A DNA stretch of 64,000 nt from contig CAJXNM010000001.1 in NCBI GenBank assembly GCA_913057135.1, forward strand, positions 1 through 64,000, read 5' to 3'. Positions 1 to 64,000 of this stretch are shown here, one piece after another; the stretch's first letter is position 1; every line of letters starts with the position of its first letter. The stretch is from an uncultured Halieaceae bacterium. GTDB taxonomy: Bacteria; Pseudomonadota; Gammaproteobacteria; Pseudomonadales; Halieaceae. The position numbers and the translations under genes are program-made. The notes under the pieces are model-generated. The model saw only the letters and a program-made list of their open reading frames with translations. It was not told the origin of the DNA and did not search any database.

Positions 1-1
1 G

Positions 2-77
2 GCCCAGATAGCTCAGTTGGTAGAGCAGGGGATTGAAAATCCCCGTGTCGGCGGTTCGATTCCGTCTCTGGGCACCA
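2..77 (+). tRNA. tRNA-Phe (anticodon GAA)
   Basis: The 76-base cloverleaf starts at base 2. The acceptor stem pairs bases 2-8 with 67-73 at all seven positions, the discriminator is A74, and CCA is encoded at 75-77. The anticodon loop carries GAA at 35-37, which reads UUC and UUU, so this is tRNA-Phe. The T-loop GGTTCGATTCC is standard. The gene stands alone; its promoter lies outside the window. Confidence 0.97.
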
Positions 78-112
78 TCCCACACTTCCCAAGTGCCTAC
101 GGCGTTTTGTCC

Positions 113-138
113 CCCGAAACCCGAACGAGTTTTTCGGG
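113..138 (+). terminator. Possible hairpin terminator after tRNA-Phe
   Basis: CCCGAAA at 113-119 pairs with TTTCGGG at 132-138, and an overlapping alternative pairs CCCGAA at 120-125 with TTCGGG at 133-138. It lies about 36 bases after the tRNA. There is no clean run of T after the stem, so it may serve 3' processing rather than factor-independent termination. Confidence 0.35.
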
Positions 139-268
139 TGCTAAAAACTAACGATCAAATCGGGAATGAAATGAAACACTCGTTTCGTTTGATGAACCCA
201 TATGACGGGAGCGTTAACGAGAAGCAAACCCTCTCTGCGACGTTTAAGACGGCGCATAGCGGCGCAAA

Positions 269-1057
269 CTATCCTTCTAGTATTGGCCGATAGGTAGGTG
301 CTGCATCAAGCACAATATCGTCACTGCCAACCCCGTCGAAGGGGTCCTCGAGGTGCTCTTGTAGGTTGTCGAGGGACACCAGCACCAAGCTATAGAGTAC
401 CGCCACAACGTAGCCCACCTGGGGAAACGCGATCGATTCGGCACACAGAAAGGCGAAATAAGGTCCGAATGCGATGGGGAATAGATTCAAGAAGACACTA
501 CTGTAGGCGCGCAAGGTCACAGGCGTTCGGTACATGGCAATATTCCTGAGTAACTCATAGTCACGCATCATATTGCTGAGATATTGGTTGGCCCGGGACA
601 ACTCAGAGCCGCTGACACCACCCGTGCGCAACTGCTCATGGGACAGGGAAATATCCGAGAACACCCCATAAACCCTCGATAAATCCTGGACATGCTCGGC
701 GCCACTGGTCAGATCTTGCTTAATCGCTACCAGCAGAGACTCAATAAGCGCTCGTATTCGATGACGGTGGTCAGAATTAGGGGCTTGATCGCCGGGTACC
801 CAATCCCGGTGGGCGTAATAGAGCGAGACCGCATTCGCCTTAATTCCCGAGAACGACATCAGTGCGTCCTCGCGACGCTTATAGGCGGCGTTAATCGAGA
901 AAACAATGGGAAAAACCACCGCCAAGCCAATCAACCCCGTGGGGATCTCGGCGAGTATGTTGAACCGTTGGCAAGCATAGGTTGACGCGATGGCCAGCAC
1001 GGTAACGATGACCGTTTGGTGATCGAGCACCGTTGCAAAATTTCTAAGTGTTTTCAT
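269..1057 (-). CDS. Bestrophin-like four-helix membrane protein
   Basis: A 262-residue inner-membrane protein with two hydrophobic hairpins, about residues 14-57 and 188-228, separated by a long polar alpha-helical region. Directly after the last helix is LDNLQEHLEDPFDG (about 229-242) followed by an acidic DD. This resembles the conserved end of the bestrophin / UPF0187 (YneE) anion-channel family, where a helix is followed by an E-x-PFG-type motif and an acidic patch. Assignment is by this motif and topology; bacterial bestrophins are usually somewhat longer, so it may be a divergent relative. It is transcribed away from the export-like operon starting at 1301, and the 243-base gap between them probably holds both promoters. 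Substrate is unknown. Confidence 0.6.
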   Translation of the reverse strand: MKTLRNFATVLDHQTVIVTVLAIASTYACQRFNILAEIPTGLIGLAVVFPIVFSINAAYKRREDALMSFSGIKANAVSLYYAHRDWVPGDQAPNSDHRHRIRALIESLLVAIKQDLTSGAEHVQDLSRVYGVFSDISLSHEQLRTGGVSGSELSRANQYLSNMMRDYELLRNIAMYRTPVTLRAYSSVFLNLFPIAFGPYFAFLCAESIAFPQVGYVVAVLYSLVLVSLDNLQEHLEDPFDGVGSDDIVLDAAPTYRPILEG

Positions 1058-1266
1058 GACGAAACCACACCTTTTTTGTTGCTGGCATTAATCAAGATGT
1101 TAAGACAACACCTATTGCGGAATTGTGTCAGTCAATCACCACCATGAGTCATATCAACCGGATGATACGGACAAGACTCGGCTACGGCTTTCGACAGGGA
1201 TATCAGCGTCGTTTCTATCACACTCTACAATCCTTCCTAACCCCACCTCCGTATAAAATGGCGGCA

Positions 1267-1290
1267 AGTGCGCCCCAGAAGGGGCGCGTT
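1267..1290 (+). promoter_or_regulatory. GC-rich hairpin just upstream of the export-like operon
   Basis: GCGCCCC at 1270-1276 pairs perfectly with GGGGCGC at 1281-1287 around an AGAA loop, extended by one A-T and two G-T pairs. The hairpin ends 10 bases before ATG 1301 and 22 before ATG 1313. A strong stem this close to the start could mask or space the ribosome binding site (GGAG at 1297-1300). The structure is seen; the regulatory role is inferred. Confidence 0.45.
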
Positions 1291-1300
1291 ATGACTGGAG

Positions 1301-2974
1301 ATGCATCCCCGTATGGGAAAAAAAGCAGTAGATCTGTTAGCAACGCGACGTAGCTTGCGCCGATTATTGGCGCCGGAGTCAAAGTTTCTCAATGTCGTCA
1401 TCATCTATGGTCTGGCCATCAGCCTTATGACGCTGGCTGTACCCATCGCTGTTCAAACATTGATTAACACCATCGCTAATATAGGGTCCATGCGGGCAGT
1501 GGTCGTTCTGTCAATTACCCTTTGCTTGCTGCTCTTAGTGTCCGGTGTTCTCAGCGCGCTGCGACTCTGGATAGTGGAGCTCTATGAGCGGCGGGTGTAT
1601 GCGCGGCTCACCGCAGAAATGAGCTACCGATTGATTAGGGCACCCCACGATTTCTTCGAGGGCCGCCGCAACGCTGGTATCACCCACCGATACTTCGACA
1701 TCATGACCCTGCAAAAAAATGTGCCGCGGTTAATGGTCGATGGCTTCACACTGGTGCTGCAAATGCTAGTGGGCTTTACGCTTGTGTCGTTCTATCACGA
1801 ATGGTTGTTCCTCTTTAACATGATCGTCATTGTGATTATGTACGCGATTTGGCGCATTTGGGCTTATCGGGCCAAAGAAACCGCCCTGGAGCTGTCACGC
1901 AGTAAATATGTCATGGCCAAATGGCTCAGTGACGTCGAAGTAGCCCATGAATTCTTCAAGGCAAGCCGCCACGCTGATCTAGCGGCACAAACCACCAACG
2001 CAAACGCTAAATATTTCGTTGAAAGTCACGGCAATCACTTTCGCTACACCTTCACCCAAGCGATTATGTTCCTGCTGTTATCGGCGTTCGGCAGTGCCGC
2101 CCTGTTGGGGTTAGGTGGCTGGTTAGTCAGCCGAGGGCAATTGTCTATTGGCCAACTGGTGGCGGCAGAGCTCATCATGGCCACCATCTTTCAGAACCTA
2201 TCGCGCTTTGTCAGCTATCTAAAGTCCTATTACGAACTGTACGGTGCCGCGGATAAGATCACCGAGCTGCTGTCTGTTCCCCAAGAGCCCGAGATACATG
2301 TTAGGGGCGCAGAGCCCACCTCCGGCGACCTCGAGTTCCACAATGTGCAAGTACGTCGAGGAGATAGAGTTTGCCAAGTCGACCTTACACTACAAAGTGG
2401 TCAGAAAATGTTTGTCCAAGCGAGCGAGGCTTGGATTCAGCGCAAAGTGCTTAATGCCATTCGCTACCACGAAACCCCCGAATCGGGCTGGATCACCCTG
2501 GGCGGAAAGTCTCTGGCAGACCTCGATCAATATGAAGTTCGCCAGGTCATTCATAGTATCGACCGCAATTTAATTGCCGAATGTTCAATAAGGGAGTTCC
2601 TCAGACTGTCGGCGCCCGATGCCGGTACCCACGACATTATGACGGTGCTTCGGGATGTCAGACTCTGGTCGGTGGTAGAGCAATTTCCCGAAGGTCTCGA
2701 TACCCGTTTATCGGTCTTGGGTGCACCCTTCCAAAGCGTGGAAGTGCTGTTATTGAAACTGGCTGCGGCGATTCTGGCGCACCCTAAAGTATTGGTCCTC
2801 AATCAGCGTTTTGACAATGTACTGGGACATGCCCGCGAACACATTATGCAGGTACTTGAGCAACAACCCTTCACCGTGCTGTATTTCACCAGCTATCCCG
2901 ATAACCGTTTCTTTGACGGTTGCTTGCACTTAACCCCCATTAATAGCAGCCCAGAGGCGCAAAGTGATGACTGA
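1301..2974 (+). CDS. ABC-exporter-like protein with degenerate ATPase domain
   Basis: 557 residues with the architecture of a type I secretion ABC exporter: six hydrophobic helices (about 30-300) and a C-terminal domain (about 343-545) that follows an ATP-binding cassette in outline. Aligned by eye, all catalytic motifs are missing. The Walker A site reads QASEAWIQRKVL (373-384) with no GxxGxGK. The Q-loop glutamine is absent (SIDRN, 419-423). The LSGGQ region reads GAPFQSVEVLLLK (474-486). Walker B ends in LVLNQ instead of LLLDE (497-501), and the switch histidine is replaced in YFTSYPDN. Surrounding family landmarks (FPEGLDTRL, LAAAILAHPKVLVL) stay in frame, so this is not a frameshift. The start may be ATG 1301 or ATG 1313. 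It overlaps the HlyD gene by 11 bases. Alternative: a non-ATPase scaffold or sensor rather than a pump. Confidence 0.85.
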   Translation: MHPRMGKKAVDLLATRRSLRRLLAPESKFLNVVIIYGLAISLMTLAVPIAVQTLINTIANIGSMRAVVVLSITLCLLLLVSGVLSALRLWIVELYERRVYARLTAEMSYRLIRAPHDFFEGRRNAGITHRYFDIMTLQKNVPRLMVDGFTLVLQMLVGFTLVSFYHEWLFLFNMIVIVIMYAIWRIWAYRAKETALELSRSKYVMAKWLSDVEVAHEFFKASRHADLAAQTTNANAKYFVESHGNHFRYTFTQAIMFLLLSAFGSAALLGLGGWLVSRGQLSIGQLVAAELIMATIFQNLSRFVSYLKSYYELYGAADKITELLSVPQEPEIHVRGAEPTSGDLEFHNVQVRRGDRVCQVDLTLQSGQKMFVQASEAWIQRKVLNAIRYHETPESGWITLGGKSLADLDQYEVRQVIHSIDRNLIAECSIREFLRLSAPDAGTHDIMTVLRDVRLWSVVEQFPEGLDTRLSVLGAPFQSVEVLLLKLAAAILAHPKVLVLNQRFDNVLGHAREHIMQVLEQQPFTVLYFTSYPDNRFFDGCLHLTPINSSPEAQSDD

Positions 2975-3989
2975 CTTTCGTGCAGACTACTTTGCGCATA
3001 TGGAAACCCTTAAGCGCGTTCGATTACCCAATGTCTATCGGGTAGTTAGTGCACTTTTGCTTGGCCTGGTTGTGGTAGTTGCAAGCGTGCTGTGGTTTGT
3101 GCCCTGGATTCAAACCGCCTATGGCGACGGGGTGGTAGACACCCTCAACCCCAACCAGCGTATCCAGGCTATTTCAGCCTTGGTGCCTGGTCAGGTGAAA
3201 GAGTGGCATGTTAGGGAAGGCCAAAGTGTGGCGGCCGGTGATCCGGTGGTCACACTGGTCGACGCAGACCCTGCACTTATCGAGCGTCTCGAAAATCAAA
3301 TTCAGGCGGCAACACAGCAAAAAGCAGCTCAAGAGTCCGCGCTGGCCACCGAAGAGAACAATCTAAAAAGACAGCTGGGCTTGAAAGAAAGAGGGCTGAC
3401 CTCTCAACGGGATATCGAAAAAGCTAACCTTGAGATTCAAAAGATCAAAGCCGAGATTGCAAAAATTGACGCCGAGCTCAACAAACTGAAGGTTCAAAAA
3501 GCTCGGCAATCGCTGCAAACCAAGGTGGCGCCAATGGCGGGCACCATTTTGCGGCTTCTGTCCTCAGGCACCGCCACCTATTTGAAACCCGGTGATGTGG
3601 TGGCCTCCTTTATTCCTGACGGAGTAAAGCGGTCGGCGGTGATAACAGTGAACGGCCTCGATGCCACGCTGATTCAACCCGGACGTGAGGTGCGACTCCA
3701 ATTCGATGGCTGGCCGGTATTCCAGTTTAGCGGCTGGCCTGATCTGGCGGTGGGAACGTTCAGCGGTATCGTCGATTTCGTGGAGCCGGTGGCCAATCAA
3801 CAGGGCCAGTTCCGGGTATGGGTAAAGCCAGACCCGAATGCGGTACCCTGGCCCGATGAGGAACATATTCGTCTGGGTAGCCGAGTGCGAGGCTGGGTGC
3901 TGCTTGAGGAGGTGCGCTTGGGTTACGAACTTTGGCGTCAACTCAACAACTTCCCGCCCATCAATCCCGCAGTTAACGGGCAACCCTAA
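2964..3989 (+). CDS. HlyD-family periplasmic adaptor protein
   Basis: A 341-residue membrane-fusion protein that would bridge the inner-membrane partner and an outer-membrane channel. It has a short cytoplasmic N-terminus, one membrane helix (about 27-50) and a biotinyl-lipoyl-like half-motif (VPGQVKEWHVREGQSV, about 74-89). A coiled coil rich in Gln, Lys and Glu follows (about 107-178), then the second lipoyl half and a beta-barrel region. The coiled coil is shorter than in HlyD itself. Either GTG 2964 or ATG 2967 can start it, with GAGG at 2954-2957. It overlaps the upstream ABC-like gene by 11 bases, and its stop codon overlaps the next ATG, which indicates translational coupling of all three genes. 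With the ABC partner lacking ATPase motifs, the energy source is unclear. Confidence 0.9.
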   Translation: MMTDFRADYFAHMETLKRVRLPNVYRVVSALLLGLVVVVASVLWFVPWIQTAYGDGVVDTLNPNQRIQAISALVPGQVKEWHVREGQSVAAGDPVVTLVDADPALIERLENQIQAATQQKAAQESALATEENNLKRQLGLKERGLTSQRDIEKANLEIQKIKAEIAKIDAELNKLKVQKARQSLQTKVAPMAGTILRLLSSGTATYLKPGDVVASFIPDGVKRSAVITVNGLDATLIQPGREVRLQFDGWPVFQFSGWPDLAVGTFSGIVDFVEPVANQQGQFRVWVKPDPNAVPWPDEEHIRLGSRVRGWVLLEEVRLGYELWRQLNNFPPINPAVNGQP

Positions 3990-5443
3990 TGGCCTATCGC
4001 TTCCCCATCGCCGCGCTTGCGCTAGCGCTGGCGGCCAACTTGAGTATGGCCGATGGGCCCAAAGAGGCCGTCGAGCCCCAGTCAGTGGCGCTCACGCAAG
4101 AGACGATAAGCGCACCGACCGTGCAGCAACTGGTTGAGGGCATTGTTCGGCACCACCCGGAATTTAGGGCCACCCTTGCCCGTACCGATCAAGCCGCAGG
4201 ATTGCAGCAGGTGGCGGATGCGGCATTTGACGCGCGTATCACGCAAGATACCGGGGTGCGCGCCTCGGGCTATTACGACGGCAGCTACGCCAAACAGACC
4301 ATTAGCCAGCCTATCGCGGCAATGAATGGTGAGCTATTCGGTAGCTACCGCATCGCCGGTGGTCAGTTTCCCGTTTACGAAGCAGAGTTCGATACCCTCG
4401 ATCTTGGTGAAGCGAGCATGGGGATTCGGCTGTCACTACTTCAGAATCGTGTGCTGGATGAGCGTCGCATTGAATTGCAACAAGCCGCATGGAAACTACT
4501 GGCCGCCCAATCAAAGCAAGATGTCGAACTCAATAAACTGGTCTATGCGGGGGTATCGAGCTACCTGAATTGGTACCAAAGCTTCCGCCGTTTGGGGGTT
4601 ATTCGGGATTTGGTCAGAATTACCCAAGAGCGCTTTAGCGGCATTGAAGCGCGGGTAGACAGCGGTGACCTGGCCCAAATCAGCTTGACCGAGTTTCAAT
4701 CAACCCTGTTGCGGCGGCAGCTGCTGGAGCGAGAAGCCGAGCAACGCTTCGAATTAGCCAAGCAACAACTTGCCTATTTTTGGCGGGTCAGTAACAGCGC
4801 CATGGCAACACCACAAGCAATGGGCCAACCACCGCAGGATATTGGCTGGCCCTACAAAGCGCCCAGCATCGACCTGTCGGCCTTTGATGATCAAATTGCA
4901 CAACATCCGAGCGTCAGTGCATTGAATGCGCAGCTAGAACAAGCGCGCAATCAGCAGCGATTAGCCCGCAACGAAGTACTGCCGCAACTCGATCTTGAAT
5001 TGAAAGTAGCGCGGGACATCGGGCAAGGCATAGAGCCCTTGACCGGTAACGATTCCATCATTGGCCTGTCATTTTCAGTGCCAATCGGTCAGCGAGCTGC
5101 CCGTGCCCGTGAGTCCATTGCCGCAGCCGGTGTCCGAGAACTCGAATTCGAGAGCGTCGTCCTAACCGATCAGTTGCGACGGGATGTGGCGCTATCCCTT
5201 GAGGCCCTGGACTACGGACGCCGTATTTTGGCTATCAGTCGTGAACAAGAAGCGGTTGCTGAACAGCTACAACGCCAGGAGCAGGAGCGATTCGAAGCCG
5301 GTGTCAGCGACCTATTTCTGTTGATCAACCGAGAAACCGCGGCCCTGCAAGCCCACCTAAAGTCGGTGGATGCGGAAGTGGATTTGATGCGCCAAGAGTT
5401 GGCCTTGCAAGCCACACTGGCCCAGTTACTGCCTAGCGCCTGA
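3989..5443 (+). CDS. TolC-family outer-membrane efflux protein
   Basis: 484 residues with a cleavable signal peptide (hydrophobic AALALALAANLSMA). The body is a long alpha-helical hairpin protein typical of the outer-membrane efflux protein family, with repeated Gln/Glu/Arg-rich helices (for example around 225-275 and 400-470). It should form the trimeric outer-membrane and periplasmic tunnel of a tripartite exporter. The ATG shares its A with the TAA stop of the HlyD gene, so it is the third gene of the coupled operon. It is distinct from the second tolC at 17464-18897 and has no close resemblance to it beyond the family pattern. Its 3' end overlaps the convergent permease gene by 18 bases, leaving no room for a separate terminator. 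Confidence 0.9.
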   Translation: MAYRFPIAALALALAANLSMADGPKEAVEPQSVALTQETISAPTVQQLVEGIVRHHPEFRATLARTDQAAGLQQVADAAFDARITQDTGVRASGYYDGSYAKQTISQPIAAMNGELFGSYRIAGGQFPVYEAEFDTLDLGEASMGIRLSLLQNRVLDERRIELQQAAWKLLAAQSKQDVELNKLVYAGVSSYLNWYQSFRRLGVIRDLVRITQERFSGIEARVDSGDLAQISLTEFQSTLLRRQLLEREAEQRFELAKQQLAYFWRVSNSAMATPQAMGQPPQDIGWPYKAPSIDLSAFDDQIAQHPSVSALNAQLEQARNQQRLARNEVLPQLDLELKVARDIGQGIEPLTGNDSIIGLSFSVPIGQRAARARESIAAAGVRELEFESVVLTDQLRRDVALSLEALDYGRRILAISREQEAVAEQLQRQEQERFEAGVSDLFLLINRETAALQAHLKSVDAEVDLMRQELALQATLAQLLPSA

Positions 5444-6292
5444 GGTGTGGCGCCTTAGTTTCAGCGCAGCGAATGCACCCAGCAAAATAAACATTGCGCC
5501 CAAGAGGGTTGTCGGCTTGGGTATTTCTCCAAAGAACAAGGCGCCCAACACCGCGGCAAAGACAATTTGTAGGTAACTGAGGCTTGCGGCACGACTGGCA
5601 GAATCGCGACCCATGGCGTAGGTCAGTGCCAGCTGGCCCAACTGCGCAAAGACCCCAACCCCCAACATAGCTGCCCACCCCACAGGGGTTGGCCAGATAA
5701 AGTCAGCGGCACCCACCAGTAGCGTGGCAGGTACGCACACCATGGGAAAGTACAGAACGATAACCGCCGGGTGTTCAAAAGGTGCCAATTTACGCACCAA
5801 GGTGTAGGCCAACCCGCTGCCGAAGGCACCACCCAAACCCGCGATTATTGGGAGCCATGGCATCGCTGGGGCGTGCGGCCCCGAAGTGGGTGACAGCATC
5901 ACCCCCAAACCCACCAAGCTGAGCAATACGCAAATAACCGTCGCCCGCTCGGGCACCTCTCGCAGTAGCCAATAGGCCAATACCGCTGTGAATACCGGAT
6001 GCAGATACTGCAGAATGGTGGCCTGAGCGTAAGGCAGGTGCAAAATGGCATAGAACACGCAGCTCAGTGACAGAAAGCCCACTGTACCCCGGGCCAGAAG
6101 CAGCCAACGCCGATTGCCCAGAGGATGTACGCGGGCGCGCTGAATGGCCACTAGGGACAATGCCACCGAAATCACGGCGCGCACGGCAATGATCTGCATA
6201 ACGGGTAAACCGGTGGCCCCCGCAAGTTTTACCATGACGCCCATAATGGCAAAACTGAGTGCACTTAGTAGCATGTAGTGGGCGCCGCTCAT
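5426..6292 (-). CDS. EamA/DMT-superfamily permease
   Basis: A 288-residue integral membrane protein with about ten hydrophobic helices arranged as two EamA repeats. Seen features include the N-terminal MSGAHYMLLSALSFAIMG, the charged cytoplasmic loop RARVHPLGNRRW, and a second repeat containing LSYLQIVFAAVLGALFFGE, which is typical of drug/metabolite transporters of the RhaT/YdcZ-like group. The transported compound cannot be read from sequence. It is transcribed toward the TolC-type gene and overlaps its 3' end by 18 bases. It diverges from the ion-channel gene at 6361 across a 68-base gap. Confidence 0.9.
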   Translation of the reverse strand: MSGAHYMLLSALSFAIMGVMVKLAGATGLPVMQIIAVRAVISVALSLVAIQRARVHPLGNRRWLLLARGTVGFLSLSCVFYAILHLPYAQATILQYLHPVFTAVLAYWLLREVPERATVICVLLSLVGLGVMLSPTSGPHAPAMPWLPIIAGLGGAFGSGLAYTLVRKLAPFEHPAVIVLYFPMVCVPATLLVGAADFIWPTPVGWAAMLGVGVFAQLGQLALTYAMGRDSASRAASLSYLQIVFAAVLGALFFGEIPKPTTLLGAMFILLGAFAALKLRRHTSGARQ

Positions 6293-6360
6293 GGACCGGC
6301 ACCTTTTGCTATATGCTTAGCAGTGACGAGCCGTGCGACACCAGGAGTTTGTGATACGCA

Positions 6361-6792
6361 ATGAATCATCTGTTCCTACTACTATTGCTCAACATCGCAC
6401 TGGTGGCAGCAGCCGTATTTCTGCATTACGAGGTATTGAGTCGTCTATCCCATGATATGCCCCTATTACCCTTGAGGCCTCGGGGACGAATCATTTTTGG
6501 TGTGGCCGCTATATTACTGGCGCACTCACTGGAAGTGGCTTTATTCGCCTTTGGCTACTGGCTATCGATCAGTTTCGATCAAGGGGCCCTGGCAGGGGAA
6601 TTCAGTGGCCATATCAGCGATTACATGTACTTCTCGTATGTCACCTTCACCACAGTGGGTTACGGCGACATCGTGGCACAGGGCCATATCCGTTGGCTGG
6701 CCGCCATCGAGTCGCTAACGGGGTTTGTACTGATTACCTGGACCGCATCGTACTTCTATATTGTGATGTCACAACAGTGGAATCGCGGCTGA
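6361..6792 (+). CDS. Small potassium-channel protein (Ion_trans_2)
   Basis: 143 residues. There are three hydrophobic helices (about 3-22, 42-64 and 117-136), with a pore loop before the last one carrying TFTTVGYGDI, the K+ selectivity filter TVGYGD. This is a minimal pore module with an extra N-terminal helix and no RCK/TrkA-N or voltage-sensor domain, so gating is probably intrinsic. It should work as a tetramer in the inner membrane. It is a single gene between divergent permease and convergent DUF1653 genes. Selectivity is well supported by the filter; the physiological role is unknown. Confidence 0.9.
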   Translation: MNHLFLLLLLNIALVAAAVFLHYEVLSRLSHDMPLLPLRPRGRIIFGVAAILLAHSLEVALFAFGYWLSISFDQGALAGEFSGHISDYMYFSYVTFTTVGYGDIVAQGHIRWLAAIESLTGFVLITWTASYFYIVMSQQWNRG

Positions 6793-6812
6793 GTCTGCCG
6801 ACCACTAGGCCA

Positions 6813-7031
6813 CTAGCTGTCGGCCTGCCATTGGAATCGGGGGATCGACTCTCCATCGACAGTGACCTGTTCAGTGAACATTTTCAGGGGCCGTACCCAC
6901 AGATCGCGTGCACCGTATAGGGTGCGGTAAACCACCAGCCACTCCTCGGTCTCCGAGTGACGAGCCACGTCTATAACCAGATATTCACCGCCCTTGTAGT
7001 GTCGATAGCGACCGGGTTTGATGCTCGCCAC
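6813..7031 (-). CDS. DUF1653 protein
   Basis: 72 residues, the usual size of DUF1653. It shows the family pattern: PGRYRHYKGGEYLVIDVARHSETEE, written here in pieces as GRYRHYKGG (7-15) and a later RPLKMFTEQV. The start is GTG 7031, which overlaps the TAG stop of rdgC by one base and has GGAGG four bases upstream, so translation is coupled to rdgC. The fold is a small beta barrel and function is not known. Confidence 0.9.
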   Translation of the reverse strand: MASIKPGRYRHYKGGEYLVIDVARHSETEEWLVVYRTLYGARDLWVRPLKMFTEQVTVDGESIPRFQWQADS

Positions 7032-7933
7032 TATTCCTCCAAACCACCAAAAGCCTGAACTAACAACGGCATTAATTCACCGATAGCCTCACTCATTAGC
7101 AGGAAATCCGCATCTCGACGGGCCAACATATCGTCATTGATATCGTCATTGGCACCCACCAATTCCTCACCAAACTTGAGTCGGCGCAGCACCAAATCAG
7201 AACCAAGAATAAAACTTAAACGGTCTTGCCAATTAAGCGCCAACCGCTCTACATACTTCCCCGACTCAATGTGAGAGCGTATCTCATCACAATCAAGCAG
7301 CATGCTTCGAGCACGAACCACACCGCCATCATCTCCCGGCTCCACCAGGTCGGCCTCGGTGCCGAAGCTAAAATCTGACGGTAGCTGATTGTGCAATAAC
7401 CACTCGCTCATGACTCGAGCCGGTGACTGGCGGGTCGTCGGCAGTGCCGCGGGCAAACTGCCCAATGCCTCACGGAGCAGACTCAAAAAATCTTCCGCAC
7501 GGGGTGCGCTGGCGTTATTGACCCAAAGCCAACCATCGCGCTCACAGACCAATGCCTCGACAGCACTCGATCGACTGAACGCACGGGGAAGAAAGTCTTG
7601 GGTTACCTCATCGGCAATGGTCAGACGCTCTTTACGGTAAACCTTTCGGCCCTCTGCCACCTGAATTTGGCCGACTCGATTATTGACCTCTTCGCGCACA
7701 ACCGTTGTTGGCAACAACTTCTCTTCCCGTTTAAGACGCAACAACCAATAAGGTCCGGCGGCGTGCACGAGAGTATCGGCACTATCAGCCAGGGCCGAGA
7801 CCCAACCACTGCTCTGGGGTTGAGTGGGACGGCAGGGTACAAAAGGCCGGCTGCCCAATCGCTGCTCGAGGTCATCGGCCGATAGACCCCAGCGCTCGGT
7901 CAGTCGGTACGGGCGAATATTTTTAAACCACAT
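7031..7933 (-). CDS. rdgC: Recombination-associated protein RdgC
   Basis: RdgC is a ring-shaped nucleoid-associated DNA-binding protein that limits RecA activity. The start at ATG 7933 gives the family-typical N-terminus MWFKNIRPYRLTE and about 300 residues, matching E. coli RdgC; AAGGGA lies about seven bases upstream. The longer reading frame adds seven residues and is unlikely. Conserved landmarks include the early GFVPP-like segment (here RPFVPCRPTQPQSSGW) and LPRAFSRSSAVEALV in the middle. The downstream DUF1653 gene is coupled by a one-base overlap. Confidence 0.95.
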   Translation of the reverse strand: MWFKNIRPYRLTERWGLSADDLEQRLGSRPFVPCRPTQPQSSGWVSALADSADTLVHAAGPYWLLRLKREEKLLPTTVVREEVNNRVGQIQVAEGRKVYRKERLTIADEVTQDFLPRAFSRSSAVEALVCERDGWLWVNNASAPRAEDFLSLLREALGSLPAALPTTRQSPARVMSEWLLHNQLPSDFSFGTEADLVEPGDDGGVVRARSMLLDCDEIRSHIESGKYVERLALNWQDRLSFILGSDLVLRRLKFGEELVGANDDINDDMLARRDADFLLMSEAIGELMPLLVQAFGGLEE

Positions 7934-8191
7934 AGCAGTGTCCCTTGGCGGCATTCGCCGAGTCGTGTCGTGGGAAAGGCAGGCACGGGTGTAGGATAGA
8001 ACCCGTCATCTGGTCAGTGTGCCGATGATTACAGCAGCCGGCGAAGGTACCGGTTTCAAGCCGAGCGCTCAAGGGGCTAACCCACCAACCCTTGGCAGCT
8101 ACGTCAAGCTGATGCACAGTAACAATTCAAACAGGGCAGATCCCTTCAGCGACACAAACACTCAACCCACACCCAACAGGACCGGCTCCGA

Positions 8192-8632
8192 ATGCGCTAT
8201 TTGCACACCATGATCCGAGCATCCGATTTAGATGCCACTCTCGATTTCTTCTGTAACAAGCTGGGCTTGGTAGAAGTGCAGCGCTACGACAATGAACAGG
8301 GCCGCTTCACCCTGGTTTTCCTAGCGGCGCCCGCCGATGCAGAGCGGGCCGCCACACACAGCTCGCCGCTTCTTGAAATCACATGGAACTGGGACCCTGA
8401 GGACTATACGGGCGGTCGGAATTTTGGCCACCTCGCCTACCGTGTTGACGACATTTATGCGGTTTGCCAACGCTTGATGGATGGCGGGGTGACCATTAAT
8501 CGACCACCTCGGGACGGACGTATGGCCTTCGTGCGCTCCCCCGACGGTATATCCATTGAGCTACTGCAGGAAGGGTCTCCCTTGGCGCCCAGCGAACCCT
8601 GGCTGTCGATGCCCAACGAGGGCAGCTGGTAA
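8192..8632 (+). CDS. gloA: Glyoxalase I-like VOC protein
   Basis: 146 residues of the vicinal-oxygen-chelate fold, two beta-alpha-beta-beta-beta modules. It would convert the hemithioacetal of methylglyoxal and glutathione to S-lactoylglutathione. Candidate metal ligands are in the expected places: His5 (RYLHTMIR), Glu in [10 protein letters not shown], His in NFGHLAYRV, and Glu in ISIELLQ. Length and the [12 protein letters not shown] segment match the short Ni-dependent bacterial glyoxalase I. The C-terminal tail is about 10-15 residues longer than E. coli GloA. It is a single gene ending three bases before the convergent amidotransferase gene. Confidence 0.88.
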
Positions 8633-8635
8633 GTA

Positions 8636-9331
8636 TTACGCGCGCAAAAAGTCCAATATCCAGCGGGCTACCCAAGGTCCCTCTTGGGTGCGACTAGACA
8701 ATGTCTCTAAGCCTTCGTCGGCGCGGGTATCGCCGATCATCTGCCGGCGGAAACCAATAATCTCCCGGGCGTACTCTGGGATGAACTCAGGATGTCCTTG
8801 AAAGGTGAGTATATGGTCACCAATTCGGAAGCCTGCGATAGGACAGTGGCTGTTGCTAGCGATAATCTCCGCCCCCGGCGGCAACCCCATAACTTGATCT
8901 TGGTGTGAAGCTATTAGACTAAGCTTGCCACGACCCTGCTCCGGACTATGGAGCAGCTCATATTCATGAATACCTACCCCCCAGCCATTGGTCGACTTAT
9001 CAACCACACCCCCAAGGGCGCGCGCAATCAGCTGGTGGCCAAAGCAAATACCCACGACTTTGCGTCGTTGTGCGTGCAACTCACGGATAAACGTTTCAGC
9101 CTGACGAATCCAGGCCTTGTCGTCATAGACACTGCTTTTGCTGCCTGTAATGACATAGCCGTCGACGCAGCTGGCGTCATCGGGTAACTCCCCGCATTCA
9201 ACATCCCAAACAGTGAAGCTAAGGGTGGCATCGACCGCTAAAAACAGGCGCTGAAACATATCGGGATATTCGCCGAATTGTGATGCCCACTCGGGACGAA
9301 CAGCATCGGTTTTCAATATACCTATGTGCAT
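8636..9331 (-). CDS. Class I glutamine amidotransferase (GMP synthase-like)
   Basis: About 231 residues from ATG 9331, which gives MHIGILKTDAV, the normal beginning of this family. The longer reading frame adds 37 residues that overlap the upstream region and look non-coding. The nucleophile elbow is GICFGHQL with the catalytic Cys, and FQGHPEF supplies the His and Glu of the triad. The protein is a stand-alone GATase1 domain, which releases ammonia from glutamine or hydrolyses a gamma-glutamyl bond; no synthetase domain is nearby. The natural substrate is not known. It is divergent from the PAP2 gene at 9483. Confidence 0.88.
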   Translation of the reverse strand: MHIGILKTDAVRPEWASQFGEYPDMFQRLFLAVDATLSFTVWDVECGELPDDASCVDGYVITGSKSSVYDDKAWIRQAETFIRELHAQRRKVVGICFGHQLIARALGGVVDKSTNGWGVGIHEYELLHSPEQGRGKLSLIASHQDQVMGLPPGAEIIASNSHCPIAGFRIGDHILTFQGHPEFIPEYAREIIGFRRQMIGDTRADEGLETLSSRTQEGPWVARWILDFLRA

Positions 9332-9482
9332 GATGTGTTGATTCCAAACGAAACGAAGAAGGTGGAGTGTAGCGCCGCAGATCGTCACAGTGGCAAATTG
9401 CCAAACACCAGCGGGCGAATTGTTCACAAAATCGCCAAACAACCGTCACAATACTGTTACACGAAGTCGACATGCTGTGAGG

Positions 9483-10016
9483 ATGGCTATTTTGGCAACA
9501 TTGCAACAGGTTGATACGAAACTGTTCGCCCGGGTTTTCCGACACGGCGAGCAGCGAACCCTGCTGCGTTCGATGGCAAAAATACTGTCCCGCACCGGTG
9601 ATGGTCTGCTTCATCTTGCGCTGCCCGCTCTGCTAGCCCTGATCGGCACCGAGCAATTGCCTGCCTACTGCGTGTTATTAGGTAGCGCCATGTTCGTTGA
9701 GCGCCTTGTTTACTTCGTGCTGAAAAATACCCTGCGCCGCCGTCGGCCCCAAGATTTTGTGCCCGGTTTCCGCAGTATCATTCAAGCATCCGATAAATTC
9801 AGCTTCCCCTCGGGCCATACATCGGCGGCTTTTTGTCTAGCGACCAGCACCGGCATCGTTTTTGGCGGCCCATTCATCGCTATGTATATCTGGGCCAGCG
9901 CGGTCGCCCTCTCTCGGGTCTTGTTGGGGGTACATTTTCCCGGTGATACCCTGGCGGGTGCCATTATGGGTAGCAGTATTGCCGTCTTAACCGCCAGCCA
10001 ACTCGGCCTACTCTAA
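9483..10016 (+). CDS. PAP2-family membrane phosphatase
   Basis: About 177 residues from ATG 9483; the longer frame adds 31 implausible residues. All three signature motifs of the phosphatidic-acid phosphatase type 2 family are present: KNTLRRRRP, FPSGHT with the general-acid His, and SRVLLGVHFPGD with the nucleophile His. Several hydrophobic helices place the active site at the periplasmic face of the inner membrane. Likely substrates are lipid phosphates such as undecaprenyl diphosphate, phosphatidylglycerol phosphate or phosphatidate. The next gene, a glycosyltransferase, starts 11 bases after the stop, so the two are probably co-transcribed and may share a lipid-linked substrate. Confidence 0.9.
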   Translation: MAILATLQQVDTKLFARVFRHGEQRTLLRSMAKILSRTGDGLLHLALPALLALIGTEQLPAYCVLLGSAMFVERLVYFVLKNTLRRRRPQDFVPGFRSIIQASDKFSFPSGHTSAAFCLATSTGIVFGGPFIAMYIWASAVALSRVLLGVHFPGDTLAGAIMGSSIAVLTASQLGLL

Positions 10017-10027
10017 GCCCCGTTACT

Positions 10028-11047
10028 GTGAACCTTCTCTACGGCGTTCAGGCCACTGGACAAGGGCATATTAGTCGTGCCCGCGCAATGGCCGAGGCCC
10101 TCGCCCACCACGACATCAACGTCACTTGGCTATTGTCGGGGCGGCCAAAAGATCAGCTGTTCGACATGGGCATCTTTGGGGATTATCAGCACCGACAAGG
10201 GCTGACCTTTGTGACTGAGGCCGGTCGTTTGCGCTATCGAAAGACCGCCATGCGCAACAATGTGCTGCAGTTTATGGGTGATGTCGCCGCACTGGACTTA
10301 TCGCCGTTCGATTTGATTGTTACCGACTATGAGCCCGTAACCGCTTGGGCGGGTCGGCGTCAACGTCGAGAGGTTATCGGTATTGGTCATCAGTATGCCT
10401 TTGGTGCCAACACACCTAAGGCTGGGAACTCCCTAATCCAGCAGGGTATCATGCAGCGGTTCGCACCGGTGAGTCGGCCGGTAGGACTGCATTGGGCAGC
10501 GTTCGACAGTCATGTACTGCCGCCCATTCTCGACCTTCCCGCCCTGAGTAATGAACCACCCGACGACCTGATTCTTGTCTATCTACCCTTTGAAGATCAG
10601 GCGCAGATTAGCCAGTGGCTACAGAGCTTCCCAGAGCAGCAATTTGTTCAGTATGCCAATGGCATCATCGACGAGGATAGAGGCAATGTCGGTCGTCGCA
10701 GGGCCAACATCAAAGGCTTTAAGCGGGATCTAGGACGCTGCAAAGGGGTCATCTGCAACAGTGGCTTTGAGCTTATTAGTGAATGTCTGCAATGGCATAA
10801 GCCGGTACTGACACGACCACTAAAAGGGCAAATGGAGCAGCTATCAAATGCGGCGGCCTTAGAATCCCTGGGTTACGCGTCAGTCATGCACCAACTTGAC
10901 AGCGCCCATACCCGGGCCTGGCTCGAGCGGCCACGGGAGGCACCCAAAGTGCACTTCAGTGACGTCGCCGCTCGCCTTGCCGAATGGTTAGCCAATGGCG
11001 CACGCGAGCCTATCGATATACTCTGTAGCGAGCTTTGGGACCATTAA
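10028..11047 (+). CDS. MJ1255/VC2487-family glycosyltransferase
   Basis: 339 residues starting with GTG 10028. The N-terminus MNLLYGVQATGQGHISRAR is characteristic of the MJ1255/VC2487 group of GT-B-like proteins related to MurG and UDP-glycosyltransferases. The C-terminal donor-binding half includes GVICNSGFELISECLQ followed by KPVLTRPLKGQMEQ, the usual nucleotide-sugar pocket region. Biochemical function of the family is undefined. No membrane helix is seen; it is probably a peripheral protein. It lies 11 bases after the PAP2 gene and is followed by the multihaem cytochrome gene, whose likely start is 41 bases downstream. Confidence 0.85.
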   Translation: MNLLYGVQATGQGHISRARAMAEALAHHDINVTWLLSGRPKDQLFDMGIFGDYQHRQGLTFVTEAGRLRYRKTAMRNNVLQFMGDVAALDLSPFDLIVTDYEPVTAWAGRRQRREVIGIGHQYAFGANTPKAGNSLIQQGIMQRFAPVSRPVGLHWAAFDSHVLPPILDLPALSNEPPDDLILVYLPFEDQAQISQWLQSFPEQQFVQYANGIIDEDRGNVGRRRANIKGFKRDLGRCKGVICNSGFELISECLQWHKPVLTRPLKGQMEQLSNAAALESLGYASVMHQLDSAHTRAWLERPREAPKVHFSDVAARLAEWLANGAREPIDILCSELWDH

Positions 11048-11088
11048 ATAACGCTGCCTGCATGGGTTTGCTACGCCATCGGTACGAT

Positions 11089-13344
11089 ATGACACGCTCT
11101 TTCTCAGCTGGCCATTGTCAGGCCTTGTTTCGTCTCCCCCATCTGGCGTTGATAGTCTGTTGGCTGAGCTTACCGACCAGCATCGAAAGCGCGGCCGCTG
11201 ATCAGTGGCTGGGGAATGACCGCTGCACTGCCTGCCACGAGCAACAAGCCAAGGACTGGCAAGGCTCCCATCATGACCTTGCTATGCAAGTGGCCACGGT
11301 CGATACCGTATTGGGCAACTTCAATGATGCAAGCTTTAACTATGCCGGTATTACCAGCCGTTTTTTTCGTCGAGATGATGCCTTCTGGGTCGAGACCGAT
11401 AACGCCAACGGCGAGCTACAAACCTTCAAAGTCGAGTACGTGTTTGGCGTATATCCACTGCAGCAGTTACTGCTAGCCTTGCCCGGTGGCCGGCTTCAAG
11501 CCCTGACAATTGCGTGGGATGCACGGCCGGCCAGTGACGGTGGGCAGCGCTGGTACCATCTTTTCCCCAACGAAGCGATTGTGGCCGGTGACCCGCTGCA
11601 CTGGACAGGGCCATACCATAACTGGAACACCCGCTGTGCCGAGTGCCACAGCACCGATGTGCAAAAAGGCTACAACCGAGCAACCGACACCTTTGACACC
11701 ACCTTCAAACAGATCGATGTGGGCTGCGAAGGCTGTCACGGGCCGGGGGTAAAACACGTAGCACTCGCGGAAAAACGCGCCCTTAACACTGCAAAGCACG
11801 CGGGTTTCGCCATGAGCTTGAAAGCAACTGGGCGGTGGCACCTCAAAGAGGGTGCCAACATCGCCGAACGTGTCGAGCCACTGACAAACCAACAACAAGT
11901 TGATACCTGTGGTCGCTGCCATGCCCGACGCAGTACCCTGGGTGACTACCATTACGGTGCCGATTTACTCGACACCCACCAATTGGCATTACTCGAGCCG
12001 AACTTGTACTGGCCCGATGGGCAAATACGCGATGAGGTCTTTGTCTACGGGTCATTTATCCAAAGCAAAATGCACCGAGCGGGGGTGGTATGCAGCAACT
12101 GCCATGATCCCCACAGCAACCAGCTAACAGCACAGGGTAATAACGTATGCGGCCAGTGCCACAAACCTGACCAGTTCGACACGCCCAAACATCACCGCCA
12201 CACGGCCGGTAGCGAGGGCAGTCAGTGCGTCGCTTGTCATATGCCACCGCAGCTGTACATGGGTGTCGATTGGCGCAGAGATCACAGCATGCGTATACCC
12301 AGACCCGAGCTGACGCTGAGTACTGGAGCACCCAACGCCTGTAACCAGTGCCACGATCAGCGCAGTGCAAGTTGGGCCCTCGAGCAACTACGTGGCTGGG
12401 GCGTAGAACCGGATACTGATCACCCTGGCACCCTTCGACACCGGGCCCAGCGCAATGATGTGGGGGTCTTGCCTGCACTGGGTAAGGTCATTCGAGACGA
12501 TACCAGGTCACCGATGATGCGCGCATCGGCGATCCAGGCCTATGCCCAGCTCGGTGCACCCGACCTGGCGTCAATCAGCGCGCTGTTACTGCAATCTGAC
12601 TCCAGTTTATTACGCATGGCTGCGGTTAGAGCCACTGCAGCGCTGCCCCCAGACCAGCGTTTTCTCATGCTTCGGGCACTGATTGACGACCCAATTCTAG
12701 CGGTGCGCATGGCAATAGCCGAGCAACTGGCCAGCGTTCCCGCAAATCAGCTTCGGGACCAAGATAATGCACGTCTAGTGCCCCTCTTCAACGAGTACGA
12801 ATCGACACTGCTAGGCCATTGGGATATGCCGTCGACACGGGTTCAATTGGCGACCTTTTGGCGCAACCGCGGCGACCGACAAAGGGCCGGTGACGCCCTG
12901 CGGTCGGCCCTTGAGTTGAACCCGCAATTGGAAGCCGCTCGACTCAATCTGGCCGATCTTGAGCGGGCATCGGGCAATGACACTGGGGCACGGGCTCTAC
13001 TCGAGGCAGGTCTGGCGCTCAACCCTAGCGCAGGCAACATACACCACAGCCTTGGATTACTGGAAATACGCGCCGGTAATCGGGAAAAAGCTATGACACA
13101 CCTGGCTAAGGCCGCCGAGCTGGAAGAAGAGGGCAGTCGACATCGATTTGTTTATGCCATCGCACTGCATGACAGCGGTAATCGACAAAAAGCTGTGGCG
13201 CAGCTAGAGCGACTCAACACCGAATTGCCGGGTAATCCCGATGTCTTACAGGCGCTGGTTAACTACAACCTAGAACTCGGGGCGAGGGAGCGCAGTGCCC
13301 GCTACCGGCAACAGCTGCAAGCTCTGATATCGGCTCTGCGTTAA
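11089..13344 (+). CDS. Octahaem cytochrome c with HEAT-like and TPR regions
   Basis: About 751 residues from ATG 11089, which is followed by a hydrophobic export signal ending near SIESAAA. Eight CxxCH haem-binding motifs follow in order: CTACH, CAECH, CEGCH, CGRCH, CSNCH, CGQCH, CVACH and CNQCH. The first and second are far apart (about 140 residues) and the last six are closer. After the haem part come a HEAT-like helical repeat region (MRASAIQAYAQLGAP and LLRMAAVRATAAL) and at least three TPR-like repeats to the C-terminus. The layout suggests a periplasmic electron-transfer protein with a protein-binding tail, related to cytochrome c554/NrfB-type modules. The partner enzyme is unknown. 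The haem count is certain; function is inferred. Confidence 0.88.
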   Translation: MTRSFSAGHCQALFRLPHLALIVCWLSLPTSIESAAADQWLGNDRCTACHEQQAKDWQGSHHDLAMQVATVDTVLGNFNDASFNYAGITSRFFRRDDAFWVETDNANGELQTFKVEYVFGVYPLQQLLLALPGGRLQALTIAWDARPASDGGQRWYHLFPNEAIVAGDPLHWTGPYHNWNTRCAECHSTDVQKGYNRATDTFDTTFKQIDVGCEGCHGPGVKHVALAEKRALNTAKHAGFAMSLKATGRWHLKEGANIAERVEPLTNQQQVDTCGRCHARRSTLGDYHYGADLLDTHQLALLEPNLYWPDGQIRDEVFVYGSFIQSKMHRAGVVCSNCHDPHSNQLTAQGNNVCGQCHKPDQFDTPKHHRHTAGSEGSQCVACHMPPQLYMGVDWRRDHSMRIPRPELTLSTGAPNACNQCHDQRSASWALEQLRGWGVEPDTDHPGTLRHRAQRNDVGVLPALGKVIRDDTRSPMMRASAIQAYAQLGAPDLASISALLLQSDSSLLRMAAVRATAALPPDQRFLMLRALIDDPILAVRMAIAEQLASVPANQLRDQDNARLVPLFNEYESTLLGHWDMPSTRVQLATFWRNRGDRQRAGDALRSALELNPQLEAARLNLADLERASGNDTGARALLEAGLALNPSAGNIHHSLGLLEIRAGNREKAMTHLAKAAELEEEGSRHRFVYAIALHDSGNRQKAVAQLERLNTELPGNPDVLQALVNYNLELGARERSARYRQQLQALISALR

Positions 13345-13359
13345 ACCCCGAGTAACGGG

Positions 13360-13947
13360 CTACTTAGGTACAAAGTGCAGATCGACCGTCACCGGAATAA
13401 CCCGAGCAATCGCTTGCAGACCCGCAATTTCTTGCAGTGTCGCAACACCCTCCTCAAGGCCGAAATCTGCAGCCGATAGCAGCAATGGCCGCAGGGTTGT
13501 GACGTACAAGTGGCCATCGCTGATCTGCGCCCGGACCATCGCCGACAATTCGGCGCTCTGACCGTGTAACTGCAGGGTCACCGGAATCGTTCGATCAATC
13601 ACACTACCATCGCCGAGGGAGGCGATATCATCGGGGCTTAAGGTGGCGCTTATCGTGGCTTCTGGGTAGTCAGCCACTTTGAAGAATAAATCGCGCATAC
13701 GCTGGTTACGGATAGCTACTTGTGTCTCTACCGTATCGAGGGCGATGCTCAGATTGAGTTCACCCTCTTCCGAGAGCATGCCGCTAACACCAGAAAAATA
13801 GTTGTACTCGGCAATGGCATTGTTCTTTAAGGATAGGTATCCCACCGTTGAACTATCACTGACTTGCCAAGCAGCCTGGGCAGCGGTGGCCATCGACAGT
13901 AACGATGCGCAGATTAGCCCTTTGAACCCTGTAGATAAGTCGGTCAT
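13360..13947 (-). CDS. YceI-like periplasmic protein
   Basis: About 195 residues from ATG 13947, with AGGAG eight bases upstream and a signal peptide ending ATAAQA-AWQV. The longer frame adds 84 residues that overlap parE and is rejected. The mature part resembles the YceI lipocalin-like beta barrel, with SSTVGYLSLKNNAIAEYNYF, RDLFFKVADYPEATISA and IPVTLQLHGQ matching the family pattern. YceI barrels bind long isoprenoids or related lipids in the periplasm. It follows parE on the same strand by 88 bases and ends 15 bases from the convergent cytochrome gene. Confidence 0.85.
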   Translation of the reverse strand: MTDLSTGFKGLICASLLSMATAAQAAWQVSDSSTVGYLSLKNNAIAEYNYFSGVSGMLSEEGELNLSIALDTVETQVAIRNQRMRDLFFKVADYPEATISATLSPDDIASLGDGSVIDRTIPVTLQLHGQSAELSAMVRAQISDGHLYVTTLRPLLLSAADFGLEEGVATLQEIAGLQAIARVIPVTVDLHFVPK

Positions 13948-14035
13948 CGATGATTCTCCTGTGCCATTAACTGAGACCGCCGGCCAAATATGTTTACTGT
14001 TGTTACTACGAGCAAAGAGCTCCCCCGGCCCACCC

Positions 14036-15928
14036 TCAAACAGCGATGTCCGCAAGATCGCCCTTTGATTCAAGCCATACCTTCCGATCCCCGGCGCGCT
14101 TCTTGGCCAACAACATGTCAAATAAGCTGTGGGTATCGTCGTCAGTGTCCAGTACCAGTTGCACCAGTCGACGAGTATCCGGGTCCATCGTGGTCTCACG
14201 CAGCTGCGGTGGATTCATCTCCCCGAGTCCCTTAAAGCGCTGAACATTGGGCTTGGCTTTTTTACCCTCGGCGGCCAAGCGATCGAGAATACCGTTACGC
14301 TCGGCTTCATCGAGGGCATAGTAGACGTCTTTACCCACATCAATTCGATACAGGGGCGGCATAGCAACAAAGACATGGCCAGCACGGACAAGTGGTCGGA
14401 AATGCCGGAGAAACAGGGCGCAGATCAATGTCGCAATGTGTAAGCCATCGGAATCCGCGTCTGCCAAGATACACACTTTGTTGTAGCGTAAGCCGCTTAA
14501 ATCATCACTGGCCGGATCAATACCAAGAGCCACCGAAATATTGTGTACCTCCGCTGAAGCCAGAATTTCAGCGGAATCTACCTCCCAGGTGTTCAGAATC
14601 TTGCCACGTAAAGGCAGGATGGCCTGATATTCACGGTTGCGAGCCTGCTTGGCAGAGCCGCCCGCAGAGTCCCCCTCGACCAAGAAGAGTTCACTGTGAG
14701 CGGGATCTTCAGAACTGCAATCCGCCAGCTTGCCAGGCAGCGCCGGTCCCGAGGCTACCCGCTTACGGACAACTTTTTTCGCTGAGCGCAGCCGAGCTTG
14801 GGCGCGATTAATACAGTGTTCCGCGAGCAATTCCGCTTCAGCGGTGTGCTGATTCAACCACAGGGCAAATGCGTCCTTGGCAACCCCCGAAACGAAGCCT
14901 GCGGCCTCTCGAGATGATAGACGCTCTTTGGTTTGACCTGAAAATTGGGGATCAACCAACTTTGAAGACAACACATAGGCACATCGGTCCCATATATCCT
15001 CTGCGGTCAGTTTGACACCACGGGGCAATAAGTTGCGCAGCTCACAGAACTCACGCAGTGCCTCGAGGAGTCCCGACCGCAAACCATTGACATGGGTACC
15101 CCCTTGCGCGGTAGGGATCAGGTTGACATATGACTCAGTGACCAATTCGCCGCCCTCTGGCAGCCACTGAATCGCAAAATGTGCAGCCCCCGTCTCGGTG
15201 CTGAAACCAGCGGTGAAGGGTGCCTCGGGGATAGCGGGAAAATCGGCGGTACTCTCGGCCAGATAGTCGGCAATACCGTCCTCGTAATACCACTCGACTT
15301 TGTCCCCTTTGCGCTCATCGAGCAGTGTGACTCTCAGACCCGGGCAAAGCACCGCCTTGGCTCGCAATACATGGGTCAAGCGTGGCAGTGAAAATTGGCC
15401 CGAATCGAAATAACCGGCATCGGGTAAAAAACGAATGGTGGTGCCAGTGTTACGCTTACCGCAGCTGCCTGTGACCGCTAGCGCAGCAACTTTTTCACCA
15501 CCTTCAAAAGCCATTTCCCAAATTTGGCCATCCCTACGAATGGCAATATCTAAACGCTTGGATAAGGCGTTAACCACCGAAACGCCCACCCCGTGCAAAC
15601 CACCACTGAACTGATAGTTCTTTGAGGAAAACTTGCCTCCCGCATGTAAGGTCGACAGGATCACCTCGACACCAGGCTTTTTTTGCACCGGATGTAAATC
15701 GACGGGCATACCACGACCATTGTCCGCCACCGTAATAGCGCCATCACTGTGCACAGTGACGTCAATTTGGTCCGCATGTCCCGCCAGCGCTTCGTCTACG
15801 CTGTTATCAATAACTTCCTGCGCCAAATGATTCGGGCGCGTGGTATCGGTGTACATACCGGGCCGCTTGCGAACCGGTTCGAGTCCTGTGAGGACTTCAA
15901 TTGCATCAGCGTTGTATTGTTGGCTCAT
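14036..15928 (-). CDS. parE: DNA topoisomerase IV subunit B
   Basis: 630 residues, the normal ParE length. The GHKL ATPase domain has VIDNSVDEALAGHADQI, ADNGRGMPVD and GGLHGVGVSVVNALS. The TOPRIM domain carries LFLVEGDSAGGSAKQARNR and the acidic ILADADSDGLHI metal site. The short C-terminus with QRFKGLGEMNP distinguishes the family from most GyrB proteins, which carry an insert in enterics. With ParC it decatenates daughter chromosomes. It lies downstream of cpdA and yqiB on the same strand, an order conserved in many gammaproteobacteria. Confidence 0.97.
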   Translation of the reverse strand: MSQQYNADAIEVLTGLEPVRKRPGMYTDTTRPNHLAQEVIDNSVDEALAGHADQIDVTVHSDGAITVADNGRGMPVDLHPVQKKPGVEVILSTLHAGGKFSSKNYQFSGGLHGVGVSVVNALSKRLDIAIRRDGQIWEMAFEGGEKVAALAVTGSCGKRNTGTTIRFLPDAGYFDSGQFSLPRLTHVLRAKAVLCPGLRVTLLDERKGDKVEWYYEDGIADYLAESTADFPAIPEAPFTAGFSTETGAAHFAIQWLPEGGELVTESYVNLIPTAQGGTHVNGLRSGLLEALREFCELRNLLPRGVKLTAEDIWDRCAYVLSSKLVDPQFSGQTKERLSSREAAGFVSGVAKDAFALWLNQHTAEAELLAEHCINRAQARLRSAKKVVRKRVASGPALPGKLADCSSEDPAHSELFLVEGDSAGGSAKQARNREYQAILPLRGKILNTWEVDSAEILASAEVHNISVALGIDPASDDLSGLRYNKVCILADADSDGLHIATLICALFLRHFRPLVRAGHVFVAMPPLYRIDVGKDVYYALDEAERNGILDRLAAEGKKAKPNVQRFKGLGEMNPPQLRETTMDPDTRRLVQLVLDTDDDTHSLFDMLLAKKRAGDRKVWLESKGDLADIAV

Positions 15929-15985
15929 CGGTAGTCGGCCGACCTCCTGTCGGCAGGGAACAGCGTGAATAAGTACTGGCTGTGG

Positions 15986-16819
15986 TTATAAATAACCACC
16001 TGAATCAAGATCAACTGGGAAAACCTGATCGGTAACCCGTTCGACACCCGTTTCAATGTGGCCATTGGGGTGCAGTGACAACCAGCGATAACCTGGGCCG
16101 CAGGTATCCACCTTAAAGTCCTCGGCCCCAGGCGCAAATTGGACGCAGGTGGACGGCGTCGTGAGATAGCGCACCCCATCGATACTTGTATCGCTCGCCT
16201 GATGAACATGGCCCGAGAGCACCACCCTAGCCTTGCGGCAACGATGAATCTCCGTCGCAAAGGCCTCGGCATTGGCAACACGTTGTGGATCGAGCCAGGC
16301 ACAGCCAAGGGGCCACAAGGGGTGGTGCAATGCCACCAATAAGTGTCGAGCGGTGCCGTTGGCAATGTCGACAGCGCGCGCCAAAGCATCGAGCTCGATG
16401 GCCGCTAAATGCCCACCCACTTCGTTATCCACTTGGGAGTTGAGCATGACAATTAACCAGTGAGGTGATAGCAGAAAGCGGGTGAAGAACACCTGGTCAA
16501 TGTTAGCTTCGCCACAACCATCATGATTACCCGGCAACCAAAAACTGGGGGCTTCAAAGTCCGCAAGTTTATCGGCTAGTCGGCCATAGGCATTGGCGCT
16601 GGCGTCACCAGAGATATCGCCGGTGACTAATATCGCGTCAGGGACAGATTGCCGCTCTCGAGCCACCGCCAGCACCGCATCGAGGGAAGCATCCGCATCG
16701 ACATTCAACAAACGACCACCCGGCTGGGCCATTAGATGGGTATCAGTAATCTGCAGTAGTGCCAGAGTACCATCGCCCCCAAGGGTGAACTCGCCGTTGA
16801 GAAGGTTACCGGGCATCAA
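15986..16819 (-). CDS. cpdA: 3',5'-cyclic-AMP phosphodiesterase
   Basis: 277 residues of the class III calcineurin-like phosphoesterase CpdA, which hydrolyses cAMP to AMP in the cytoplasm. Metal-binding motifs are all visible: ITDTHL, VTGDIS, LPGNHDG, ALHHPL and SGHVHQ. Its ATG overlaps the TGA stop of the DUF1249 gene (ATGA), so the two are translationally coupled, and parE follows 57 bases downstream. The same neighbours occur in E. coli, where yqiA sits between cpdA and parE; no yqiA is present here. Confidence 0.94.
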   Translation of the reverse strand: MMPGNLLNGEFTLGGDGTLALLQITDTHLMAQPGGRLLNVDADASLDAVLAVARERQSVPDAILVTGDISGDASANAYGRLADKLADFEAPSFWLPGNHDGCGEANIDQVFFTRFLLSPHWLIVMLNSQVDNEVGGHLAAIELDALARAVDIANGTARHLLVALHHPLWPLGCAWLDPQRVANAEAFATEIHRCRKARVVLSGHVHQASDTSIDGVRYLTTPSTCVQFAPGAEDFKVDTCGPGYRWLSLHPNGHIETGVERVTDQVFPVDLDSGGYL

Positions 16820-17277
16820 TGGGCACCAGAAAATAGCTGAGCTGACGGATCGCGACCCTCAGCAAGACAAAAAGCGAGTAACTCACCCAAATACCGATTT
16901 TGCTGCTGCTTCTCATCCCGTTGGTACATTTGCCGATTGGGATACGGATAACGACCCTCGAGTTGACGGTGCTGTTGGAAACCCAGCACTTCGGCCATCC
17001 GGGCATCGTGATAGAGGCGAACATGCAAGCGAACACCACCAAAAGGCTTCGATAAAGCGCTGAGATGTGTCAGTTGAAAGGTTGTCGTGTAGCGACTGCG
17101 CTCACTGACCGATAAGGTGAGACTGTTGGCGTCGCCAATACGTACCGTGCGCTCATTGGTATTCTCATAGTCAGGGAACACCCGACGCAGGCGCATGTAG
17201 TTGCTTTCGCACAAGCTGTGCAAATCAACCAGATCGACGCTGTAGCGCGACTTAACGCCGCAACCTGACTGAGTCAT
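16816..17277 (-). CDS. yqiB: DUF1249 protein (YqiB-like)
   Basis: About 153 residues from ATG 17277. The family pattern is seen in LHSLCESNYMRLRRVFPDY near the N-terminus, then RTVRIGDANSLTLSVSERSRYT and VRLYHDARMAEVLGFQ. Function is unknown. The stop overlaps the start of cpdA by four bases. Nucleoside hydrolase gene nudF, which precedes yqiB in E. coli, is absent; instead the next gene upstream is the divergent tolC. Confidence 0.9.
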   Translation of the reverse strand: MTQSGCGVKSRYSVDLVDLHSLCESNYMRLRRVFPDYENTNERTVRIGDANSLTLSVSERSRYTTTFQLTHLSALSKPFGGVRLHVRLYHDARMAEVLGFQQHRQLEGRYPYPNRQMYQRDEKQQQNRYLGELLAFCLAEGRDPSAQLFSGAH

Positions 17278-17463
17278 TATTGTAGGCCCTCCATGGGCGC
17301 AGTGTAGCAACAGGAACCGCTCCTCGGGAGCTTATTTACGGCTTTACTCGACTTCCTTCTGACACATCACAACATACTGCCAATACCAAAGCCTGTGCAC
17401 GACGACACCAAATGCTACACTTCGCGGCGCAATTTCACTGCGCACGGCGAAAAGGAGTTCCCC

Positions 17464-18897
17464 ATGACGCGTTTATTATTCCGGCAGCGCTTGGTTCAAA
17501 CCGCGGCCGCTTGTTTATTCTTAGCCAGCCCACTGGGGCAAGCGGAGTCCCTACTCGATATTTATGAGCTTGCGCTAAACAACGACGCACAGCTGAAAGC
17601 TCAGGAAGCCCAGTACCTCGCTAATCTGCAACAAGAGCGCCTAGCGTTATCGGCCTTGTTGCCACAAGTAACCGCGGGTTATGGCATTTCGGGGACAGTA
17701 AACGAGAGCACCAGCCAACAAATTCTCGGTTTTGATCCCACCGGTACTCCTGTCATTGGAGAGGGTTTCAACCGCAGCGATACCGATACCGATGGCTGGG
17801 ACGTATCCCTATCTCAAACCCTGTTCGATTTGAGCGCCTGGTACAACTATCAGGCCGGTGAAGAAGTCAGCAAGCGGGCAGAGGCAGAATTTGCCGCAAA
17901 TACGCAAAACCTCATCGTCCGCACCGTTGAGGCCTACTTTGCTGTACTGCGCGCCCAGGATAACTTGGCCGCCGCAGAGGCACAGGAACGGGCTTTTGAG
18001 CGCCAGCTAGAACAAACACGTCAGCGCTTTGAAGTGGGGCTCATCGCCATTACCGATGTGTACGAGGCAGAGGCCGCCCGCGACTTAGCTCAAGTTGGTC
18101 GTATTGTCGAAGAGAACAACGTAGCTGTGGCTAAGGAGCGCTTATCAGTGCTCACCGGCCAGGAGCACGGGCAGCTGTTCACCCTGTCTGACGACTTTCA
18201 GGCGAAACCACCGGCGCCGGCCGATCGCTCAGAGTGGGTGAACTTCGCCCTGAATAACAACTATCAACTCGCTGCGGCCCGTTATGCAGAGGAAGCCGCG
18301 CGCCAAAGCGCCAAAGCAAATCGCTACGAGCACGCACCCAAGGTATCGGCAACCTACCGCTACGAAGATACCGAAACCCAGGGGACGCGATCGGCCATTC
18401 CTGAGCCGATTTTCCTGGTTCAGCCCGACTCAGAACAGACCCGCGAGGTGTGGCAGGTGCGCGTCGATATGCCCCTGTTCACCGGTGGACGATTGAGCGC
18501 TAACCGGCGCCGCGCCGAGCAAGAGTACATCGCAGCCAAAGAAAACCGCGTCAATCTTATGCGGACAACAGTAACAAGCGCACGCTCGCTACATATGACC
18601 GTCATGTCAGATGTGGCGCGGGTTGCCGCCCGCCGACAGTCCATCAAGTCAAGCCAGAGCGCACTCGATGCCACAGAGGCGGGTTATGAAGTCGGCACAC
18701 GTAACATCGTCGATGTATTGAATGCCCAAAATCTGGTGTTTCAGAGTGAGCGCGACTACGCCAACAGTCGCTATGACTTCATCGTGAACTCTTTGCGCCT
18801 GAAGGAAAACGCCGGCACCCTGTCCCCCGATGATGTGAAGCGATTGGATGCCTTCCTGAATCCACCCCCTGCTCCAACCGCATCGGACAATCAATAA
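17464..18897 (+). CDS. tolC: Outer-membrane channel TolC
   Basis: About 477 residues from ATG 17464, with AAGGAG about six bases upstream and a signal peptide ending near SPLGQA-ESLLD. The mature start SLLDIYELALNNDAQLKAQE is the classic TolC/type I secretion outer-membrane pattern, and two homologous helical repeats follow. VGLIAITDVYEAEAARD and VGTRNIVDVLNAQN are the paired repeat signatures. It should trimerise as the general exit duct for efflux pumps and type I secretion. It is divergent from yqiB-cpdA-parE, as in E. coli. The 70-base-plus leader begins in a region with no clear promoter. Confidence 0.94.
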   Translation: MTRLLFRQRLVQTAAACLFLASPLGQAESLLDIYELALNNDAQLKAQEAQYLANLQQERLALSALLPQVTAGYGISGTVNESTSQQILGFDPTGTPVIGEGFNRSDTDTDGWDVSLSQTLFDLSAWYNYQAGEEVSKRAEAEFAANTQNLIVRTVEAYFAVLRAQDNLAAAEAQERAFERQLEQTRQRFEVGLIAITDVYEAEAARDLAQVGRIVEENNVAVAKERLSVLTGQEHGQLFTLSDDFQAKPPAPADRSEWVNFALNNNYQLAAARYAEEAARQSAKANRYEHAPKVSATYRYEDTETQGTRSAIPEPIFLVQPDSEQTREVWQVRVDMPLFTGGRLSANRRRAEQEYIAAKENRVNLMRTTVTSARSLHMTVMSDVARVAARRQSIKSSQSALDATEAGYEVGTRNIVDVLNAQNLVFQSERDYANSRYDFIVNSLRLKENAGTLSPDDVKRLDAFLNPPPAPTASDNQ

Positions 18898-18915
18898 CCG
18901 TCTGCTGGATCGACC

Positions 18916-19527
18916 ATGACACTGCCCCCAAGTCCCGATGTACAGGGCTTTCTCGATGATACCGAAGGGGCTTATCTACACGGGCTAGCGGAGCAGGCGG
19001 CTGCCAAGGGTCCCATTCTAGAGGTGGGCAGCTGGTGCGGTCGCTCAACCCTCTGGCTGGCGGCGGCGGCAAAAAAGCACCAAACGGTGGTGTTCGCATT
19101 GGATCACCACCGGGGCTCTGAAGAGCACCAACCGGGTGAAATGTTCCATGATAGCGGGCTGATCGATGACACAGGCCGAGTCGATACCTTTGCCACATTC
19201 CGGCGCAACATTGCTAACAGCGGCCTCGATGATTGGGTAGTACCCATTGTCACATCATCGAGAACCCTTGCCCGCTTCTGGCAAACCCCATTAGGCATGC
19301 TGTTCATCGACGGTGGGCACAGTCTCGACGCGGCACTCGCCGATTGGCGTGGTTTCTCACACTGGCTACGACCCGGTGGCATCCTGGCCATTCACGATGT
19401 CTTCCCAGAGGCTAATGCCGGTGGCCAAGCCCCCTTCACTGTCTGGCGCATGGCGAAAGAATCGGGATTATTCGAAACCGTTGGTCACGAGGGTAGTCTG
19501 CGGGCGCTGCGGCGGCTGGGTCACTAA
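18916..19527 (+). CDS. Class I SAM methyltransferase (Methyltransf_24 type)
   Basis: 203 residues with a Rossmann-like SAM-binding core. Motif I is ILEVGSWCGRSTLWL (about 34-48), the acidic residue after strand 2 lies in VFALDHHRG, and FIDGGHSLDAALAD with LRPGGILAIHDVFPE are typical of the Methyltransf_24 group, which often acts on sugars or polyketides. It starts 18 bases after tolC but points toward the convergent operon 19540-22708. The same four protein types (this methyltransferase, the toroid protein, a second methyltransferase, a GT4 enzyme) sit together here, so it may belong functionally with that operon. Substrate unknown. Confidence 0.85.
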   Translation: MTLPPSPDVQGFLDDTEGAYLHGLAEQAAAKGPILEVGSWCGRSTLWLAAAAKKHQTVVFALDHHRGSEEHQPGEMFHDSGLIDDTGRVDTFATFRRNIANSGLDDWVVPIVTSSRTLARFWQTPLGMLFIDGGHSLDAALADWRGFSHWLRPGGILAIHDVFPEANAGGQAPFTVWRMAKESGLFETVGHEGSLRALRRLGH

Positions 19528-19539
19528 CAAATCGCCAAA

Positions 19540-20604
19540 TCAATCGGCCACCGCACGATAACCCGTGGCCTTAGGCTCATGAACGTTTAAAAAAAGATCA
19601 GATGCCGCGGTGTGGCCTGTCAATGCATCGGCAGCCAGTAACACTGCACCGGCGGTCCAGGTGGGTTTTTCATCGGGCCAAAGCAAGTCTTCAACCAATT
19701 GATAACCGGTCCACCACGCACCATCGTCGTGGCGCCAACGGCTCAGCCAGCTAAACACGGTCGCGGCGCGGGCTTTATCCCCCGCCGCCAACAGCGCCAT
19801 GGTGAGCTCACAAGACTCGGCGACAGTCACCCAAGGTTCTTGAGTTTCACAGCGGCAGCCCAAGCCCGGCTCCACAAATTCGGACCAACGTTGGTTAATA
19901 CGCTCGAGAGCAGCGCCACCTTGTACCCAGCCCGTCAACACCGGATAAAACCAGTCCATGGCATAGCGGCGTTTGCTTGCCCAGGTGCGATCGAACCGCT
20001 CGGGGCGATGTCGAAGTGCGTGACCAAGGCGTCTTCGTGCGGCGAGCCAATGGGCCCGCTCGAGTCCAAGTTCGGCGGCGATGTGGCTGGCGCATTCGAG
20101 ACTTTTATAAATGGAACTGCAACCTGTCAGCAGTGCATCACCCAAGGCTTCGCCCTGACCGTCTACCGCCCAGTCGATCTCGCCGTGGGAACTCTGATAG
20201 TTCAGGACAAAATCCATAGCGGCATCGACAACCGGAAAAAATTCAACAAGCGTGTCGCGATGCCCTGTAATGCGATACAGATGCCAGATACCCGTCGCTA
20301 TGTAGGCTACATAATTGGTTTCACGTCGATCGGTTTCGTGGGGCCTGCCGTTGCGATAAGAGCGCCACCAACTTCCATCGGGCAACTGCTCGGTAGCAAG
20401 CCACCGATAAGCGCGTAATGCCGGCTCGATCTCACCGGCAATCGCCAAACCCATCGCAGCTTCAGTGTGATCCCAGGGGTCAGAATGACCGCCATCAAAC
20501 CATGGGATTTCACCCGCCGCTGTCTGGGTGCGCAGTATGAAGTCCACCGTTGGCCGCAAATAATCGGTGGGGAACATGCCCTTTTGAAGATACAAAGCAC
20601 TCAA
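19540..20604 (-). CDS. Alpha-toroid 'prenyltransferase-like' protein
   Basis: About 354 residues if TTG 20604 is used, which has GGAG about ten bases upstream and begins three bases after the preceding stop. ATG 20577 is an alternative, and the ATG at 20670 would overlap the previous gene. The protein looks like an alpha/alpha toroid: repeated helices with GEIPWFDGGHSDPWDHTEAAM, LPDGSWWRSY and DDGAWWTGYQ. Such proteins are often named prenyltransferase or terpene-cyclase-like because of the fold. No DDxxD or DxDD motif is visible, so prenyl transfer is not supported. A glycoside hydrolase or phosphorylase-like activity is an equal possibility. It is third in an operon with a GT4 enzyme and a methyltransferase. 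Confidence 0.75.
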   Translation of the reverse strand: MSALYLQKGMFPTDYLRPTVDFILRTQTAAGEIPWFDGGHSDPWDHTEAAMGLAIAGEIEPALRAYRWLATEQLPDGSWWRSYRNGRPHETDRRETNYVAYIATGIWHLYRITGHRDTLVEFFPVVDAAMDFVLNYQSSHGEIDWAVDGQGEALGDALLTGCSSIYKSLECASHIAAELGLERAHWLAARRRLGHALRHRPERFDRTWASKRRYAMDWFYPVLTGWVQGGAALERINQRWSEFVEPGLGCRCETQEPWVTVAESCELTMALLAAGDKARAATVFSWLSRWRHDDGAWWTGYQLVEDLLWPDEKPTWTAGAVLLAADALTGHTAASDLFLNVHEPKATGYRAVAD

Positions 20605-20606
20605 GG

Positions 20607-21332
20607 TTAGGGCTCTCCAGACGTCATGACAGGCTTTCTGAAATACATGACAACACTCTTGCCCATCCAAGGGTTGGCGATTTTATCGAACCAACGGGTA
20701 ACAGCGGGTCGCTTCATTAAATCCCAGACCAGAAGTCTATGATAAGCAGCCACAATGGGATTCTCCTCGGCGCTGCGCCAAAACCAGCAGCGCAACCACC
20801 AAAAGGGCACGTGCAAGGCATGGGCGCCATGCTGCCAGTAACATTTTACGCCGTAGCGCTGAATTTCCCGGCGCAGATGAACGGCGTCGAAAATACGAAT
20901 ATGGCCACCGGGCGTGGTTCGGTATTGCTCACTCAACTGCCAACAAACCCACTCGGGCCACGCTCTAGGTACGCTGATCGCTAACTGACCACCCGGCTTC
21001 AGAACCCGCACCAACTGCTCAATCACGGTAATGTAGTTGGGTATATGTTCTAGAACTTCACTGCAAATCACCCGATCAAAGCTATCATCGGCGAAGGGTA
21101 AGTTTGTGGCGTCGGCGCGCATAAAGGTGACCTGGCCCGCGGGGTTAAAACTAGCCATGTCCCCGATACGATTATGAGCTGTTGCCAAATCGGTGTCCGA
21201 TAAATCGACGCCAATGACCTCAACACCGGGCTCTAGATAAGCCGCCAAGCTGTGCCGGCCTTCACCGCAACCGACGTCAAGACAGCGGCTACCTGGACTC
21301 AGAGTGAATCGGCTGAAATCAACGGTTAACAC
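20607..21332 (-). CDS. Class I SAM methyltransferase
   Basis: About 241 residues from GTG 21332, giving MLTVDFSRFTLSPGSRCLDVGCGEG in pieces: N-terminal MLTVDF, then CLDVGCGEGRHSL as motif I. GGGAG lies about 11 bases upstream, and the GTG overlaps the stop of the glycosyltransferase gene by seven bases. Other motifs are VIGVDLS (motif II acidic residue), CSEVLEHIPN and LKPGGQLAISVPR. A UbiE/Methyltransf_11-type enzyme acting on a small molecule or lipid is likely. It sits between the GT4 and toroid genes and is coupled to both. Confidence 0.82.
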   Translation of the reverse strand: MLTVDFSRFTLSPGSRCLDVGCGEGRHSLAAYLEPGVEVIGVDLSDTDLATAHNRIGDMASFNPAGQVTFMRADATNLPFADDSFDRVICSEVLEHIPNYITVIEQLVRVLKPGGQLAISVPRAWPEWVCWQLSEQYRTTPGGHIRIFDAVHLRREIQRYGVKCYWQHGAHALHVPFWWLRCWFWRSAEENPIVAAYHRLLVWDLMKRPAVTRWFDKIANPWMGKSVVMYFRKPVMTSGEP

Positions 21333-22708
21333 GCCGCCATACACTCCCTGTAATAGGCCACCATCTGCGCGGCGCACACATCCCAGCTGAAATGACGCTC
21401 TGCGCGCAGCCTCGCCTTTGCGCCTAATGCATCCCGATGAGATTTATCTAGCAGCAAATTCTGTAATGCCGCTGCAAGTGCCTCGTGATCGCCGGCGGGC
21501 ACAACTTCGGCCGCATCGCCCACTACTTCGGGTAGTGCGCCACCGTCGGAGACCACCAGAGGCATAGCGCAGGCCATGGCTTCGACAGCAGGCAGACCAA
21601 ATCCTTCATACAAAGAGGGCACCACAGCCGCAGTGCTGCGCGCATAGTGCGCCACAATGGTTTCATGGTCGACGTTGTGGACCCACTCAATCCTGTCGCC
21701 CAAGCCGAGCTCTGCCACCAAGGCCTCGGTGCTGCCACCGGGCCGGGGCTTACCCACAAGTAACAACTTCAATTCCGGCAGTACTGGGACTAATCGATGT
21801 GCTGCGCGCAACAGTACGGGTAAGCCTTTGTTGGGGGTATCGGCCGAGGCCGTCGCCATGATTTGACAGGAATGCCGCTCGATCTGAGGCAACGGGCGAA
21901 ATAGTGCGGCATCGACACCGATATGAACCACTTGTACCCGCGCGGGGTGCACACCGAAGTCCGCCACAATATCGTTACGGGACGCCGAAGATACGGTCAC
22001 CACGTGATTTAGCTGACGCGCCACGCGACTTTGCATAGTGACAAAATCGTGCCAACGGGCAACCAACAATCGACGATACCAGCGCGGCTCTGCCTGCAGC
22101 GCTAAACGTCGATCACGACTTATCGGGTGATGAATGGTGGTGACCAAGGGCACACCCGTCCCTTGAATCGCTAGTAAGCCATCAGCCAATGTTTGATTGT
22201 CGTGGATGACATCGAATTGATCGAGTCGCGGCAACAACCAGCGACGTGCCCGCTCCGCAAAGGTCCATGGCTCCGCAAAACCACCGGTCAACTTGGACAA
22301 CCATTCGACTCGCGCCAAGGGATCGGTGAGCAAGCGACGCGGAGGTACTGAACGTAAGCCATTGGCATACAGATCAAGGCTAGGCAGCTGCTCAAGCACC
22401 ACTTCAGGCACGAGATGTGGATATGGCGGGCCCGATATAACCGTCACTTTATGCCCGAGCTTTGTCAGAGCTCGGCTCAAATAGTGCAGATAAATACCCT
22501 GGCCACCGGAAAAAGGGGCAGACCGATAACCCAATAACGCGATGCGCAGTGGGGGCTCGGTAGCGGCGACAGCAGGGGCCACCGACCCGTCAAGCGTAGC
22601 GGGCGCGTTAATAGTATCAACTCCGGGGATCGTATATAGCAGAGTGTACCAAGTGCGCAGGGCTAAGAACCAGACGATCGGAGATTCGGAGCTCCGCGAG
22701 CGCACCAA
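21326..22708 (-). CDS. GT4-family glycosyltransferase
   Basis: A GT-B glycosyltransferase with an N-terminal acceptor half starting IALLGYRSAPFSGGQGIYLHYL and a C-terminal donor half with VPSLYEGFGLPAVEAMACAMPLV, including the E-x7-E-type motif of GT4 retaining enzymes. The reading frame opens at TTG 22708, but homology only starts about residue 54. The true start is unsettled: GTG 22582 is an alternative. IHDNQTLADGLLAI and TTIHHPISRDRRL fit the acceptor side. It is the first gene of a minus-strand operon with a methyltransferase and a toroid protein. The product is probably a glycosylated lipid or small metabolite; this is inference. Confidence 0.8.
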   Translation of the reverse strand: MVRSRSSESPIVWFLALRTWYTLLYTIPGVDTINAPATLDGSVAPAVAATEPPLRIALLGYRSAPFSGGQGIYLHYLSRALTKLGHKVTVISGPPYPHLVPEVVLEQLPSLDLYANGLRSVPPRRLLTDPLARVEWLSKLTGGFAEPWTFAERARRWLLPRLDQFDVIHDNQTLADGLLAIQGTGVPLVTTIHHPISRDRRLALQAEPRWYRRLLVARWHDFVTMQSRVARQLNHVVTVSSASRNDIVADFGVHPARVQVVHIGVDAALFRPLPQIERHSCQIMATASADTPNKGLPVLLRAAHRLVPVLPELKLLLVGKPRPGGSTEALVAELGLGDRIEWVHNVDHETIVAHYARSTAAVVPSLYEGFGLPAVEAMACAMPLVVSDGGALPEVVGDAAEVVPAGDHEALAAALQNLLLDKSHRDALGAKARLRAERHFSWDVCAAQMVAYYRECMAAC

Positions 22709-22738
22709 ACAATCAAGGACTTGCAGTACCCAACCCGG

Positions 22739-23683
22739 TTAAGCCCGATGGGTAATCCACTCCATTACAGCACCCAGACGAGCGCGGCTGATGGGAATTC
22801 GATCACCATCCTTGAGCTCAACTTCACCTTGACGCCCTGCCTTGTGAACTGCGACCACTTGATCAGCCGCCACCCAGTAACTTCTGTGGGTCTGTATACC
22901 AGCCTCTGCAGGTAACTGCTCAATGGCATCACGTAGATTGTAGAGAATCAATGTTCTCCCTTTGGTTGTCACTACAGTCAGGTAATGGAGCTCCGACTTC
23001 AAATAGATAATCTGACCCCGCTTATCCTCAGGCAGCTCTTGATAAAAGGCCGGCTGCGCAAAGGACGCCCCCGAAACCAACGGCGCCTCGATAGAGTGGG
23101 AGTCACTTTCGGATTGCTGCGATCCGAACGGGTTTAACCCCTCCGCAGAATGGGTTTCGGGGGGCGCCGCCGATATCGATAGTGGTTGCTGGGACTCCCA
23201 GCGAAAGCCAAGCACTAATGGCGCATTAATGGCGGTCCAACAAACCATGATCGGTGGCGCTACACCACTAAATTCATCGATGAGCTGCTCGAGGGTGTAT
23301 GGGTCACCCATAAACCACGTGTCAATCAATAGGCCGACCGGCGCAAAAAGCACCGAGGCAGATAGTCCTGTTATCAGTAGCGCTGCCCATGGCCCGATGC
23401 TGCGTACAAAAGGTATACCCAGAAGGACAATCTGTAGCAGCATAAGCAAACCAATGGGAAGGATTGTTTGCAGCTGCCACTGCACAAAGTGAGCAAGTAC
23501 CCCTAAGGCCCCGGACACGGGTGGATCGCTCACGAAACCAAAGGCCGCTCCCAACACAACGCTGACGATGAAAAAATATCGCGCAACCTGTGGATTGGCG
23601 GCCGTTGTTTGCCCATTCATGGGTGAAGTCCCGTCGTTTGATTGGCGCGAACTGTCCTTTGGTGCAAAAACCTGCCAGTTCAT
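22739..23683 (-). CDS. Membrane-anchored LytTR DNA-binding regulator
   Basis: 314 residues. Four hydrophobic helices occupy about 35-165, followed by a polar linker and a C-terminal LytTR domain (about 215-312) with IIYLKSELHYLTVVTTKGRTL and the HRSYWVAADQVVAV segment typical of AlgR/AgrA/LytR DNA-binding domains. There is no receiver domain, so the membrane part probably senses the signal directly. It is divergent from the outer-membrane barrel gene, with a 95-base gap that should hold both promoters, making that gene a candidate target. ATG 23683 or an internal ATG 23620 could start it. Neither has a strong Shine-Dalgarno sequence. Confidence 0.85.
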   Translation of the reverse strand: MNWQVFAPKDSSRQSNDGTSPMNGQTTAANPQVARYFFIVSVVLGAAFGFVSDPPVSGALGVLAHFVQWQLQTILPIGLLMLLQIVLLGIPFVRSIGPWAALLITGLSASVLFAPVGLLIDTWFMGDPYTLEQLIDEFSGVAPPIMVCWTAINAPLVLGFRWESQQPLSISAAPPETHSAEGLNPFGSQQSESDSHSIEAPLVSGASFAQPAFYQELPEDKRGQIIYLKSELHYLTVVTTKGRTLILYNLRDAIEQLPAEAGIQTHRSYWVAADQVVAVHKAGRQGEVELKDGDRIPISRARLGAVMEWITHRA

Positions 23684-23778
23684 ACAAATTACGAAAAATC
23701 AGCCAGTTAGGATCAAGAAATCCGCGTAGAACAGGGCAGCACAATGATGTGCATGAACTTTTCTAACGGGAGAAAATG

Positions 23779-24429
23779 ATGAAAACGTCAGTAATTCTGA
23801 TCTCAAGTCTGGCAATCGGTTTGGGGCTTAGCACCCCGGCAATGGGAGAGGAAGCAGGCTGGTATGCTCGGGCGCATGGGGGCTTGAGCGGCCTATCAGA
23901 CGCCGATGGCAACTTCACATTTGAGGGCGAGCAACAACCGGCAACGGGTAAAACCGATACCGGTGGCTTCGCGGGTATCGCTGGAGGCTATAGCTTTGGT
24001 AATGGTTGGCGGACAGAATTGGCTTGGGAATACCGACGTAACGACTTTACCGGCTCGATCGGCAGTATCGACTACCCCACCGCAGACTTTGCCTCAAGCA
24101 TCATGTACCTAAACAGCGTTTATGCTTTCGGAGGCAACAGCAAGTGGACGCCCTATGTGGGTGCAGGAATTGCCTGGGCCCAAGAAGTTGATATCGATTT
24201 CGAGCGCGACGGCGTTGAGCAATCCTACTCGTCGAGTGGTAATTCGGGTCTTCAAGTATTTGCCGGCCTCGAATACACGCTGTCGCCTCGCTGGGTTGTG
24301 AGCGGCGAGCTGCGCTACGGCAATGTCTCGAGTCTCGATCTAGAGCCAGAGTCGGGCGCGCCGGGCATGATTAACGACATTGATTACCAACACACATCTC
24401 TTCAGTTGGGTCTGAGTTATCAATTCTGA
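23779..24429 (+). CDS. Outer-membrane beta-barrel protein
   Basis: About 216 residues. A signal peptide (KTSVILISSLAIGLGLSTPAMG) is followed by an eight-strand-like barrel of alternating hydrophobic residues with many Gly, Tyr and Trp. The protein ends in LQLGLSYQF, with the C-terminal aromatic beta-signal for BAM insertion. It resembles the OmpA N-terminal / OmpW / 'outer membrane beta-barrel' families. TPYVGAGIAWAQE is a common barrel segment. Two ATGs (23776 and 23779) are in frame; the second is six bases after GGGAG. It is divergent from the LytTR regulator, which may control it. Confidence 0.85.
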   Translation: MKTSVILISSLAIGLGLSTPAMGEEAGWYARAHGGLSGLSDADGNFTFEGEQQPATGKTDTGGFAGIAGGYSFGNGWRTELAWEYRRNDFTGSIGSIDYPTADFASSIMYLNSVYAFGGNSKWTPYVGAGIAWAQEVDIDFERDGVEQSYSSSGNSGLQVFAGLEYTLSPRWVVSGELRYGNVSSLDLEPESGAPGMINDIDYQHTSLQLGLSYQF

Positions 24430-24449
24430 TAGGCCACATACCTTCTTGG

Positions 24450-24475
24450 GTGGCTCTGCCGATAGGCGGGGCCAC
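24450..24475 (+). terminator. Strong hairpin after the outer-membrane barrel gene
   Basis: GTGGCTCTGCC at 24450-24460 and GGCGGGGCCAC at 24465-24475 form an 11-pair stem with two G-T wobbles around a GATA tetraloop, 20 bases after the stop of the barrel gene. No T-run follows, so it is either a weak terminator or an mRNA 3'-end stabiliser. Confidence 0.55.
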
Positions 24476-24634
24476 ATCGCCTTGCCATTGAAACCAGACA
24501 CATTAAACAAAAGCGGTAAACGTCTCGTTATTAGACGATAAAACATCCCAGAGCATGCCATTACCCAGTGCTGTTTTGCTGCTACAGCGAGCCCTAGGCT
24601 ACTATGGGCGCATCATTCATATTCGGAAGTTCCC

Positions 24635-25552
24635 ATGCCTGACACAGCTCTAAAAACCGACTACAGAGGCCTGATTTTGGCCGGCGGTTCTGGCACCCGC
24701 CTGCACCCACTGACCAGCACTGTCAGCAAGCAGTTGATGCCGGTATACGACAAGCCGATGATTTATTACCCACTGGCAACGCTGATGCTGGCAGGTATCC
24801 GAGACGTTCTGGTCATCACTACCCCTCGAGATCAAATTGCCTTTGCCGATTTGCTGGGCGATGGGAGTCAATGGGGCATCAACATTCAGTACACCGTGCA
24901 ACCTAGCCCTGACGGCTTGGCGCAAGCCTTTATCTTGGGCGCTGACTTCATCGGTCGGCAACCAGCGGCCTTGGTATTGGGTGACAATATTTTCTACGGA
25001 GATGGTATGAGCCGTGCACTGCAGCGCGCCGCTCAACAAACCGTTGGGGCCTCGGTATTTGCCTACTATGTTCAGGACCCTGAGCGCTACGGCGTAGTGG
25101 AGTTTGATCAACAGGGTAAGGCCATTGGTATTGAAGAAAAACCTGCAGAACCGCGCTCACAATATGCGGTGACCGGGCTGTACTTTTACGACAACAAGGT
25201 CGTCGATATCGCCCGCCAGATTCAGCCATCCCACCGGGGAGAACTGGAAATTACAGACGTCAACAAAACCTATCTTGAACGGGGTGAGCTACAGGTTCAG
25301 GTCATGTCCCGTGGTACCGCTTGGCTCGATACGGGTACACACAACTCACTACTCGACGCCGCTAACTTTATCCGGGTGGTAGAAGAACGTCAGGGGCTCA
25401 AAGTCGCTTGCCCAGAGGAGATTGCCTATCGCATGGGTTATATTGATGGAGAGCAGTTACTGCGCTTGGCGAAACCTCTGGCTAAAAGTGGTTACGGGGT
25501 TTATCTAGAGGGTCTGCTGAATGAGCGGGCGGGGTATCGCAATGCAGTGTGA
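24635..25552 (+). CDS. rmlA: Glucose-1-phosphate thymidylyltransferase
   Basis: 305 residues, slightly longer than the usual 290 because of an N-terminal extension ([11 protein letters not shown]). RmlA makes dTDP-glucose from dTTP and glucose-1-phosphate, the first step to dTDP-L-rhamnose. The nucleotidyltransferase signature [16 protein letters not shown] is complete, as are [16 protein letters not shown] and [26 protein letters not shown] near the C-terminus is diagnostic. It is followed by rmlC with an 11-base overlap from the chosen rmlC start. A short leader of about 200 bases upstream contains no gene. Confidence 0.96.
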
Positions 25553-26093
25553 GCAAACCCCTTTGAGTGGCGTAGTGTTACTGCGTCCGAAAGTGTTTGG
25601 CGATGAGCGCGGTTTCTTTTTGGAGACCTGGAATAAACGGGTATTTGCCGATGCGGGCATTACCACTGATTTTGTGCAAGACAACCACAGCCGCTCAACA
25701 CAAGGCATCTTGCGAGGCATGCATTTTCAAACCCAACACACCCAGGGCAAGTTAGTGCGGGTCACTGCCGGTGAGGTGTTCGATGCGGTGGTTGACCTGC
25801 GGGCTGACTCTCCCACCCTTGGCCAGTGGTATGGCGTGACGCTGACTGCGACGGGCCAGGAGATGCTGTGGGTGCCCCCAGGTTTTGCCCATGGCTTCTA
25901 TGTGCTCTCAGAATCCGCCGACTTTCTGTACAAGTGCAGCGAGTACTATCACCCAGAAAGTGAAGTCAGCTTAGCTTGGGACGACCCCACCGTGGGCATC
26001 GAGTGGCCACTGGTCAACGGTGAGCAACCCAAGTTGTCTGCGAAAGATCAGCAGGGTCGTCGCTGGGAGGACACTCCTAAGTTCCGGTTTTAA
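25542..26093 (+). CDS. rmlC: dTDP-4-dehydrorhamnose 3,5-epimerase
   Basis: 183 residues from ATG 25542, close to E. coli RmlC; an upstream ATG at 25521 is possible but adds only seven residues. It is a cupin epimerase that converts dTDP-4-keto-6-deoxyglucose to the L-lyxo form. Landmarks are [26 protein letters not shown] with the catalytic His, and the substrate-binding [14 protein letters not shown]. Translation is coupled to rmlA by an 11-base overlap. It converges on rmlB, leaving about 110 bases with only a weak 5-bp hairpin. Confidence 0.95.
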
Positions 26094-26204
26094 CAAAGCC
26101 GTTCACAATGAAAGATTGGGCTGGCTGGCGACGATACTGACCACGCGGAAACATTCGGTTTGTGACCAACGGCGTCAGCTGCCGTGGTTAAGGCTAACCG
26201 AAAG

Positions 26205-27269
26205 CTAGCCTCTGGCCAGAAGTGGCCGCCACCACTGTTCGTTATCGAGATACCAATCAAGGGTCTTGCCAATACCCGTTTCAAAGGTCTCATGGGGTGC
26301 AAACCCCAACTCCCGTTCAATCTTGCTGGCATCAATGGCATAGCGCCAGTCGTGCCCAGCACGATCCTCAACGAACTGAATGAGGGAGTGGGATTCGCCG
26401 CGCGCGGCAGGGGACTTGGGGAATCGCCTGTGAAGACTTTCGTCGTTGGCGAAACGTTGATCCATCATGCTGCAGAGTAATTTCACGATATCGAGATTGG
26501 CCCACTCATTGTTACCCCCAATATTGTAGGTCTCACCGATGGTGCCCGCTTCAATCACCCTTGCGATACCTTGGCAGTGATCTCCGACGTACAGCCAATC
26601 TCGAATGTTACTGCCATCACCGTAAACAGGTAGCGGGCCGCCGTCGAGAAGTCGGGTAATGCACAGGGGAATCAGTTTCTCGGGAAAATGGAAGGGACCG
26701 TAGTTATTTGAGCAATTACTGGTGGTGACCTCTAGGCCATAGGTATGGTGATAAGCCCGAACCAAGTGATCGCTGCCAGCCTTGCTAGCCGAGTAAGGTG
26801 AATTAGGCTCGTAGCGCAAGGTTTCCGTAAAGGGGGCCGCGGTGGGGGTCAGTGAACCGAATACCTCATCGGTGGAGACATGATGAAATCGATGAGGCCT
26901 ACCTGAGCCCGCTAGCCACGCTGCGCGGGCGGCTGCCAGCAAGTTGTGCGTGCCCACCACATTGGTCTGAATGAACGCATCGGGACCCGTAATGGACCGG
27001 TCAACATGGCTTTCGGCCGCAAAGTGGACAATGGTATCGGTGGCATACTCAGCCATCGTTCGGCTAATGGTCTGGGGGTCACAGATATCCCCATGCACAA
27101 AGTGGACAGCACCACGCTGCTCAAGGGCTTCTAGGTTGGCGCGGTTACCCGCATAGGTCAGCGCGTCGAATGCCACCAATACATCGTCGGGATAGCGCTG
27201 GGACCAGTGGTACATAAAATTAGCGCCGATAAACCCCGCAGCACCCGTCACCAATAATGAACGTGTCAT
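26205..27269 (-). CDS. rmlB: dTDP-glucose 4,6-dehydratase
   Basis: 354 residues of the extended short-chain dehydrogenase family. RmlB oxidises, dehydrates and reduces dTDP-glucose to dTDP-4-keto-6-deoxyglucose with bound NAD. GAAGFIG is the nucleotide-binding motif, HFAAESHVDRSI is diagnostic, and YSASKAG supplies the catalytic Tyr and Lys. STDEVFG gives the family Thr-Asp-Glu triad. It starts three bases after rmlD and forms the second half of the rhamnose set with it. Confidence 0.96.
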   Translation of the reverse strand: MTRSLLVTGAAGFIGANFMYHWSQRYPDDVLVAFDALTYAGNRANLEALEQRGAVHFVHGDICDPQTISRTMAEYATDTIVHFAAESHVDRSITGPDAFIQTNVVGTHNLLAAARAAWLAGSGRPHRFHHVSTDEVFGSLTPTAAPFTETLRYEPNSPYSASKAGSDHLVRAYHHTYGLEVTTSNCSNNYGPFHFPEKLIPLCITRLLDGGPLPVYGDGSNIRDWLYVGDHCQGIARVIEAGTIGETYNIGGNNEWANLDIVKLLCSMMDQRFANDESLHRRFPKSPAARGESHSLIQFVEDRAGHDWRYAIDASKIERELGFAPHETFETGIGKTLDWYLDNEQWWRPLLARG

Positions 27270-27272
27270 GAA

Positions 27273-28154
27273 TCAATCCTGTGTCGCTTTCAAGTCTGCG
27301 AGCATCAGCCTAAGCTGCTCGCGCCAAGGGAGACCAGCGTAGCCCAACAAGGCGCGGGTGCGCTGTTTGTCGAGCACACTAAAAGCTGGTCGTTTTGCAG
27401 GCGTCGGATAGTCGGCAGCGGGAATAGGCTCTACCGCAACAGCAGTCGACAAAAGCCCCAGTTCAAGGGCCAATGCATGAATGGCCAAGGCGAAATCGTA
27501 CCAACTGCAAGCGCCGGCATCACTCCAGTGGTAAACACCGTGGGCTTTCGGCGCCAGGGTTAGGGTCCAACAGGTTTGTGCCAATCCCCGAGCCCAGGTC
27601 GGTGTGCCCACTTGGTCTTCAACCACGGTCAGACGATCTCGCTCGGCCATTAGCCTGAGCATCGTTTTTACAAAATTTCCCCCATGGCGGGAGTACACCC
27701 AGCCAGTGCGGACCACAATAGCATCGGCGCCACTGGCAAGTACCGCCTGCTCGCCGGCCAGCTTGCTAGCGCCGTACACCCCCAAAGGATTGGCCTCGTC
27801 GTCAGGGCGGTAAGCCTGCCCGCTGGCACCATCGAACACGAAATCCGTCGACACGTGGAGCAAACGGGTACCGTGGGCTGCGCAGCAATCGGCTAAAATG
27901 GCAGGCCCCGTGGCATTGATGGCCCGGGCTGTCTCCGTGTCGGATTCAGCACGATCGACCGCAGTGTAAGCGGCAGCATTGATAATGGCCCGTGCGCCGG
28001 TGGTCACCAGTGCAAGCTCGACCGCGGTCGCATCTGTAATGTCCAGAGCCTGACGATTAAACGGCACGGCCTCGATACCAGGCGGTTGGGTCAGCTGCAG
28101 CTCCCGACCCAATTGGCCGTCTGCGCCACACACAATAATTCGCTCATTGCTCAC
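27273..28154 (-). CDS. rmlD: dTDP-4-dehydrorhamnose reductase
   Basis: About 293 residues from GTG 28154, which overlaps the TGA stop of the hydrolase gene (GTGA) and gives the family start RIIVCGADGQLGREL. The frame opens six residues earlier. RmlD reduces the 4-keto group with NAD(P)H to complete dTDP-L-rhamnose. GADGQLG is the cofactor loop, INAAAYTAVDRAESD is diagnostic, and YGASKLAGEQ carries the active Tyr and Lys. It lies immediately before rmlB and is coupled to the upstream hydrolase. Confidence 0.95.
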   Translation of the reverse strand: MSNERIIVCGADGQLGRELQLTQPPGIEAVPFNRQALDITDATAVELALVTTGARAIINAAAYTAVDRAESDTETARAINATGPAILADCCAAHGTRLLHVSTDFVFDGASGQAYRPDDEANPLGVYGASKLAGEQAVLASGADAIVVRTGWVYSRHGGNFVKTMLRLMAERDRLTVVEDQVGTPTWARGLAQTCWTLTLAPKAHGVYHWSDAGACSWYDFALAIHALALELGLLSTAVAVEPIPAADYPTPAKRPAFSVLDKQRTRALLGYAGLPWREQLRLMLADLKATQD

Positions 28155-28960
28155 AAGTGATCTTCCAGCCACTGAATATAGTCCAGCGCAATGCTGTCGC
28201 CCTCGGGCTCGTTGAGAATCTCATGGTAGAGACCGGGCAATAGCCGCAGAGTCTTATCGGCGGAGCCCAGACCCTTGAAAAACTGCTCGGAACCCGCAGC
28301 TGCCGCGAGGGTGTCAGCACCGCCGTGCATAACAATAATGGGCAGCGTAATAGAGGAGGCACGGGGCAGGGTCTTAGCCATCGCGTCGAGTAGCGCAACA
28401 CCTAACCCCGCGGTCACCTTCCCGTGGTGTACCAAGGGGTCATCACGGTAAGCGGCAACCACTTCTGGGTCCCTGCTGACACCGCTGGCATCGAGCGCGA
28501 GCATGCCAGCTTTTGGCGCCACCCGTGCTAACAAACGTCCTAACCACATAATAGGGGCCGGCGGCGGCTCAGTAACCGCGAAGGCAGGGCCACTTAACAG
28601 TGCCCCCGCGTACTGACGCTGATCCTGAAGCAGCAAGCGAGCGGCAATTAAGCCGCCCATGCTGTGACCGAACAGGAAGCAGGGTAATTGGGGGTAATCT
28701 GCAGCGACAACAGCTCGACACTCGCGCATACCCGACAGATAGTCATCGAAATCCCGCACGAACACCCGCTCCCCGGGGGATTGGCCGTGACCCCGGTGAT
28801 CCGGTGCCACCACCGCAATATCCCTAGCATTGCAGTGCTCGGCAAAGGCTTCATAACGCCCCGAATGTTCACCCAGGCCGTGGGCTAATAACACCACCGC
28901 CTTGGTGCTGTGCCCGGCTCGCCAGTGTCGATAACGCAAACCCGAAGGCAGTTGTTCCAC
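28151..28960 (-). CDS. Alpha/beta hydrolase, monoacylglycerol lipase-like
   Basis: 269 residues from GTG 28960, with GGGAGG seven bases upstream. The pattern HGLGEHSGRYEAF, DHRGHGQSPGER and the nucleophile elbow FGHSMGGLIAARL is that of monoacylglycerol lipase / lysophospholipase (Hydrolase_4). Candidate acid and histidine are in VMHGGADTLA and LYHEILNEPE near the C-terminus. No signal peptide is seen, so it is probably cytoplasmic. It lies between ilvE and rmlD, overlapping rmlD by four bases. Substrate class is likely a lysolipid or monoacylglycerol; the specific one is unknown. Confidence 0.88.
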   Translation of the reverse strand: MEQLPSGLRYRHWRAGHSTKAVVLLAHGLGEHSGRYEAFAEHCNARDIAVVAPDHRGHGQSPGERVFVRDFDDYLSGMRECRAVVAADYPQLPCFLFGHSMGGLIAARLLLQDQRQYAGALLSGPAFAVTEPPPAPIMWLGRLLARVAPKAGMLALDASGVSRDPEVVAAYRDDPLVHHGKVTAGLGVALLDAMAKTLPRASSITLPIIVMHGGADTLAAAAGSEQFFKGLGSADKTLRLLPGLYHEILNEPEGDSIALDYIQWLEDHL

Positions 28961-28995
28961 TGACAGTCCTCCCGTGGCCTCGTTGCAATAATCTG

Positions 28996-29925
28996 TTAAT
29001 CGCTAACGGGCGTCAGCCAATCGAGGTAACGCTGCTGCTGACCCCGAACCGTTTGAAAATAGATGGATTGCAAACGCTCCGTCACGGGGCCTCTTCGCCC
29101 TTCGCCAATCACGCGGCTGTCTAGCTCACGAATGGGTACTACTTCTGCGGCGGTGCCGGTGAAGAAAGCCTCATCGGCAATGTAAACTTCGTCGCGGGTG
29201 ATACGCCGCTCCTTCACCTGATAGCCCTCGTCCGCCGCAATCTGGAACAGGGTTCGACGGGTGATACCGTCGAGGCAGGAGGTAAGGTCGGGGGTGTAAA
29301 TAACACCGTCTCTCACCATAAAGAAGTTTTCGCCACTGCCCTCGGCCACATAACCTTCATTATCGAGCAGCAAGGCCTCTTCACAACCACTATCAAGGGC
29401 CTCGCGAAGGGCCATAATGGAGTTGATATAGTTGCCATTAGCCTTCGCTTTGCACATGGTGATATTGACGTGGTGGCGCGTATAACTTGATGTGCGAACC
29501 CGAATACCTCGATCACGGGCCTCGGGATCCATGTAAGAAGGCCATGGCCAGGCTGCGACCATCACGTGGGTTTTTAGGTTATCGGCCCGTAAACCCATCC
29601 CCTCAGACCCCAAAAAGCACATGGGACGCAGATAACCTTCTTGTAAGTTATTCAACCTGACCACCTCGCGCTGGGCGGCGTTCAGGGTCGCCTTGTCGTA
29701 GGGCATGTCCATTTGCAAAATGTGGGCCGAGCGAAACAAACGATCGGTGTGTTCCTCGAGCCGGAATATGCAGGTTCCTAGGTTGTCCGTGGCATAAGCA
29801 CGAACCCCTTCGAAAACACCCAAACCGTAGTGAAAAGTGTGGGTCAGTACATGTACCCGCGCCTCTTCCCAGGGCACAAGTGCGCCATCAAGCCATATAT
29901 GCCCGCTCAGCTTGGAGAGGTCCAT
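28996..29925 (-). CDS. ilvE: Branched-chain amino acid aminotransferase
   Basis: 309 residues, the E. coli IlvE length. It is a fold-type IV PLP enzyme catalysing the last transamination to Leu, Ile and Val. HTFHYGLGVFEGVRAY near the N-terminus, KAKANGNYINS with the PLP lysine, and EGSGENFFMVRDG are diagnostic. GAGGAAACACC sits just before the ATG. It lies 83 bases after glnE on the same strand, an adjacency also seen in other gammaproteobacteria. Confidence 0.96.
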   Translation of the reverse strand: MDLSKLSGHIWLDGALVPWEEARVHVLTHTFHYGLGVFEGVRAYATDNLGTCIFRLEEHTDRLFRSAHILQMDMPYDKATLNAAQREVVRLNNLQEGYLRPMCFLGSEGMGLRADNLKTHVMVAAWPWPSYMDPEARDRGIRVRTSSYTRHHVNITMCKAKANGNYINSIMALREALDSGCEEALLLDNEGYVAEGSGENFFMVRDGVIYTPDLTSCLDGITRRTLFQIAADEGYQVKERRITRDEVYIADEAFFTGTAAEVVPIRELDSRVIGEGRRGPVTERLQSIYFQTVRGQQQRYLDWLTPVSD

Positions 29926-30008
29926 GGTGTTTCCTCATTGTTGTCACAAATACTGCCTCGGTTGTCAGCCACCGCGGCGTCTTAACTTACCGGCAAAAAG
30001 CCGGCCCC

Positions 30009-32891
30009 TTAACTTGTCTCATCGCCCACTATGTCAGGCAACCACTGATCTCTGATGACGCTAACCTGCTCGAGATGGTGCATAAAAACAGTGCTCTCAC
30101 CTGTCGCCGCTGTGCCTTCTAGGGCAGCTACATGAACCGCAGAGCGATATGCCAGGTAAGCGGACCCCAAGGCAGCAGCCTGGTGCTCGGGCAGTACCCC
30201 CGTTTCCTTCAATGCATCGAGAATACGAATGTTGTCAGACCAACGGGTAAGAGCCGGAAATCTGTGGGCGTGTGCCAGCACGAGGTATTGCACCACAAAT
30301 TCAATGTCGACAATACCGCCCGGGTCACGTTTAAGGTCAAACCACCCAGATTGTGTTGCCAGACGACCACTGCCCTCTTGCAACATTCGCCGACGCATGG
30401 CGCTGACTTCGGCCGCAAGGGCCTGCGGTTCCCGAGGCAGCGTGAGAATCTCATGTCGAAGTGCGGTTAGCCGATCTACCAAAGACTTGTCGCCGGCGAC
30501 GGCTCGAGTGCGCACCAGCGCCTGATGCTCCCAAACCCACGCCGACTCGAGTTGGTAATTGCGAAAGCCCTGCAGTGAGACAGCCACCAAGCCCGATTCC
30601 CCATGGGGGCGCAAACGCAGGTCCACCTCATAGAGTCGACCAGTTGCCATACGGGTTGACAGCACATGGACCACCCGCTGGGCCAATCGAGTGTAAAACC
30701 GAATATTGTCGATCGGTTTATGGCCGGTGGTTTGTCCGTCCCCACCCTGATAGATAAATACTAAATCGAGGTCTGATCCGTAACTCAGTTCAATACCACC
30801 GAGTTTGCCGTAACCGATCACCGCAAAACCGGTATCTGGGCCGCTGGGTTCCCCGTGTCGCGCCACAAGCTCGGCTTTGGCCACCGCGATCGCGTGTTCA
30901 AGCAACACCTCAGCCAAAAATGACAAGTAATCACTTACTTTCATTATAGGCAATGTTTCACCTAACTCGCTTGCAGCGACACGGAGTACGACGGCGTCTT
31001 TAATCCGCCCCAAGGCCAGCATTTGCGCCTCGAGATCACTCTCTGGAATGCGCAAAAGCTGCTGACGCACGAGGGCGTGAATATCGTCACGACTGGGCGC
31101 GGTGGTGAGCTTTTCAGGATCTAATAGCTCTTCCAGTAACTCGGGGCGCGCAGCCAACTGCTCTGCAACCCACGGGCTGCGAGCAGACAAACCAACCAAG
31201 CCCTGCAGTGCCATGGGGTTCTCTTCAAGCAACACCAAATAAGCGCTGCGGCGGGAAACGGCGCTGACAAACGGTAGCGTGCGCTCGAGAGCCAACAAGG
31301 GATTAGGGGTAGCGGCCGCGGCTTCACACAAGCGGGGTAAAAAACGCTCTACACGCTGTCGGCCATCGGTTTGCAGCACCCGAATGCTTGAGGATTCCAA
31401 CCAGGTATTAAGGTGCTGCCAAGCCGCCTCACCATCGGCAAAACCCAAGCGCGCTAACGTATCGGGTCCGAGGTCGGCGAAACCCAATCGATGAGCCACA
31501 TCGGCATCGGTCTGCTCATCGGGCACACTGATCAAATCTCTAAAGTGAGCGGCAACCACCGAGCGCCACTGGTCAATGGCAGCCGCCATGGCCGGCCAAT
31601 CCTCAAAACCGCGGATAGCCGCCAAGCGCTGTCGCGACAGATCATCGGCGGGCAAGGTTTGGGTTTGTCGATCTTCCATGCCTTGCAGGGCGTGTTCGCA
31701 GTCACGTAATCCCCGGTACGCCTGTGCTAATTCGCTGGCCGCAGTTGTCGTGAGTAAACCGCAATGGTCGAGGGCCTGCAGAGAAGTCAGCAATCCTCGG
31801 CACTGCAAATCCGGTTGGCGACCGCCGTGAATTAATTGCAAACATTGGGCGATGAACTCGACTTCACGAATACCGCCATCGCCCCGCTTAACATTATCCT
31901 CTAAGCCCTGACGCCGGATTTCAGCCATGATCATGGCTTTCATGTCCCGAAGGCTCTCAATAACGCCAAAATCAATGTAACGGCGGAACACGAAGGGGCG
32001 AATAAGCGCGCTAAGGGCCGACCCATGTTCACCCCCGGTAATGGGTCGCGCTTTCAACAAGGCATACCGCTCCCACTCACGACCCTGCTCTTGATAGTAC
32101 AGCTCGAGGGCGTCGAAGCTTGAGACAAGCGCACCACTGTCACCCCAGGGCCGAAGCCGCATATCCACCCGAAATACGAAACCATCGGGGGTGGTGGTAT
32201 CGAGATAGCGAATGATTGATTGACCGAGCTTAATGAAGAACTCTTGATTGGTGAGCTCTTTGCGGCCACCTTGCGTGCTGCCCGACTCTGGGTAGCAAAA
32301 AATGAGATCGACGTCGGAGGATAGATTTAACTCACCACCCCCTAGTTTGCCCATACCCAACACAACGAGCGGTTGCGCCGCTCCACTTAAGGCACCGATG
32401 GGTGTCCCAAAGCGAGGCTTGAGTTGTTGCTCTGCAAACGCCACAGCCACGCGAATAGCCGCATCAGCGAAACCACTGACATCGGACAAGGTCGAAGCAA
32501 GGTCGCCTCGATGGCTGAAGTCGCGCCACACAATTCGAAGATACTCTCGGCCTCGAATGTGTCGCAGAGCCGCCATGAACGCGGCTTCATCTGATACCGA
32601 TGGCAGGCAGCTTTGTACCCAAGTCGTCCAGTCATCGCTCGACCAGTGGCGCTCGGCGAGCCAATCGGTGCTCAACTGCTGCTCGACCCATCGAGCATGT
32701 CGACCCAATTGTTCAACAAAGAAGGGACTGAGCGTTAGCAACCTCTCGACTTCGCCCAGCAAACCCAAACCCTCGAGTGTGACGCGCAATTGCCGGGCGC
32801 CCTCGTCCCCTGCCAAGGCCGCCAAGCGACCCCAGGCTGCGGGCAAAGTGGCGTGTAAAGTCGCGTGTGAAGAATTCTCTATACCGGTCAT
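30009..32891 (-). CDS. glnE: Glutamine synthetase adenylyltransferase/deadenylase
   Basis: 960 residues, the normal bifunctional length. The N-terminal half (deadenylase) contains LSSDVDLIFCYPE, and the C-terminal half (adenylyltransferase) contains YGSDLDLVFIYQG; both carry the paired Asp nucleotidyltransferase motif. RDGGIREVEF-type segments (here RGDGGIREVEFIAQ) follow the first domain, and DPGGIVDIEFVVQ the second. It adjusts glutamine synthetase activity to nitrogen status with PII. The ATG lies one base after the TAA of the GspE-like gene, so the two are co-transcribed. Confidence 0.97.
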   Translation of the reverse strand: MTGIENSSHATLHATLPAAWGRLAALAGDEGARQLRVTLEGLGLLGEVERLLTLSPFFVEQLGRHARWVEQQLSTDWLAERHWSSDDWTTWVQSCLPSVSDEAAFMAALRHIRGREYLRIVWRDFSHRGDLASTLSDVSGFADAAIRVAVAFAEQQLKPRFGTPIGALSGAAQPLVVLGMGKLGGGELNLSSDVDLIFCYPESGSTQGGRKELTNQEFFIKLGQSIIRYLDTTTPDGFVFRVDMRLRPWGDSGALVSSFDALELYYQEQGREWERYALLKARPITGGEHGSALSALIRPFVFRRYIDFGVIESLRDMKAMIMAEIRRQGLEDNVKRGDGGIREVEFIAQCLQLIHGGRQPDLQCRGLLTSLQALDHCGLLTTTAASELAQAYRGLRDCEHALQGMEDRQTQTLPADDLSRQRLAAIRGFEDWPAMAAAIDQWRSVVAAHFRDLISVPDEQTDADVAHRLGFADLGPDTLARLGFADGEAAWQHLNTWLESSSIRVLQTDGRQRVERFLPRLCEAAAATPNPLLALERTLPFVSAVSRRSAYLVLLEENPMALQGLVGLSARSPWVAEQLAARPELLEELLDPEKLTTAPSRDDIHALVRQQLLRIPESDLEAQMLALGRIKDAVVLRVAASELGETLPIMKVSDYLSFLAEVLLEHAIAVAKAELVARHGEPSGPDTGFAVIGYGKLGGIELSYGSDLDLVFIYQGGDGQTTGHKPIDNIRFYTRLAQRVVHVLSTRMATGRLYEVDLRLRPHGESGLVAVSLQGFRNYQLESAWVWEHQALVRTRAVAGDKSLVDRLTALRHEILTLPREPQALAAEVSAMRRRMLQEGSGRLATQSGWFDLKRDPGGIVDIEFVVQYLVLAHAHRFPALTRWSDNIRILDALKETGVLPEHQAAALGSAYLAYRSAVHVAALEGTAATGESTVFMHHLEQVSVIRDQWLPDIVGDETS

Positions 32892-32892
32892 A

Positions 32893-34662
32893 TTAGCGTT
32901 CGAGCGCAGGTGTTACCCGCAGTACCTCGGCAATCGTTGTGGTGCCACTTAAGACTTTTTCGGCACCCGCGTGACGTAAAGGCACCATGCCTCCCGCTCG
33001 AGCTGCCTGAGCTAGCTGGCTGGTAGACTCGCTGTCGGTAATACAGGCTTGCACATCAGCGTCCGATACCAACACTTCGTAAATACCTTCACGACCCAGA
33101 TAACCGGTATTGCGGCATTGACCACAACCGACCGGCTCATAGAGTTCGGCCGGTGCCTCGAGCCCACCATCACCTACCAGAGACTGCCAGGTGAGCACAT
33201 CCGTCGGCGCCAATCGTTTGCAATGCTTACACAAGGTGCGTACCAGACGCTGGGACATGACGCCGCGCACCGTTGCTTTGATCAAAAATGGCGGCACACC
33301 CAGCTCGAGCAATCGGGCGATGGCACCTGGGGAGTCATTGGTATGCAGGGTCGACAACACCAAATGGCCAGTGAGCGCTGCCTGCACCGCCATATGGGCG
33401 GTCTCAAGATCGCGAATCTCACCCACCATAATAATGTCGGGGTCCTGCCGCATCAGTGCCCTCACTCCTGCGGCGAAATCCAACTCAATCCCATGATTAA
33501 CCTGCATCTGATTAAACGTGGGCTCCATCATTTCAATCGGATCTTCAATGGTGCAGACATTGACATCTGGGGTCGCCAGCTGACGCAAGGTTGAATACAG
33601 GGTGGTGGTCTTACCCGAGCCCGTCGGACCGGTCACCAGTACAATACCCGTGCCGTGATCAATCATGCCCGCCCAGCGGGCGTAGTCATCACCCCGTAAT
33701 CCCAGCTCCTCAAATCCCTTTAAAAGGACATCGGGATCAAAAATACGCATGACCAACTTTTCGCCAAACGCGGTAGGTAATGTGGACAGCCGCAGCTCAA
33801 TCTCAGCACCATCATGGGTGCGTGTTTTAAGTCGGCCATCTTGAGGGCGGCGCTTTTCAGCGACATCAAGGCGGCTGAGGATTTTTAAACGGCTTGTTAC
33901 CGCGGCTGACACAGCCTCGGGCAGCTCATACACCTTGTGCAGCACGCCATCGATACGCAACCGCACATTACCAACCTGTCGGCGTGGTTCAATGTGAATA
34001 TCGCTAGCGCGCTGCTCAAAGGCATACTGCAACAACCAATCCACAACACTCACCACGTGCTGATCATTGGCGTCAGGCTCCCCTTTGGCACCGAGCTGGA
34101 GCATTGCCTCCAGGTTAGCCAGTCGACCGGGATTACCCTGAATACGATTACGGGCACCCTGCACTGAACGAGCCATGGTGTAGAACTCGTTGGTGTGGCG
34201 GGTAATATCCCGGGGATCGGCGATAACCCGACGAATCGAGCGGCGCACCGCATGCTCTAAATCTCGCTGCCATCGGGATAACCAGGGCTCAGCCGTGGCT
34301 ACAACGACCTCGTGCTCGGTGGCCTCTAGGGCCAAAATACCGTGTCGTTCGGCAAACGCCCTGGACATAACCTCTGCCACCGCGGCCACGTCCACTTTTA
34401 ATGGATCAATCTCGACGGCGGCCAACCCCGTCGCTTCTGATAAAAACCCCAGCAACGCGTGCATGTCGAGCGGCCGTTCGGGGGCTTGCTGATCGGGCAG
34501 TTTAAGCTCAGCGATATAGACCAAGGGGTGTAGTGCGGTACCCCGATAGGCTGCGAGGCGCGTCAATTGTTGCTCGTTAATACGTCCGGCACGATGCAAG
34601 GCCTGTGCAAAACTGGGCACATCAATGCGGCTCTCGGGTGGCAAAGCATAATCAACGGTCAT
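32893..34662 (-). CDS. GspE/PilB-family secretion ATPase, orphan
   Basis: 589 residues. The order is an N-terminal MshEN-like region, then a T2SSE ATPase core. Motifs seen are HIEPRRQVGNVRLRIDG, Walker A GPTGSGKTTTLYSTL, the aspartate box TIEDPIE, IRDLETAH (His box region) and a Walker B-like MRQDPDIIMVGEIRD. A four-Cys zinc motif (CKHC and CGQC) precedes the C-terminus, as in GspE and PilB. It powers pilus or type II secretion assembly. No other gsp or pil gene is nearby, so whether it is PilB, MshE or GspE cannot be told here. It is coupled to glnE. Confidence 0.92.
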   Translation of the reverse strand: MTVDYALPPESRIDVPSFAQALHRAGRINEQQLTRLAAYRGTALHPLVYIAELKLPDQQAPERPLDMHALLGFLSEATGLAAVEIDPLKVDVAAVAEVMSRAFAERHGILALEATEHEVVVATAEPWLSRWQRDLEHAVRRSIRRVIADPRDITRHTNEFYTMARSVQGARNRIQGNPGRLANLEAMLQLGAKGEPDANDQHVVSVVDWLLQYAFEQRASDIHIEPRRQVGNVRLRIDGVLHKVYELPEAVSAAVTSRLKILSRLDVAEKRRPQDGRLKTRTHDGAEIELRLSTLPTAFGEKLVMRIFDPDVLLKGFEELGLRGDDYARWAGMIDHGTGIVLVTGPTGSGKTTTLYSTLRQLATPDVNVCTIEDPIEMMEPTFNQMQVNHGIELDFAAGVRALMRQDPDIIMVGEIRDLETAHMAVQAALTGHLVLSTLHTNDSPGAIARLLELGVPPFLIKATVRGVMSQRLVRTLCKHCKRLAPTDVLTWQSLVGDGGLEAPAELYEPVGCGQCRNTGYLGREGIYEVLVSDADVQACITDSESTSQLAQAARAGGMVPLRHAGAEKVLSGTTTIAEVLRVTPALER

Positions 34663-34814
34663 GGACGCAGTTTACGCAGTCCCGGGCGTTGCGCACAGCC
34701 CGAGAAGGGTTGTAATCCCAAGACATTGGGGGCTCATACCCTCTATACTCGCGACCCTCGGTTGCGCGTAAATCAAAACCAATCGCCACAGTATCGGTCG
34801 AGTTAAGGACCCGT

Positions 34815-36080
34815 ATGGACATCATTACCGCCAACAGCACATTACTTTTGGCAATTGTCGCCGTTTTCGGGCTCTACATGGCGTGGGGTATTGGTGCCAA
34901 CGATGTCGCCAATGCGATGGGCACCTCGGTGGGCGCCCGCGCGCTCACCCTCAAGCAAGCCATTTTAGTGGCCATGATTTTTGAGTTTTTAGGCGCATTC
35001 CTCGCGGGCGGCGAAGTGACCTCAACGATTCGTAAAGGCATCATCGACCCTGGGGTATTCCAAGCCATACCCGAGCAATTTGTCTTTGGCATGACCGGAT
35101 CGCTGCTAGCGGCAGCCACGTGGCTCATGATTGCCAGCGCTCGGGGTTGGCCGGTATCGACCACCCACTCTATTGTCGGTGCCATTGTCGGTTTCAGTAG
35201 TGTGGCAGTGTCCGTAGAGGCGGTGAACTGGGGCAAGGTGTCATCCATTGCCGCCAGCTGGATCGTGTCACCGCTGCTGGCCGGCAGCCTGTCTTTTGTG
35301 CTGTTCACCAGTGTTCGCAAACTCATACTTGAACATGATGATGCGAAAACCCGAGCAGTCACCCTCATACCTCTATACATGTGGATGGTGGGCTTCATGA
35401 TCGCCATGGTGACCCTGCTTAAGGGTCTCAAGCATGTTGGGCTCAATTACAGTTTGGGTACGGGTTCTGCGTTTGGGGATGCGGCATTGATGTCGACGGC
35501 CATTGGTTTCGGTGTCGCGGCACTGGGGGCTCTGTGGCTTCGGCGCAGAGTCGCCAACGAGGGCAATACCAGTCTCGAGCGTATTTTTGGCGTACTCATG
35601 ATTTTTACCGCCTGTGCCATGGCATTTGCACACGGCTCGAACGATGTGGCGAACGCCGTTGGCCCACTTGCCGCGGTGGTGCAAGTTATCCGCTCTGGGG
35701 GTGAACTGGCCGCGAAGTCAGCAATGCCCTGGTGGGTATTGCTAGTGGGTTCTGCAGGCATCGTTGTTGGGCTGGCGAGCTACGGCTGGCGCGTCATGAA
35801 AACCATTGGACAGGGGATCACCGAGTTAACACCAAGTCGGGGTTTTGCCGCTGAACTCGGCGCGGCAGGTACAGTGGTATTAGCCTCGGGTACGGGACTG
35901 CCCATCTCTACCACCCATACCCTAGTGGGTGCGGTATTAGGTGTTGGTTTCGCCCGTGGCATCGGCGCTATCGATCTGCGTATGGTGCGTTCAATTGTGG
36001 TGTCCTGGGTCATTACACTACCCATCGCCGCGGTGCTTGCGGTGATCTTCTTCTACTTATTGCAGGCAGTATTCAGCTAG
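34815..36080 (+). CDS. pitA: PitA-type inorganic phosphate transporter
   Basis: 421 residues with about ten hydrophobic helices in two halves. Each half carries the family signature: GIGANDVANAMGTSVG near the N-terminus and AHGSNDVANAVGP near residue 275. PVSTTHSIVGAIVG and PISTTHTLVGAVLG are the paired second motifs. It takes up metal-phosphate with protons at low affinity. AAGGA lies seven bases before the ATG. Divergent from the GspE-like gene with a 152-base promoter gap. Confidence 0.93.
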   Translation: MDIITANSTLLLAIVAVFGLYMAWGIGANDVANAMGTSVGARALTLKQAILVAMIFEFLGAFLAGGEVTSTIRKGIIDPGVFQAIPEQFVFGMTGSLLAAATWLMIASARGWPVSTTHSIVGAIVGFSSVAVSVEAVNWGKVSSIAASWIVSPLLAGSLSFVLFTSVRKLILEHDDAKTRAVTLIPLYMWMVGFMIAMVTLLKGLKHVGLNYSLGTGSAFGDAALMSTAIGFGVAALGALWLRRRVANEGNTSLERIFGVLMIFTACAMAFAHGSNDVANAVGPLAAVVQVIRSGGELAAKSAMPWWVLLVGSAGIVVGLASYGWRVMKTIGQGITELTPSRGFAAELGAAGTVVLASGTGLPISTTHTLVGAVLGVGFARGIGAIDLRMVRSIVVSWVITLPIAAVLAVIFFYLLQAVFS

Positions 36081-36105
36081 GTTGCCCTCAAGTCATGTCG
36101 TTGAG

Positions 36106-37461
36106 ATGACGATTCGTAGTAATCTAGCAGGCCACCACTCCAAAGCATCCATCAACGTGTCCGGCAATCTCCACCACATCGACTGGTTTCGTCACACCGC
36201 GCCCTATATTCGTAATCACCGGGGCAAAACCTTTGTCATTCATCTTGGCAACGGTGCCCTCGACAGTGGCGCGTTCCCCAGCTTAATCCACGACCTGGCC
36301 ATGTTGCACTTGCTAGGTGTGCGGTTGGTACTCGTCCATGCCACCCGCTCTGCGATCGAGCGCGCCATCCTCGAGCGCAATATAGAAAGCCAATTACATC
36401 GGGGTATTCGGGTAACGGATCCTCAGGTTATGGCCGTGGTGCGAGAAGTAACCGCAGCACAGCGCCTGCAGCTCGAGAGTCAACTTTCCACAGGGCTGCC
36501 AGACTCGCCCATGCGGGGTTCTCGGCTGCGGGTGGCCAGTGGCAACTTCGTCACTGCGCGTCCACTGGGCATTGTTGACGGCGTCGACTTCCAGCTAACC
36601 GGTGCGGTACGGCGGCTTGATGCGGCGGGTATGACGGTTTTACTGGATGCCCAGGCCATCGTTGTGCTGTCACCTTTGGGTTTTTCGTCGACCGGCGAAG
36701 TGTTCAATTTGAGCTCTGAGGAGTTAGCAAGCGCCGCTGCGATAGCCCTCGGTGCCGATAAACTCATTATTATGGATGCCGCCCCGGGCTTACTCGATGA
36801 AGACGGTCAGCTACTTAAGCAATGTACCGTTGCCGAAGCCCAGTCCCTGATGATTAACGACCCACAACAAGCTGCTCACAGGGATACAGCTTGCCGCGCT
36901 TGTGAACAGGGCGTGCCTCGCGCCCACCTACTCAACTTTAACCGCAACGGCGCCCTGATTGAGGAGCTGTTCAGCCACGACGGGGCCGGCACACTGATCA
37001 GCCGGGAGGCATTTGAGCAAGCGCGGCGCGCCAATGTCGATGACATCAGCGGTGTGCTGGAACTGGTGCGGCCCCTTGAGGAAAGCGGTGTGTTAGTGCG
37101 ACGTTCACGGGAATTATTGGAGCAAGAAATCGGTAATTTTCGCGTGCTTGAACGGGACGGCCGCATCATTGCCTGTGCTGCATTGTATCCCTTCACAAAC
37201 GATGGCAGCGCGGAAATTGCCTGCATTGCCACCCATCCCGATTATCGTAATCAAGGTCGCGGCGAGCATTTATTGTTGTTAATGGAGCAAGAGGCGCGAC
37301 AGCTTGGGCTCTCTCGCTTATTTGTGCTCACAACCCAAACAAGTCACTGGTTTTTAGAGCAGGGATTTGAACAACGGGATCGATCGGCACTGCCCGATGA
37401 GCGGCAGAAACTTTACAACCTGCAACGCAACTCTTCGGTACTGATTAAAGCGTTCGCTTGA
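36106..37461 (+). CDS. argA: N-acetylglutamate synthase
   Basis: About 451 residues from ATG 36106; a TTG at 36082 is an alternative. The protein has an amino-acid kinase-like N-terminal domain (GKTFVIHLGNGALDSG) without kinase activity and a C-terminal GNAT acetyltransferase domain (CIATHPDYRNQGRGEHLL). It makes N-acetylglutamate, the first step of arginine synthesis, and is the usual arginine-feedback target. The segment FRHTAPYIRNHRGKTFVI matches E. coli ArgA. It starts 25 bases after pitA; ilvD follows 66 bases downstream. Confidence 0.94.
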   Translation: MTIRSNLAGHHSKASINVSGNLHHIDWFRHTAPYIRNHRGKTFVIHLGNGALDSGAFPSLIHDLAMLHLLGVRLVLVHATRSAIERAILERNIESQLHRGIRVTDPQVMAVVREVTAAQRLQLESQLSTGLPDSPMRGSRLRVASGNFVTARPLGIVDGVDFQLTGAVRRLDAAGMTVLLDAQAIVVLSPLGFSSTGEVFNLSSEELASAAAIALGADKLIIMDAAPGLLDEDGQLLKQCTVAEAQSLMINDPQQAAHRDTACRACEQGVPRAHLLNFNRNGALIEELFSHDGAGTLISREAFEQARRANVDDISGVLELVRPLEESGVLVRRSRELLEQEIGNFRVLERDGRIIACAALYPFTNDGSAEIACIATHPDYRNQGRGEHLLLLMEQEARQLGLSRLFVLTTQTSHWFLEQGFEQRDRSALPDERQKLYNLQRNSSVLIKAFA

Positions 37462-37527
37462 CCTTAACCTGAACACTTCCGCCATTGCTACACTAGTGGG
37501 CGAAGTGATGACTCGAGAGATACCACC

Positions 37528-39369
37528 ATGCCCCAGTATCGTTCCAAGACCACCACCGCAGGACGCAACATGGCAGGCGCCCGAGCACTGTGGCGCGCCA
37601 CCGGAATGACCGACGATGACTTTGAGAAACCGATCATTGCGGTGGTCAACTCATTCACCCAGTTTGTCCCGGGACACGTCCACCTGAAAGATCTTGGGCA
37701 GCTGGTGGCGCGGGAAATTGAGGCCTCAGGGGGTGTCGCCAAGGAGTTCAATACCATTGCCGTAGATGATGGCATCGCCATGGGGCACGACGGCATGCTG
37801 TACAGCCTACCGTCCCGGGACATCATCTCTGACTCGGTGGAATACATGGTGAATGCGCACTGCGCCGATGCCATGGTCTGTATATCGAACTGCGACAAGA
37901 TCACCCCCGGCATGCTTAACGCGGCGATGCGTTTGAACATTCCTGTGGTTTTTGTCTCAGGCGGACCCATGGAAGCGGGTAAAACAGCGCTGTCGGAACA
38001 CAAGCTCGATTTAGTCGACGCCATGGTGATCGCGGCCGATGACAGCGCCGATGATGAAAAAGTCGCCGCTTATGAACGCTCGGCCTGCCCGACCTGCGGT
38101 TCCTGCTCGGGTATGTTTACTGCCAACAGTATGAACTGCCTCACCGAAGCCTTGGGCCTTAGCCTACCCGGTAACGGTTCACTGCTGGCCACCCACGCCG
38201 ATCGGGAAGCTTTATTCAAACGGGCAGGCCAATTAATCGTGTCCTTGGCGCGACGCTGGTACGAACAAGATGACGCAACCGCACTTCCCCGCCAGATCGC
38301 GAGTCGCGCTGCCTTCGAGAATGCGATGACCCTCGATATCGCGATGGGAGGCTCTACCAATACCATCCTTCATTTACTGGCTGCAGCCATAGAAGCCGGC
38401 GTCGACTTCACGATGGCAGACATCGATGCCTTGAGTCGCCGTGTGCCCCAACTCTGTAAAGTGGCGCCCAGTACCCCTAAATACCATATGGAGGACGTTC
38501 ACAGGGCCGGTGGTGTCATGGCCATTTTGGGTGAACTTGCACGGGGTGGTCTGCTCAATACCGAGGCCCATACAGTCCATAGCCGAACCCTTGGGGAGGC
38601 GTTAGCCGTGTGGGATATCGCCGTCACCAGTGACGATGCGGTTCGAGCCCTCTATGCCGCAGGGCCCGCAGGGATTCCGACCCAGACCGCCTTCAGTCAA
38701 AGCACCCGTTGGCCAAGCCTCGACATTGATCGGAGCGGCGGTTGCGTGCGCGACATTAGCCACGCCTACTCCCAAGACGGGGGCCTTGCCGTGTTGTTCG
38801 GCAACATCGCCGAAGATGGCTGCGTTGTGAAGACCGCCGGTGTGAGCGATGACATATTGGTCTTTTCCGGGCCAGCCCACGTCTGCGAGAGTCAAGACGA
38901 TGCGGTGCGCGACATCCTCGAGGATCGAGTCAAAGCTGGGGACGTCGTGATTGTCCGCTACGAGGGTCCCAAGGGAGGTCCGGGTATGCAGGAGATGCTC
39001 TACCCCACGAGCTACATCAAATCGAAGGGCCTAGGGGCCGCCTGTGCACTGGTTACCGACGGTCGCTTCTCTGGCGGCACGTCGGGCTTGTCCATTGGCC
39101 ATGTGTCACCGGAGGCAGCAGCAGGCGGGGCGATTGGCTTGGTTGAACAAGGTGATATCATCCATATCGACATTCCAAACCGCAGTATCAACGTCGATCT
39201 CGATGAGGCAACGCTTGCGGCCCGTCGAGCGGCCATGGAGGCGAGCCCCAAACCCTGGCAACCCATAGCGGAACGGCCCCGCAAGGTAAGCCCTGCGCTC
39301 AAGGTATACGCGAAAATGGTCACCAGTGCCGACAAGGGTGCTGTGCGCGATTTGTCACTACTCGACTAA
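37528..39369 (+). CDS. ilvD: Dihydroxy-acid dehydratase
   Basis: 613 residues, the E. coli IlvD length. It dehydrates 2,3-dihydroxy-isovalerate and -methylvalerate in valine and isoleucine synthesis and carries an Fe-S cluster. Conserved elements are [11 protein letters not shown] with a cluster Cys, [45 protein letters not shown] and [16 protein letters not shown]. The opening [21 protein letters not shown] is standard. It converges with the DUF6279 gene, overlapping it by 12 bases. Confidence 0.97.
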
Positions 39370-40245
39370 TCCGGTGGTGGTGATCGCGGCCACCGGTACG
39401 ACGCCATCGGCAGCAAGCTCTGCAAAGCTATCCCGGTAACGCGCTAGCTTTTTGCGCAGCTTCGTATCCTGTCGTTCAGTACGGTCATTGAGCACCACCA
39501 CCAACAGCTCTCGCAGACGCTGCATATTATTGGCAAACCCCTCGCGGTAGCCCTGGGAGCGAGTTGCCTGAAAGTTGAGGGCATGCTCACGGGTCAGGTC
39601 CGGCCAGTTGGGCTCATTCGCGTCAATAATGGCGTGCAGCCTGTCTAACCATACTCGGCGGTCCTCCATCCACATGCCATCAAGGCGATGAAATGCAGGT
39701 ACTACTTGCGTCACCTGCTCCCGCTGAACCGGGGTTAAACGCCCCAAATAATCGGACAAACTATCCACTAGTTGATCTTCTAAATCTTCACGGTAACGCT
39801 GTTCTGATCGGGCAAGACGCTCCTCGGATAACTCGGTGTGTTGTGCCTGCAGCGTCTCAACAAACTGCAATCGCTGCTCGGGGGACAGAGTGGCACCGAA
39901 CGCGAGCATGTCGGTTAACATTCGGTCTCGCAGCCGGTTAAGCGCACTCTCTACCGAATGCTCTACATCCATTAGCACATCGGCGTTCACCGGTTGGGTT
40001 AAGTCCCTATCGACACGATCGAGTAATGCGACGTACCGGGGCAATTCCTGGGTTCTATGCCACCACATAAAGTCGTCGATAACACGATCCATCTCGTCGG
40101 CCTGCGTCGGTGTCAGGTCGACATAATCATCGAGCTCCCAGGCGATAAATGTATCGAGACGGTTATAAAGGAAGGAGGTACTGGAACAACCAGCAAGTAG
40201 CGTGGCCAGTAGTAGGCTAACGCCAAATCGGCAAATTGCTGGCAA
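39358..40245 (-). CDS. DUF6279-like lipoprotein
   Basis: About 295 residues from TTG 40245, chosen because it begins just before a signal ([16 protein letters not shown]) with a lipobox ending in LAGC. The frame opens 27 residues earlier, but that part overlaps the diguanylate-cyclase gene deeply. The mature protein is predicted almost entirely helical, with repeated segments rich in Arg, Glu and Leu ([21 protein letters not shown], about 90 residues in), and matches the DUF6279 pattern from memory. Function unknown. It should be anchored in a membrane by the lipid. The start codon is not certain. Confidence 0.72.
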
Positions 40246-41353
40246 TGAGAGGGTCGGGTACTTTCGAGGTATCCACCGCCACGACTCGGTTCCTGCCCTG
40301 CTGTTTCGCGGAATACATCGCTTCATCGACTTGTTTCAACCAGTTGTCTGCAGAGTTAACTTGGGTCACATCGCACACCCCAATACTGACGGTCACCTCT
40401 GGGGCAGGACTGACATCCATCCGTGAAATACCGACCCGTAATTCTTCTGCGATCTTGGCGGCGGTCTGTGCACCCACTTCACTCAGTAGCACAACAAACT
40501 CTTCACCACCCAGACGGAATAACATATCTACGCCGCGAATCCGTTGGTCGATCAGTCCCACAATCGAGCGCAAGACCTTGTCACCGTGGGCATGACCATA
40601 TTTGTCATTGATCACTTTGAAGTGATCGATATCCACCATGAGCAAGGTCGATAAGCGGGCATAGCGTTGGTAGTCCGCAATATTACGTTGGGTTTGCGGC
40701 AACAGGTAACGGCGGTTGTAAGCCCCGGTAAGCGGATCCGTGAGTGCAAGATCGGCCAGCTCATCGGTTTGACGCGTCATTAGACGCATGACCGCCAGTG
40801 AGATTAGCCAGGTGGCTATAAGCGCGGCGTCTTCAGCAATATCCTCAACATTCGCGGTATTTTCCCGCACCCAAACCAAAGCAATTAAGCTGATGATGCC
40901 TGCCACTAACGCGACAGGTATCGGTAACAGGCCCGCTAGTGCAATCATCAATGGGAACAGCCAAAGGCCGTGGTGATCAGCGCCATTTCCAATTGCCATG
41001 ATGACAACGGTGATGTTTAAACCCACGGTGAATAATGGCGGTATCAATATTCGGCGACGAGTGGCCAGACGCACACTGGTGGCAAATATCAGCAACGCTG
41101 AGATACCCGCCACAATGGTCAGCGCTAAATGACCACCAACCACGACCGCTTCGGCAAGCACGAAAGACACCGACGTCAACATGAGCATGAGCATCAACCG
41201 GTACACGGTGAGGCGCCGCGCGAACTGGATGTCCTTCGGATCGACGTCTATCGGTGATACCAAATCTGACTGCAATAGCTCATCACGCAGACGCGAAAGT
41301 CCACGATAACGGCCACTGCCGTAGATGGGTAGAGATCGTTTACTGCTGGCCAT
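40217..41353 (-). CDS. Diguanylate cyclase with membrane domain
   Basis: 378 residues. Five or six hydrophobic helices occupy about 50-200, and a GGDEF domain fills the C-terminus. The active motif is GGEEF in FRLGGEEFVVLL, and an RGVD inhibitory site lies five residues upstream, so feedback by c-di-GMP is expected. DPLTGAYNRRYLLPQTQ is the usual entry motif. It makes c-di-GMP from GTP at the inner membrane; no sensor domain other than the membrane part is seen. It is upstream of the DUF6279 lipoprotein on the same strand. Confidence 0.93.
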   Translation of the reverse strand: MASSKRSLPIYGSGRYRGLSRLRDELLQSDLVSPIDVDPKDIQFARRLTVYRLMLMLMLTSVSFVLAEAVVVGGHLALTIVAGISALLIFATSVRLATRRRILIPPLFTVGLNITVVIMAIGNGADHHGLWLFPLMIALAGLLPIPVALVAGIISLIALVWVRENTANVEDIAEDAALIATWLISLAVMRLMTRQTDELADLALTDPLTGAYNRRYLLPQTQRNIADYQRYARLSTLLMVDIDHFKVINDKYGHAHGDKVLRSIVGLIDQRIRGVDMLFRLGGEEFVVLLSEVGAQTAAKIAEELRVGISRMDVSPAPEVTVSIGVCDVTQVNSADNWLKQVDEAMYSAKQQGRNRVVAVDTSKVPDPLIASNLPIWR

Positions 41354-41482
41354 GTGCAGGCGTCAACGCCGTGCTCCTAACGGGACCCCAAGCGACATTG
41401 TGACACAGGGGGCCCTATTCGGCACACCGCAAGGGTGCTGAAAATCTTGCCCCAACTGACCAAAGCTGCGGATGCAGCCAAT

Positions 41483-43156
41483 TTATGCCGCTTGAACGGC
41501 CTTTAAACCCTGTGCACTCAGTGCCGACAAGATCGCGGCGAGTGTGGCTTGCACAATATCGTGACTGCGACCCACTCCACAGGGGCGATCACCCTCGATG
41601 TTAAGTTGCACATAGCAGACTGCTTCCGCATCGGCGCTCTTACCCAAGGTGTGCTCACTGTATTCAACCAGTACAATCTTGCGGCCGGTATAGGCCTCCA
41701 TTGCGCACACGAACGCATCGACGACGCCATTGCCCGCCCCTTTGATCATGACCGTACCCGATGGGGTTTGTAGACTCACCTCAAGAGCATCGACGGCACC
41801 ATCGCGGCTTAATTGATAGTTGCCCAAGGCCCATCCATCGGCGACCCGCAAATAGGTATCGCAGAACAGTTGATGAATGCTATCGGAAGACACTTCCGTT
41901 TCGCTCAGTTCCGCCTGTCGCTGCACGGTACTACTGAAGTCAACCTGCAACCAACGGGGTAACTCGTAGCCGTAATCTCGGTTGAGGACGTAAGCCACCC
42001 CGCCCTTGCCCGACTGACTATTGATACGGATGACCTCTTGATAGGTCCGACCAATATCGGCGGGATCAATCGGAAGATAGGCGACTTCCCACGGGTCATT
42101 GTCTTGCCGACGCGCAAGACATTTATTGATGGCATCTTGGTGGCTTCCCGAAAATGCTGTGAAGACCAACTCCCCCGCATAGGGATGGCGGGGATGCACG
42201 GGCAACTGGGTACACTCACGAACAACCGTCACGATTTCATCCATCTGAGCCAAATTGAGCTCAGGATCAATCCCCTGGCTATATAGGTTCATGGCCATGG
42301 TCACGATGTCCATGTTACCGGTACGTTCACCGTTGCCCATTAAAGTGCCTTCAACGCGATCGGCGCCGGCCAACACGCCCAATTCCGCGGCCGCGACAGC
42401 ACAACCGCGGTCGTTGTGGGTATGGAGGGAAATAAGCAGCGCATCCCGATTCGCCACATGGTCACAGAACCATTCAATCTGATCGGCGTAGACATTGGGT
42501 GTGCTCATTTCTACCGTTGCGGGCAAGTTAATAATCACCGGTCGCTCCGGTGTCGGTGCCAATACCTCGTTCACCGCATTGCAAATGTCCACCGCGAAAT
42601 CGAGCTCAGTACCGGTAAAACTCTCTGGGCTGTACTGGAACGTCCAGTCGGTTTCAGGGTGACGCTCTGCCTCAGCTTTTACGAGCTTGGCACCCTCAAC
42701 CGCAATGTGCTTGATGCCCTCGCGATCCAGTCCGAATACATCTCGACGCTGCACCGTAGAGGTGCTGTTGTAGATATGAACGACCGCCTGCTTGACGCCC
42801 TTCAAAGCGGCAAAGGTTTTGGTAATTAACTCGGGCCTGGCCTGGGTGAGAACCTGTACCGTTACATCCTCGGGGATTCGCTGCTCTTCGATCAATTTAC
42901 GTAAAAAATCGAAGTCGTGGCTCGACGCCGACGGGAATCCCACTTCAATGGTTTTAAACCCGATCTTGACCAACTGCTCCCAAAGCCGGAGCTTTTGCGC
43001 CGCATTCATTGGCTCGACCAAGGCCTGATTGCCATCGCGAAGGTCTACCGACGCCCAAATTGGTGCCTTCTCAATGACCCGGTCTGGCCAGCGACGATTC
43101 GCCTTCGCAACGGGCTGAAATGGACGGTATTTGGTATGGCTAAAACCGGAGTTCAT
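41483..43156 (-). CDS. leuA: 2-isopropylmalate synthase, long type
   Basis: 557 residues, the long LeuA2 type found in Pseudomonas and actinobacteria. It condenses acetyl-CoA with 2-ketoisovalerate, the committed leucine step. The order is an N-terminal KYRPF leader, the DRE-TIM barrel (DLRDGNQALVEP, SLHTHNDRGCAVAAAELG, GTLMGNGERTGN), and the C-terminal LeuA regulatory dimer domain (about 430-557). The upstream gap of 193 bases before the divergent Lrp-type gene probably holds its promoter. A small hairpin (GCTGC/GCAGC at 41465-41478) follows the stop. Confidence 0.96.
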   Translation of the reverse strand: MNSGFSHTKYRPFQPVAKANRRWPDRVIEKAPIWASVDLRDGNQALVEPMNAAQKLRLWEQLVKIGFKTIEVGFPSASSHDFDFLRKLIEEQRIPEDVTVQVLTQARPELITKTFAALKGVKQAVVHIYNSTSTVQRRDVFGLDREGIKHIAVEGAKLVKAEAERHPETDWTFQYSPESFTGTELDFAVDICNAVNEVLAPTPERPVIINLPATVEMSTPNVYADQIEWFCDHVANRDALLISLHTHNDRGCAVAAAELGVLAGADRVEGTLMGNGERTGNMDIVTMAMNLYSQGIDPELNLAQMDEIVTVVRECTQLPVHPRHPYAGELVFTAFSGSHQDAINKCLARRQDNDPWEVAYLPIDPADIGRTYQEVIRINSQSGKGGVAYVLNRDYGYELPRWLQVDFSSTVQRQAELSETEVSSDSIHQLFCDTYLRVADGWALGNYQLSRDGAVDALEVSLQTPSGTVMIKGAGNGVVDAFVCAMEAYTGRKIVLVEYSEHTLGKSADAEAVCYVQLNIEGDRPCGVGRSHDIVQATLAAILSALSAQGLKAVQAA

Positions 43157-43185
43157 GGCTGGATCCCTAGGGTATTGAATGACAG

Positions 43186-43221
43186 CTAAACCTGCGACAG
43201 GCTGCTCAACAGCACTGTCAT
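43186..43221 (-). other. Possible leucine-containing leader micro-ORF before leuA
   Basis: ATG at 43221 opens MTVLLSSLSQV and stops at 43186, 29 bases before leuA. Three of eleven residues are Leu. No convincing Shine-Dalgarno sequence or terminator/antiterminator pair follows, and only a CCCTAGGG palindrome lies between. It could be a leader peptide for attenuation, but chance is just as likely. Confidence 0.2.
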
Positions 43222-43306
43222 CTAAGGTTTTCTAATCGTCATTAGTGTAACCAACAAGCCCCAGTGACAGTGACTAAAATTGACATCAAAATGCGCTTAG
43301 CGTAGT

Positions 43307-43326
43307 GATATTATCTAATAAATATC
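43307..43326. promoter_or_regulatory. AT-rich inverted repeat before the Lrp-family gene
   Basis: GATATT at 43307-43312 and AATATC at 43321-43326 form an inverted repeat with an eight-base spacer, 23 bases before the ATG of the Lrp-type gene and within the leuA/lrp divergent region. AT-rich inverted repeats are typical targets of Lrp/AsnC proteins, so autoregulation and leuA control are plausible inferences. Confidence 0.4.
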
Positions 43327-43349
43327 TTTTTGTTAGTGGATGACATTAC

Positions 43350-43856
43350 ATGACACCGGCTCTAGAGCTAGATCGCATCGATATCAAGCTGTTGCACCAA
43401 CTGCAGGCAGACGCCAGCCTAAGTAACCTTGAATTAGCCGACAGTGTTGGCCTTAGCGCCACACCCTGCGCACGGCGGGTAAAACGGCTCGAGCAAGAGG
43501 GCCTTATCCGAGGCAGGGTCACACTGCTCGATCAAGCCCGTCTGGGTCTTAGCCTGACCGCACACATCGGCATTACCATGGATAGACACACGCCAGAGCG
43601 ATTCGAAGCTTTTGAACAAGCGGTGTCGGATTATCCAGAGGTGGTGGAGTGCTGCGTGGTGACAGGCCAAGCCGCTGACTACCTCATCAAAGTGGTCGTC
43701 GCGGATATGGCCCATTACGAGCAGTTTTTATTGGGCAGATTAACCCGGCTACCCGGCGTCAGCGGTGTTCACTCGAGCTTCGAGTTGCGACGAGTAGTGT
43801 CGCGCACAGCACTGCCGCTTCCGGGTGCTTCGGGGAAAACCGTATCAGATCACTGA
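43350..43856 (+). CDS. Lrp/AsnC-family regulator
   Basis: 168 residues. The N-terminal winged helix-turn-helix (DIKLLHQLQADASLSNLELADSVG then TPCARRVKRLEQEGLI) is followed by the AsnC ligand-binding/oligomer domain (VVECCVVTGQAADYLIKVVV). Proteins of this group sense amino acids and wrap DNA as octamers. It is divergent from leuA with the AT-rich inverted repeat in between. VECCVVTG-type segments are common to the Lrp and BkdR groups, so the ligand cannot be fixed. It converges with dsbA, 11 bases away. Confidence 0.9.
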   Translation: MTPALELDRIDIKLLHQLQADASLSNLELADSVGLSATPCARRVKRLEQEGLIRGRVTLLDQARLGLSLTAHIGITMDRHTPERFEAFEQAVSDYPEVVECCVVTGQAADYLIKVVVADMAHYEQFLLGRLTRLPGVSGVHSSFELRRVVSRTALPLPGASGKTVSDH

Positions 43857-43867
43857 AACAGAGAGGT

Positions 43868-44518
43868 CTACGACCCGGCAGCTAACTCACGGTCGGCCAG
43901 ATACTCGGCCACCTTCAGCATGTTTGCCTGACCGCCAGCCTTTTGCGCCGTGATTAAGTATTTACCGTTAACCATAAGCGATGGTGTGCCGGTAATCTTG
44001 GCGGATTTGGCACGGGCATCCGCCTGCCGCACCTGGCTATTTACACCGAAGGAATCGAAGGCTTTGTCGAAATCGGCACCACTGATACCGTTGGCGACAA
44101 ATAGCTCTCGAACAGCTGCCTCACTGCCGAGACGCTTACGCTGAACATGCATCGCGTTAAAAATAACGGGATGCATGATGTCGAGAACCCCCAATGCTTC
44201 TGCCACATAGAAGGCTCGCGCATGTAATTCCATGGGGCCATTCCAGATGGCCGGCGATCCTTTGACGACAACACCGGCGGGCAGGCTCCCCTTCCAGGTT
44301 TCTAGCAGCGGTTCAAAGGTGTAGCAATGGCCACAGCCGTACCAAAAAAACTCGGTGACCACGACCTCATCAGAGGCGCCGACACGGACCGCTGGGTTGA
44401 TAACGTCGTAGTGGGTTCCCTCTTGCCAAGCGGGGGTGTCAGCAGTGCACGCCGCCGTTGCCAACGCTAAGCTCAGACCGGTTAGCCATTGGAGGAAATG
44501 TCGTCGTAAGGTTGCCAT
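43868..44518 (-). CDS. dsbA: Thiol:disulfide interchange protein DsbA
   Basis: 216 residues with an N-terminal export signal (LQWLTGLSLALATAAC). The thioredoxin-fold active site is CGHC in FFWYGCGHCYTF, and GTPSLMVNG supplies the cis-Pro. It introduces disulfides into periplasmic proteins with DsbB. The Cys after the signal (ATAAC) is a weak lipobox, so lipid anchoring is possible but not clear. It follows cytochrome c4 on the same strand with a GC-rich hairpin in between. Confidence 0.94.
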   Translation of the reverse strand: MATLRRHFLQWLTGLSLALATAACTADTPAWQEGTHYDVINPAVRVGASDEVVVTEFFWYGCGHCYTFEPLLETWKGSLPAGVVVKGSPAIWNGPMELHARAFYVAEALGVLDIMHPVIFNAMHVQRKRLGSEAAVRELFVANGISGADFDKAFDSFGVNSQVRQADARAKSAKITGTPSLMVNGKYLITAQKAGGQANMLKVAEYLADRELAAGS

Positions 44519-44555
44519 GGGCGTACTTCCTGTTACGTCGTTCGACCGCCGAGCA

Positions 44556-44573
44556 CCGGCGCGACCGCGCCGG
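44556..44573 (-). other. Intercistronic hairpin between cytochrome c4 and dsbA
   Basis: CCGGCGC at 44556-44562 and GCGCCGG at 44567-44573 form a perfect seven-pair stem with a four-base loop, eight bases after the c4 stop. No T-run follows on the minus strand. It may stabilise or partly terminate the c4 transcript before dsbA. Confidence 0.4.
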
Positions 44574-44580
44574 ATACGGA

Positions 44581-45225
44581 TTAACGTAGGCCTGAGGCGT
44601 AGGCGGCAACCGCCTGAATCTCGAGGTCACTTAGCTCAAATGCCGTGGTGCGCATGATTTTGGTGTCACCGTCGTTTACTCGACCCGTTGGATCCTCATA
44701 GCCCTTTCGGAACATTTTCAACTGGGCAGCGATGTAATCCGCATGCTGACCTGCCAAGGCTGGGAAGCCAGCAGGGGCATTGCCTTTACCGGACGGGCTG
44801 TGACAACCGGAACACGCAGCGACCTTTCGATCCATAATGCCAGACATATAGACCTTGCGACCAAGCTCGAGAAGCTCTGGATCGGTCATTTCTGGGCTGC
44901 GGACCTGAGCGTCGTAGTAGGCGGCAATATCAGCAAGATCTTGGTCAGTCATGTTGTCGACCTGACCCGCCATGGCCGCCACAGGGCGCAGACCACTGCG
45001 AATATCTTTCATTTGCTTGACGAGGTATTTCTCGCCCAGGCCAGCCAGCTTCGGGAAATTCGGGACGGCGCTATTACCGTCGACACCGTGGCAGGCGCCG
45101 CAGGTCGCCGCCTTCGCTTCACCTGCAGCAGGATCGCCTTTGAGTACCGCCGCCGATGCGCCGACGGTGGTACCGAGTGCTACGATGGCAAAGGCCAACG
45201 TGCGAACTGTTGTTCGTACAAACAT
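44581..45225 (-). CDS. Dihaem cytochrome c4
   Basis: 214 residues with a signal peptide (ALGTTVGASAA) and two tandem cytochrome c domains. Haem sites are CGACH and CSGCH; each domain has its axial Met in a typical segment (GLRPVAAMAGQ, and a later TKIMRTTAFEL). Length and order match cytochrome c4, which carries electrons from the bc1 complex to terminal oxidases. It is followed by dsbA and preceded by cytochrome c5 on the same strand, 25 bases away. Confidence 0.93.
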   Translation of the reverse strand: MFVRTTVRTLAFAIVALGTTVGASAAVLKGDPAAGEAKAATCGACHGVDGNSAVPNFPKLAGLGEKYLVKQMKDIRSGLRPVAAMAGQVDNMTDQDLADIAAYYDAQVRSPEMTDPELLELGRKVYMSGIMDRKVAACSGCHSPSGKGNAPAGFPALAGQHADYIAAQLKMFRKGYEDPTGRVNDGDTKIMRTTAFELSDLEIQAVAAYASGLR

Positions 45226-45250
45226 CCTGAGGTCCTGTTATAGAGTGACT

Positions 45251-45571
45251 TTACTTGGGTGATGCCATGTAGGTGATGAGCTCTTTGTATTCCTCATCGC
45301 TACAATCGGCGCACAGCCCCGTGGGCGGCATGGCGTTCAAGCCGTTCTTGACGGACTTGAGCAGCTCATCCATACCCTTGGCCATACGTGGCGCCCACGC
45401 TTTTTCACTGTGGGCTTTAGGCGCACCGGCAGCACCTGATTCGTGGCACATGGCGCAGGACTTGTTGTACTTGTCCATGTTAGGCGCAGCAACAGCAGCC
45501 GTTGATACCATAACGGCCAAAGCCATTGAAGCCGGCGCAAGAATTCGACTGACGTGTGTACGTGAAATCAT
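45251..45571 (-). CDS. Cytochrome c5-like monohaem protein
   Basis: 106 residues with a signal peptide ending VAA-APNMD. One haem site, CAMCH, is followed by the AHSEKAWAPRMAKGMD segment and a C-terminal GLCADCSDEEY, whose extra Cys pair is typical of cytochrome c5. The axial Met lies in LNAMPPTGL. It is a small periplasmic or membrane-attached electron carrier, and is first in a set with c4 and dsbA. Divergent from engB across 123 bases. Confidence 0.92.
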   Translation of the reverse strand: MISRTHVSRILAPASMALAVMVSTAAVAAPNMDKYNKSCAMCHESGAAGAPKAHSEKAWAPRMAKGMDELLKSVKNGLNAMPPTGLCADCSDEEYKELITYMASPK

Positions 45572-45694
45572 GATGTCCCCTATTGCGGGTGCTGTAGACC
45601 CGTGGTCTTGGTGAAGAGAGTCGCAACAGCAACATGCTTTGACCCTCGTGTCGTGGCATTATAGTCAATCGTGGCCTGTGGATAAAAGTCACTT

Positions 45695-46384
45695 ATGACC
45701 GGCATTATCAACGAACAGCAAAGTACGACACCGGAATTCCCGCCCAAACTTGGCACGATCAACTTCAAGCAGGCGGTTTTTCTCCAGAGCGCCAGTGCGC
45801 TCACCAATGCACCACTTGATACGGGCTCAGAGGTAGCCTTCGCCGGCCGCTCGAACGCTGGGAAGTCCAGTGCCATCAACACGCTGACTGGAAATCGCAA
45901 GTTGGCACGCACATCTAGGACGCCGGGCAGAACACAACTGATCAATTTTTTTGCCCTTTCCGAGCAGCAGCGTCTGGTCGATTTACCGGGTTATGGCTAC
46001 GCCAAAGTGCCACTCAAGATGAAGCGAGAGTGGAATAAGCACATGGAAGCCTATTTGCAACGGCGCCAGAGTTTGCGCGGTCTGGTGTTGTTAATGGATG
46101 TTCGCCATCCGCTGACGGACCAGGATGAGCAAATGGTCCGATGGGCCGCTTCCGCCACTATGCCCGTGCACGTATTGCTGACAAAAGCCGACAAACTCAA
46201 ACGCGGCCCCGCCAAAAACACCTTGCTATCGGTGCGTGCTCGACTACTGGAATTCGGCGATACCACCTCGGTGCAGCTGTTTTCTTCGCTCAAAGGCGAC
46301 GGTCTAAAAGAGCTCGAAACACTATTGCGAGCCTGGTTAACCGATGCGTCCGTGTTTGACGAAGCCGCCGATTCAGACGACTAG
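45695..46384 (+). CDS. engB: GTP-binding protein EngB
   Basis: 229 residues, the YihA/YsxC length with a longer acidic tail (DEAADSDD). The G1 motif is [14 protein letters not shown]3 is [10 protein letters not shown], and G4 is [11 protein letters not shown]. It is an essential GTPase in 50S ribosome assembly. The gene is convergent with polA and overlaps it by four bases, so no terminator separates them. Confidence 0.96.
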
Positions 46385-49119
46385 TGGGCCTCATCCCAGT
46401 TACTGCCAACGCCAATATCGACCTTTAATGGCACACGCAGCTCTGCCACCTGACCCATCAGCTCTGGTAGTGCATCCACCAGCGTGCTGGTATCTGACTC
46501 GGCCACTTCAAACACCAGCTCGTCGTGGACCTGCATGATCATAAGCGCATCCAGATTGCTGCTCTCTAGCCACTGGTCAACTGCGATCATAGCGCGCTTA
46601 ATAATATCGGCGGCGGTACCTTGCATGGGCGCGTTAATAGCGGTGCGCTCAGCGGCGAGCTGTCGCTGTTTATTACGTGCGTTGATCTCGGGTAAGTGCA
46701 AGCGCCGCCCCAACAAGGTTTCCACGTATCCCTGCTCATGGGCCTGAGATCTGGTGCGGGTCATATAATCGGCCACACCCGGATAACGGGCAAAATAGAG
46801 GTCGATGTAGGCTTGGGCCTCATTGCGACCCAGCCCAAGCTGTCGCGCCAGTCCAAAGGCCGACATGCCGTAAATCAGACCAAAATTAATGGCTTTTGCT
46901 TTGCGTCGCTGATCGGCGGTCACCGCCTCAAGGGCCACGTCAAATACCTCTGCCGCTGTCGCCGCATGCACATCGAGGTCGGCGCTAAAGGCGTGTAGTA
47001 AACCCGCATCCTCAGATAAATGCGCCATGATGCGCAGCTCAATCTGAGAGTAATCCGCCGCGACAATAGCACGCCCTTCGGGTGCACAAAACGCCCGTCG
47101 AATACGTCGGCCCTCATCGGTACGAATCGGGATGTTCTGTAGATTCGGGTCTGAAGATGACAGCCGACCGGTCGCCGTTACCGCTTGATGGTAGGAGGTA
47201 TGTACCCGACCCGTTACCGGATCAATCATGGTAGGCAGCTTGTCCGTGTAGGTTGACTTCAACTTCGAGAGACTGCGGTATTCCATTAGCACCGCGGGTA
47301 GGGGGTAATCGAGAGCTAGCTCGGCCAGGACCTCTTCCGCAGTGGAGGGCGCGCCCTTGGGGGTCTTCTTCAACACCGGCAGCTCAAGTTTGCCAAATAA
47401 AATTTCACCCAACTGTTTGGGAGACCCCAGGTTAAAGGCTTGACCCGCCAGCTCGTGGGCTTGTTGCTCAAGTTGGTCCAAACGCTGGGCGAGCTCGTGG
47501 CTGTGATCGGCTAGCTGCTGACGATTGATAAATGTGCCATTGCGCTCGATGCGCGCTAGCACCGGTACCAGCGGCACCTCCAATTGCTGATAGAGGTCCG
47601 CAAGCGCCGGCTCCGCCTCCAACTTTGGCCATAACTGCTGGTGCAAGCGCAGAGTGATATCCGCATCCTCGGCCGCGTAGGGAGCCGCTTGCTCTAACGC
47701 CACCTGATTAAACGTCAGCTGCTTGGCACCCTTGCCCGCCACGTCCTCAAAACTGATGGCCCGCTGACCCAAATATTTCAGGGCCAGAGAATCCATATCG
47801 TGACGGCTTGCGGTGGAATCCAAGACATAGGACTGCAACATAGAATCGTGCGCAATACCCTTTAACTCAATGCCGCAGCGAGCCAAGACATTGGCATCGT
47901 ATTTCAAGTTCTGACCCAACTTCTTGTGGTCTGTATCTTCCAGAAGCGGCCTTAGGGCTTCGAGTACCTGAGTGCGGTCGAGCTGCTCCGGTGCGCCGGG
48001 ATAATCATGGCACAGGGGCACATAGGCAGCGCGACCCGGCTCAACAGCAAATGACAGGCCAACAATGTCAGCCTGCATGTAATTGAGGCTGGTGGTTTCG
48101 GTATCAAAGGCAAATAAAGGGGCAGCCCTAAGCGCAGTTAGCCACTCGTTAAATTGAGCCCATTGGGTAATTGTGACGACCTCGAGGGGCTGCGCTTGCG
48201 GTGCATGGTCCGGATCATCGATGGCTGTCGACGCGGTTGAGTCGCCATCAGAATGCAGTAGCTCGGCCAGCCATGCTTTGAATTCTAGCTCCGTAAAATA
48301 ATTGATCAGGGCCTCACGATCAGCGGGTCTTGAGGCTAAGTCACCCTCGGCTAATGACAAATCACAATCGAGTTTAATCGTGGCTAATCGGTAAGAGAGC
48401 TCGGCTTCCTGCCGATGTTGCTCGAGTTTGCCCGCCAACGACTTGGCACCTCGAATAGTGAGATCGGCGATTCGATCGAGATTTTGATACAGCGCGTCGA
48501 TACCACCGATGTTCTGTAATAACGCGATGGCGGTTTTTTCTCCAACACCCGGTACCCCCGGGATGTTGTCGACCTTGTCACCCTGCAACGCTAATAAATC
48601 GATAATCAGCTCGGGGGGTATACCAAATTTCTCGATCACCCCCGAGCGATCGAGGGTCGTGTTAGTCATGGTATTGATGAGGGTCACATGCTCATTCACC
48701 AACTGCGCCATGTCTTTGTCACCAGTGGAAATCAACACCGGACGACCCCTGTCGGCAGCCTGACAAGCTAAAGTACCAATGACATCGTCGGCCTCGACCC
48801 CTTCGACACAGATAAGTGGCAGACCCATCGCCTGAATAACGTTATGGATGGGTGCAATTTGCTCACGCAATTCTTGAGGCATGGGGGGCCGATTAGCCTT
48901 GTACTCGGGGTACATGGCATTGCGAAAGGTAGGGCCCTTAGCGTCAAACACAACGACCACTTGATCATCGGGAAAATCCGCCTGTAGCTTGCGTATCATG
49001 CCGATGACACCCTTGGCGGCACCGGTATTCATACCCTTAGAGTTCGTGAGCGCTGGTAGCGCATGGTAGGCACGGAACAGATAGGAGGAACCGTCAACAA
49101 GCACAAGGCGTTGGGTCAT
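46381..49119 (-). CDS. polA: DNA polymerase I
   Basis: 912 residues with all three domains. The 5'-nuclease begins [18 protein letters not shown]. The 3'-5' exonuclease is intact ([13 protein letters not shown]). The polymerase has [12 protein letters not shown] (motif A), [15 protein letters not shown] (motif B) and [11 protein letters not shown] (motif C). It fills gaps in repair and removes RNA primers. Its ATG is only four bases after the SCO gene stop, so it may be co-transcribed with the oxidase-assembly genes. Confidence 0.98.
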
Positions 49120-49123
49120 GGTA

Positions 49124-49774
49124 TCAGCGCTCCCACAAATAGCGGGCTGAACGGTAGGTCACCTTAAACTTCGCAAGATCGAAGGGCGCACGGAAAAAAC
49201 CGTGGAAATGACCACGGGGATTAATCAAGGCGACATTGGCGCTGTGATCGACCTGATAGCTGCCATCCTCTTCGGTGACTTTGCGAAACGGGGCATTCAA
49301 ACTCTGAGCAAAGCGCAAGATATCGACAAATTCGCCGGTGACACCGACAAAGTCCGGATTGAAATAAGGCACATAGTCCGCAAGAACAGACACCGTATCC
49401 CGGGCCGGATCGACCGTCACCATGACCACTTGGGTATCGGCGGCCTCTGTTGCCTCGAGTTGTGCCTGGACATCGGCTAAAAACGACAAAGTGGTGGGGC
49501 AAATATCGGGGCAGTGGGTAAAGCCGAAAAACACCAACGTCCAATGGTCGGCAAAACGTTCAGGGGTGAACGGCTGCCCCTTGTGGTCGACGAGAGAGAA
49601 CGGCCCTAAATCCCGGGGCGTTTCAAACAGAAATAAACCATTAGCGCGCATATCTGATGGCGACATGACCCGGGGTTGCTGAATGCGATTAACGAAACTG
49701 CCCAGGACCACGGTGATGAATAGCAGTACAACAGCAACCGTGATTCCGATACGACGGTTCAGTGAGAGACTCAC
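49124..49774 (-). CDS. SCO1/SenC copper chaperone
   Basis: About 216 residues from GTG 49774. The GTG overlaps the cyoE stop (GTGA) and has GGAGG six bases upstream; the longer frame is unlikely. A single N-terminal membrane helix is followed by a periplasmic thioredoxin fold. The copper-binding CX3C is CPDIC in FGFTHCPDICPTT, with the conserved His in YQVDHSANVALI. It delivers copper to the CuA site of CoxB. polA begins four bases downstream. Confidence 0.93.
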   Translation of the reverse strand: MSLSLNRRIGITVAVVLLFITVVLGSFVNRIQQPRVMSPSDMRANGLFLFETPRDLGPFSLVDHKGQPFTPERFADHWTLVFFGFTHCPDICPTTLSFLADVQAQLEATEAADTQVVMVTVDPARDTVSVLADYVPYFNPDFVGVTGEFVDILRFAQSLNAPFRKVTEEDGSYQVDHSANVALINPRGHFHGFFRAPFDLAKFKVTYRSARYLWER

Positions 49775-50667
49775 AGAATACCTCCAAAAAACCAATGATC
49801 GACCAGCATGGCGATGAACAGCAAAAGCAAATAGGTGATGGAGTACTTAAAGGTCTCCATGGGTGCCTTTGCATTGCGGCCGCGAAGAATTTCAATAGAC
49901 CAGTATAAAAACACGGCACCCAATACCAGAGCCGCTGCCAAATAAAACCAGCCGCTCAAGCCGGTTGCGAAAGGCAGTAGAGTAATGAGCACCATAATGA
50001 TGGTGTACAACAAGATGTGCAGGGCCGTGAACTTAACACCGTGGGTAACCGGAAGCATGGGCACGCCCACCGCGGCATACTCCTCTTTCCGGTGAATAGC
50101 CAAGGCCCAGAAGTGGGGGGGTGTCCAAGCAAAGATGATGAGCACCAATAGGAGTGCATGGCCGTGGACTTCTCCCGTGACAGCGGTCCATCCGAGGAGC
50201 GGGGGCGCGGCACCGGCAAGACCACCGATGACAATATTCTGTGGCGTGGCGCGCTTCAGAAACATGGTGTAAATGAAGGCATAGCCTATCAGGCTGGCAA
50301 CGGTCAGCACCGCCGTGAGTGTGTTCACCCACAGTACTAGTGTGATAACCCCCAACACCGACAGCAACAACGCAAATCCAGCCGCCTGGCCTTGGCTTAA
50401 TCGACCGGTGGCAACGGGTCGCCCCTTGGTTCGAGCCATTTGCTGATCGATGCGTTCATCCACAATGTGATTGATGGCGGCGGCGGCACCGGCACACAAA
50501 GCAATGCCCAGATTACCCAAGACCAGAGGTTGCCAGGGCACAAACCCAGGCACCGCCATGCACATACCGATAAGCGCTGTCAGAATCATCAGAGCCACTA
50601 CCCGTGGCTTGGTGAGCTCCAGATAGTCATTCCAACGGGCGGTTGCTGAGGCCGACAAAGGAGTCAT
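49771..50667 (-). CDS. cyoE: Protohaem IX farnesyltransferase
   Basis: 298 residues, about nine membrane helices of the UbiA superfamily. CyoE/CtaB converts protohaem to haem O. The two Asp-rich regions are NHIVDERIDQQMARTKGRP and the later segment around TPPHFWALAIHRKEEY. Family start YLELTKPRVV is present. It overlaps the SCO-like gene upstream (ATGA) and the SCO gene downstream (GTGA). The usual neighbour cox15 is absent. Confidence 0.96.
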   Translation of the reverse strand: MTPLSASATARWNDYLELTKPRVVALMILTALIGMCMAVPGFVPWQPLVLGNLGIALCAGAAAAINHIVDERIDQQMARTKGRPVATGRLSQGQAAGFALLLSVLGVITLVLWVNTLTAVLTVASLIGYAFIYTMFLKRATPQNIVIGGLAGAAPPLLGWTAVTGEVHGHALLLVLIIFAWTPPHFWALAIHRKEEYAAVGVPMLPVTHGVKFTALHILLYTIIMVLITLLPFATGLSGWFYLAAALVLGAVFLYWSIEILRGRNAKAPMETFKYSITYLLLLFIAMLVDHWFFGGIL

Positions 50668-51344
50668 TGCAACTCTCCAGAGTTTTTCAGTAGGAACTTC
50701 AAGTCAGCAATGACCTTTTTATAATCCAAGGCATCTGGGTAGCGCATCATGACCCAGCCCGCGGGATCAACGAGGTACCACTGCTCGGGGCTGTCAGCCA
50801 AGGTCGGAAACAGGGTCGAAAAGTTGTCGGGCTCAGTGGCCAGAGCAACGAGACCGACATGTCCTTCAGCCAGATACGTGGCGAGTGCACCGGGGGCAAC
50901 ATCGGTAGGCCAACCGGTTGGCCGAGGCATCAATGGCACGATACGGGCTTCGCCTATAGGCGTATCGCCAATATAGACGCGCCGAACTTTATTGAACTCT
51001 TTGCCCAGTGCTATGTGGATCTGTCGCGTCACATAAAGACGGGCCTCACAGGCACCATCGCAGGTGGCGCCTCGATTGGCGACCACCATGGTCCAGCGGG
51101 GCTCCAGATCACGCCATTGGAAGGCTGCGCCGACATCATCCTTAAAGGTATAAGGTTGAATCTGCCGTGGCGGTTGAATGAGTGTGCCGTGATTGGCTGT
51201 ACCTATGGCACCGATGAGATCGAGATCCCCCTCAATCACAAAGTACCAAAGCCACGAGGCCGCCAGAATCATCGTTAGCGGTAAGCCGGCAATCAGGCCC
51301 AGAATCATGCGGTTATTGCGATCGTTGCGGGTCGCGCTGGTCAT
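50664..51344 (-). CDS. SCO-like membrane protein of the cox cluster
   Basis: 226 residues: one membrane helix (about 13-38) and a periplasmic domain. GATCDGACEARLY contains CX3C (Cys95, Cys99), the spacing used by SCO copper chaperones, and the flanking pattern (WTMVVANRG before it, VRRVYIGD after it) follows the SCO/peroxiredoxin-like fold. It corresponds by position to the uncharacterised gene between SURF1 and cox15 in Pseudomonas (PA0111-like, from memory). A second copper or redox chaperone is the likely role. It overlaps cyoE by four bases. Confidence 0.7.
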   Translation of the reverse strand: MTSATRNDRNNRMILGLIAGLPLTMILAASWLWYFVIEGDLDLIGAIGTANHGTLIQPPRQIQPYTFKDDVGAAFQWRDLEPRWTMVVANRGATCDGACEARLYVTRQIHIALGKEFNKVRRVYIGDTPIGEARIVPLMPRPTGWPTDVAPGALATYLAEGHVGLVALATEPDNFSTLFPTLADSPEQWYLVDPAGWVMMRYPDALDYKKVIADLKFLLKNSGELQ

Positions 51345-51357
51345 CTCTTTCTCTACG

Positions 51358-52152
51358 TCACGGAGCAGTTGATCTGCGGCGCACTAGGGACCACAGATTG
51401 GAACTGCCAAAAATAAAGGCAAGTAGCAAAACGGCGCACATGGTAAACCATTGCACCGCATAGCCGGTGTGTTTGGCGGGACTTTGGTTAACAACGGGCC
51501 AATCGGCTTGTAGTGCCAGGGGATCATTACCCTTGATGCGGATTTCAACCGGTAGCAGTTGGCGGCGGCTATCGAATAGCGCATCGGCATCGATCATGTC
51601 AGTTTGTAAGCGCTGGACAACCGAGGGCAGCGAAGTTACTGGCGCCGGGTCCACGAGCATATAAGGTGCCGAACTCGGAAGATAAACCCGCCCAGACACC
51701 TGCCTTGAGCCATCGCGTAATCGAGGCTGAGGCAATGTTCGACGGGCCGGATCACCCGCCATCCAGCCCAAATTCACCGGCACCCAAAGGGTATTGGTTT
51801 CGACAAAGACTACGACATCGTAACCAAATTGCCCGTTGCGGGTTTGATTATCGATAAGCACATAACGGTCGGGATCAATGCGTCCATCAACGAATATCGA
51901 TCGATCGGCAATCAGTTCAAACCAGCGCTCCCTAGGGGTGGTATTCAATAAATCCTGCAGTTCTTGCGCTGAAAGTGGCGGCAACCCGGCGCGCTCCTGG
52001 TAGCGCTGGGCCAAAAGTCGTTTCTCATCGGCACGCTCGAGTTGCCAAAAACCTAAACTGAGCAGCAGGGGAATCAGCGTCAATGTCAGCAACGTTAGCC
52101 GCCACTCGAAGCTAAACCGCAATGGGCCCAAGTTCGCGTTAAACTGTGCCAC
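51358..52152 (-). CDS. SURF1-family oxidase assembly protein
   Basis: 264 residues starting with GTG 52152. Two membrane helices (about 18-36 and 233-252) flank a periplasmic domain, the classic SURF1/SHY1 layout. LGFWQLERADEKR and VNLGWMAGDPARR are family motifs; HTGYAVQWFTM leads into the second helix. It helps insert haem A into CoxA. It lies between the divergent DUF2909 gene and the SCO-like gene, 13 bases before the latter. Confidence 0.93.
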   Translation of the reverse strand: MAQFNANLGPLRFSFEWRLTLLTLTLIPLLLSLGFWQLERADEKRLLAQRYQERAGLPPLSAQELQDLLNTTPRERWFELIADRSIFVDGRIDPDRYVLIDNQTRNGQFGYDVVVFVETNTLWVPVNLGWMAGDPARRTLPQPRLRDGSRQVSGRVYLPSSAPYMLVDPAPVTSLPSVVQRLQTDMIDADALFDSRRQLLPVEIRIKGNDPLALQADWPVVNQSPAKHTGYAVQWFTMCAVLLLAFIFGSSNLWSLVRRRSTAP

Positions 52153-52231
52153 TCATGCACCCCACATGCTTGAGCGGATGAGCCGCGTTTGCATGGCCAC
52201 CGCGACGGTACGTCGCTCTAAAGAGATCACT

Positions 52232-52483
52232 ATGGTTCTTAAGGTATTGATTGTTCTATTCATGATCGCACTCGTCGCAAGCCTGGGATCTGGGCTTTAC
52301 TTTCTCATGATGGATCAAGGTAACCTGCAGAAAAAGCGCCTGTTCACATCCTTGGGTGTTCGTCTGGGTTTAGCGTCCGGATTACTACTTGTTATTGTGT
52401 ACGGTGTTGCCACGGGGCAGCTGGGCCATCGCAACCCCTGGGATGGGGGTCCAAGAGGCGCCGTCGAAACATCCAATCCGTAA
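52232..52483 (+). CDS. DUF2909 twin-transmembrane protein
   Basis: About 83 residues from ATG 52232, which begins MVLKVLIVLFMIALVASLGSG; the longer frame adds 22 unlikely residues. Two hydrophobic helices are linked by a short basic loop (QGNLQKKRLFTSLGVRLG), the DUF2909 pattern. Such small proteins occur in oxidase clusters of gammaproteobacteria and may help assemble the complex. It is the only gene of the cluster on the plus strand. Confidence 0.85.
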   Translation: MVLKVLIVLFMIALVASLGSGLYFLMMDQGNLQKKRLFTSLGVRLGLASGLLLVIVYGVATGQLGHRNPWDGGPRGAVETSNP

Positions 52484-52534
52484 CACGCACTTAACGTTAG
52501 GGTTTCAGGCTAAAGGGTAGAAGCCCATAACAAA

Positions 52535-52554
52535 ACGGGCGCCTGAGCGCCCGT
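52535..52554 (-). terminator. Terminator after coxC
   Basis: ACGGGCGC at 52535-52542 and GCGCCCGT at 52547-52554 form a perfect eight-pair stem with a CTGA loop, 20 bases after the coxC stop. On the minus strand it is followed by TTTTGTTAT, so it fits a factor-independent terminator for coxB-coxA-ctaG-coxC. It may also end the convergent DUF2909 transcript. Confidence 0.8.
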
Positions 52555-52573
52555 CTGTTCAACGCAAACGCGA

Positions 52574-53554
52574 TTACAGAATGTAAACGAACAGGAACAG
52601 GAACACCCAGACCACGTCGACGAAGTGCCAGTACCAGCTTGACGCTTCAAACCCAAAGTGATCTGACGCGGTGAAATGCTTGTTCTTCACCGAGCGAATC
52701 AATTGGATAAGTAACATGGTCATACCCATGGCCACGTGGAAACCGTGGAAGCCTGTCAACATAAAGAAGGTTGAGCCATAGATTCCTGAATTCAGTGTCA
52801 GGCCGAAGTGAGCATAGGCCTCGTAGTACTCCGCCGCTTGCAAGAACAGGAAGAAAATACCCAAGCCCACAGTGATGCCGAGCCACAGGTTGAATTTACC
52901 GCGCTGATCTTTCAGTAGCGCCGTGTGTGCAACGTGCACCGTGAACGAAGAAGATAACAGCACCAGGGTATTCCACATGGGCAGCCACTGGTACCAATGA
53001 TGCGCATCGGCGAAGGCCATGCTGCGCTCAGACGTACCGAAAATCCCGTTATTCGCAATCGCCTGAGCATCGACGCCACCCACTGCTTCCTGGGGTGTCG
53101 TCACCGGTGGCCATGCAAACTCGAAGCCGGGCCAGAGCAGACCATTCATGCGGCCGCCTTCCCCTTCACCCGCCAGCCAAGGTCCAGCAAGCTGACGCAC
53201 GTAAAACAGTGCACCGAAAAATGCGGCAAAGAACATGACTTCCGAGAAGATGAACCAGAACATACCCAACACGTAGCTGTGGTTGAGCTGTGCACTGTTA
53301 AGACCCTGTAAATTTTCTTTAATCGTGATTCTGAACCAGCTGGCCAAGGTAAAAGCAAAAAACGCAAGACCAATGTACAGAACCCACTTGGAGTTAGTGC
53401 TGGCTTCAGGATCGCCAAAGGTCATGTCGTTAAGTAAAAGGCCGGCGCCAAATACTGTCATTACTAAACCGATGGTAGCGCGTACCGCGAGGCTCGAGCT
53501 CTCTGGAACGTAATATTTCTCGTGGCCCGCAGCGGCGGTCTGGGTGGAAGCCAT
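52574..53554 (-). CDS. coxC: Cytochrome c oxidase subunit III
   Basis: 326 residues with seven membrane helices of the CoxC family. Characteristic parts are FIFSEVMFFAAFFGALFY, the later GSTFFMLTGFHGFHVAMGM and a C-terminal WYWHFVDVVWVFLFLFVYIL in pieces. An insertion of about 60 residues (REGEG..AFAD, roughly 125-180) lengthens it beyond the usual 265. It stabilises the catalytic core and proton entry. GGAGAG lies nine bases before the ATG. Confidence 0.96.
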   Translation of the reverse strand: MASTQTAAAGHEKYYVPESSSLAVRATIGLVMTVFGAGLLLNDMTFGDPEASTNSKWVLYIGLAFFAFTLASWFRITIKENLQGLNSAQLNHSYVLGMFWFIFSEVMFFAAFFGALFYVRQLAGPWLAGEGEGGRMNGLLWPGFEFAWPPVTTPQEAVGGVDAQAIANNGIFGTSERSMAFADAHHWYQWLPMWNTLVLLSSSFTVHVAHTALLKDQRGKFNLWLGITVGLGIFFLFLQAAEYYEAYAHFGLTLNSGIYGSTFFMLTGFHGFHVAMGMTMLLIQLIRSVKNKHFTASDHFGFEASSWYWHFVDVVWVFLFLFVYIL

Positions 53555-53597
53555 GTCGTACTCTCCGTATCGTAAACCCCGGCTTTAGGGCCGGGTG

Positions 53598-54158
53598 TTA
53601 TCGGGTAGCGAGCGTATTCGCTGCCCGGTCTGTTACATCAAAAATCGTATAGGACAGGGTGATTGTCCTGATATCAGCCGGGAGATCCCGGTCGACAATA
53701 AATTGCAAAGGCATCTCGGCACTGGCATTGCCATCGAGGGGCTGCTGGTTAAAGCAAAAGCACTCGGTTTTGTGAAAATAGGCGGCTGCTCTCGAGGGTG
53801 AAATGCTCGGTATAGCCTGTGCCACCATTGGGTCAGGGGTCGGGTTCTGTGCAAAAAATACCGTATCGTTTGCAGCGCCCGGATGCACCGTCATCATGGT
53901 GCTGCCTGGACGAAACACCCAGGGCATACCCTCGTTGTTGGTGGCGACAAACTGAATTCGAATATCGCGGCTTTCGTCGATAGCACTGCTCACGGGGGTA
54001 TAAGCCGCCCCTGCTGTTTTACCGTTTATGCCCAGGACGTCACACAGAACGTTGTACAAGGGCACCATGACGACAAAGACAAACGCAAACATCGCCACCG
54101 CAACCGTCACCAATTTGATGACGGTATCGATGGCGGGGTTTTGCGTTATCCGAAACAC
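53598..54158 (-). CDS. ctaG: Copper chaperone CtaG (Cox11)
   Basis: 186 residues starting with GTG 54158. One N-terminal membrane helix (VTVAVAMFAFVFVVMVPLYNVLC) precedes an immunoglobulin-like periplasmic domain with the copper-binding Cys pair in ECFCFNQQPL. It delivers copper to CuB of subunit I. It lies 18 bases after coxA and 43 before coxC, the usual order. Confidence 0.95.
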   Translation of the reverse strand: MFRITQNPAIDTVIKLVTVAVAMFAFVFVVMVPLYNVLCDVLGINGKTAGAAYTPVSSAIDESRDIRIQFVATNNEGMPWVFRPGSTMMTVHPGAANDTVFFAQNPTPDPMVAQAIPSISPSRAAAYFHKTECFCFNQQPLDGNASAEMPLQFIVDRDLPADIRTITLSYTIFDVTDRAANTLATR

Positions 54159-54176
54159 GCTATCAACAAACCTTAA

Positions 54177-55757
54177 TTAACCGTGCGCTGGCGTCGGGTC
54201 GATCGCCGGTGGTACTTCAAAGGTGTGGTAAGGGGCAGGGGTTGCCACAGTCCACTCAAGTCCTTCAGCACCATCCCAAACGCGGTCGTCAGTGACGCGC
54301 TTACCGGACACGATGGTCGCAATCACGTTGTACAAGAACAGGATTTGCGATGCGCCGTAAATGAACGCACCAATAGACGACATCATATTGAAGTCAGCGA
54401 ACTGAAGCGCGTAATCGGGAATACGTCGAGGCATGCCCGCCAAGCCGACGAAATGCTGTGGGAAGAAGGTGATGTTGAAGCCGATGAAGGACACCCAGAA
54501 ATGGATCTTGCCCATATTCTCGTTGTACATGCGACCGGACCACTTGGGCAACCAGTAGTAAACCGCCGCCGTCATAGAGAACACAGCACCGGCCACCATG
54601 ACGTAGTGGAAGTGGGCGACAACAAAGTAGGTATCGTGATACTGGAAGTCGGCTGGCGCAATCGACAGCATGAGGCCCGTGAAACCACCGATGGTAAATA
54701 GCACCAAGAAGCCAATGCAGAACAGCATGGGCGTTTCAAAGGACAGTGCGCCACGCCACATGGTGCTGATCCAGTTAAATACTTTCACCCCAGTGGGCAC
54801 CGCGATAAGCATGGTGGCGTACATGAAGAACAGCTCACCGGCAACTGGCATACCTACCGTGTACATGTGGTGCGCCCACACAATAAACGACAGGAACGCA
54901 ATAGCCGCTGTGGCGTAAACCATCGATGCATAACCGAACAGAGGCTTGCGCGAGAACGCGGGGATGATCTGAGACACCACACCAAAGGCGGGCAGAATGA
55001 TGATGTATACCTCGGGATGACCGAAGAACCAGAAGATATGCTGGAACAACACCGGGTCACCGCCACCGGCCGCGGAAAAGAAGCTGGTACCGAAGTGGAT
55101 GTCCATGAGCATCATGGTGACCGCACCCGCAAGCACGGGCATAACCGCTACCAGTAGGAATGCGGTGATTAGCCATGTCCACACAAAGAGGGGCATCTTC
55201 ATGTAGGTCATGCCGGGGGCACGCATATTCATAACGGTGGCAATAATATTGATCGACCCCATGATCGATGACACACCCAAGATATGGATGGCAAAAATGA
55301 AGAAGGTCACCGAGGGCGCCGCGTAAGTGGTCGACAGAGGCGCGTAGAAGGTCCACCCGAATGCCGGTGCACCACCTTCCATGAACAAGGTAGACGCCAA
55401 CATCAAGAAGCCGGGGGGCAGAATCCAGAAGCTCCAGTTGTTCATGCGAGGCAGCGCCATATCCGGCGCTCCGATCATCATGGGAATCATCCAGTTAGCA
55501 AGGCCAACAAAGGACGGCATGATCGCCCCGAACACCATGACCAAGCCGTGCAAGGTAGTCATCTGGTTGAAGAAACCAGGCTCCACGAGCTGCATGCCGG
55601 GCTGAAATAGCTCGGCGCGAATGATCATGGCGAAAGCGCCACCTAAAATGAACATGGCAAAGGAGAACCACAAATACATGGTTCCAATGTCTTTATGGTT
55701 GGTGGTAAACAACCAACGTGAAAGGCCCTTGGCAGGACCGTGATGATGATCACCCAT
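54177..55757 (-). CDS. coxA: Cytochrome c oxidase subunit I
   Basis: 526 residues from ATG 55757, which has GGGAG eight bases upstream; a TTG at 55772 opens the frame five codons earlier but is less likely. Twelve membrane helices carry the haem and CuB ligands: MTTLHGLVMVFGA (low-spin haem His), FWFFGHPEVYIIILP with the cross-linked His-Tyr, WAHHMYTVG (CuB His pair) and VVAHFHYVMVAGAVF. It is an A1-type haem-copper oxidase core. Confidence 0.98.
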   Translation of the reverse strand: MGDHHHGPAKGLSRWLFTTNHKDIGTMYLWFSFAMFILGGAFAMIIRAELFQPGMQLVEPGFFNQMTTLHGLVMVFGAIMPSFVGLANWMIPMMIGAPDMALPRMNNWSFWILPPGFLMLASTLFMEGGAPAFGWTFYAPLSTTYAAPSVTFFIFAIHILGVSSIMGSINIIATVMNMRAPGMTYMKMPLFVWTWLITAFLLVAVMPVLAGAVTMMLMDIHFGTSFFSAAGGGDPVLFQHIFWFFGHPEVYIIILPAFGVVSQIIPAFSRKPLFGYASMVYATAAIAFLSFIVWAHHMYTVGMPVAGELFFMYATMLIAVPTGVKVFNWISTMWRGALSFETPMLFCIGFLVLFTIGGFTGLMLSIAPADFQYHDTYFVVAHFHYVMVAGAVFSMTAAVYYWLPKWSGRMYNENMGKIHFWVSFIGFNITFFPQHFVGLAGMPRRIPDYALQFADFNMMSSIGAFIYGASQILFLYNVIATIVSGKRVTDDRVWDGAEGLEWTVATPAPYHTFEVPPAIDPTPAHG

Positions 55758-55772
55758 CGTTATGTCTCCCAA

Positions 55773-56903
55773 TTAACCTTTCTTGTGGTTAACAACGTCT
55801 GAGGGCTGCACGATATCCCCCGTGTTATTACCGAACGCATTGCGCTGGTAAGTAATAACGGCTGCCATGTCCACATCTGACATCTGGCCGCCAAAAGCCT
55901 GCATCGCAGTGCCTGCGACACCTTTAATACCGACATCGAGGTGACGACCGATGTCACCCAGCGCTACCGGGCTGCCCGCGATCGCCTTGCCAACGCCCCC
56001 TTCGCCATTCATGCCGTGACAAGCCATGCACTGGGCGTTGTAAACCGCCTCACCTTTTGCCATTAGCTCGTCGAGGCTTAAGGCTTGGCTTGCGGCCGCA
56101 GCCTGGGCCACCTTATCGGCGCGCTTGGCCGCCAACCAGGCGTCGTATTCCTCGCGTGAGACAGCGTGCACTTCAACGGGCATGAAGCCGTGGTAAGCAC
56201 CGCACAACTCAGTGCACTGGCCGCGGTAAATACCCTGCTCGGGGACCTTGGTCCATGCCTCGTTGATGAAGCCGGGGATAGCATCTTTCTTAACGGCAAT
56301 TTCAGGTACCCACCAGGAGTGGATAACGTCATTGGCGGTTAGCAGAAATCGCACCTTGGTATCGACAGGGATAACCACAGGTTCGTCGACCTCTAGCAAG
56401 TAGTTCTCGCCTTTGGTTTGGCTGTTGTAGATCTCACTCTGAGGGGTGGAAAGGTTAGAGAAGAAACTGACATTTTCGCCGTTTTCATCGAGATACTCGT
56501 ACTTCCACTTCCACTGGTAGCCAGTCACCAAAATGTCGATTTCCGCATCGTCAGTGTTGTAGGCCTCGAGAAGGGTGGAGGTAGCGGGCACCGCCATGCC
56601 AATGAGAATCAGAAAAGGCACTACCGTCCAAGCGATTTCCACCTTTGTGCTTTCGTGGAATTGGGCCGGCTCATGACCGCGGGATTTTCGGTGATAAATG
56701 ATCGAGTAGAACATCACCGAGAACACCCCGACCCCGATGACCACGCAAATCCATAGGATAAGCATGTGCAGATCGTAGATTTCAGCGCCGACCTCTGTGA
56801 CGCCCTTGGCCATATTGACCTGGTTGCCCTGACCAAAAACGGCCGCGGACGCGAAGGCCAATACGGGGCCAGCAAGCGCGCGAATAATGTTTCCAAATGA
56901 CAT
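55773..56903 (-). CDS. coxB: Cytochrome c oxidase subunit II with C-terminal haem c
   Basis: 376 residues. A signal peptide and two membrane helices lead to the cupredoxin CuA domain, with CTELCGAYHGFM holding the CuA Cys, His and Met. A cytochrome c domain follows, with haem motif CMACH and axial Met near GTAMQAFGGQM. This is the caa3 or fused-subunit type that takes electrons from c-type cytochromes directly. AGAGG precedes the ATG. It is the first gene of the oxidase operon. Confidence 0.97.
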   Translation of the reverse strand: MSFGNIIRALAGPVLAFASAAVFGQGNQVNMAKGVTEVGAEIYDLHMLILWICVVIGVGVFSVMFYSIIYHRKSRGHEPAQFHESTKVEIAWTVVPFLILIGMAVPATSTLLEAYNTDDAEIDILVTGYQWKWKYEYLDENGENVSFFSNLSTPQSEIYNSQTKGENYLLEVDEPVVIPVDTKVRFLLTANDVIHSWWVPEIAVKKDAIPGFINEAWTKVPEQGIYRGQCTELCGAYHGFMPVEVHAVSREEYDAWLAAKRADKVAQAAAASQALSLDELMAKGEAVYNAQCMACHGMNGEGGVGKAIAGSPVALGDIGRHLDVGIKGVAGTAMQAFGGQMSDVDMAAVITYQRNAFGNNTGDIVQPSDVVNHKKG

Positions 56904-57276
56904 GGTTTTGCCTCTCTTAAAGGACGTGTTAACGCCACGTCCGACCTACCCACTGCCCGTCCGTTGAAGACATAGCAAGCTGGTTTTATTGGTTTTCCAC
57001 GAGAGAACGCACCTGCGCTATTAGCGGTGTAAGCCCCCCCTTGGTACCGAGGGCACGACCCCCGGCAGAAGCCGTAAGTTTAATGGGAAATGCCATGAAA
57101 ATCACAGTGTTAGCCAAGCTAATTGCATCTAGATGGTGAATATGACCTATCTAGCCCATCGAAAACACTAGATATAGTGGTATAGCGTGTTCACAGACCC
57201 ACATAGAGACCAAGTGGCGGCTAATATGCCTTTTTAAGACAGTATTAGGTCAAGGTTAAAATCTACGTCTTTCGGA
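56904..57276. promoter_or_regulatory. Gene-free region upstream of coxB with palindromes
   Basis: This 373-base gap has no supported gene. It contains the palindrome ATCTAGAT at 57127-57134, a CTAGAT/ATCTAG inverted repeat around it, and CACTA-GATA-TAGTG at 57166-57179. These lie about 220-280 bases before coxB and could be operators. A short reading frame on the plus strand at 57095 is only 14 codons. The coxB promoter should lie here, but no convincing -35/-10 pair stands out. Confidence 0.45.
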
Positions 57277-57588
57277 CTAACTATTTGGGTCAGAAGACGG
57301 TGGTGACGCCGGGGGCTGCGTATCAGTAGTGGTTGTCGGATCCATTAAACGAACCGGCTCCGCCCGAGTTTCAACCCGTCTTGACGCAGCACGGGTGACC
57401 CGGGTCGGCAGTTCCGCCGGCTTGGGTTCTGGCCTTGCGTCGGAAAAATCGCAGGCGATACAACTGCGTGTCTCGCCATCTGCACTCACAACAATTCGAT
57501 CCATCTGGCCACAGCGAGGACAGACCGCGCCGGCAATAAAGCGGGCGGGTTTGGGCGCTATTGGTGCATGCCCGTCAGATTCAGACAC
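57277..57588 (-). CDS. YheV-like zinc-ribbon protein (DUF2387)
   Basis: 103 residues from GTG 57588, with GGAGG six bases upstream. The longer frame adds 35 residues without family character. It has a small zinc ribbon with CPRCG and CIACDF Cys pairs 18 residues apart and matches the TIGR02443/YheV pattern, including the SESDG..RFIAGAVCPRC start. The C-terminal half is a low-complexity tail rich in Pro, Thr and Arg. Function unknown. It lies between coxB and the divergent carbonic-anhydrase-like gene. Confidence 0.82.
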   Translation of the reverse strand: MSESDGHAPIAPKPARFIAGAVCPRCGQMDRIVVSADGETRSCIACDFSDARPEPKPAELPTRVTRAASRRVETRAEPVRLMDPTTTTDTQPPASPPSSDPNS

Positions 57589-57659
57589 CTTGTACCTCCA
57601 CAGGCTTGCTGCGCTACAGTGCGCAGTAGCGATGGTAAATTGATAAAGCGGTGAGTGTG

Positions 57660-58208
57660 ATGACTTACAAGGGCGAAGACAACATTCGAACATTTAAGGG
57701 GGTCAGCCCACAACTTGGAGAACGAGTCATGATTGACCCGTCAGCGGTGGTGCTGGGAGACGTCAGTCTAGGCAACGACGTCAGTATTTGGCCCCAAAGC
57801 GCTATCCGTGGCGACATGCACCGCATCAGTATCGGTGACCGAAGTAACGTGCAAGATAACGCCGTACTTCATGTGACCCATGCCAGTGATTTTAATCCTG
57901 ACGGATGGCCGCTAACGCTCGGGAGCGACGTCACGGTGGGCCATAGCGCCGTATTGCACGGCTGCTCGGTCGGCGATCGTGTACTTATCGGTATGGGGGC
58001 GATTGTGATGGATGGCGCCGTGCTTGATGAGGAACTGATGGTGGCAGCCGGTGCGCTGGTACCCCCGGGTAAGCATTTGGTATCGGGCTTCGTGTATGCC
58101 GGGTCACCAGCGCGACCACTAAGACCGATGAACGACGGTGAACGGCGGTTTTTGACCTACAGTCCAGCCAACTACGTGCGTCTTAAAAACCAATACCTGT
58201 CCGAGTAG
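57660..58208 (+). CDS. Gamma-carbonic anhydrase family protein (YrdA-like)
   Basis: About 182 residues from ATG 57660 (GTG 57651 opens the frame three codons earlier). It is a left-handed beta-helix of hexapeptide repeats, for example VLGDVSLGNDVSIWP and RISIGDRSNVQDN. The metal His residues are in VLHVTH and VGHSAVLHGCSVG. Such YrdA/PaaY-type trimers bind zinc or iron; carbonic anhydrase activity is often low. It ends three bases before the convergent aroE. Confidence 0.9.
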   Translation: MTYKGEDNIRTFKGVSPQLGERVMIDPSAVVLGDVSLGNDVSIWPQSAIRGDMHRISIGDRSNVQDNAVLHVTHASDFNPDGWPLTLGSDVTVGHSAVLHGCSVGDRVLIGMGAIVMDGAVLDEELMVAAGALVPPGKHLVSGFVYAGSPARPLRPMNDGERRFLTYSPANYVRLKNQYLSE

Positions 58209-58211
58209 AGT

Positions 58212-60076
<1,865 letters not shown>

Positions 60077-60158
60077 CTATTGTCGTTGGCCTAGGCACGC
60101 TGCTGTGGTTGAAGCACCGACACCGGTATCAACAGGGGGATGAGATAAAAGTGCGCCA

Positions 60159-60716
60159 CTACGCTCGCAAAACTTCCCCAGTGCTGACGCGGCGTATTGT
60201 TGACGGTTTAGCGCTCAGGTCAACCCCACCCACTGACCGTGGCAACCCAGGGCCAAAATAACGCACCACCTGAAAGCCCCATCGGGCGGGTGGAGCGCCG
60301 GCGGGATTTGCCGATGTCGAGACAATGGGCCCAGAGACGGCGTTTGACAAATCGATGAGCGCAGGGGCAGACGTCACTCGGATAGCCACCTCGCTGCTAT
60401 CGCCAGTCACCCATGGCGGAAAATAACCATTATTGGGAACCAACCAGGTATTGGGACCGGGCCAACTTACCCGCACTCGCGCGCGTTCGACATCCGTCAG
60501 ACCCTCTAGCAAGGGTGCAAACATGGTGGGGTCAGCGGCCACAACAATTAGACCTTTGTGAACGGGACGTTCTTTTAACGCGAGCAACGCCATGACAGCT
60601 GACGCCGAAAACGGGTCGCAAGACAATCCCCAAACCGCCTCAGCGGGGCAGGCGACAACCCCTTCCGATGCCACAATACCTGCAACTATTGATGTTTTAA
60701 AAGAGTAAGCGCTCAC
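60159..60716 (-). CDS. tsaC: Threonylcarbamoyl-AMP synthase (TsaC/YrdC)
   Basis: 185 residues from GTG 60716, chosen because AAGG lies seven bases upstream and the length matches E. coli TsaC; the frame opens at TTG 60758. It makes the threonylcarbamoyl-AMP used for t6A37 in tRNAs. GVVACPAEAVWGLSCDP, ALKERPVHKGLIVV and GPIVSTSANPAG are the family motifs. It lies 34 bases after dprA and precedes hemF. Confidence 0.93.
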   Translation of the reverse strand: MSAYSFKTSIVAGIVASEGVVACPAEAVWGLSCDPFSASAVMALLALKERPVHKGLIVVAADPTMFAPLLEGLTDVERARVRVSWPGPNTWLVPNNGYFPPWVTGDSSEVAIRVTSAPALIDLSNAVSGPIVSTSANPAGAPPARWGFQVVRYFGPGLPRSVGGVDLSAKPSTIRRVSTGEVLRA

Positions 60717-60792
60717 TACAAAACCTTCATTTAAGTCAAAGCCTGCAGTGTAGGACAAAACACCGGTGACGAGATCGAAGCACTATCAAGGC

Positions 60793-61929
60793 TTAGGTGT
60801 GACGGCGATAACCCTGGGCCGTGACGTATACCCTGCCGGCGATCTCCTCACGAGCCAATAAGGTGCGCAGTGCCGTCACGGGCTCACCTGTTAACGCCAA
60901 CAACTCATCAAAGGTCAACTCACTATCACCGAGCCACGTGGCTAGGGTTTGCGCCTCTGGGGGCAGTTGCTCTATGGGTATCGGATGCGCCGGACACGCC
61001 TCAGATGATGAATTCGCTGCAACTCGATGGCCCGCTAACAAACTCAGTTGGCCGGCGACACTACTATCGAGGCCAGCAATGATATCTTGCGCTGAACGTG
61101 CCAACAGTGCACCGTCGGCCAGCAAATAAAGGCACCCCTCACCGCCACGATGGCTCACAGACCAGGGAAATGCATAGACATCGCGACCCTGCTCGGCCGC
61201 GGCGGTTGCCGTCAATAAAGATCCGCTTGGACGACCCGCCTCAACGACGACGGTAGCAAGACTAAGGCCCGAAATGGTGCGGTTACGCCGTGGGAAGTGC
61301 CAACGACTTGCCTCGAACCCCGGTGGAAACTCTGAAATCACGGCTCCACCCTGGACTAGGGTCTGTGCAAGGCTACGGTGACTGCGCGGATAAACCTGAT
61401 CGATCCCTGTAGCCATTACCGCAATACTGGCACCCTTGGTCAGCGCAGCCCGATGGGCCTCGGCATCAATACCTCGAGCCAGACCACTGACGACAGCCAA
61501 ACCGGTGCCAGCTAGCTCAGCAGCTAACAACCCAGCCTGCTGTACGCCAACCGCAGATGGGGCTCGAGTACCTACCACGGCCACCGCAGGTAGTGACAAG
61601 ACATCGGTCGAGCCCATGACAAAAAGCGCAGGCGGAGCGTCGATACAAGCAGCTAGTTGCGGCGGATAAGCAGCGTCGGCAAGTGTTAACAGGGTCACCG
61701 GGCTTTCGCACCAATTCGGCGGTTGCCATCGAATATCCACCAGCCCCGACTCGACCCGCCGCAGCTGTGCAATCACCGCCTCACCCCATTCAGCGGGGTC
61801 AAGGTCGATGCCGGGATGCCAACCAGCCCGCAACAGCCGGCGCCGGGTACTAGGGCTCAGATCCGTGAGCGTTAAGAAACCGATCCATGCACTATCAGCA
61901 TCGGCGTTGTGACCAAACACATGTGCCAT
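60793..61929 (-). CDS. dprA: DNA-processing protein DprA
   Basis: 378 residues. The Rossmann-like core has VAVVGTRAPSAVGVQQAG, SGLARGIDAEAHRAAL and FPRRNRTISGLS. It loads RecA onto incoming single-stranded DNA in transformation and recombination. A C-terminal winged helix (about 315-375) is present. GGAAGAG lies seven bases before the ATG. Neighbours (LysM gene upstream, tsaC downstream) match Pseudomonas. Confidence 0.96.
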   Translation of the reverse strand: MAHVFGHNADADSAWIGFLTLTDLSPSTRRRLLRAGWHPGIDLDPAEWGEAVIAQLRRVESGLVDIRWQPPNWCESPVTLLTLADAAYPPQLAACIDAPPALFVMGSTDVLSLPAVAVVGTRAPSAVGVQQAGLLAAELAGTGLAVVSGLARGIDAEAHRAALTKGASIAVMATGIDQVYPRSHRSLAQTLVQGGAVISEFPPGFEASRWHFPRRNRTISGLSLATVVVEAGRPSGSLLTATAAAEQGRDVYAFPWSVSHRGGEGCLYLLADGALLARSAQDIIAGLDSSVAGQLSLLAGHRVAANSSSEACPAHPIPIEQLPPEAQTLATWLGDSELTFDELLALTGEPVTALRTLLAREEIAGRVYVTAQGYRRHT

Positions 61930-61996
61930 AAAGCTCTTCCTTGAGCAGCAGCATTAGATAACGAGGCGTCCTGCCTCTTAATTAACGGTTGAATCC

Positions 61997-63091
61997 CTAG
62001 GGGTTTTTCACCTTGTCACCCACCGCCAGTGGTCGGTCAGCCCATAGCACCAAGCCGAAACTGGCTTTCTCATAAACCGAGAACACCATCAGCACCCCTG
62101 CCCTCACATCGGGCAATGTGACTTTGTCACCCTTAACCGGATCAATCACGGTGGCACCGGTTTGATAGATGGCTAGCACATCACCGGTGACCAGACCCTC
62201 TCGAGCGCCTCGATTGATGGTGACGATATTCATTTGACCAATCTGCGTAACACCCCCGTCAACCGCGATCATGAAGCCGTTTTCAATCTCGACAGCGGGT
62301 GCGCGCGGCTGAAAGTAGGCGTCTACCACACCCTCTTCGGCGGGCAACAGCCTGTCGCCGATTCGGACCTCTTCAGTAATTCGGGTAACTTCAAAGGTTT
62401 TAACAGCGCCCGCTTCCAACGTTGGCTTTGAGGGCGTTTGCAGCGATACCGTGCCAATATCAGTCGCTGACTGCCCCAAGAATTCACCGGTAATGGGGTC
62501 GACAATGGCGCCGGCTTTACGAATGATACTGTAGGTTTTATCGACGCCGGACACAGGTCCACGGCCATAAACTTGGTCTCCCAAGCCACTGAGTAAGCGG
62601 CCGGCGTTGCCAGCAATTAGGTAGGCGAGCTCCTCGTAGGTGCCCGCGGACAACACCCGGTTACGCTTTAAAAACGGATCAATCTGCTCTCGGGGTATTG
62701 GCGGTATAGCAGTGTCAACGGGTTCGCTACGCACCTTCGGGGACAGTCGCACATCGCCCTTAGTCGACACCAATTGTGGGCGTCCGTCTTGCCAACGCAA
62801 AGTCAGTACGTCCCCCGGGAAAATCAAATGGGGGTTGTCGATGCCTGGGTTGGTATTCCAAAGCTCGGGCCAACGCCAGGGCTCTTCAAGGAAAATGGCA
62901 CTGATATCCCACAGGGTATCGCCCTTTTGCACCACGTATGTCAGGGGAATGTCTGAGCGTAACTTCAGGGTGTCCGATTGTGCCTGCGCGGCCCCAAACC
63001 CCATCGACAACCAACAAGCAATAAGCAACAAAGGTCCGATGAAAGAAAAAAGACGGGCTCGGTGCGACTGTGTCTGAGATCGGCGATTCAC
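61997..63091 (-). CDS. LysM peptidoglycan-binding protein
   Basis: 364 residues starting with GTG 63091 and a signal peptide ([22 protein letters not shown]). A LysM domain ([18 protein letters not shown], about 52-100) binds peptidoglycan. The rest is an uncharacterised beta-rich region found in the gene next to dprA in Pseudomonas (PA0020-like, from memory). No catalytic domain is visible. It is divergent from def across 162 bases. Confidence 0.9.
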
Positions 63092-63253
63092 AATAATACT
63101 CCGAATAATTTGACGCGGATGCTGAGCTGGGATCGCAGCAGTCTGTTGGTCACGGCGTTATACTATGAGTCTGACCATGGCTCGGACGGTAGGCAAGCAC
63201 AAATGCTGCCATTCCGCGTCATTCAATGTCCCCCTGAATTATCGGTTAAGTAC

Positions 63254-63760
63254 ATGGCATTACTACCCATACTGGAATTTCCCGATCCGCGTCTTCGAAC
63301 ACGCGCTGAACCCGTGGCGGTTGTCGACGAGCGCATAAGCACACTCATCGATGACATGTTCGAGACCATGTACGACGCGCCCGGTATTGGGCTGGCGGCC
63401 ACTCAGGTCAATGTGCACGAGCGCATTATCGTTATGGATATCTCTGAGGATCGGGACAGCCCTTGGGTTTTCATCAACCCTGAAATCGAGGTGATCGAAC
63501 CCGAACTAGGTGAATATGACGAGGGATGCTTATCTGTGCCAGGGTTCTTTGAAACCGTGCAGCGCCCGAAACGCATAAAGGTGCAGGCGCTCGATAGAAC
63601 CGGTAAGCCCTTCACGGAAGAATTAGGCGGTCTACTCGCCATCTGTCTACAGCACGAAATAGATCACCTCGAAGGTAAATTATTCGTCGACTATCTATCA
63701 CCGCTAAAACGTCAGCGCATCCGGAGCAAGCTCGAAAAAGCACACCGGCGTCAGGGCTAG
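63254..63760 (+). CDS. def: Peptide deformylase
   Basis: 168 residues from ATG 63254, matching the family start [20 protein letters not shown]; the longer frame adds 92 residues overlapping the LysM gene. It removes the formyl group from new proteins. Metal and catalytic motifs are [17 protein letters not shown] with the Cys ligand, and QHEIDHLEG with both His and the catalytic Glu. fmt follows seven bases downstream. Confidence 0.96.
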
Positions 63761-63767
63761 TTAAGCG

Positions 63768-64000
63768 GTGGCCTTACGTATCCTGTTTGCAGGCACGCCG
63801 GTTTTTGCCGAGCGGCATCTAGACGCGCTGCTTAACAGCCCCCACGATGTCGTGGCGGTGCTGACACAACCCGATCGACGGGCCGGTAGGGGCAAAAAAG
63901 AGCAGCCCTCACCCGTGAAAACCCGCGCCCTAAAAGCCGATATCCCGGTGCTTCAACCGGTTTCGCTACGGGACACGACACTGCAAGACGAACTGTTGGC
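63768..64000 (+). CDS. fmt: Methionyl-tRNA formyltransferase, 5' part
   Basis: Starts at GTG 63768 and runs off the window end after 77 codons. The start [19 protein letters not shown] and [14 protein letters not shown] are the family's first two motifs, the latter close to the formyl-folate site. It formylates initiator Met-tRNA, the partner reaction to def just upstream. Product length cannot be seen. Confidence 0.93.

Follow-up and report, generated by a model that had tools for sequence, protein, structure and literature searches.

A three-gene operon in the window, that is, the whole 64,000-nucleotide stretch of DNA analyzed here, encodes an ABC-exporter-fold protein (gene A) that has lost the residues for ATP use, followed by a periplasmic adaptor (gene B) and a TolC-type outer membrane channel (gene C). 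Since these residues are gone, the A-B-C system either uses another energy source or is not a pump. We regard the chances as evenly balanced that it exports across the envelope without ATP, probably by use of an ion gradient, with the dead nucleotide-binding domain (NBD) serving as a scaffold.

All operon features given here lie on the forward strand. Gene A (positions 1301 to 2974), characterized from its open reading frame (ORF), Pfam and NCBIfam models, an AF2 model, and Foldseek/VIA structure matches, encodes 557 residues, with a six-helix TMD at about residues 12 to 324 and a pseudo-NBD at about residues 335 to 545. Gene B (2964 to 3989, with an alternative ATG start at 2967) encodes a HlyD-like periplasmic adaptor of about 340 residues with a hydrophobic helix at its N terminus; it was recognized by HlyD-type domains (Pfam HlyD_3, E = 1.4e-9) and by the position of its homologs directly downstream of A in family loci. 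Gene C (3989 to 5443) encodes a TolC-type channel of 484 residues (Pfam OEP, E = 3.8e-25). The first-pass annotation had placed an adaptor and a TolC-type channel after the ABC-like gene, and the three ORFs were indeed found where it had located them. The A and B reading frames share 8 to 11 nt, and one base is common to the TAA of gene B and the ATG of gene C; given these overlaps, translational coupling of the three genes is plausible. The adaptor also contains the candidate TolC-tip motif RxxxLxxxxxxS (RQLGLKERGLTS, 3369 to 3404), located by a motif search based on the description of this adaptor motif in excerpts of PMC3391258, and its R and L are conserved.

In gene A, Pfam detected ABC_membrane but gave no ABC_tran match at E values up to 1. 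The best NCBIfam exporter model nonetheless spans residues 15 to 524, which leaves the NBD at close to its full size. The AF2 model (pLDDT, 87.6) shows an ABC exporter fold with both TMD and NBD, the C-terminal domain being predicted as a full NBD, and places helices at the positions of both coupling helices. Structure matches of the model include PCAT1, TmrAB (chain 6rai_B; VIA Z 26.7, rmsd 2.9 over 540 residues, tied with the next rows), and HlyB (8dck_B; VIA Z 26.3, rmsd 3.1 over 536 residues). The earlier proposals that six helices and the outline of an NBD are kept, and that this domain stays in frame at about full length, agree with these results.

Motif positions in gene A were read against aligned intact exporters, ignoring the wrong-strand rows L014, L002, and ref_L015. 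The former Walker A corresponds to residues 374 to 381 (2420 to 2443), with Q380 at the lysine position. According to the alignment used, the Q-loop glutamine has become D421 or a gap (2561 to 2563); the LSGGQ signature now reads FQSVE (residues 477 to 481; 2729 to 2743), the Walker B Asp-Glu pair is N501-Q502 (2801 to 2806), and the switch histidine is S531 (2891 to 2893). All five elements are therefore replaced, as the first-pass annotation had claimed; the interval it gave for the losses, about 2414 to 2890, holds for every site except the switch histidine, which falls outside it. The loss is also conserved in homologs: in an alignment of 83 family members that includes the window, the Walker A lysine, the Q-loop glutamine, the Walker B aspartate, and LSGG[QE] occur in none, the Walker B glutamate in 4, and the switch histidine in 1. 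Judged from this alignment, such a loss is far beyond chance.

Homologs of gene A form a family that is conserved across Alpha- and Gammaproteobacteria. The collection set comprised the best-scoring 80 of 450 relatives and so represents the closer members of this family; ordinary exporters may be present among the relatives that scored lower, and two of the 80 loci (L078 and L118) come from one assembly. Within these best 80 of 450, the matched stretch is free of stops at all 80 loci, and tblastn located an adaptor homolog directly 3′ of A at 80/80 and a channel homolog after B at 74/80. The six loci without C have less than 1.3 kb of sequence remaining behind A, and gene C was found at every locus of this set having more than that. 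In the sublineage L150-L152, no channel gene was found nearby. Far from being a one-off, the A-B-C system represents a family whose gene order is fixed. Homologs are present on 15 plasmid records, in 5 of which the gene is labeled "ABC transporter ATP-binding protein", so that annotation hides the loss. Flagged stops in the distant L130, L132, L134, L145, L148, and L151 lie outside the ORF or at its end; single stops were also flagged in the matched stretch of some distant homologs. A viral origin was rejected, as two scans of viral contigs found no relative.

Selection was evaluated in the 100 of 228 pairs that were usable, i.e., with dS below 1.5 for each of the two domains. The pairs lack independence, saturation is nearly reached in the distant ones, and the window's own protein occurs in none; in all 100, the NBD dN/dS is well below 1, and in the 30 closest it ranges from 0.013 to 0.25. 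In close relatives, purifying selection acts on the pseudo-NBD. Together with the full-NBD model, the motif loss common to homologs, and the stop-free frames, this agrees with the earlier view of selected loss rather than decay. The distribution of constraint is the reverse of that in working exporters, the NBD being less conserved than the TMD in 990/990 family pairs and more conserved in 137/153 intact-exporter pairs. In a regional comparison that excluded the partial protein L061, TM6 showed the strongest constraint of all regions included. The Q-loop and X-loop stretches were more conserved than the remaining NBD (P = 2e-5), which suggests that the interface with the TMD is retained, although their contrast with the former ATP-site columns was not significant (P = 0.11). 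Taken together, the latter columns were somewhat more conserved than the remaining NBD (P = 0.02), and the former ATP-site face may thus have some role. In the former Walker A stretch, conservation fell below the NBD average (entropy of 2.27 versus 2.05 bits); fair conservation persists in the former Walker B and H-loop columns.

The only lineages observed with an intact Walker A are distant sisters that have the same operon, namely, L129, L134, and L145, the last of which also keeps the Walker B Asp-Glu pair. Since sister lineages hold parts of the ATP site, the site was eroded in steps, and nucleotide binding was probably the ancestral state of the family. TM6 (residues 283 to 324) carries E290 (2168 to 2170) near its periplasmic end; no other acidic residue in the membrane portion of A is invariant. 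E290 occurs in 83/83 main-clade rows and in 45/45 family-wide rows compared to 0/18 intact exporters. Because these family rows include the three that keep the P-loop, E290 predates P-loop loss on the tree, from which L146 was left out. In the cytoplasmic part of TM6 (2231 to 2236), Y311 is found in 45/45 family rows compared to 0/18 intact exporters, and D or E at position 312 in 38/45 compared to 4/18.

These observations suggest a trans-envelope tripartite exporter in which A would form an inner membrane homodimer connected through adaptor B to outer membrane channel C. With its ABC engine permanently disabled, A would most likely be driven by a gradient of protons or sodium instead of ATP, with coupling through E290 and possibly also the acidic position 312, and the pseudo-NBD would be kept as a scaffold. 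Among the three mechanisms offered by the first-pass annotation (another ATPase, a different drive, or a sensor or static conduit), the evidence favors the different drive. We hold somewhat more tentatively the full scenario, in which an ABC exporter family turned from primary to secondary active transport with its dead NBD kept, exporting across both membranes by means of an ion gradient that acts through one invariant glutamate in TM6, already gained while ATP-site erosion was still under way. E290 could alternatively function in substrate binding or packing.

The system resembles HlyB-HlyD-TolC type I secretion in its gene set, its exporter fold, and the TolC-tip motif of its adaptor. It differs in that A has no ATP site and starts directly with the TMD, no peptidase-like domain preceding it at the N terminus, and in the adaptor of about 340 residues; moreover, no constantly linked cargo gene was found beside A-B-C among the 45 largest neighbor clusters (RTX-type proteins fell outside the search). 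A shares with the TM287/288 and TmrAB heterodimers its fold and a partly degenerate NBD. These heterodimers retain one canonical ATP site, whereas none could form in A. According to excerpts of PMC13316013, SbmA is a natural proton-driven ABC TMD; the SbmA/BacA (SLiPT) proteins thus parallel A in having an exporter TMD that does not use ATP, which for A is a prediction. SbmA has no NBD or coupling helices and carries TM0 and a glutamate ladder, whereas A keeps the NBD and, in the model, the coupling-helix positions, and unlike the SbmA/BacA importers its gene sits in a tripartite exporter operon. In a profile comparison aimed at kinship by sequence, SbmA with its multi-glutamate ladder gave no significant hit and no usable alignment to A. 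LmrA and MsbA TMDs engineered to lack the NBD perform proton-coupled transport, and proton coupling in LmrA requires the TM6 glutamate E314 (excerpts of PMC2704374, PMC6155054, and PMC4979069). Both proteins are natural ATPases, however, and E290 sits at another level of TM6: its column aligns with MsbA F288, about 20 residues outward of the E314 position as estimated through MsbA by counting from Walker A, and equating the two glutamates is unsupported. A suspected link to the Francisella EmrA1/SilC system was dropped, the inner membrane partner EmrB being of the MFS type in excerpts of PMC8149597 and PMC4405390.

The 45 largest neighbor clusters, from up to 10 kb around the loci, revealed no conserved cargo or partner gene beyond A-B-C; genes B and C were rechecked by tblastn, and the other neighbors rest on an ORF picker that missed genes in GC-rich loci. 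The commonest real neighbor is a LysR-type regulator (32 loci, a minority), located within 500 bp upstream in 20/33 members and in both orientations. Cluster 4 coincides with gene B on the opposite strand in 16 loci and is probably a shadow ORF. ABC-type ATPase clusters recognized by eye were ABC-F-like (6 loci) and UvrA (5 loci).

Alternative explanations differ in how they account for the lost ATP site. Intact Walker motifs or stops in close relatives had been named as signs of a recent pseudogene; the motifs are missing in 6/6 aligned homologs from the nearest genomes, and no stop interrupts the matched frame in the best 80 of 450 relatives. The distribution is patchy (5/57 same-genus genomes), and a distant homolog in G1026 with four TAG codons within the match looks broken, but with these frames open, the NBD under purifying selection, and the family conserved across classes, a recent pseudogene is ruled out, and an assembly artifact is equally improbable, to the point of being negligible. 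Residual ATP use at a noncanonical site would fit the sister lineages that keep Walker A and the fair conservation of the former Walker B and H-loop columns. We nevertheless consider it very improbable given the complete absence of the lysine, the Walker B aspartate, and the signature from the window's clade and the below-average conservation of the former Walker A stretch.

The most serious competitor to an ion-driven exporter, albeit an unlikely one, is that A-B-C acts as a conduit, gated or passive, or as a facilitator. The substrate itself or the membrane potential would open it, and the substrate would leave down its own gradient without energy coupling. The ATP-site residues are gone while the TMD, adaptor, and channel stay conserved, and ABC-fold channels exist: excerpts of PMC7756269 name ABCC7/CFTR as an ATP-gated channel and describe a D-loop mutant of ABCB2/B3 that becomes a nucleotide-gated facilitator. 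However, an invariant TM6 glutamate and a strongly constrained TMD suit a coupled machine better, and a passive route through both membranes would require tight gating. Another possibility is that A is paired, in a heterodimer or larger complex, with an intact ABC ATPase that is encoded at an unlinked site and supplies the power. In its favor, exporters with one degenerate site are common (excerpts of PMC7756269), and the window's genome contains two further ABC-exporter-like matches. This pairing appears less likely still, since, based on known structures, a protein lacking the Walker and switch residues as well as the signature should leave neither composite site completable even with an intact partner; the operon also has no space for a partner between A, B, and C, and no ABC partner stands out among the 45 largest neighbor clusters. 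A slightly smaller chance is given to A not transporting at all but acting in the membrane as a sensor or scaffold, governing how the adaptor-channel pair, or another pump, is assembled or opened, in the manner of the ABC regulators ABCC8 and ABCC9, which act on Kir6 channels (excerpts of PMC7756269). Such a role fits poorly with genes arranged as in a tripartite exporter, with the absence, among the neighbors surveyed, of a second constantly linked inner membrane pump, and with TM6 ranking first in constraint among the regions compared.

A targeted literature search found no description of such an export complex, in line with the earlier remark that no described system of this shape was known; A-B-C is widespread, yet apparently undescribed. 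It raises the question of whether an ABC exporter scaffold can run without ATP in nature, for which the precedents found were SbmA, which has no NBD, and in vitro work on the engineered NBD-less forms of LmrA and MsbA (from the excerpts cited above). Here, at least 80 collection loci have a full-size version, as probably do many others among the 450 relatives, and parts of the ATP site persist in sister lineages. E290 provides a single-residue handle on the proposed driving force, and the family offers a natural control for roles of the NBD other than ATP hydrolysis.

The operon comprises gene A (positions 1301-2974), encoding an ABC-exporter-fold protein for which ABC_membrane is the sole Pfam match, gene B (2964-3989), encoding a periplasmic adaptor with HlyD-type domains, and gene C (3989-5443), encoding a TolC-type outer-membrane channel with an OEP domain. 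Start and stop codons of successive genes overlap. A tblastn scan of a genome collection yielded 450 relatives, and in the best 80 of these B is directly behind A in 80/80 loci and C is present in 74/80, the six loci without a C match having less than 1.3 kb of sequence left behind A. The grouping of an ABC-like protein with an adaptor and a TolC-type channel proposed in the first-pass annotation is confirmed. In the window's adaptor, RQLGLKERGLTS fits the pattern RxxxLxxxxxxS, which is given as the TolC-tip motif in excerpts of PMC3391258. Among the adaptors alignable at this motif (77/81), its R and L are more than 90% conserved, and a looser regular expression including Ser/Thr matched 38/77. 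A gene for a Bestrophin-like membrane protein (269-1057, minus strand; PF25539, E 2.7e-8) is divergent from the operon. A divergent LysR-type regulator lies less than 200 bp from the operon in 11 loci (L043, L045-L050, L056, L058, L064, and L076), and other loci have a LysR gene on the same strand, or none, upstream of A.

The previously noted loss of ATPase motifs in the window's ABC protein is real and occurs throughout the 83 aligned proteins of the main clade, i.e., the window protein, its homologs G003 and G059b from related genomes, and the 80 loci. None of the 83 retains the Walker A Lys, the Q-loop Gln, the Walker B Asp, LSGG[QE], or a P-loop; Glu occurs in the catalytic Glu column in 4/83 and His in the switch column in 1/83. 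Among the open-access papers listed as matches, none was seen to describe an exporter operon whose nucleotide-binding domain (NBD) is fully degenerate, and excerpts of a large review of tripartite pumps and type I secretion systems (PMC8277102) mention no such operon. In 15 plasmid records with homologs, the gene is named “ABC transporter ATP-binding protein” in 5 and “ABC transporter transmembrane domain-containing protein” in 3; in the remaining 7, no gene is annotated at that place.

Alignment of A to the best NCBIfam exporter model reaches residue 524, and HMMER alignments to solved exporters extend through the domain lacking ATP-site residues (pseudo-NBD), which is thus about full length. 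An AlphaFold2 model built from 49 homologs (mean pLDDT 87.6, pTM 0.79) contains long transmembrane helices and an NBD, in agreement with the in-frame NBD outline described earlier. Short helices at 116-122 and 216-220 would, by our reading of their positions, occupy the coupling-helix places of exporters. The best Foldseek PDB match was PCAT1 (8vox_A, TMq 0.83), and VIA-align superposed the model on TmrAB chain 6rai_B (Z 26.7, rmsd 2.9 over 540 residues) and HlyB 8dck_B (Z 26.3, rmsd 3.1 over 536 residues), scores tied with those of many other exporters. A common fold is no proof of common function.

To assess selection, dN/dS was computed for homolog pairs, 100 of 228 being usable and none including the window's own protein. 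Median values were 0.33 for the NBD and 0.19 for the transmembrane domain (TMD), none being above 1, and the 30 closest usable pairs (at least 83% identity) gave 0.013-0.249 and 0.011-0.184, respectively, indicating purifying selection on the motif-less homologs. With stop codons in the matched frame in 0/80 loci and NBD values below 1 in all 100 pairs, the first suggestion, that the motif loss is selected loss and not decay, is supported. Among 45 rows of the wider family, conservation of the NBD is below that of the TMD in 990/990 pairs, whereas among 18 intact exporters it exceeds that of the TMD in 137/153 pairs. The Q-loop and X-loop stretches, which face coupling helices in exporters, are more conserved than the rest of the pseudo-NBD (p 2e-5). 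The former ATP-site columns are too (p 0.02), chiefly Walker B and the H-loop, the difference between the two sets being nonsignificant (p 0.11); the Walker A stretch and A-loop are relaxed. This pattern suggests that the domain has been retained for its structure or its contacts; the former ATP face may have a further role.

The window's operon belongs to a family and is no single case. Among 97 related genomes surveyed, the window's own included, a clear homolog of A occurs in 5/57 of the same genus (window genome, G002, G003, G005, and G053) and twice in G059, a member of the same family, whose paralogous copies (L036 and L038) share 42% and 41% identity with the window protein. By their records, the best 80 loci come from Alteromonas, Paraglaciecola, Halieaceae, Sphingomonadales, Parvularcula, Kordiimonas, and others. 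Counting the window's genome, matches at E <=1e-40 were found in 11/398 genomes of an even phylum sample, and family members at >=257 bits in 14/369 of a class sample, where the next match, at 201 bits, is an intact exporter. A maximum-likelihood tree on the TMD alone (63 rows, 312 columns), with some long branches and unresolved forks, places the window protein and G003 with Alteromonadaceae, an Endozoicomonas, and unclassified gammaproteobacterial assemblies (12 rows, 99/98), apart from Luminiphilus syltensis and other Halieaceae. The occurrence of the operon within the genus is patchy, and a tRNA-Phe gene (2-77, plus strand) lies about 1.2 kb upstream; tRNA genes are typical insertion sites. 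The operon was likely acquired horizontally.

Outward searches from the family reached sister lineages in which A is immediately followed by an adaptor gene. Loci L129, L134, and L145 keep GxxxxGK[ST], and L145 also the Walker B Asp-Glu; LSGGQ and the Q-loop Gln are gone in all three, as is His from the switch column (L129 has one a residue further on). By their sequences, these loci appear to be natural intermediates in ATPase loss. The P-loop is gone in L130-L132, L133, and L148-L152. Pfam ABC_tran is recognized in L129, L133, and L145 but not in the window's A. The TMD tree splits the family from the 18 intact exporters at 100/100, and mapping the label “P-loop lost” onto it takes two changes, one sufficing in 0% of 200 bootstrap trees; its starred branches, taken alone, are compatible with one change. 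Because intact exporters carry the P-loop, two losses are the simplest reading. OEP matches in L169, L172, and L175 indicate that the channel gene is present but diverged in P-loop-keeping lineages. The sublineage L150-L152 encodes proteins roughly 520 aa long in which the pseudo-NBD has shrunk, L150 matching neither ABC_membrane nor ABC_tran; the adaptor is present, and no channel gene was found in the neighborhoods (L178-L180).

What might replace ATP? In ABC dimers, each ATP site combines the Walker and switch residues of one subunit with the signature of the other. Since A has lost both kinds of residue, even an intact partner could, judging from known structure, complete no site, and a hidden ATPase partner powering A is unlikely. 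E290, located in helix 283-324 (TM6), is a candidate replacement. It is present in 83/83 main-clade proteins and 45/45 family rows, three P-loop carriers included, and in 0/18 intact exporters, of which 13/18 have Asn or Gln there. Y311 is as exclusive to the family, and position 312 is acidic in 38/45 family rows versus 4/18 intact exporters. According to excerpts of the sources, proton coupling by LmrA requires the TM6 glutamate E314, and the NBD-less TMDs of LmrA and MsbA transport with a proton gradient (PMC2704374, PMC6155054, PMC4979069), SbmA is a natural proton-driven ABC TMD (PMC13316013), and HlyA secretion reportedly needs proton-motive force at an early stage (PMC5018854). These precedents make ion coupling of A plausible by analogy. 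However, E314 maps near window position 310, as estimated through MsbA from the spacing to Walker A, so E290 is a different TM6 site.

We put the chance that A-B-C is an ATP-independent, ion-driven exporter at about even; that it serves as a passive conduit, that A relies on a hidden ATPase partner, or that A acts as a sensor seems to us in each case less likely. Both the original observation and its main interpretation stand, on a stronger case than could be known at first reading. We regard A-B-C as a new form of tripartite ABC exporter, one whose energy source may have changed.
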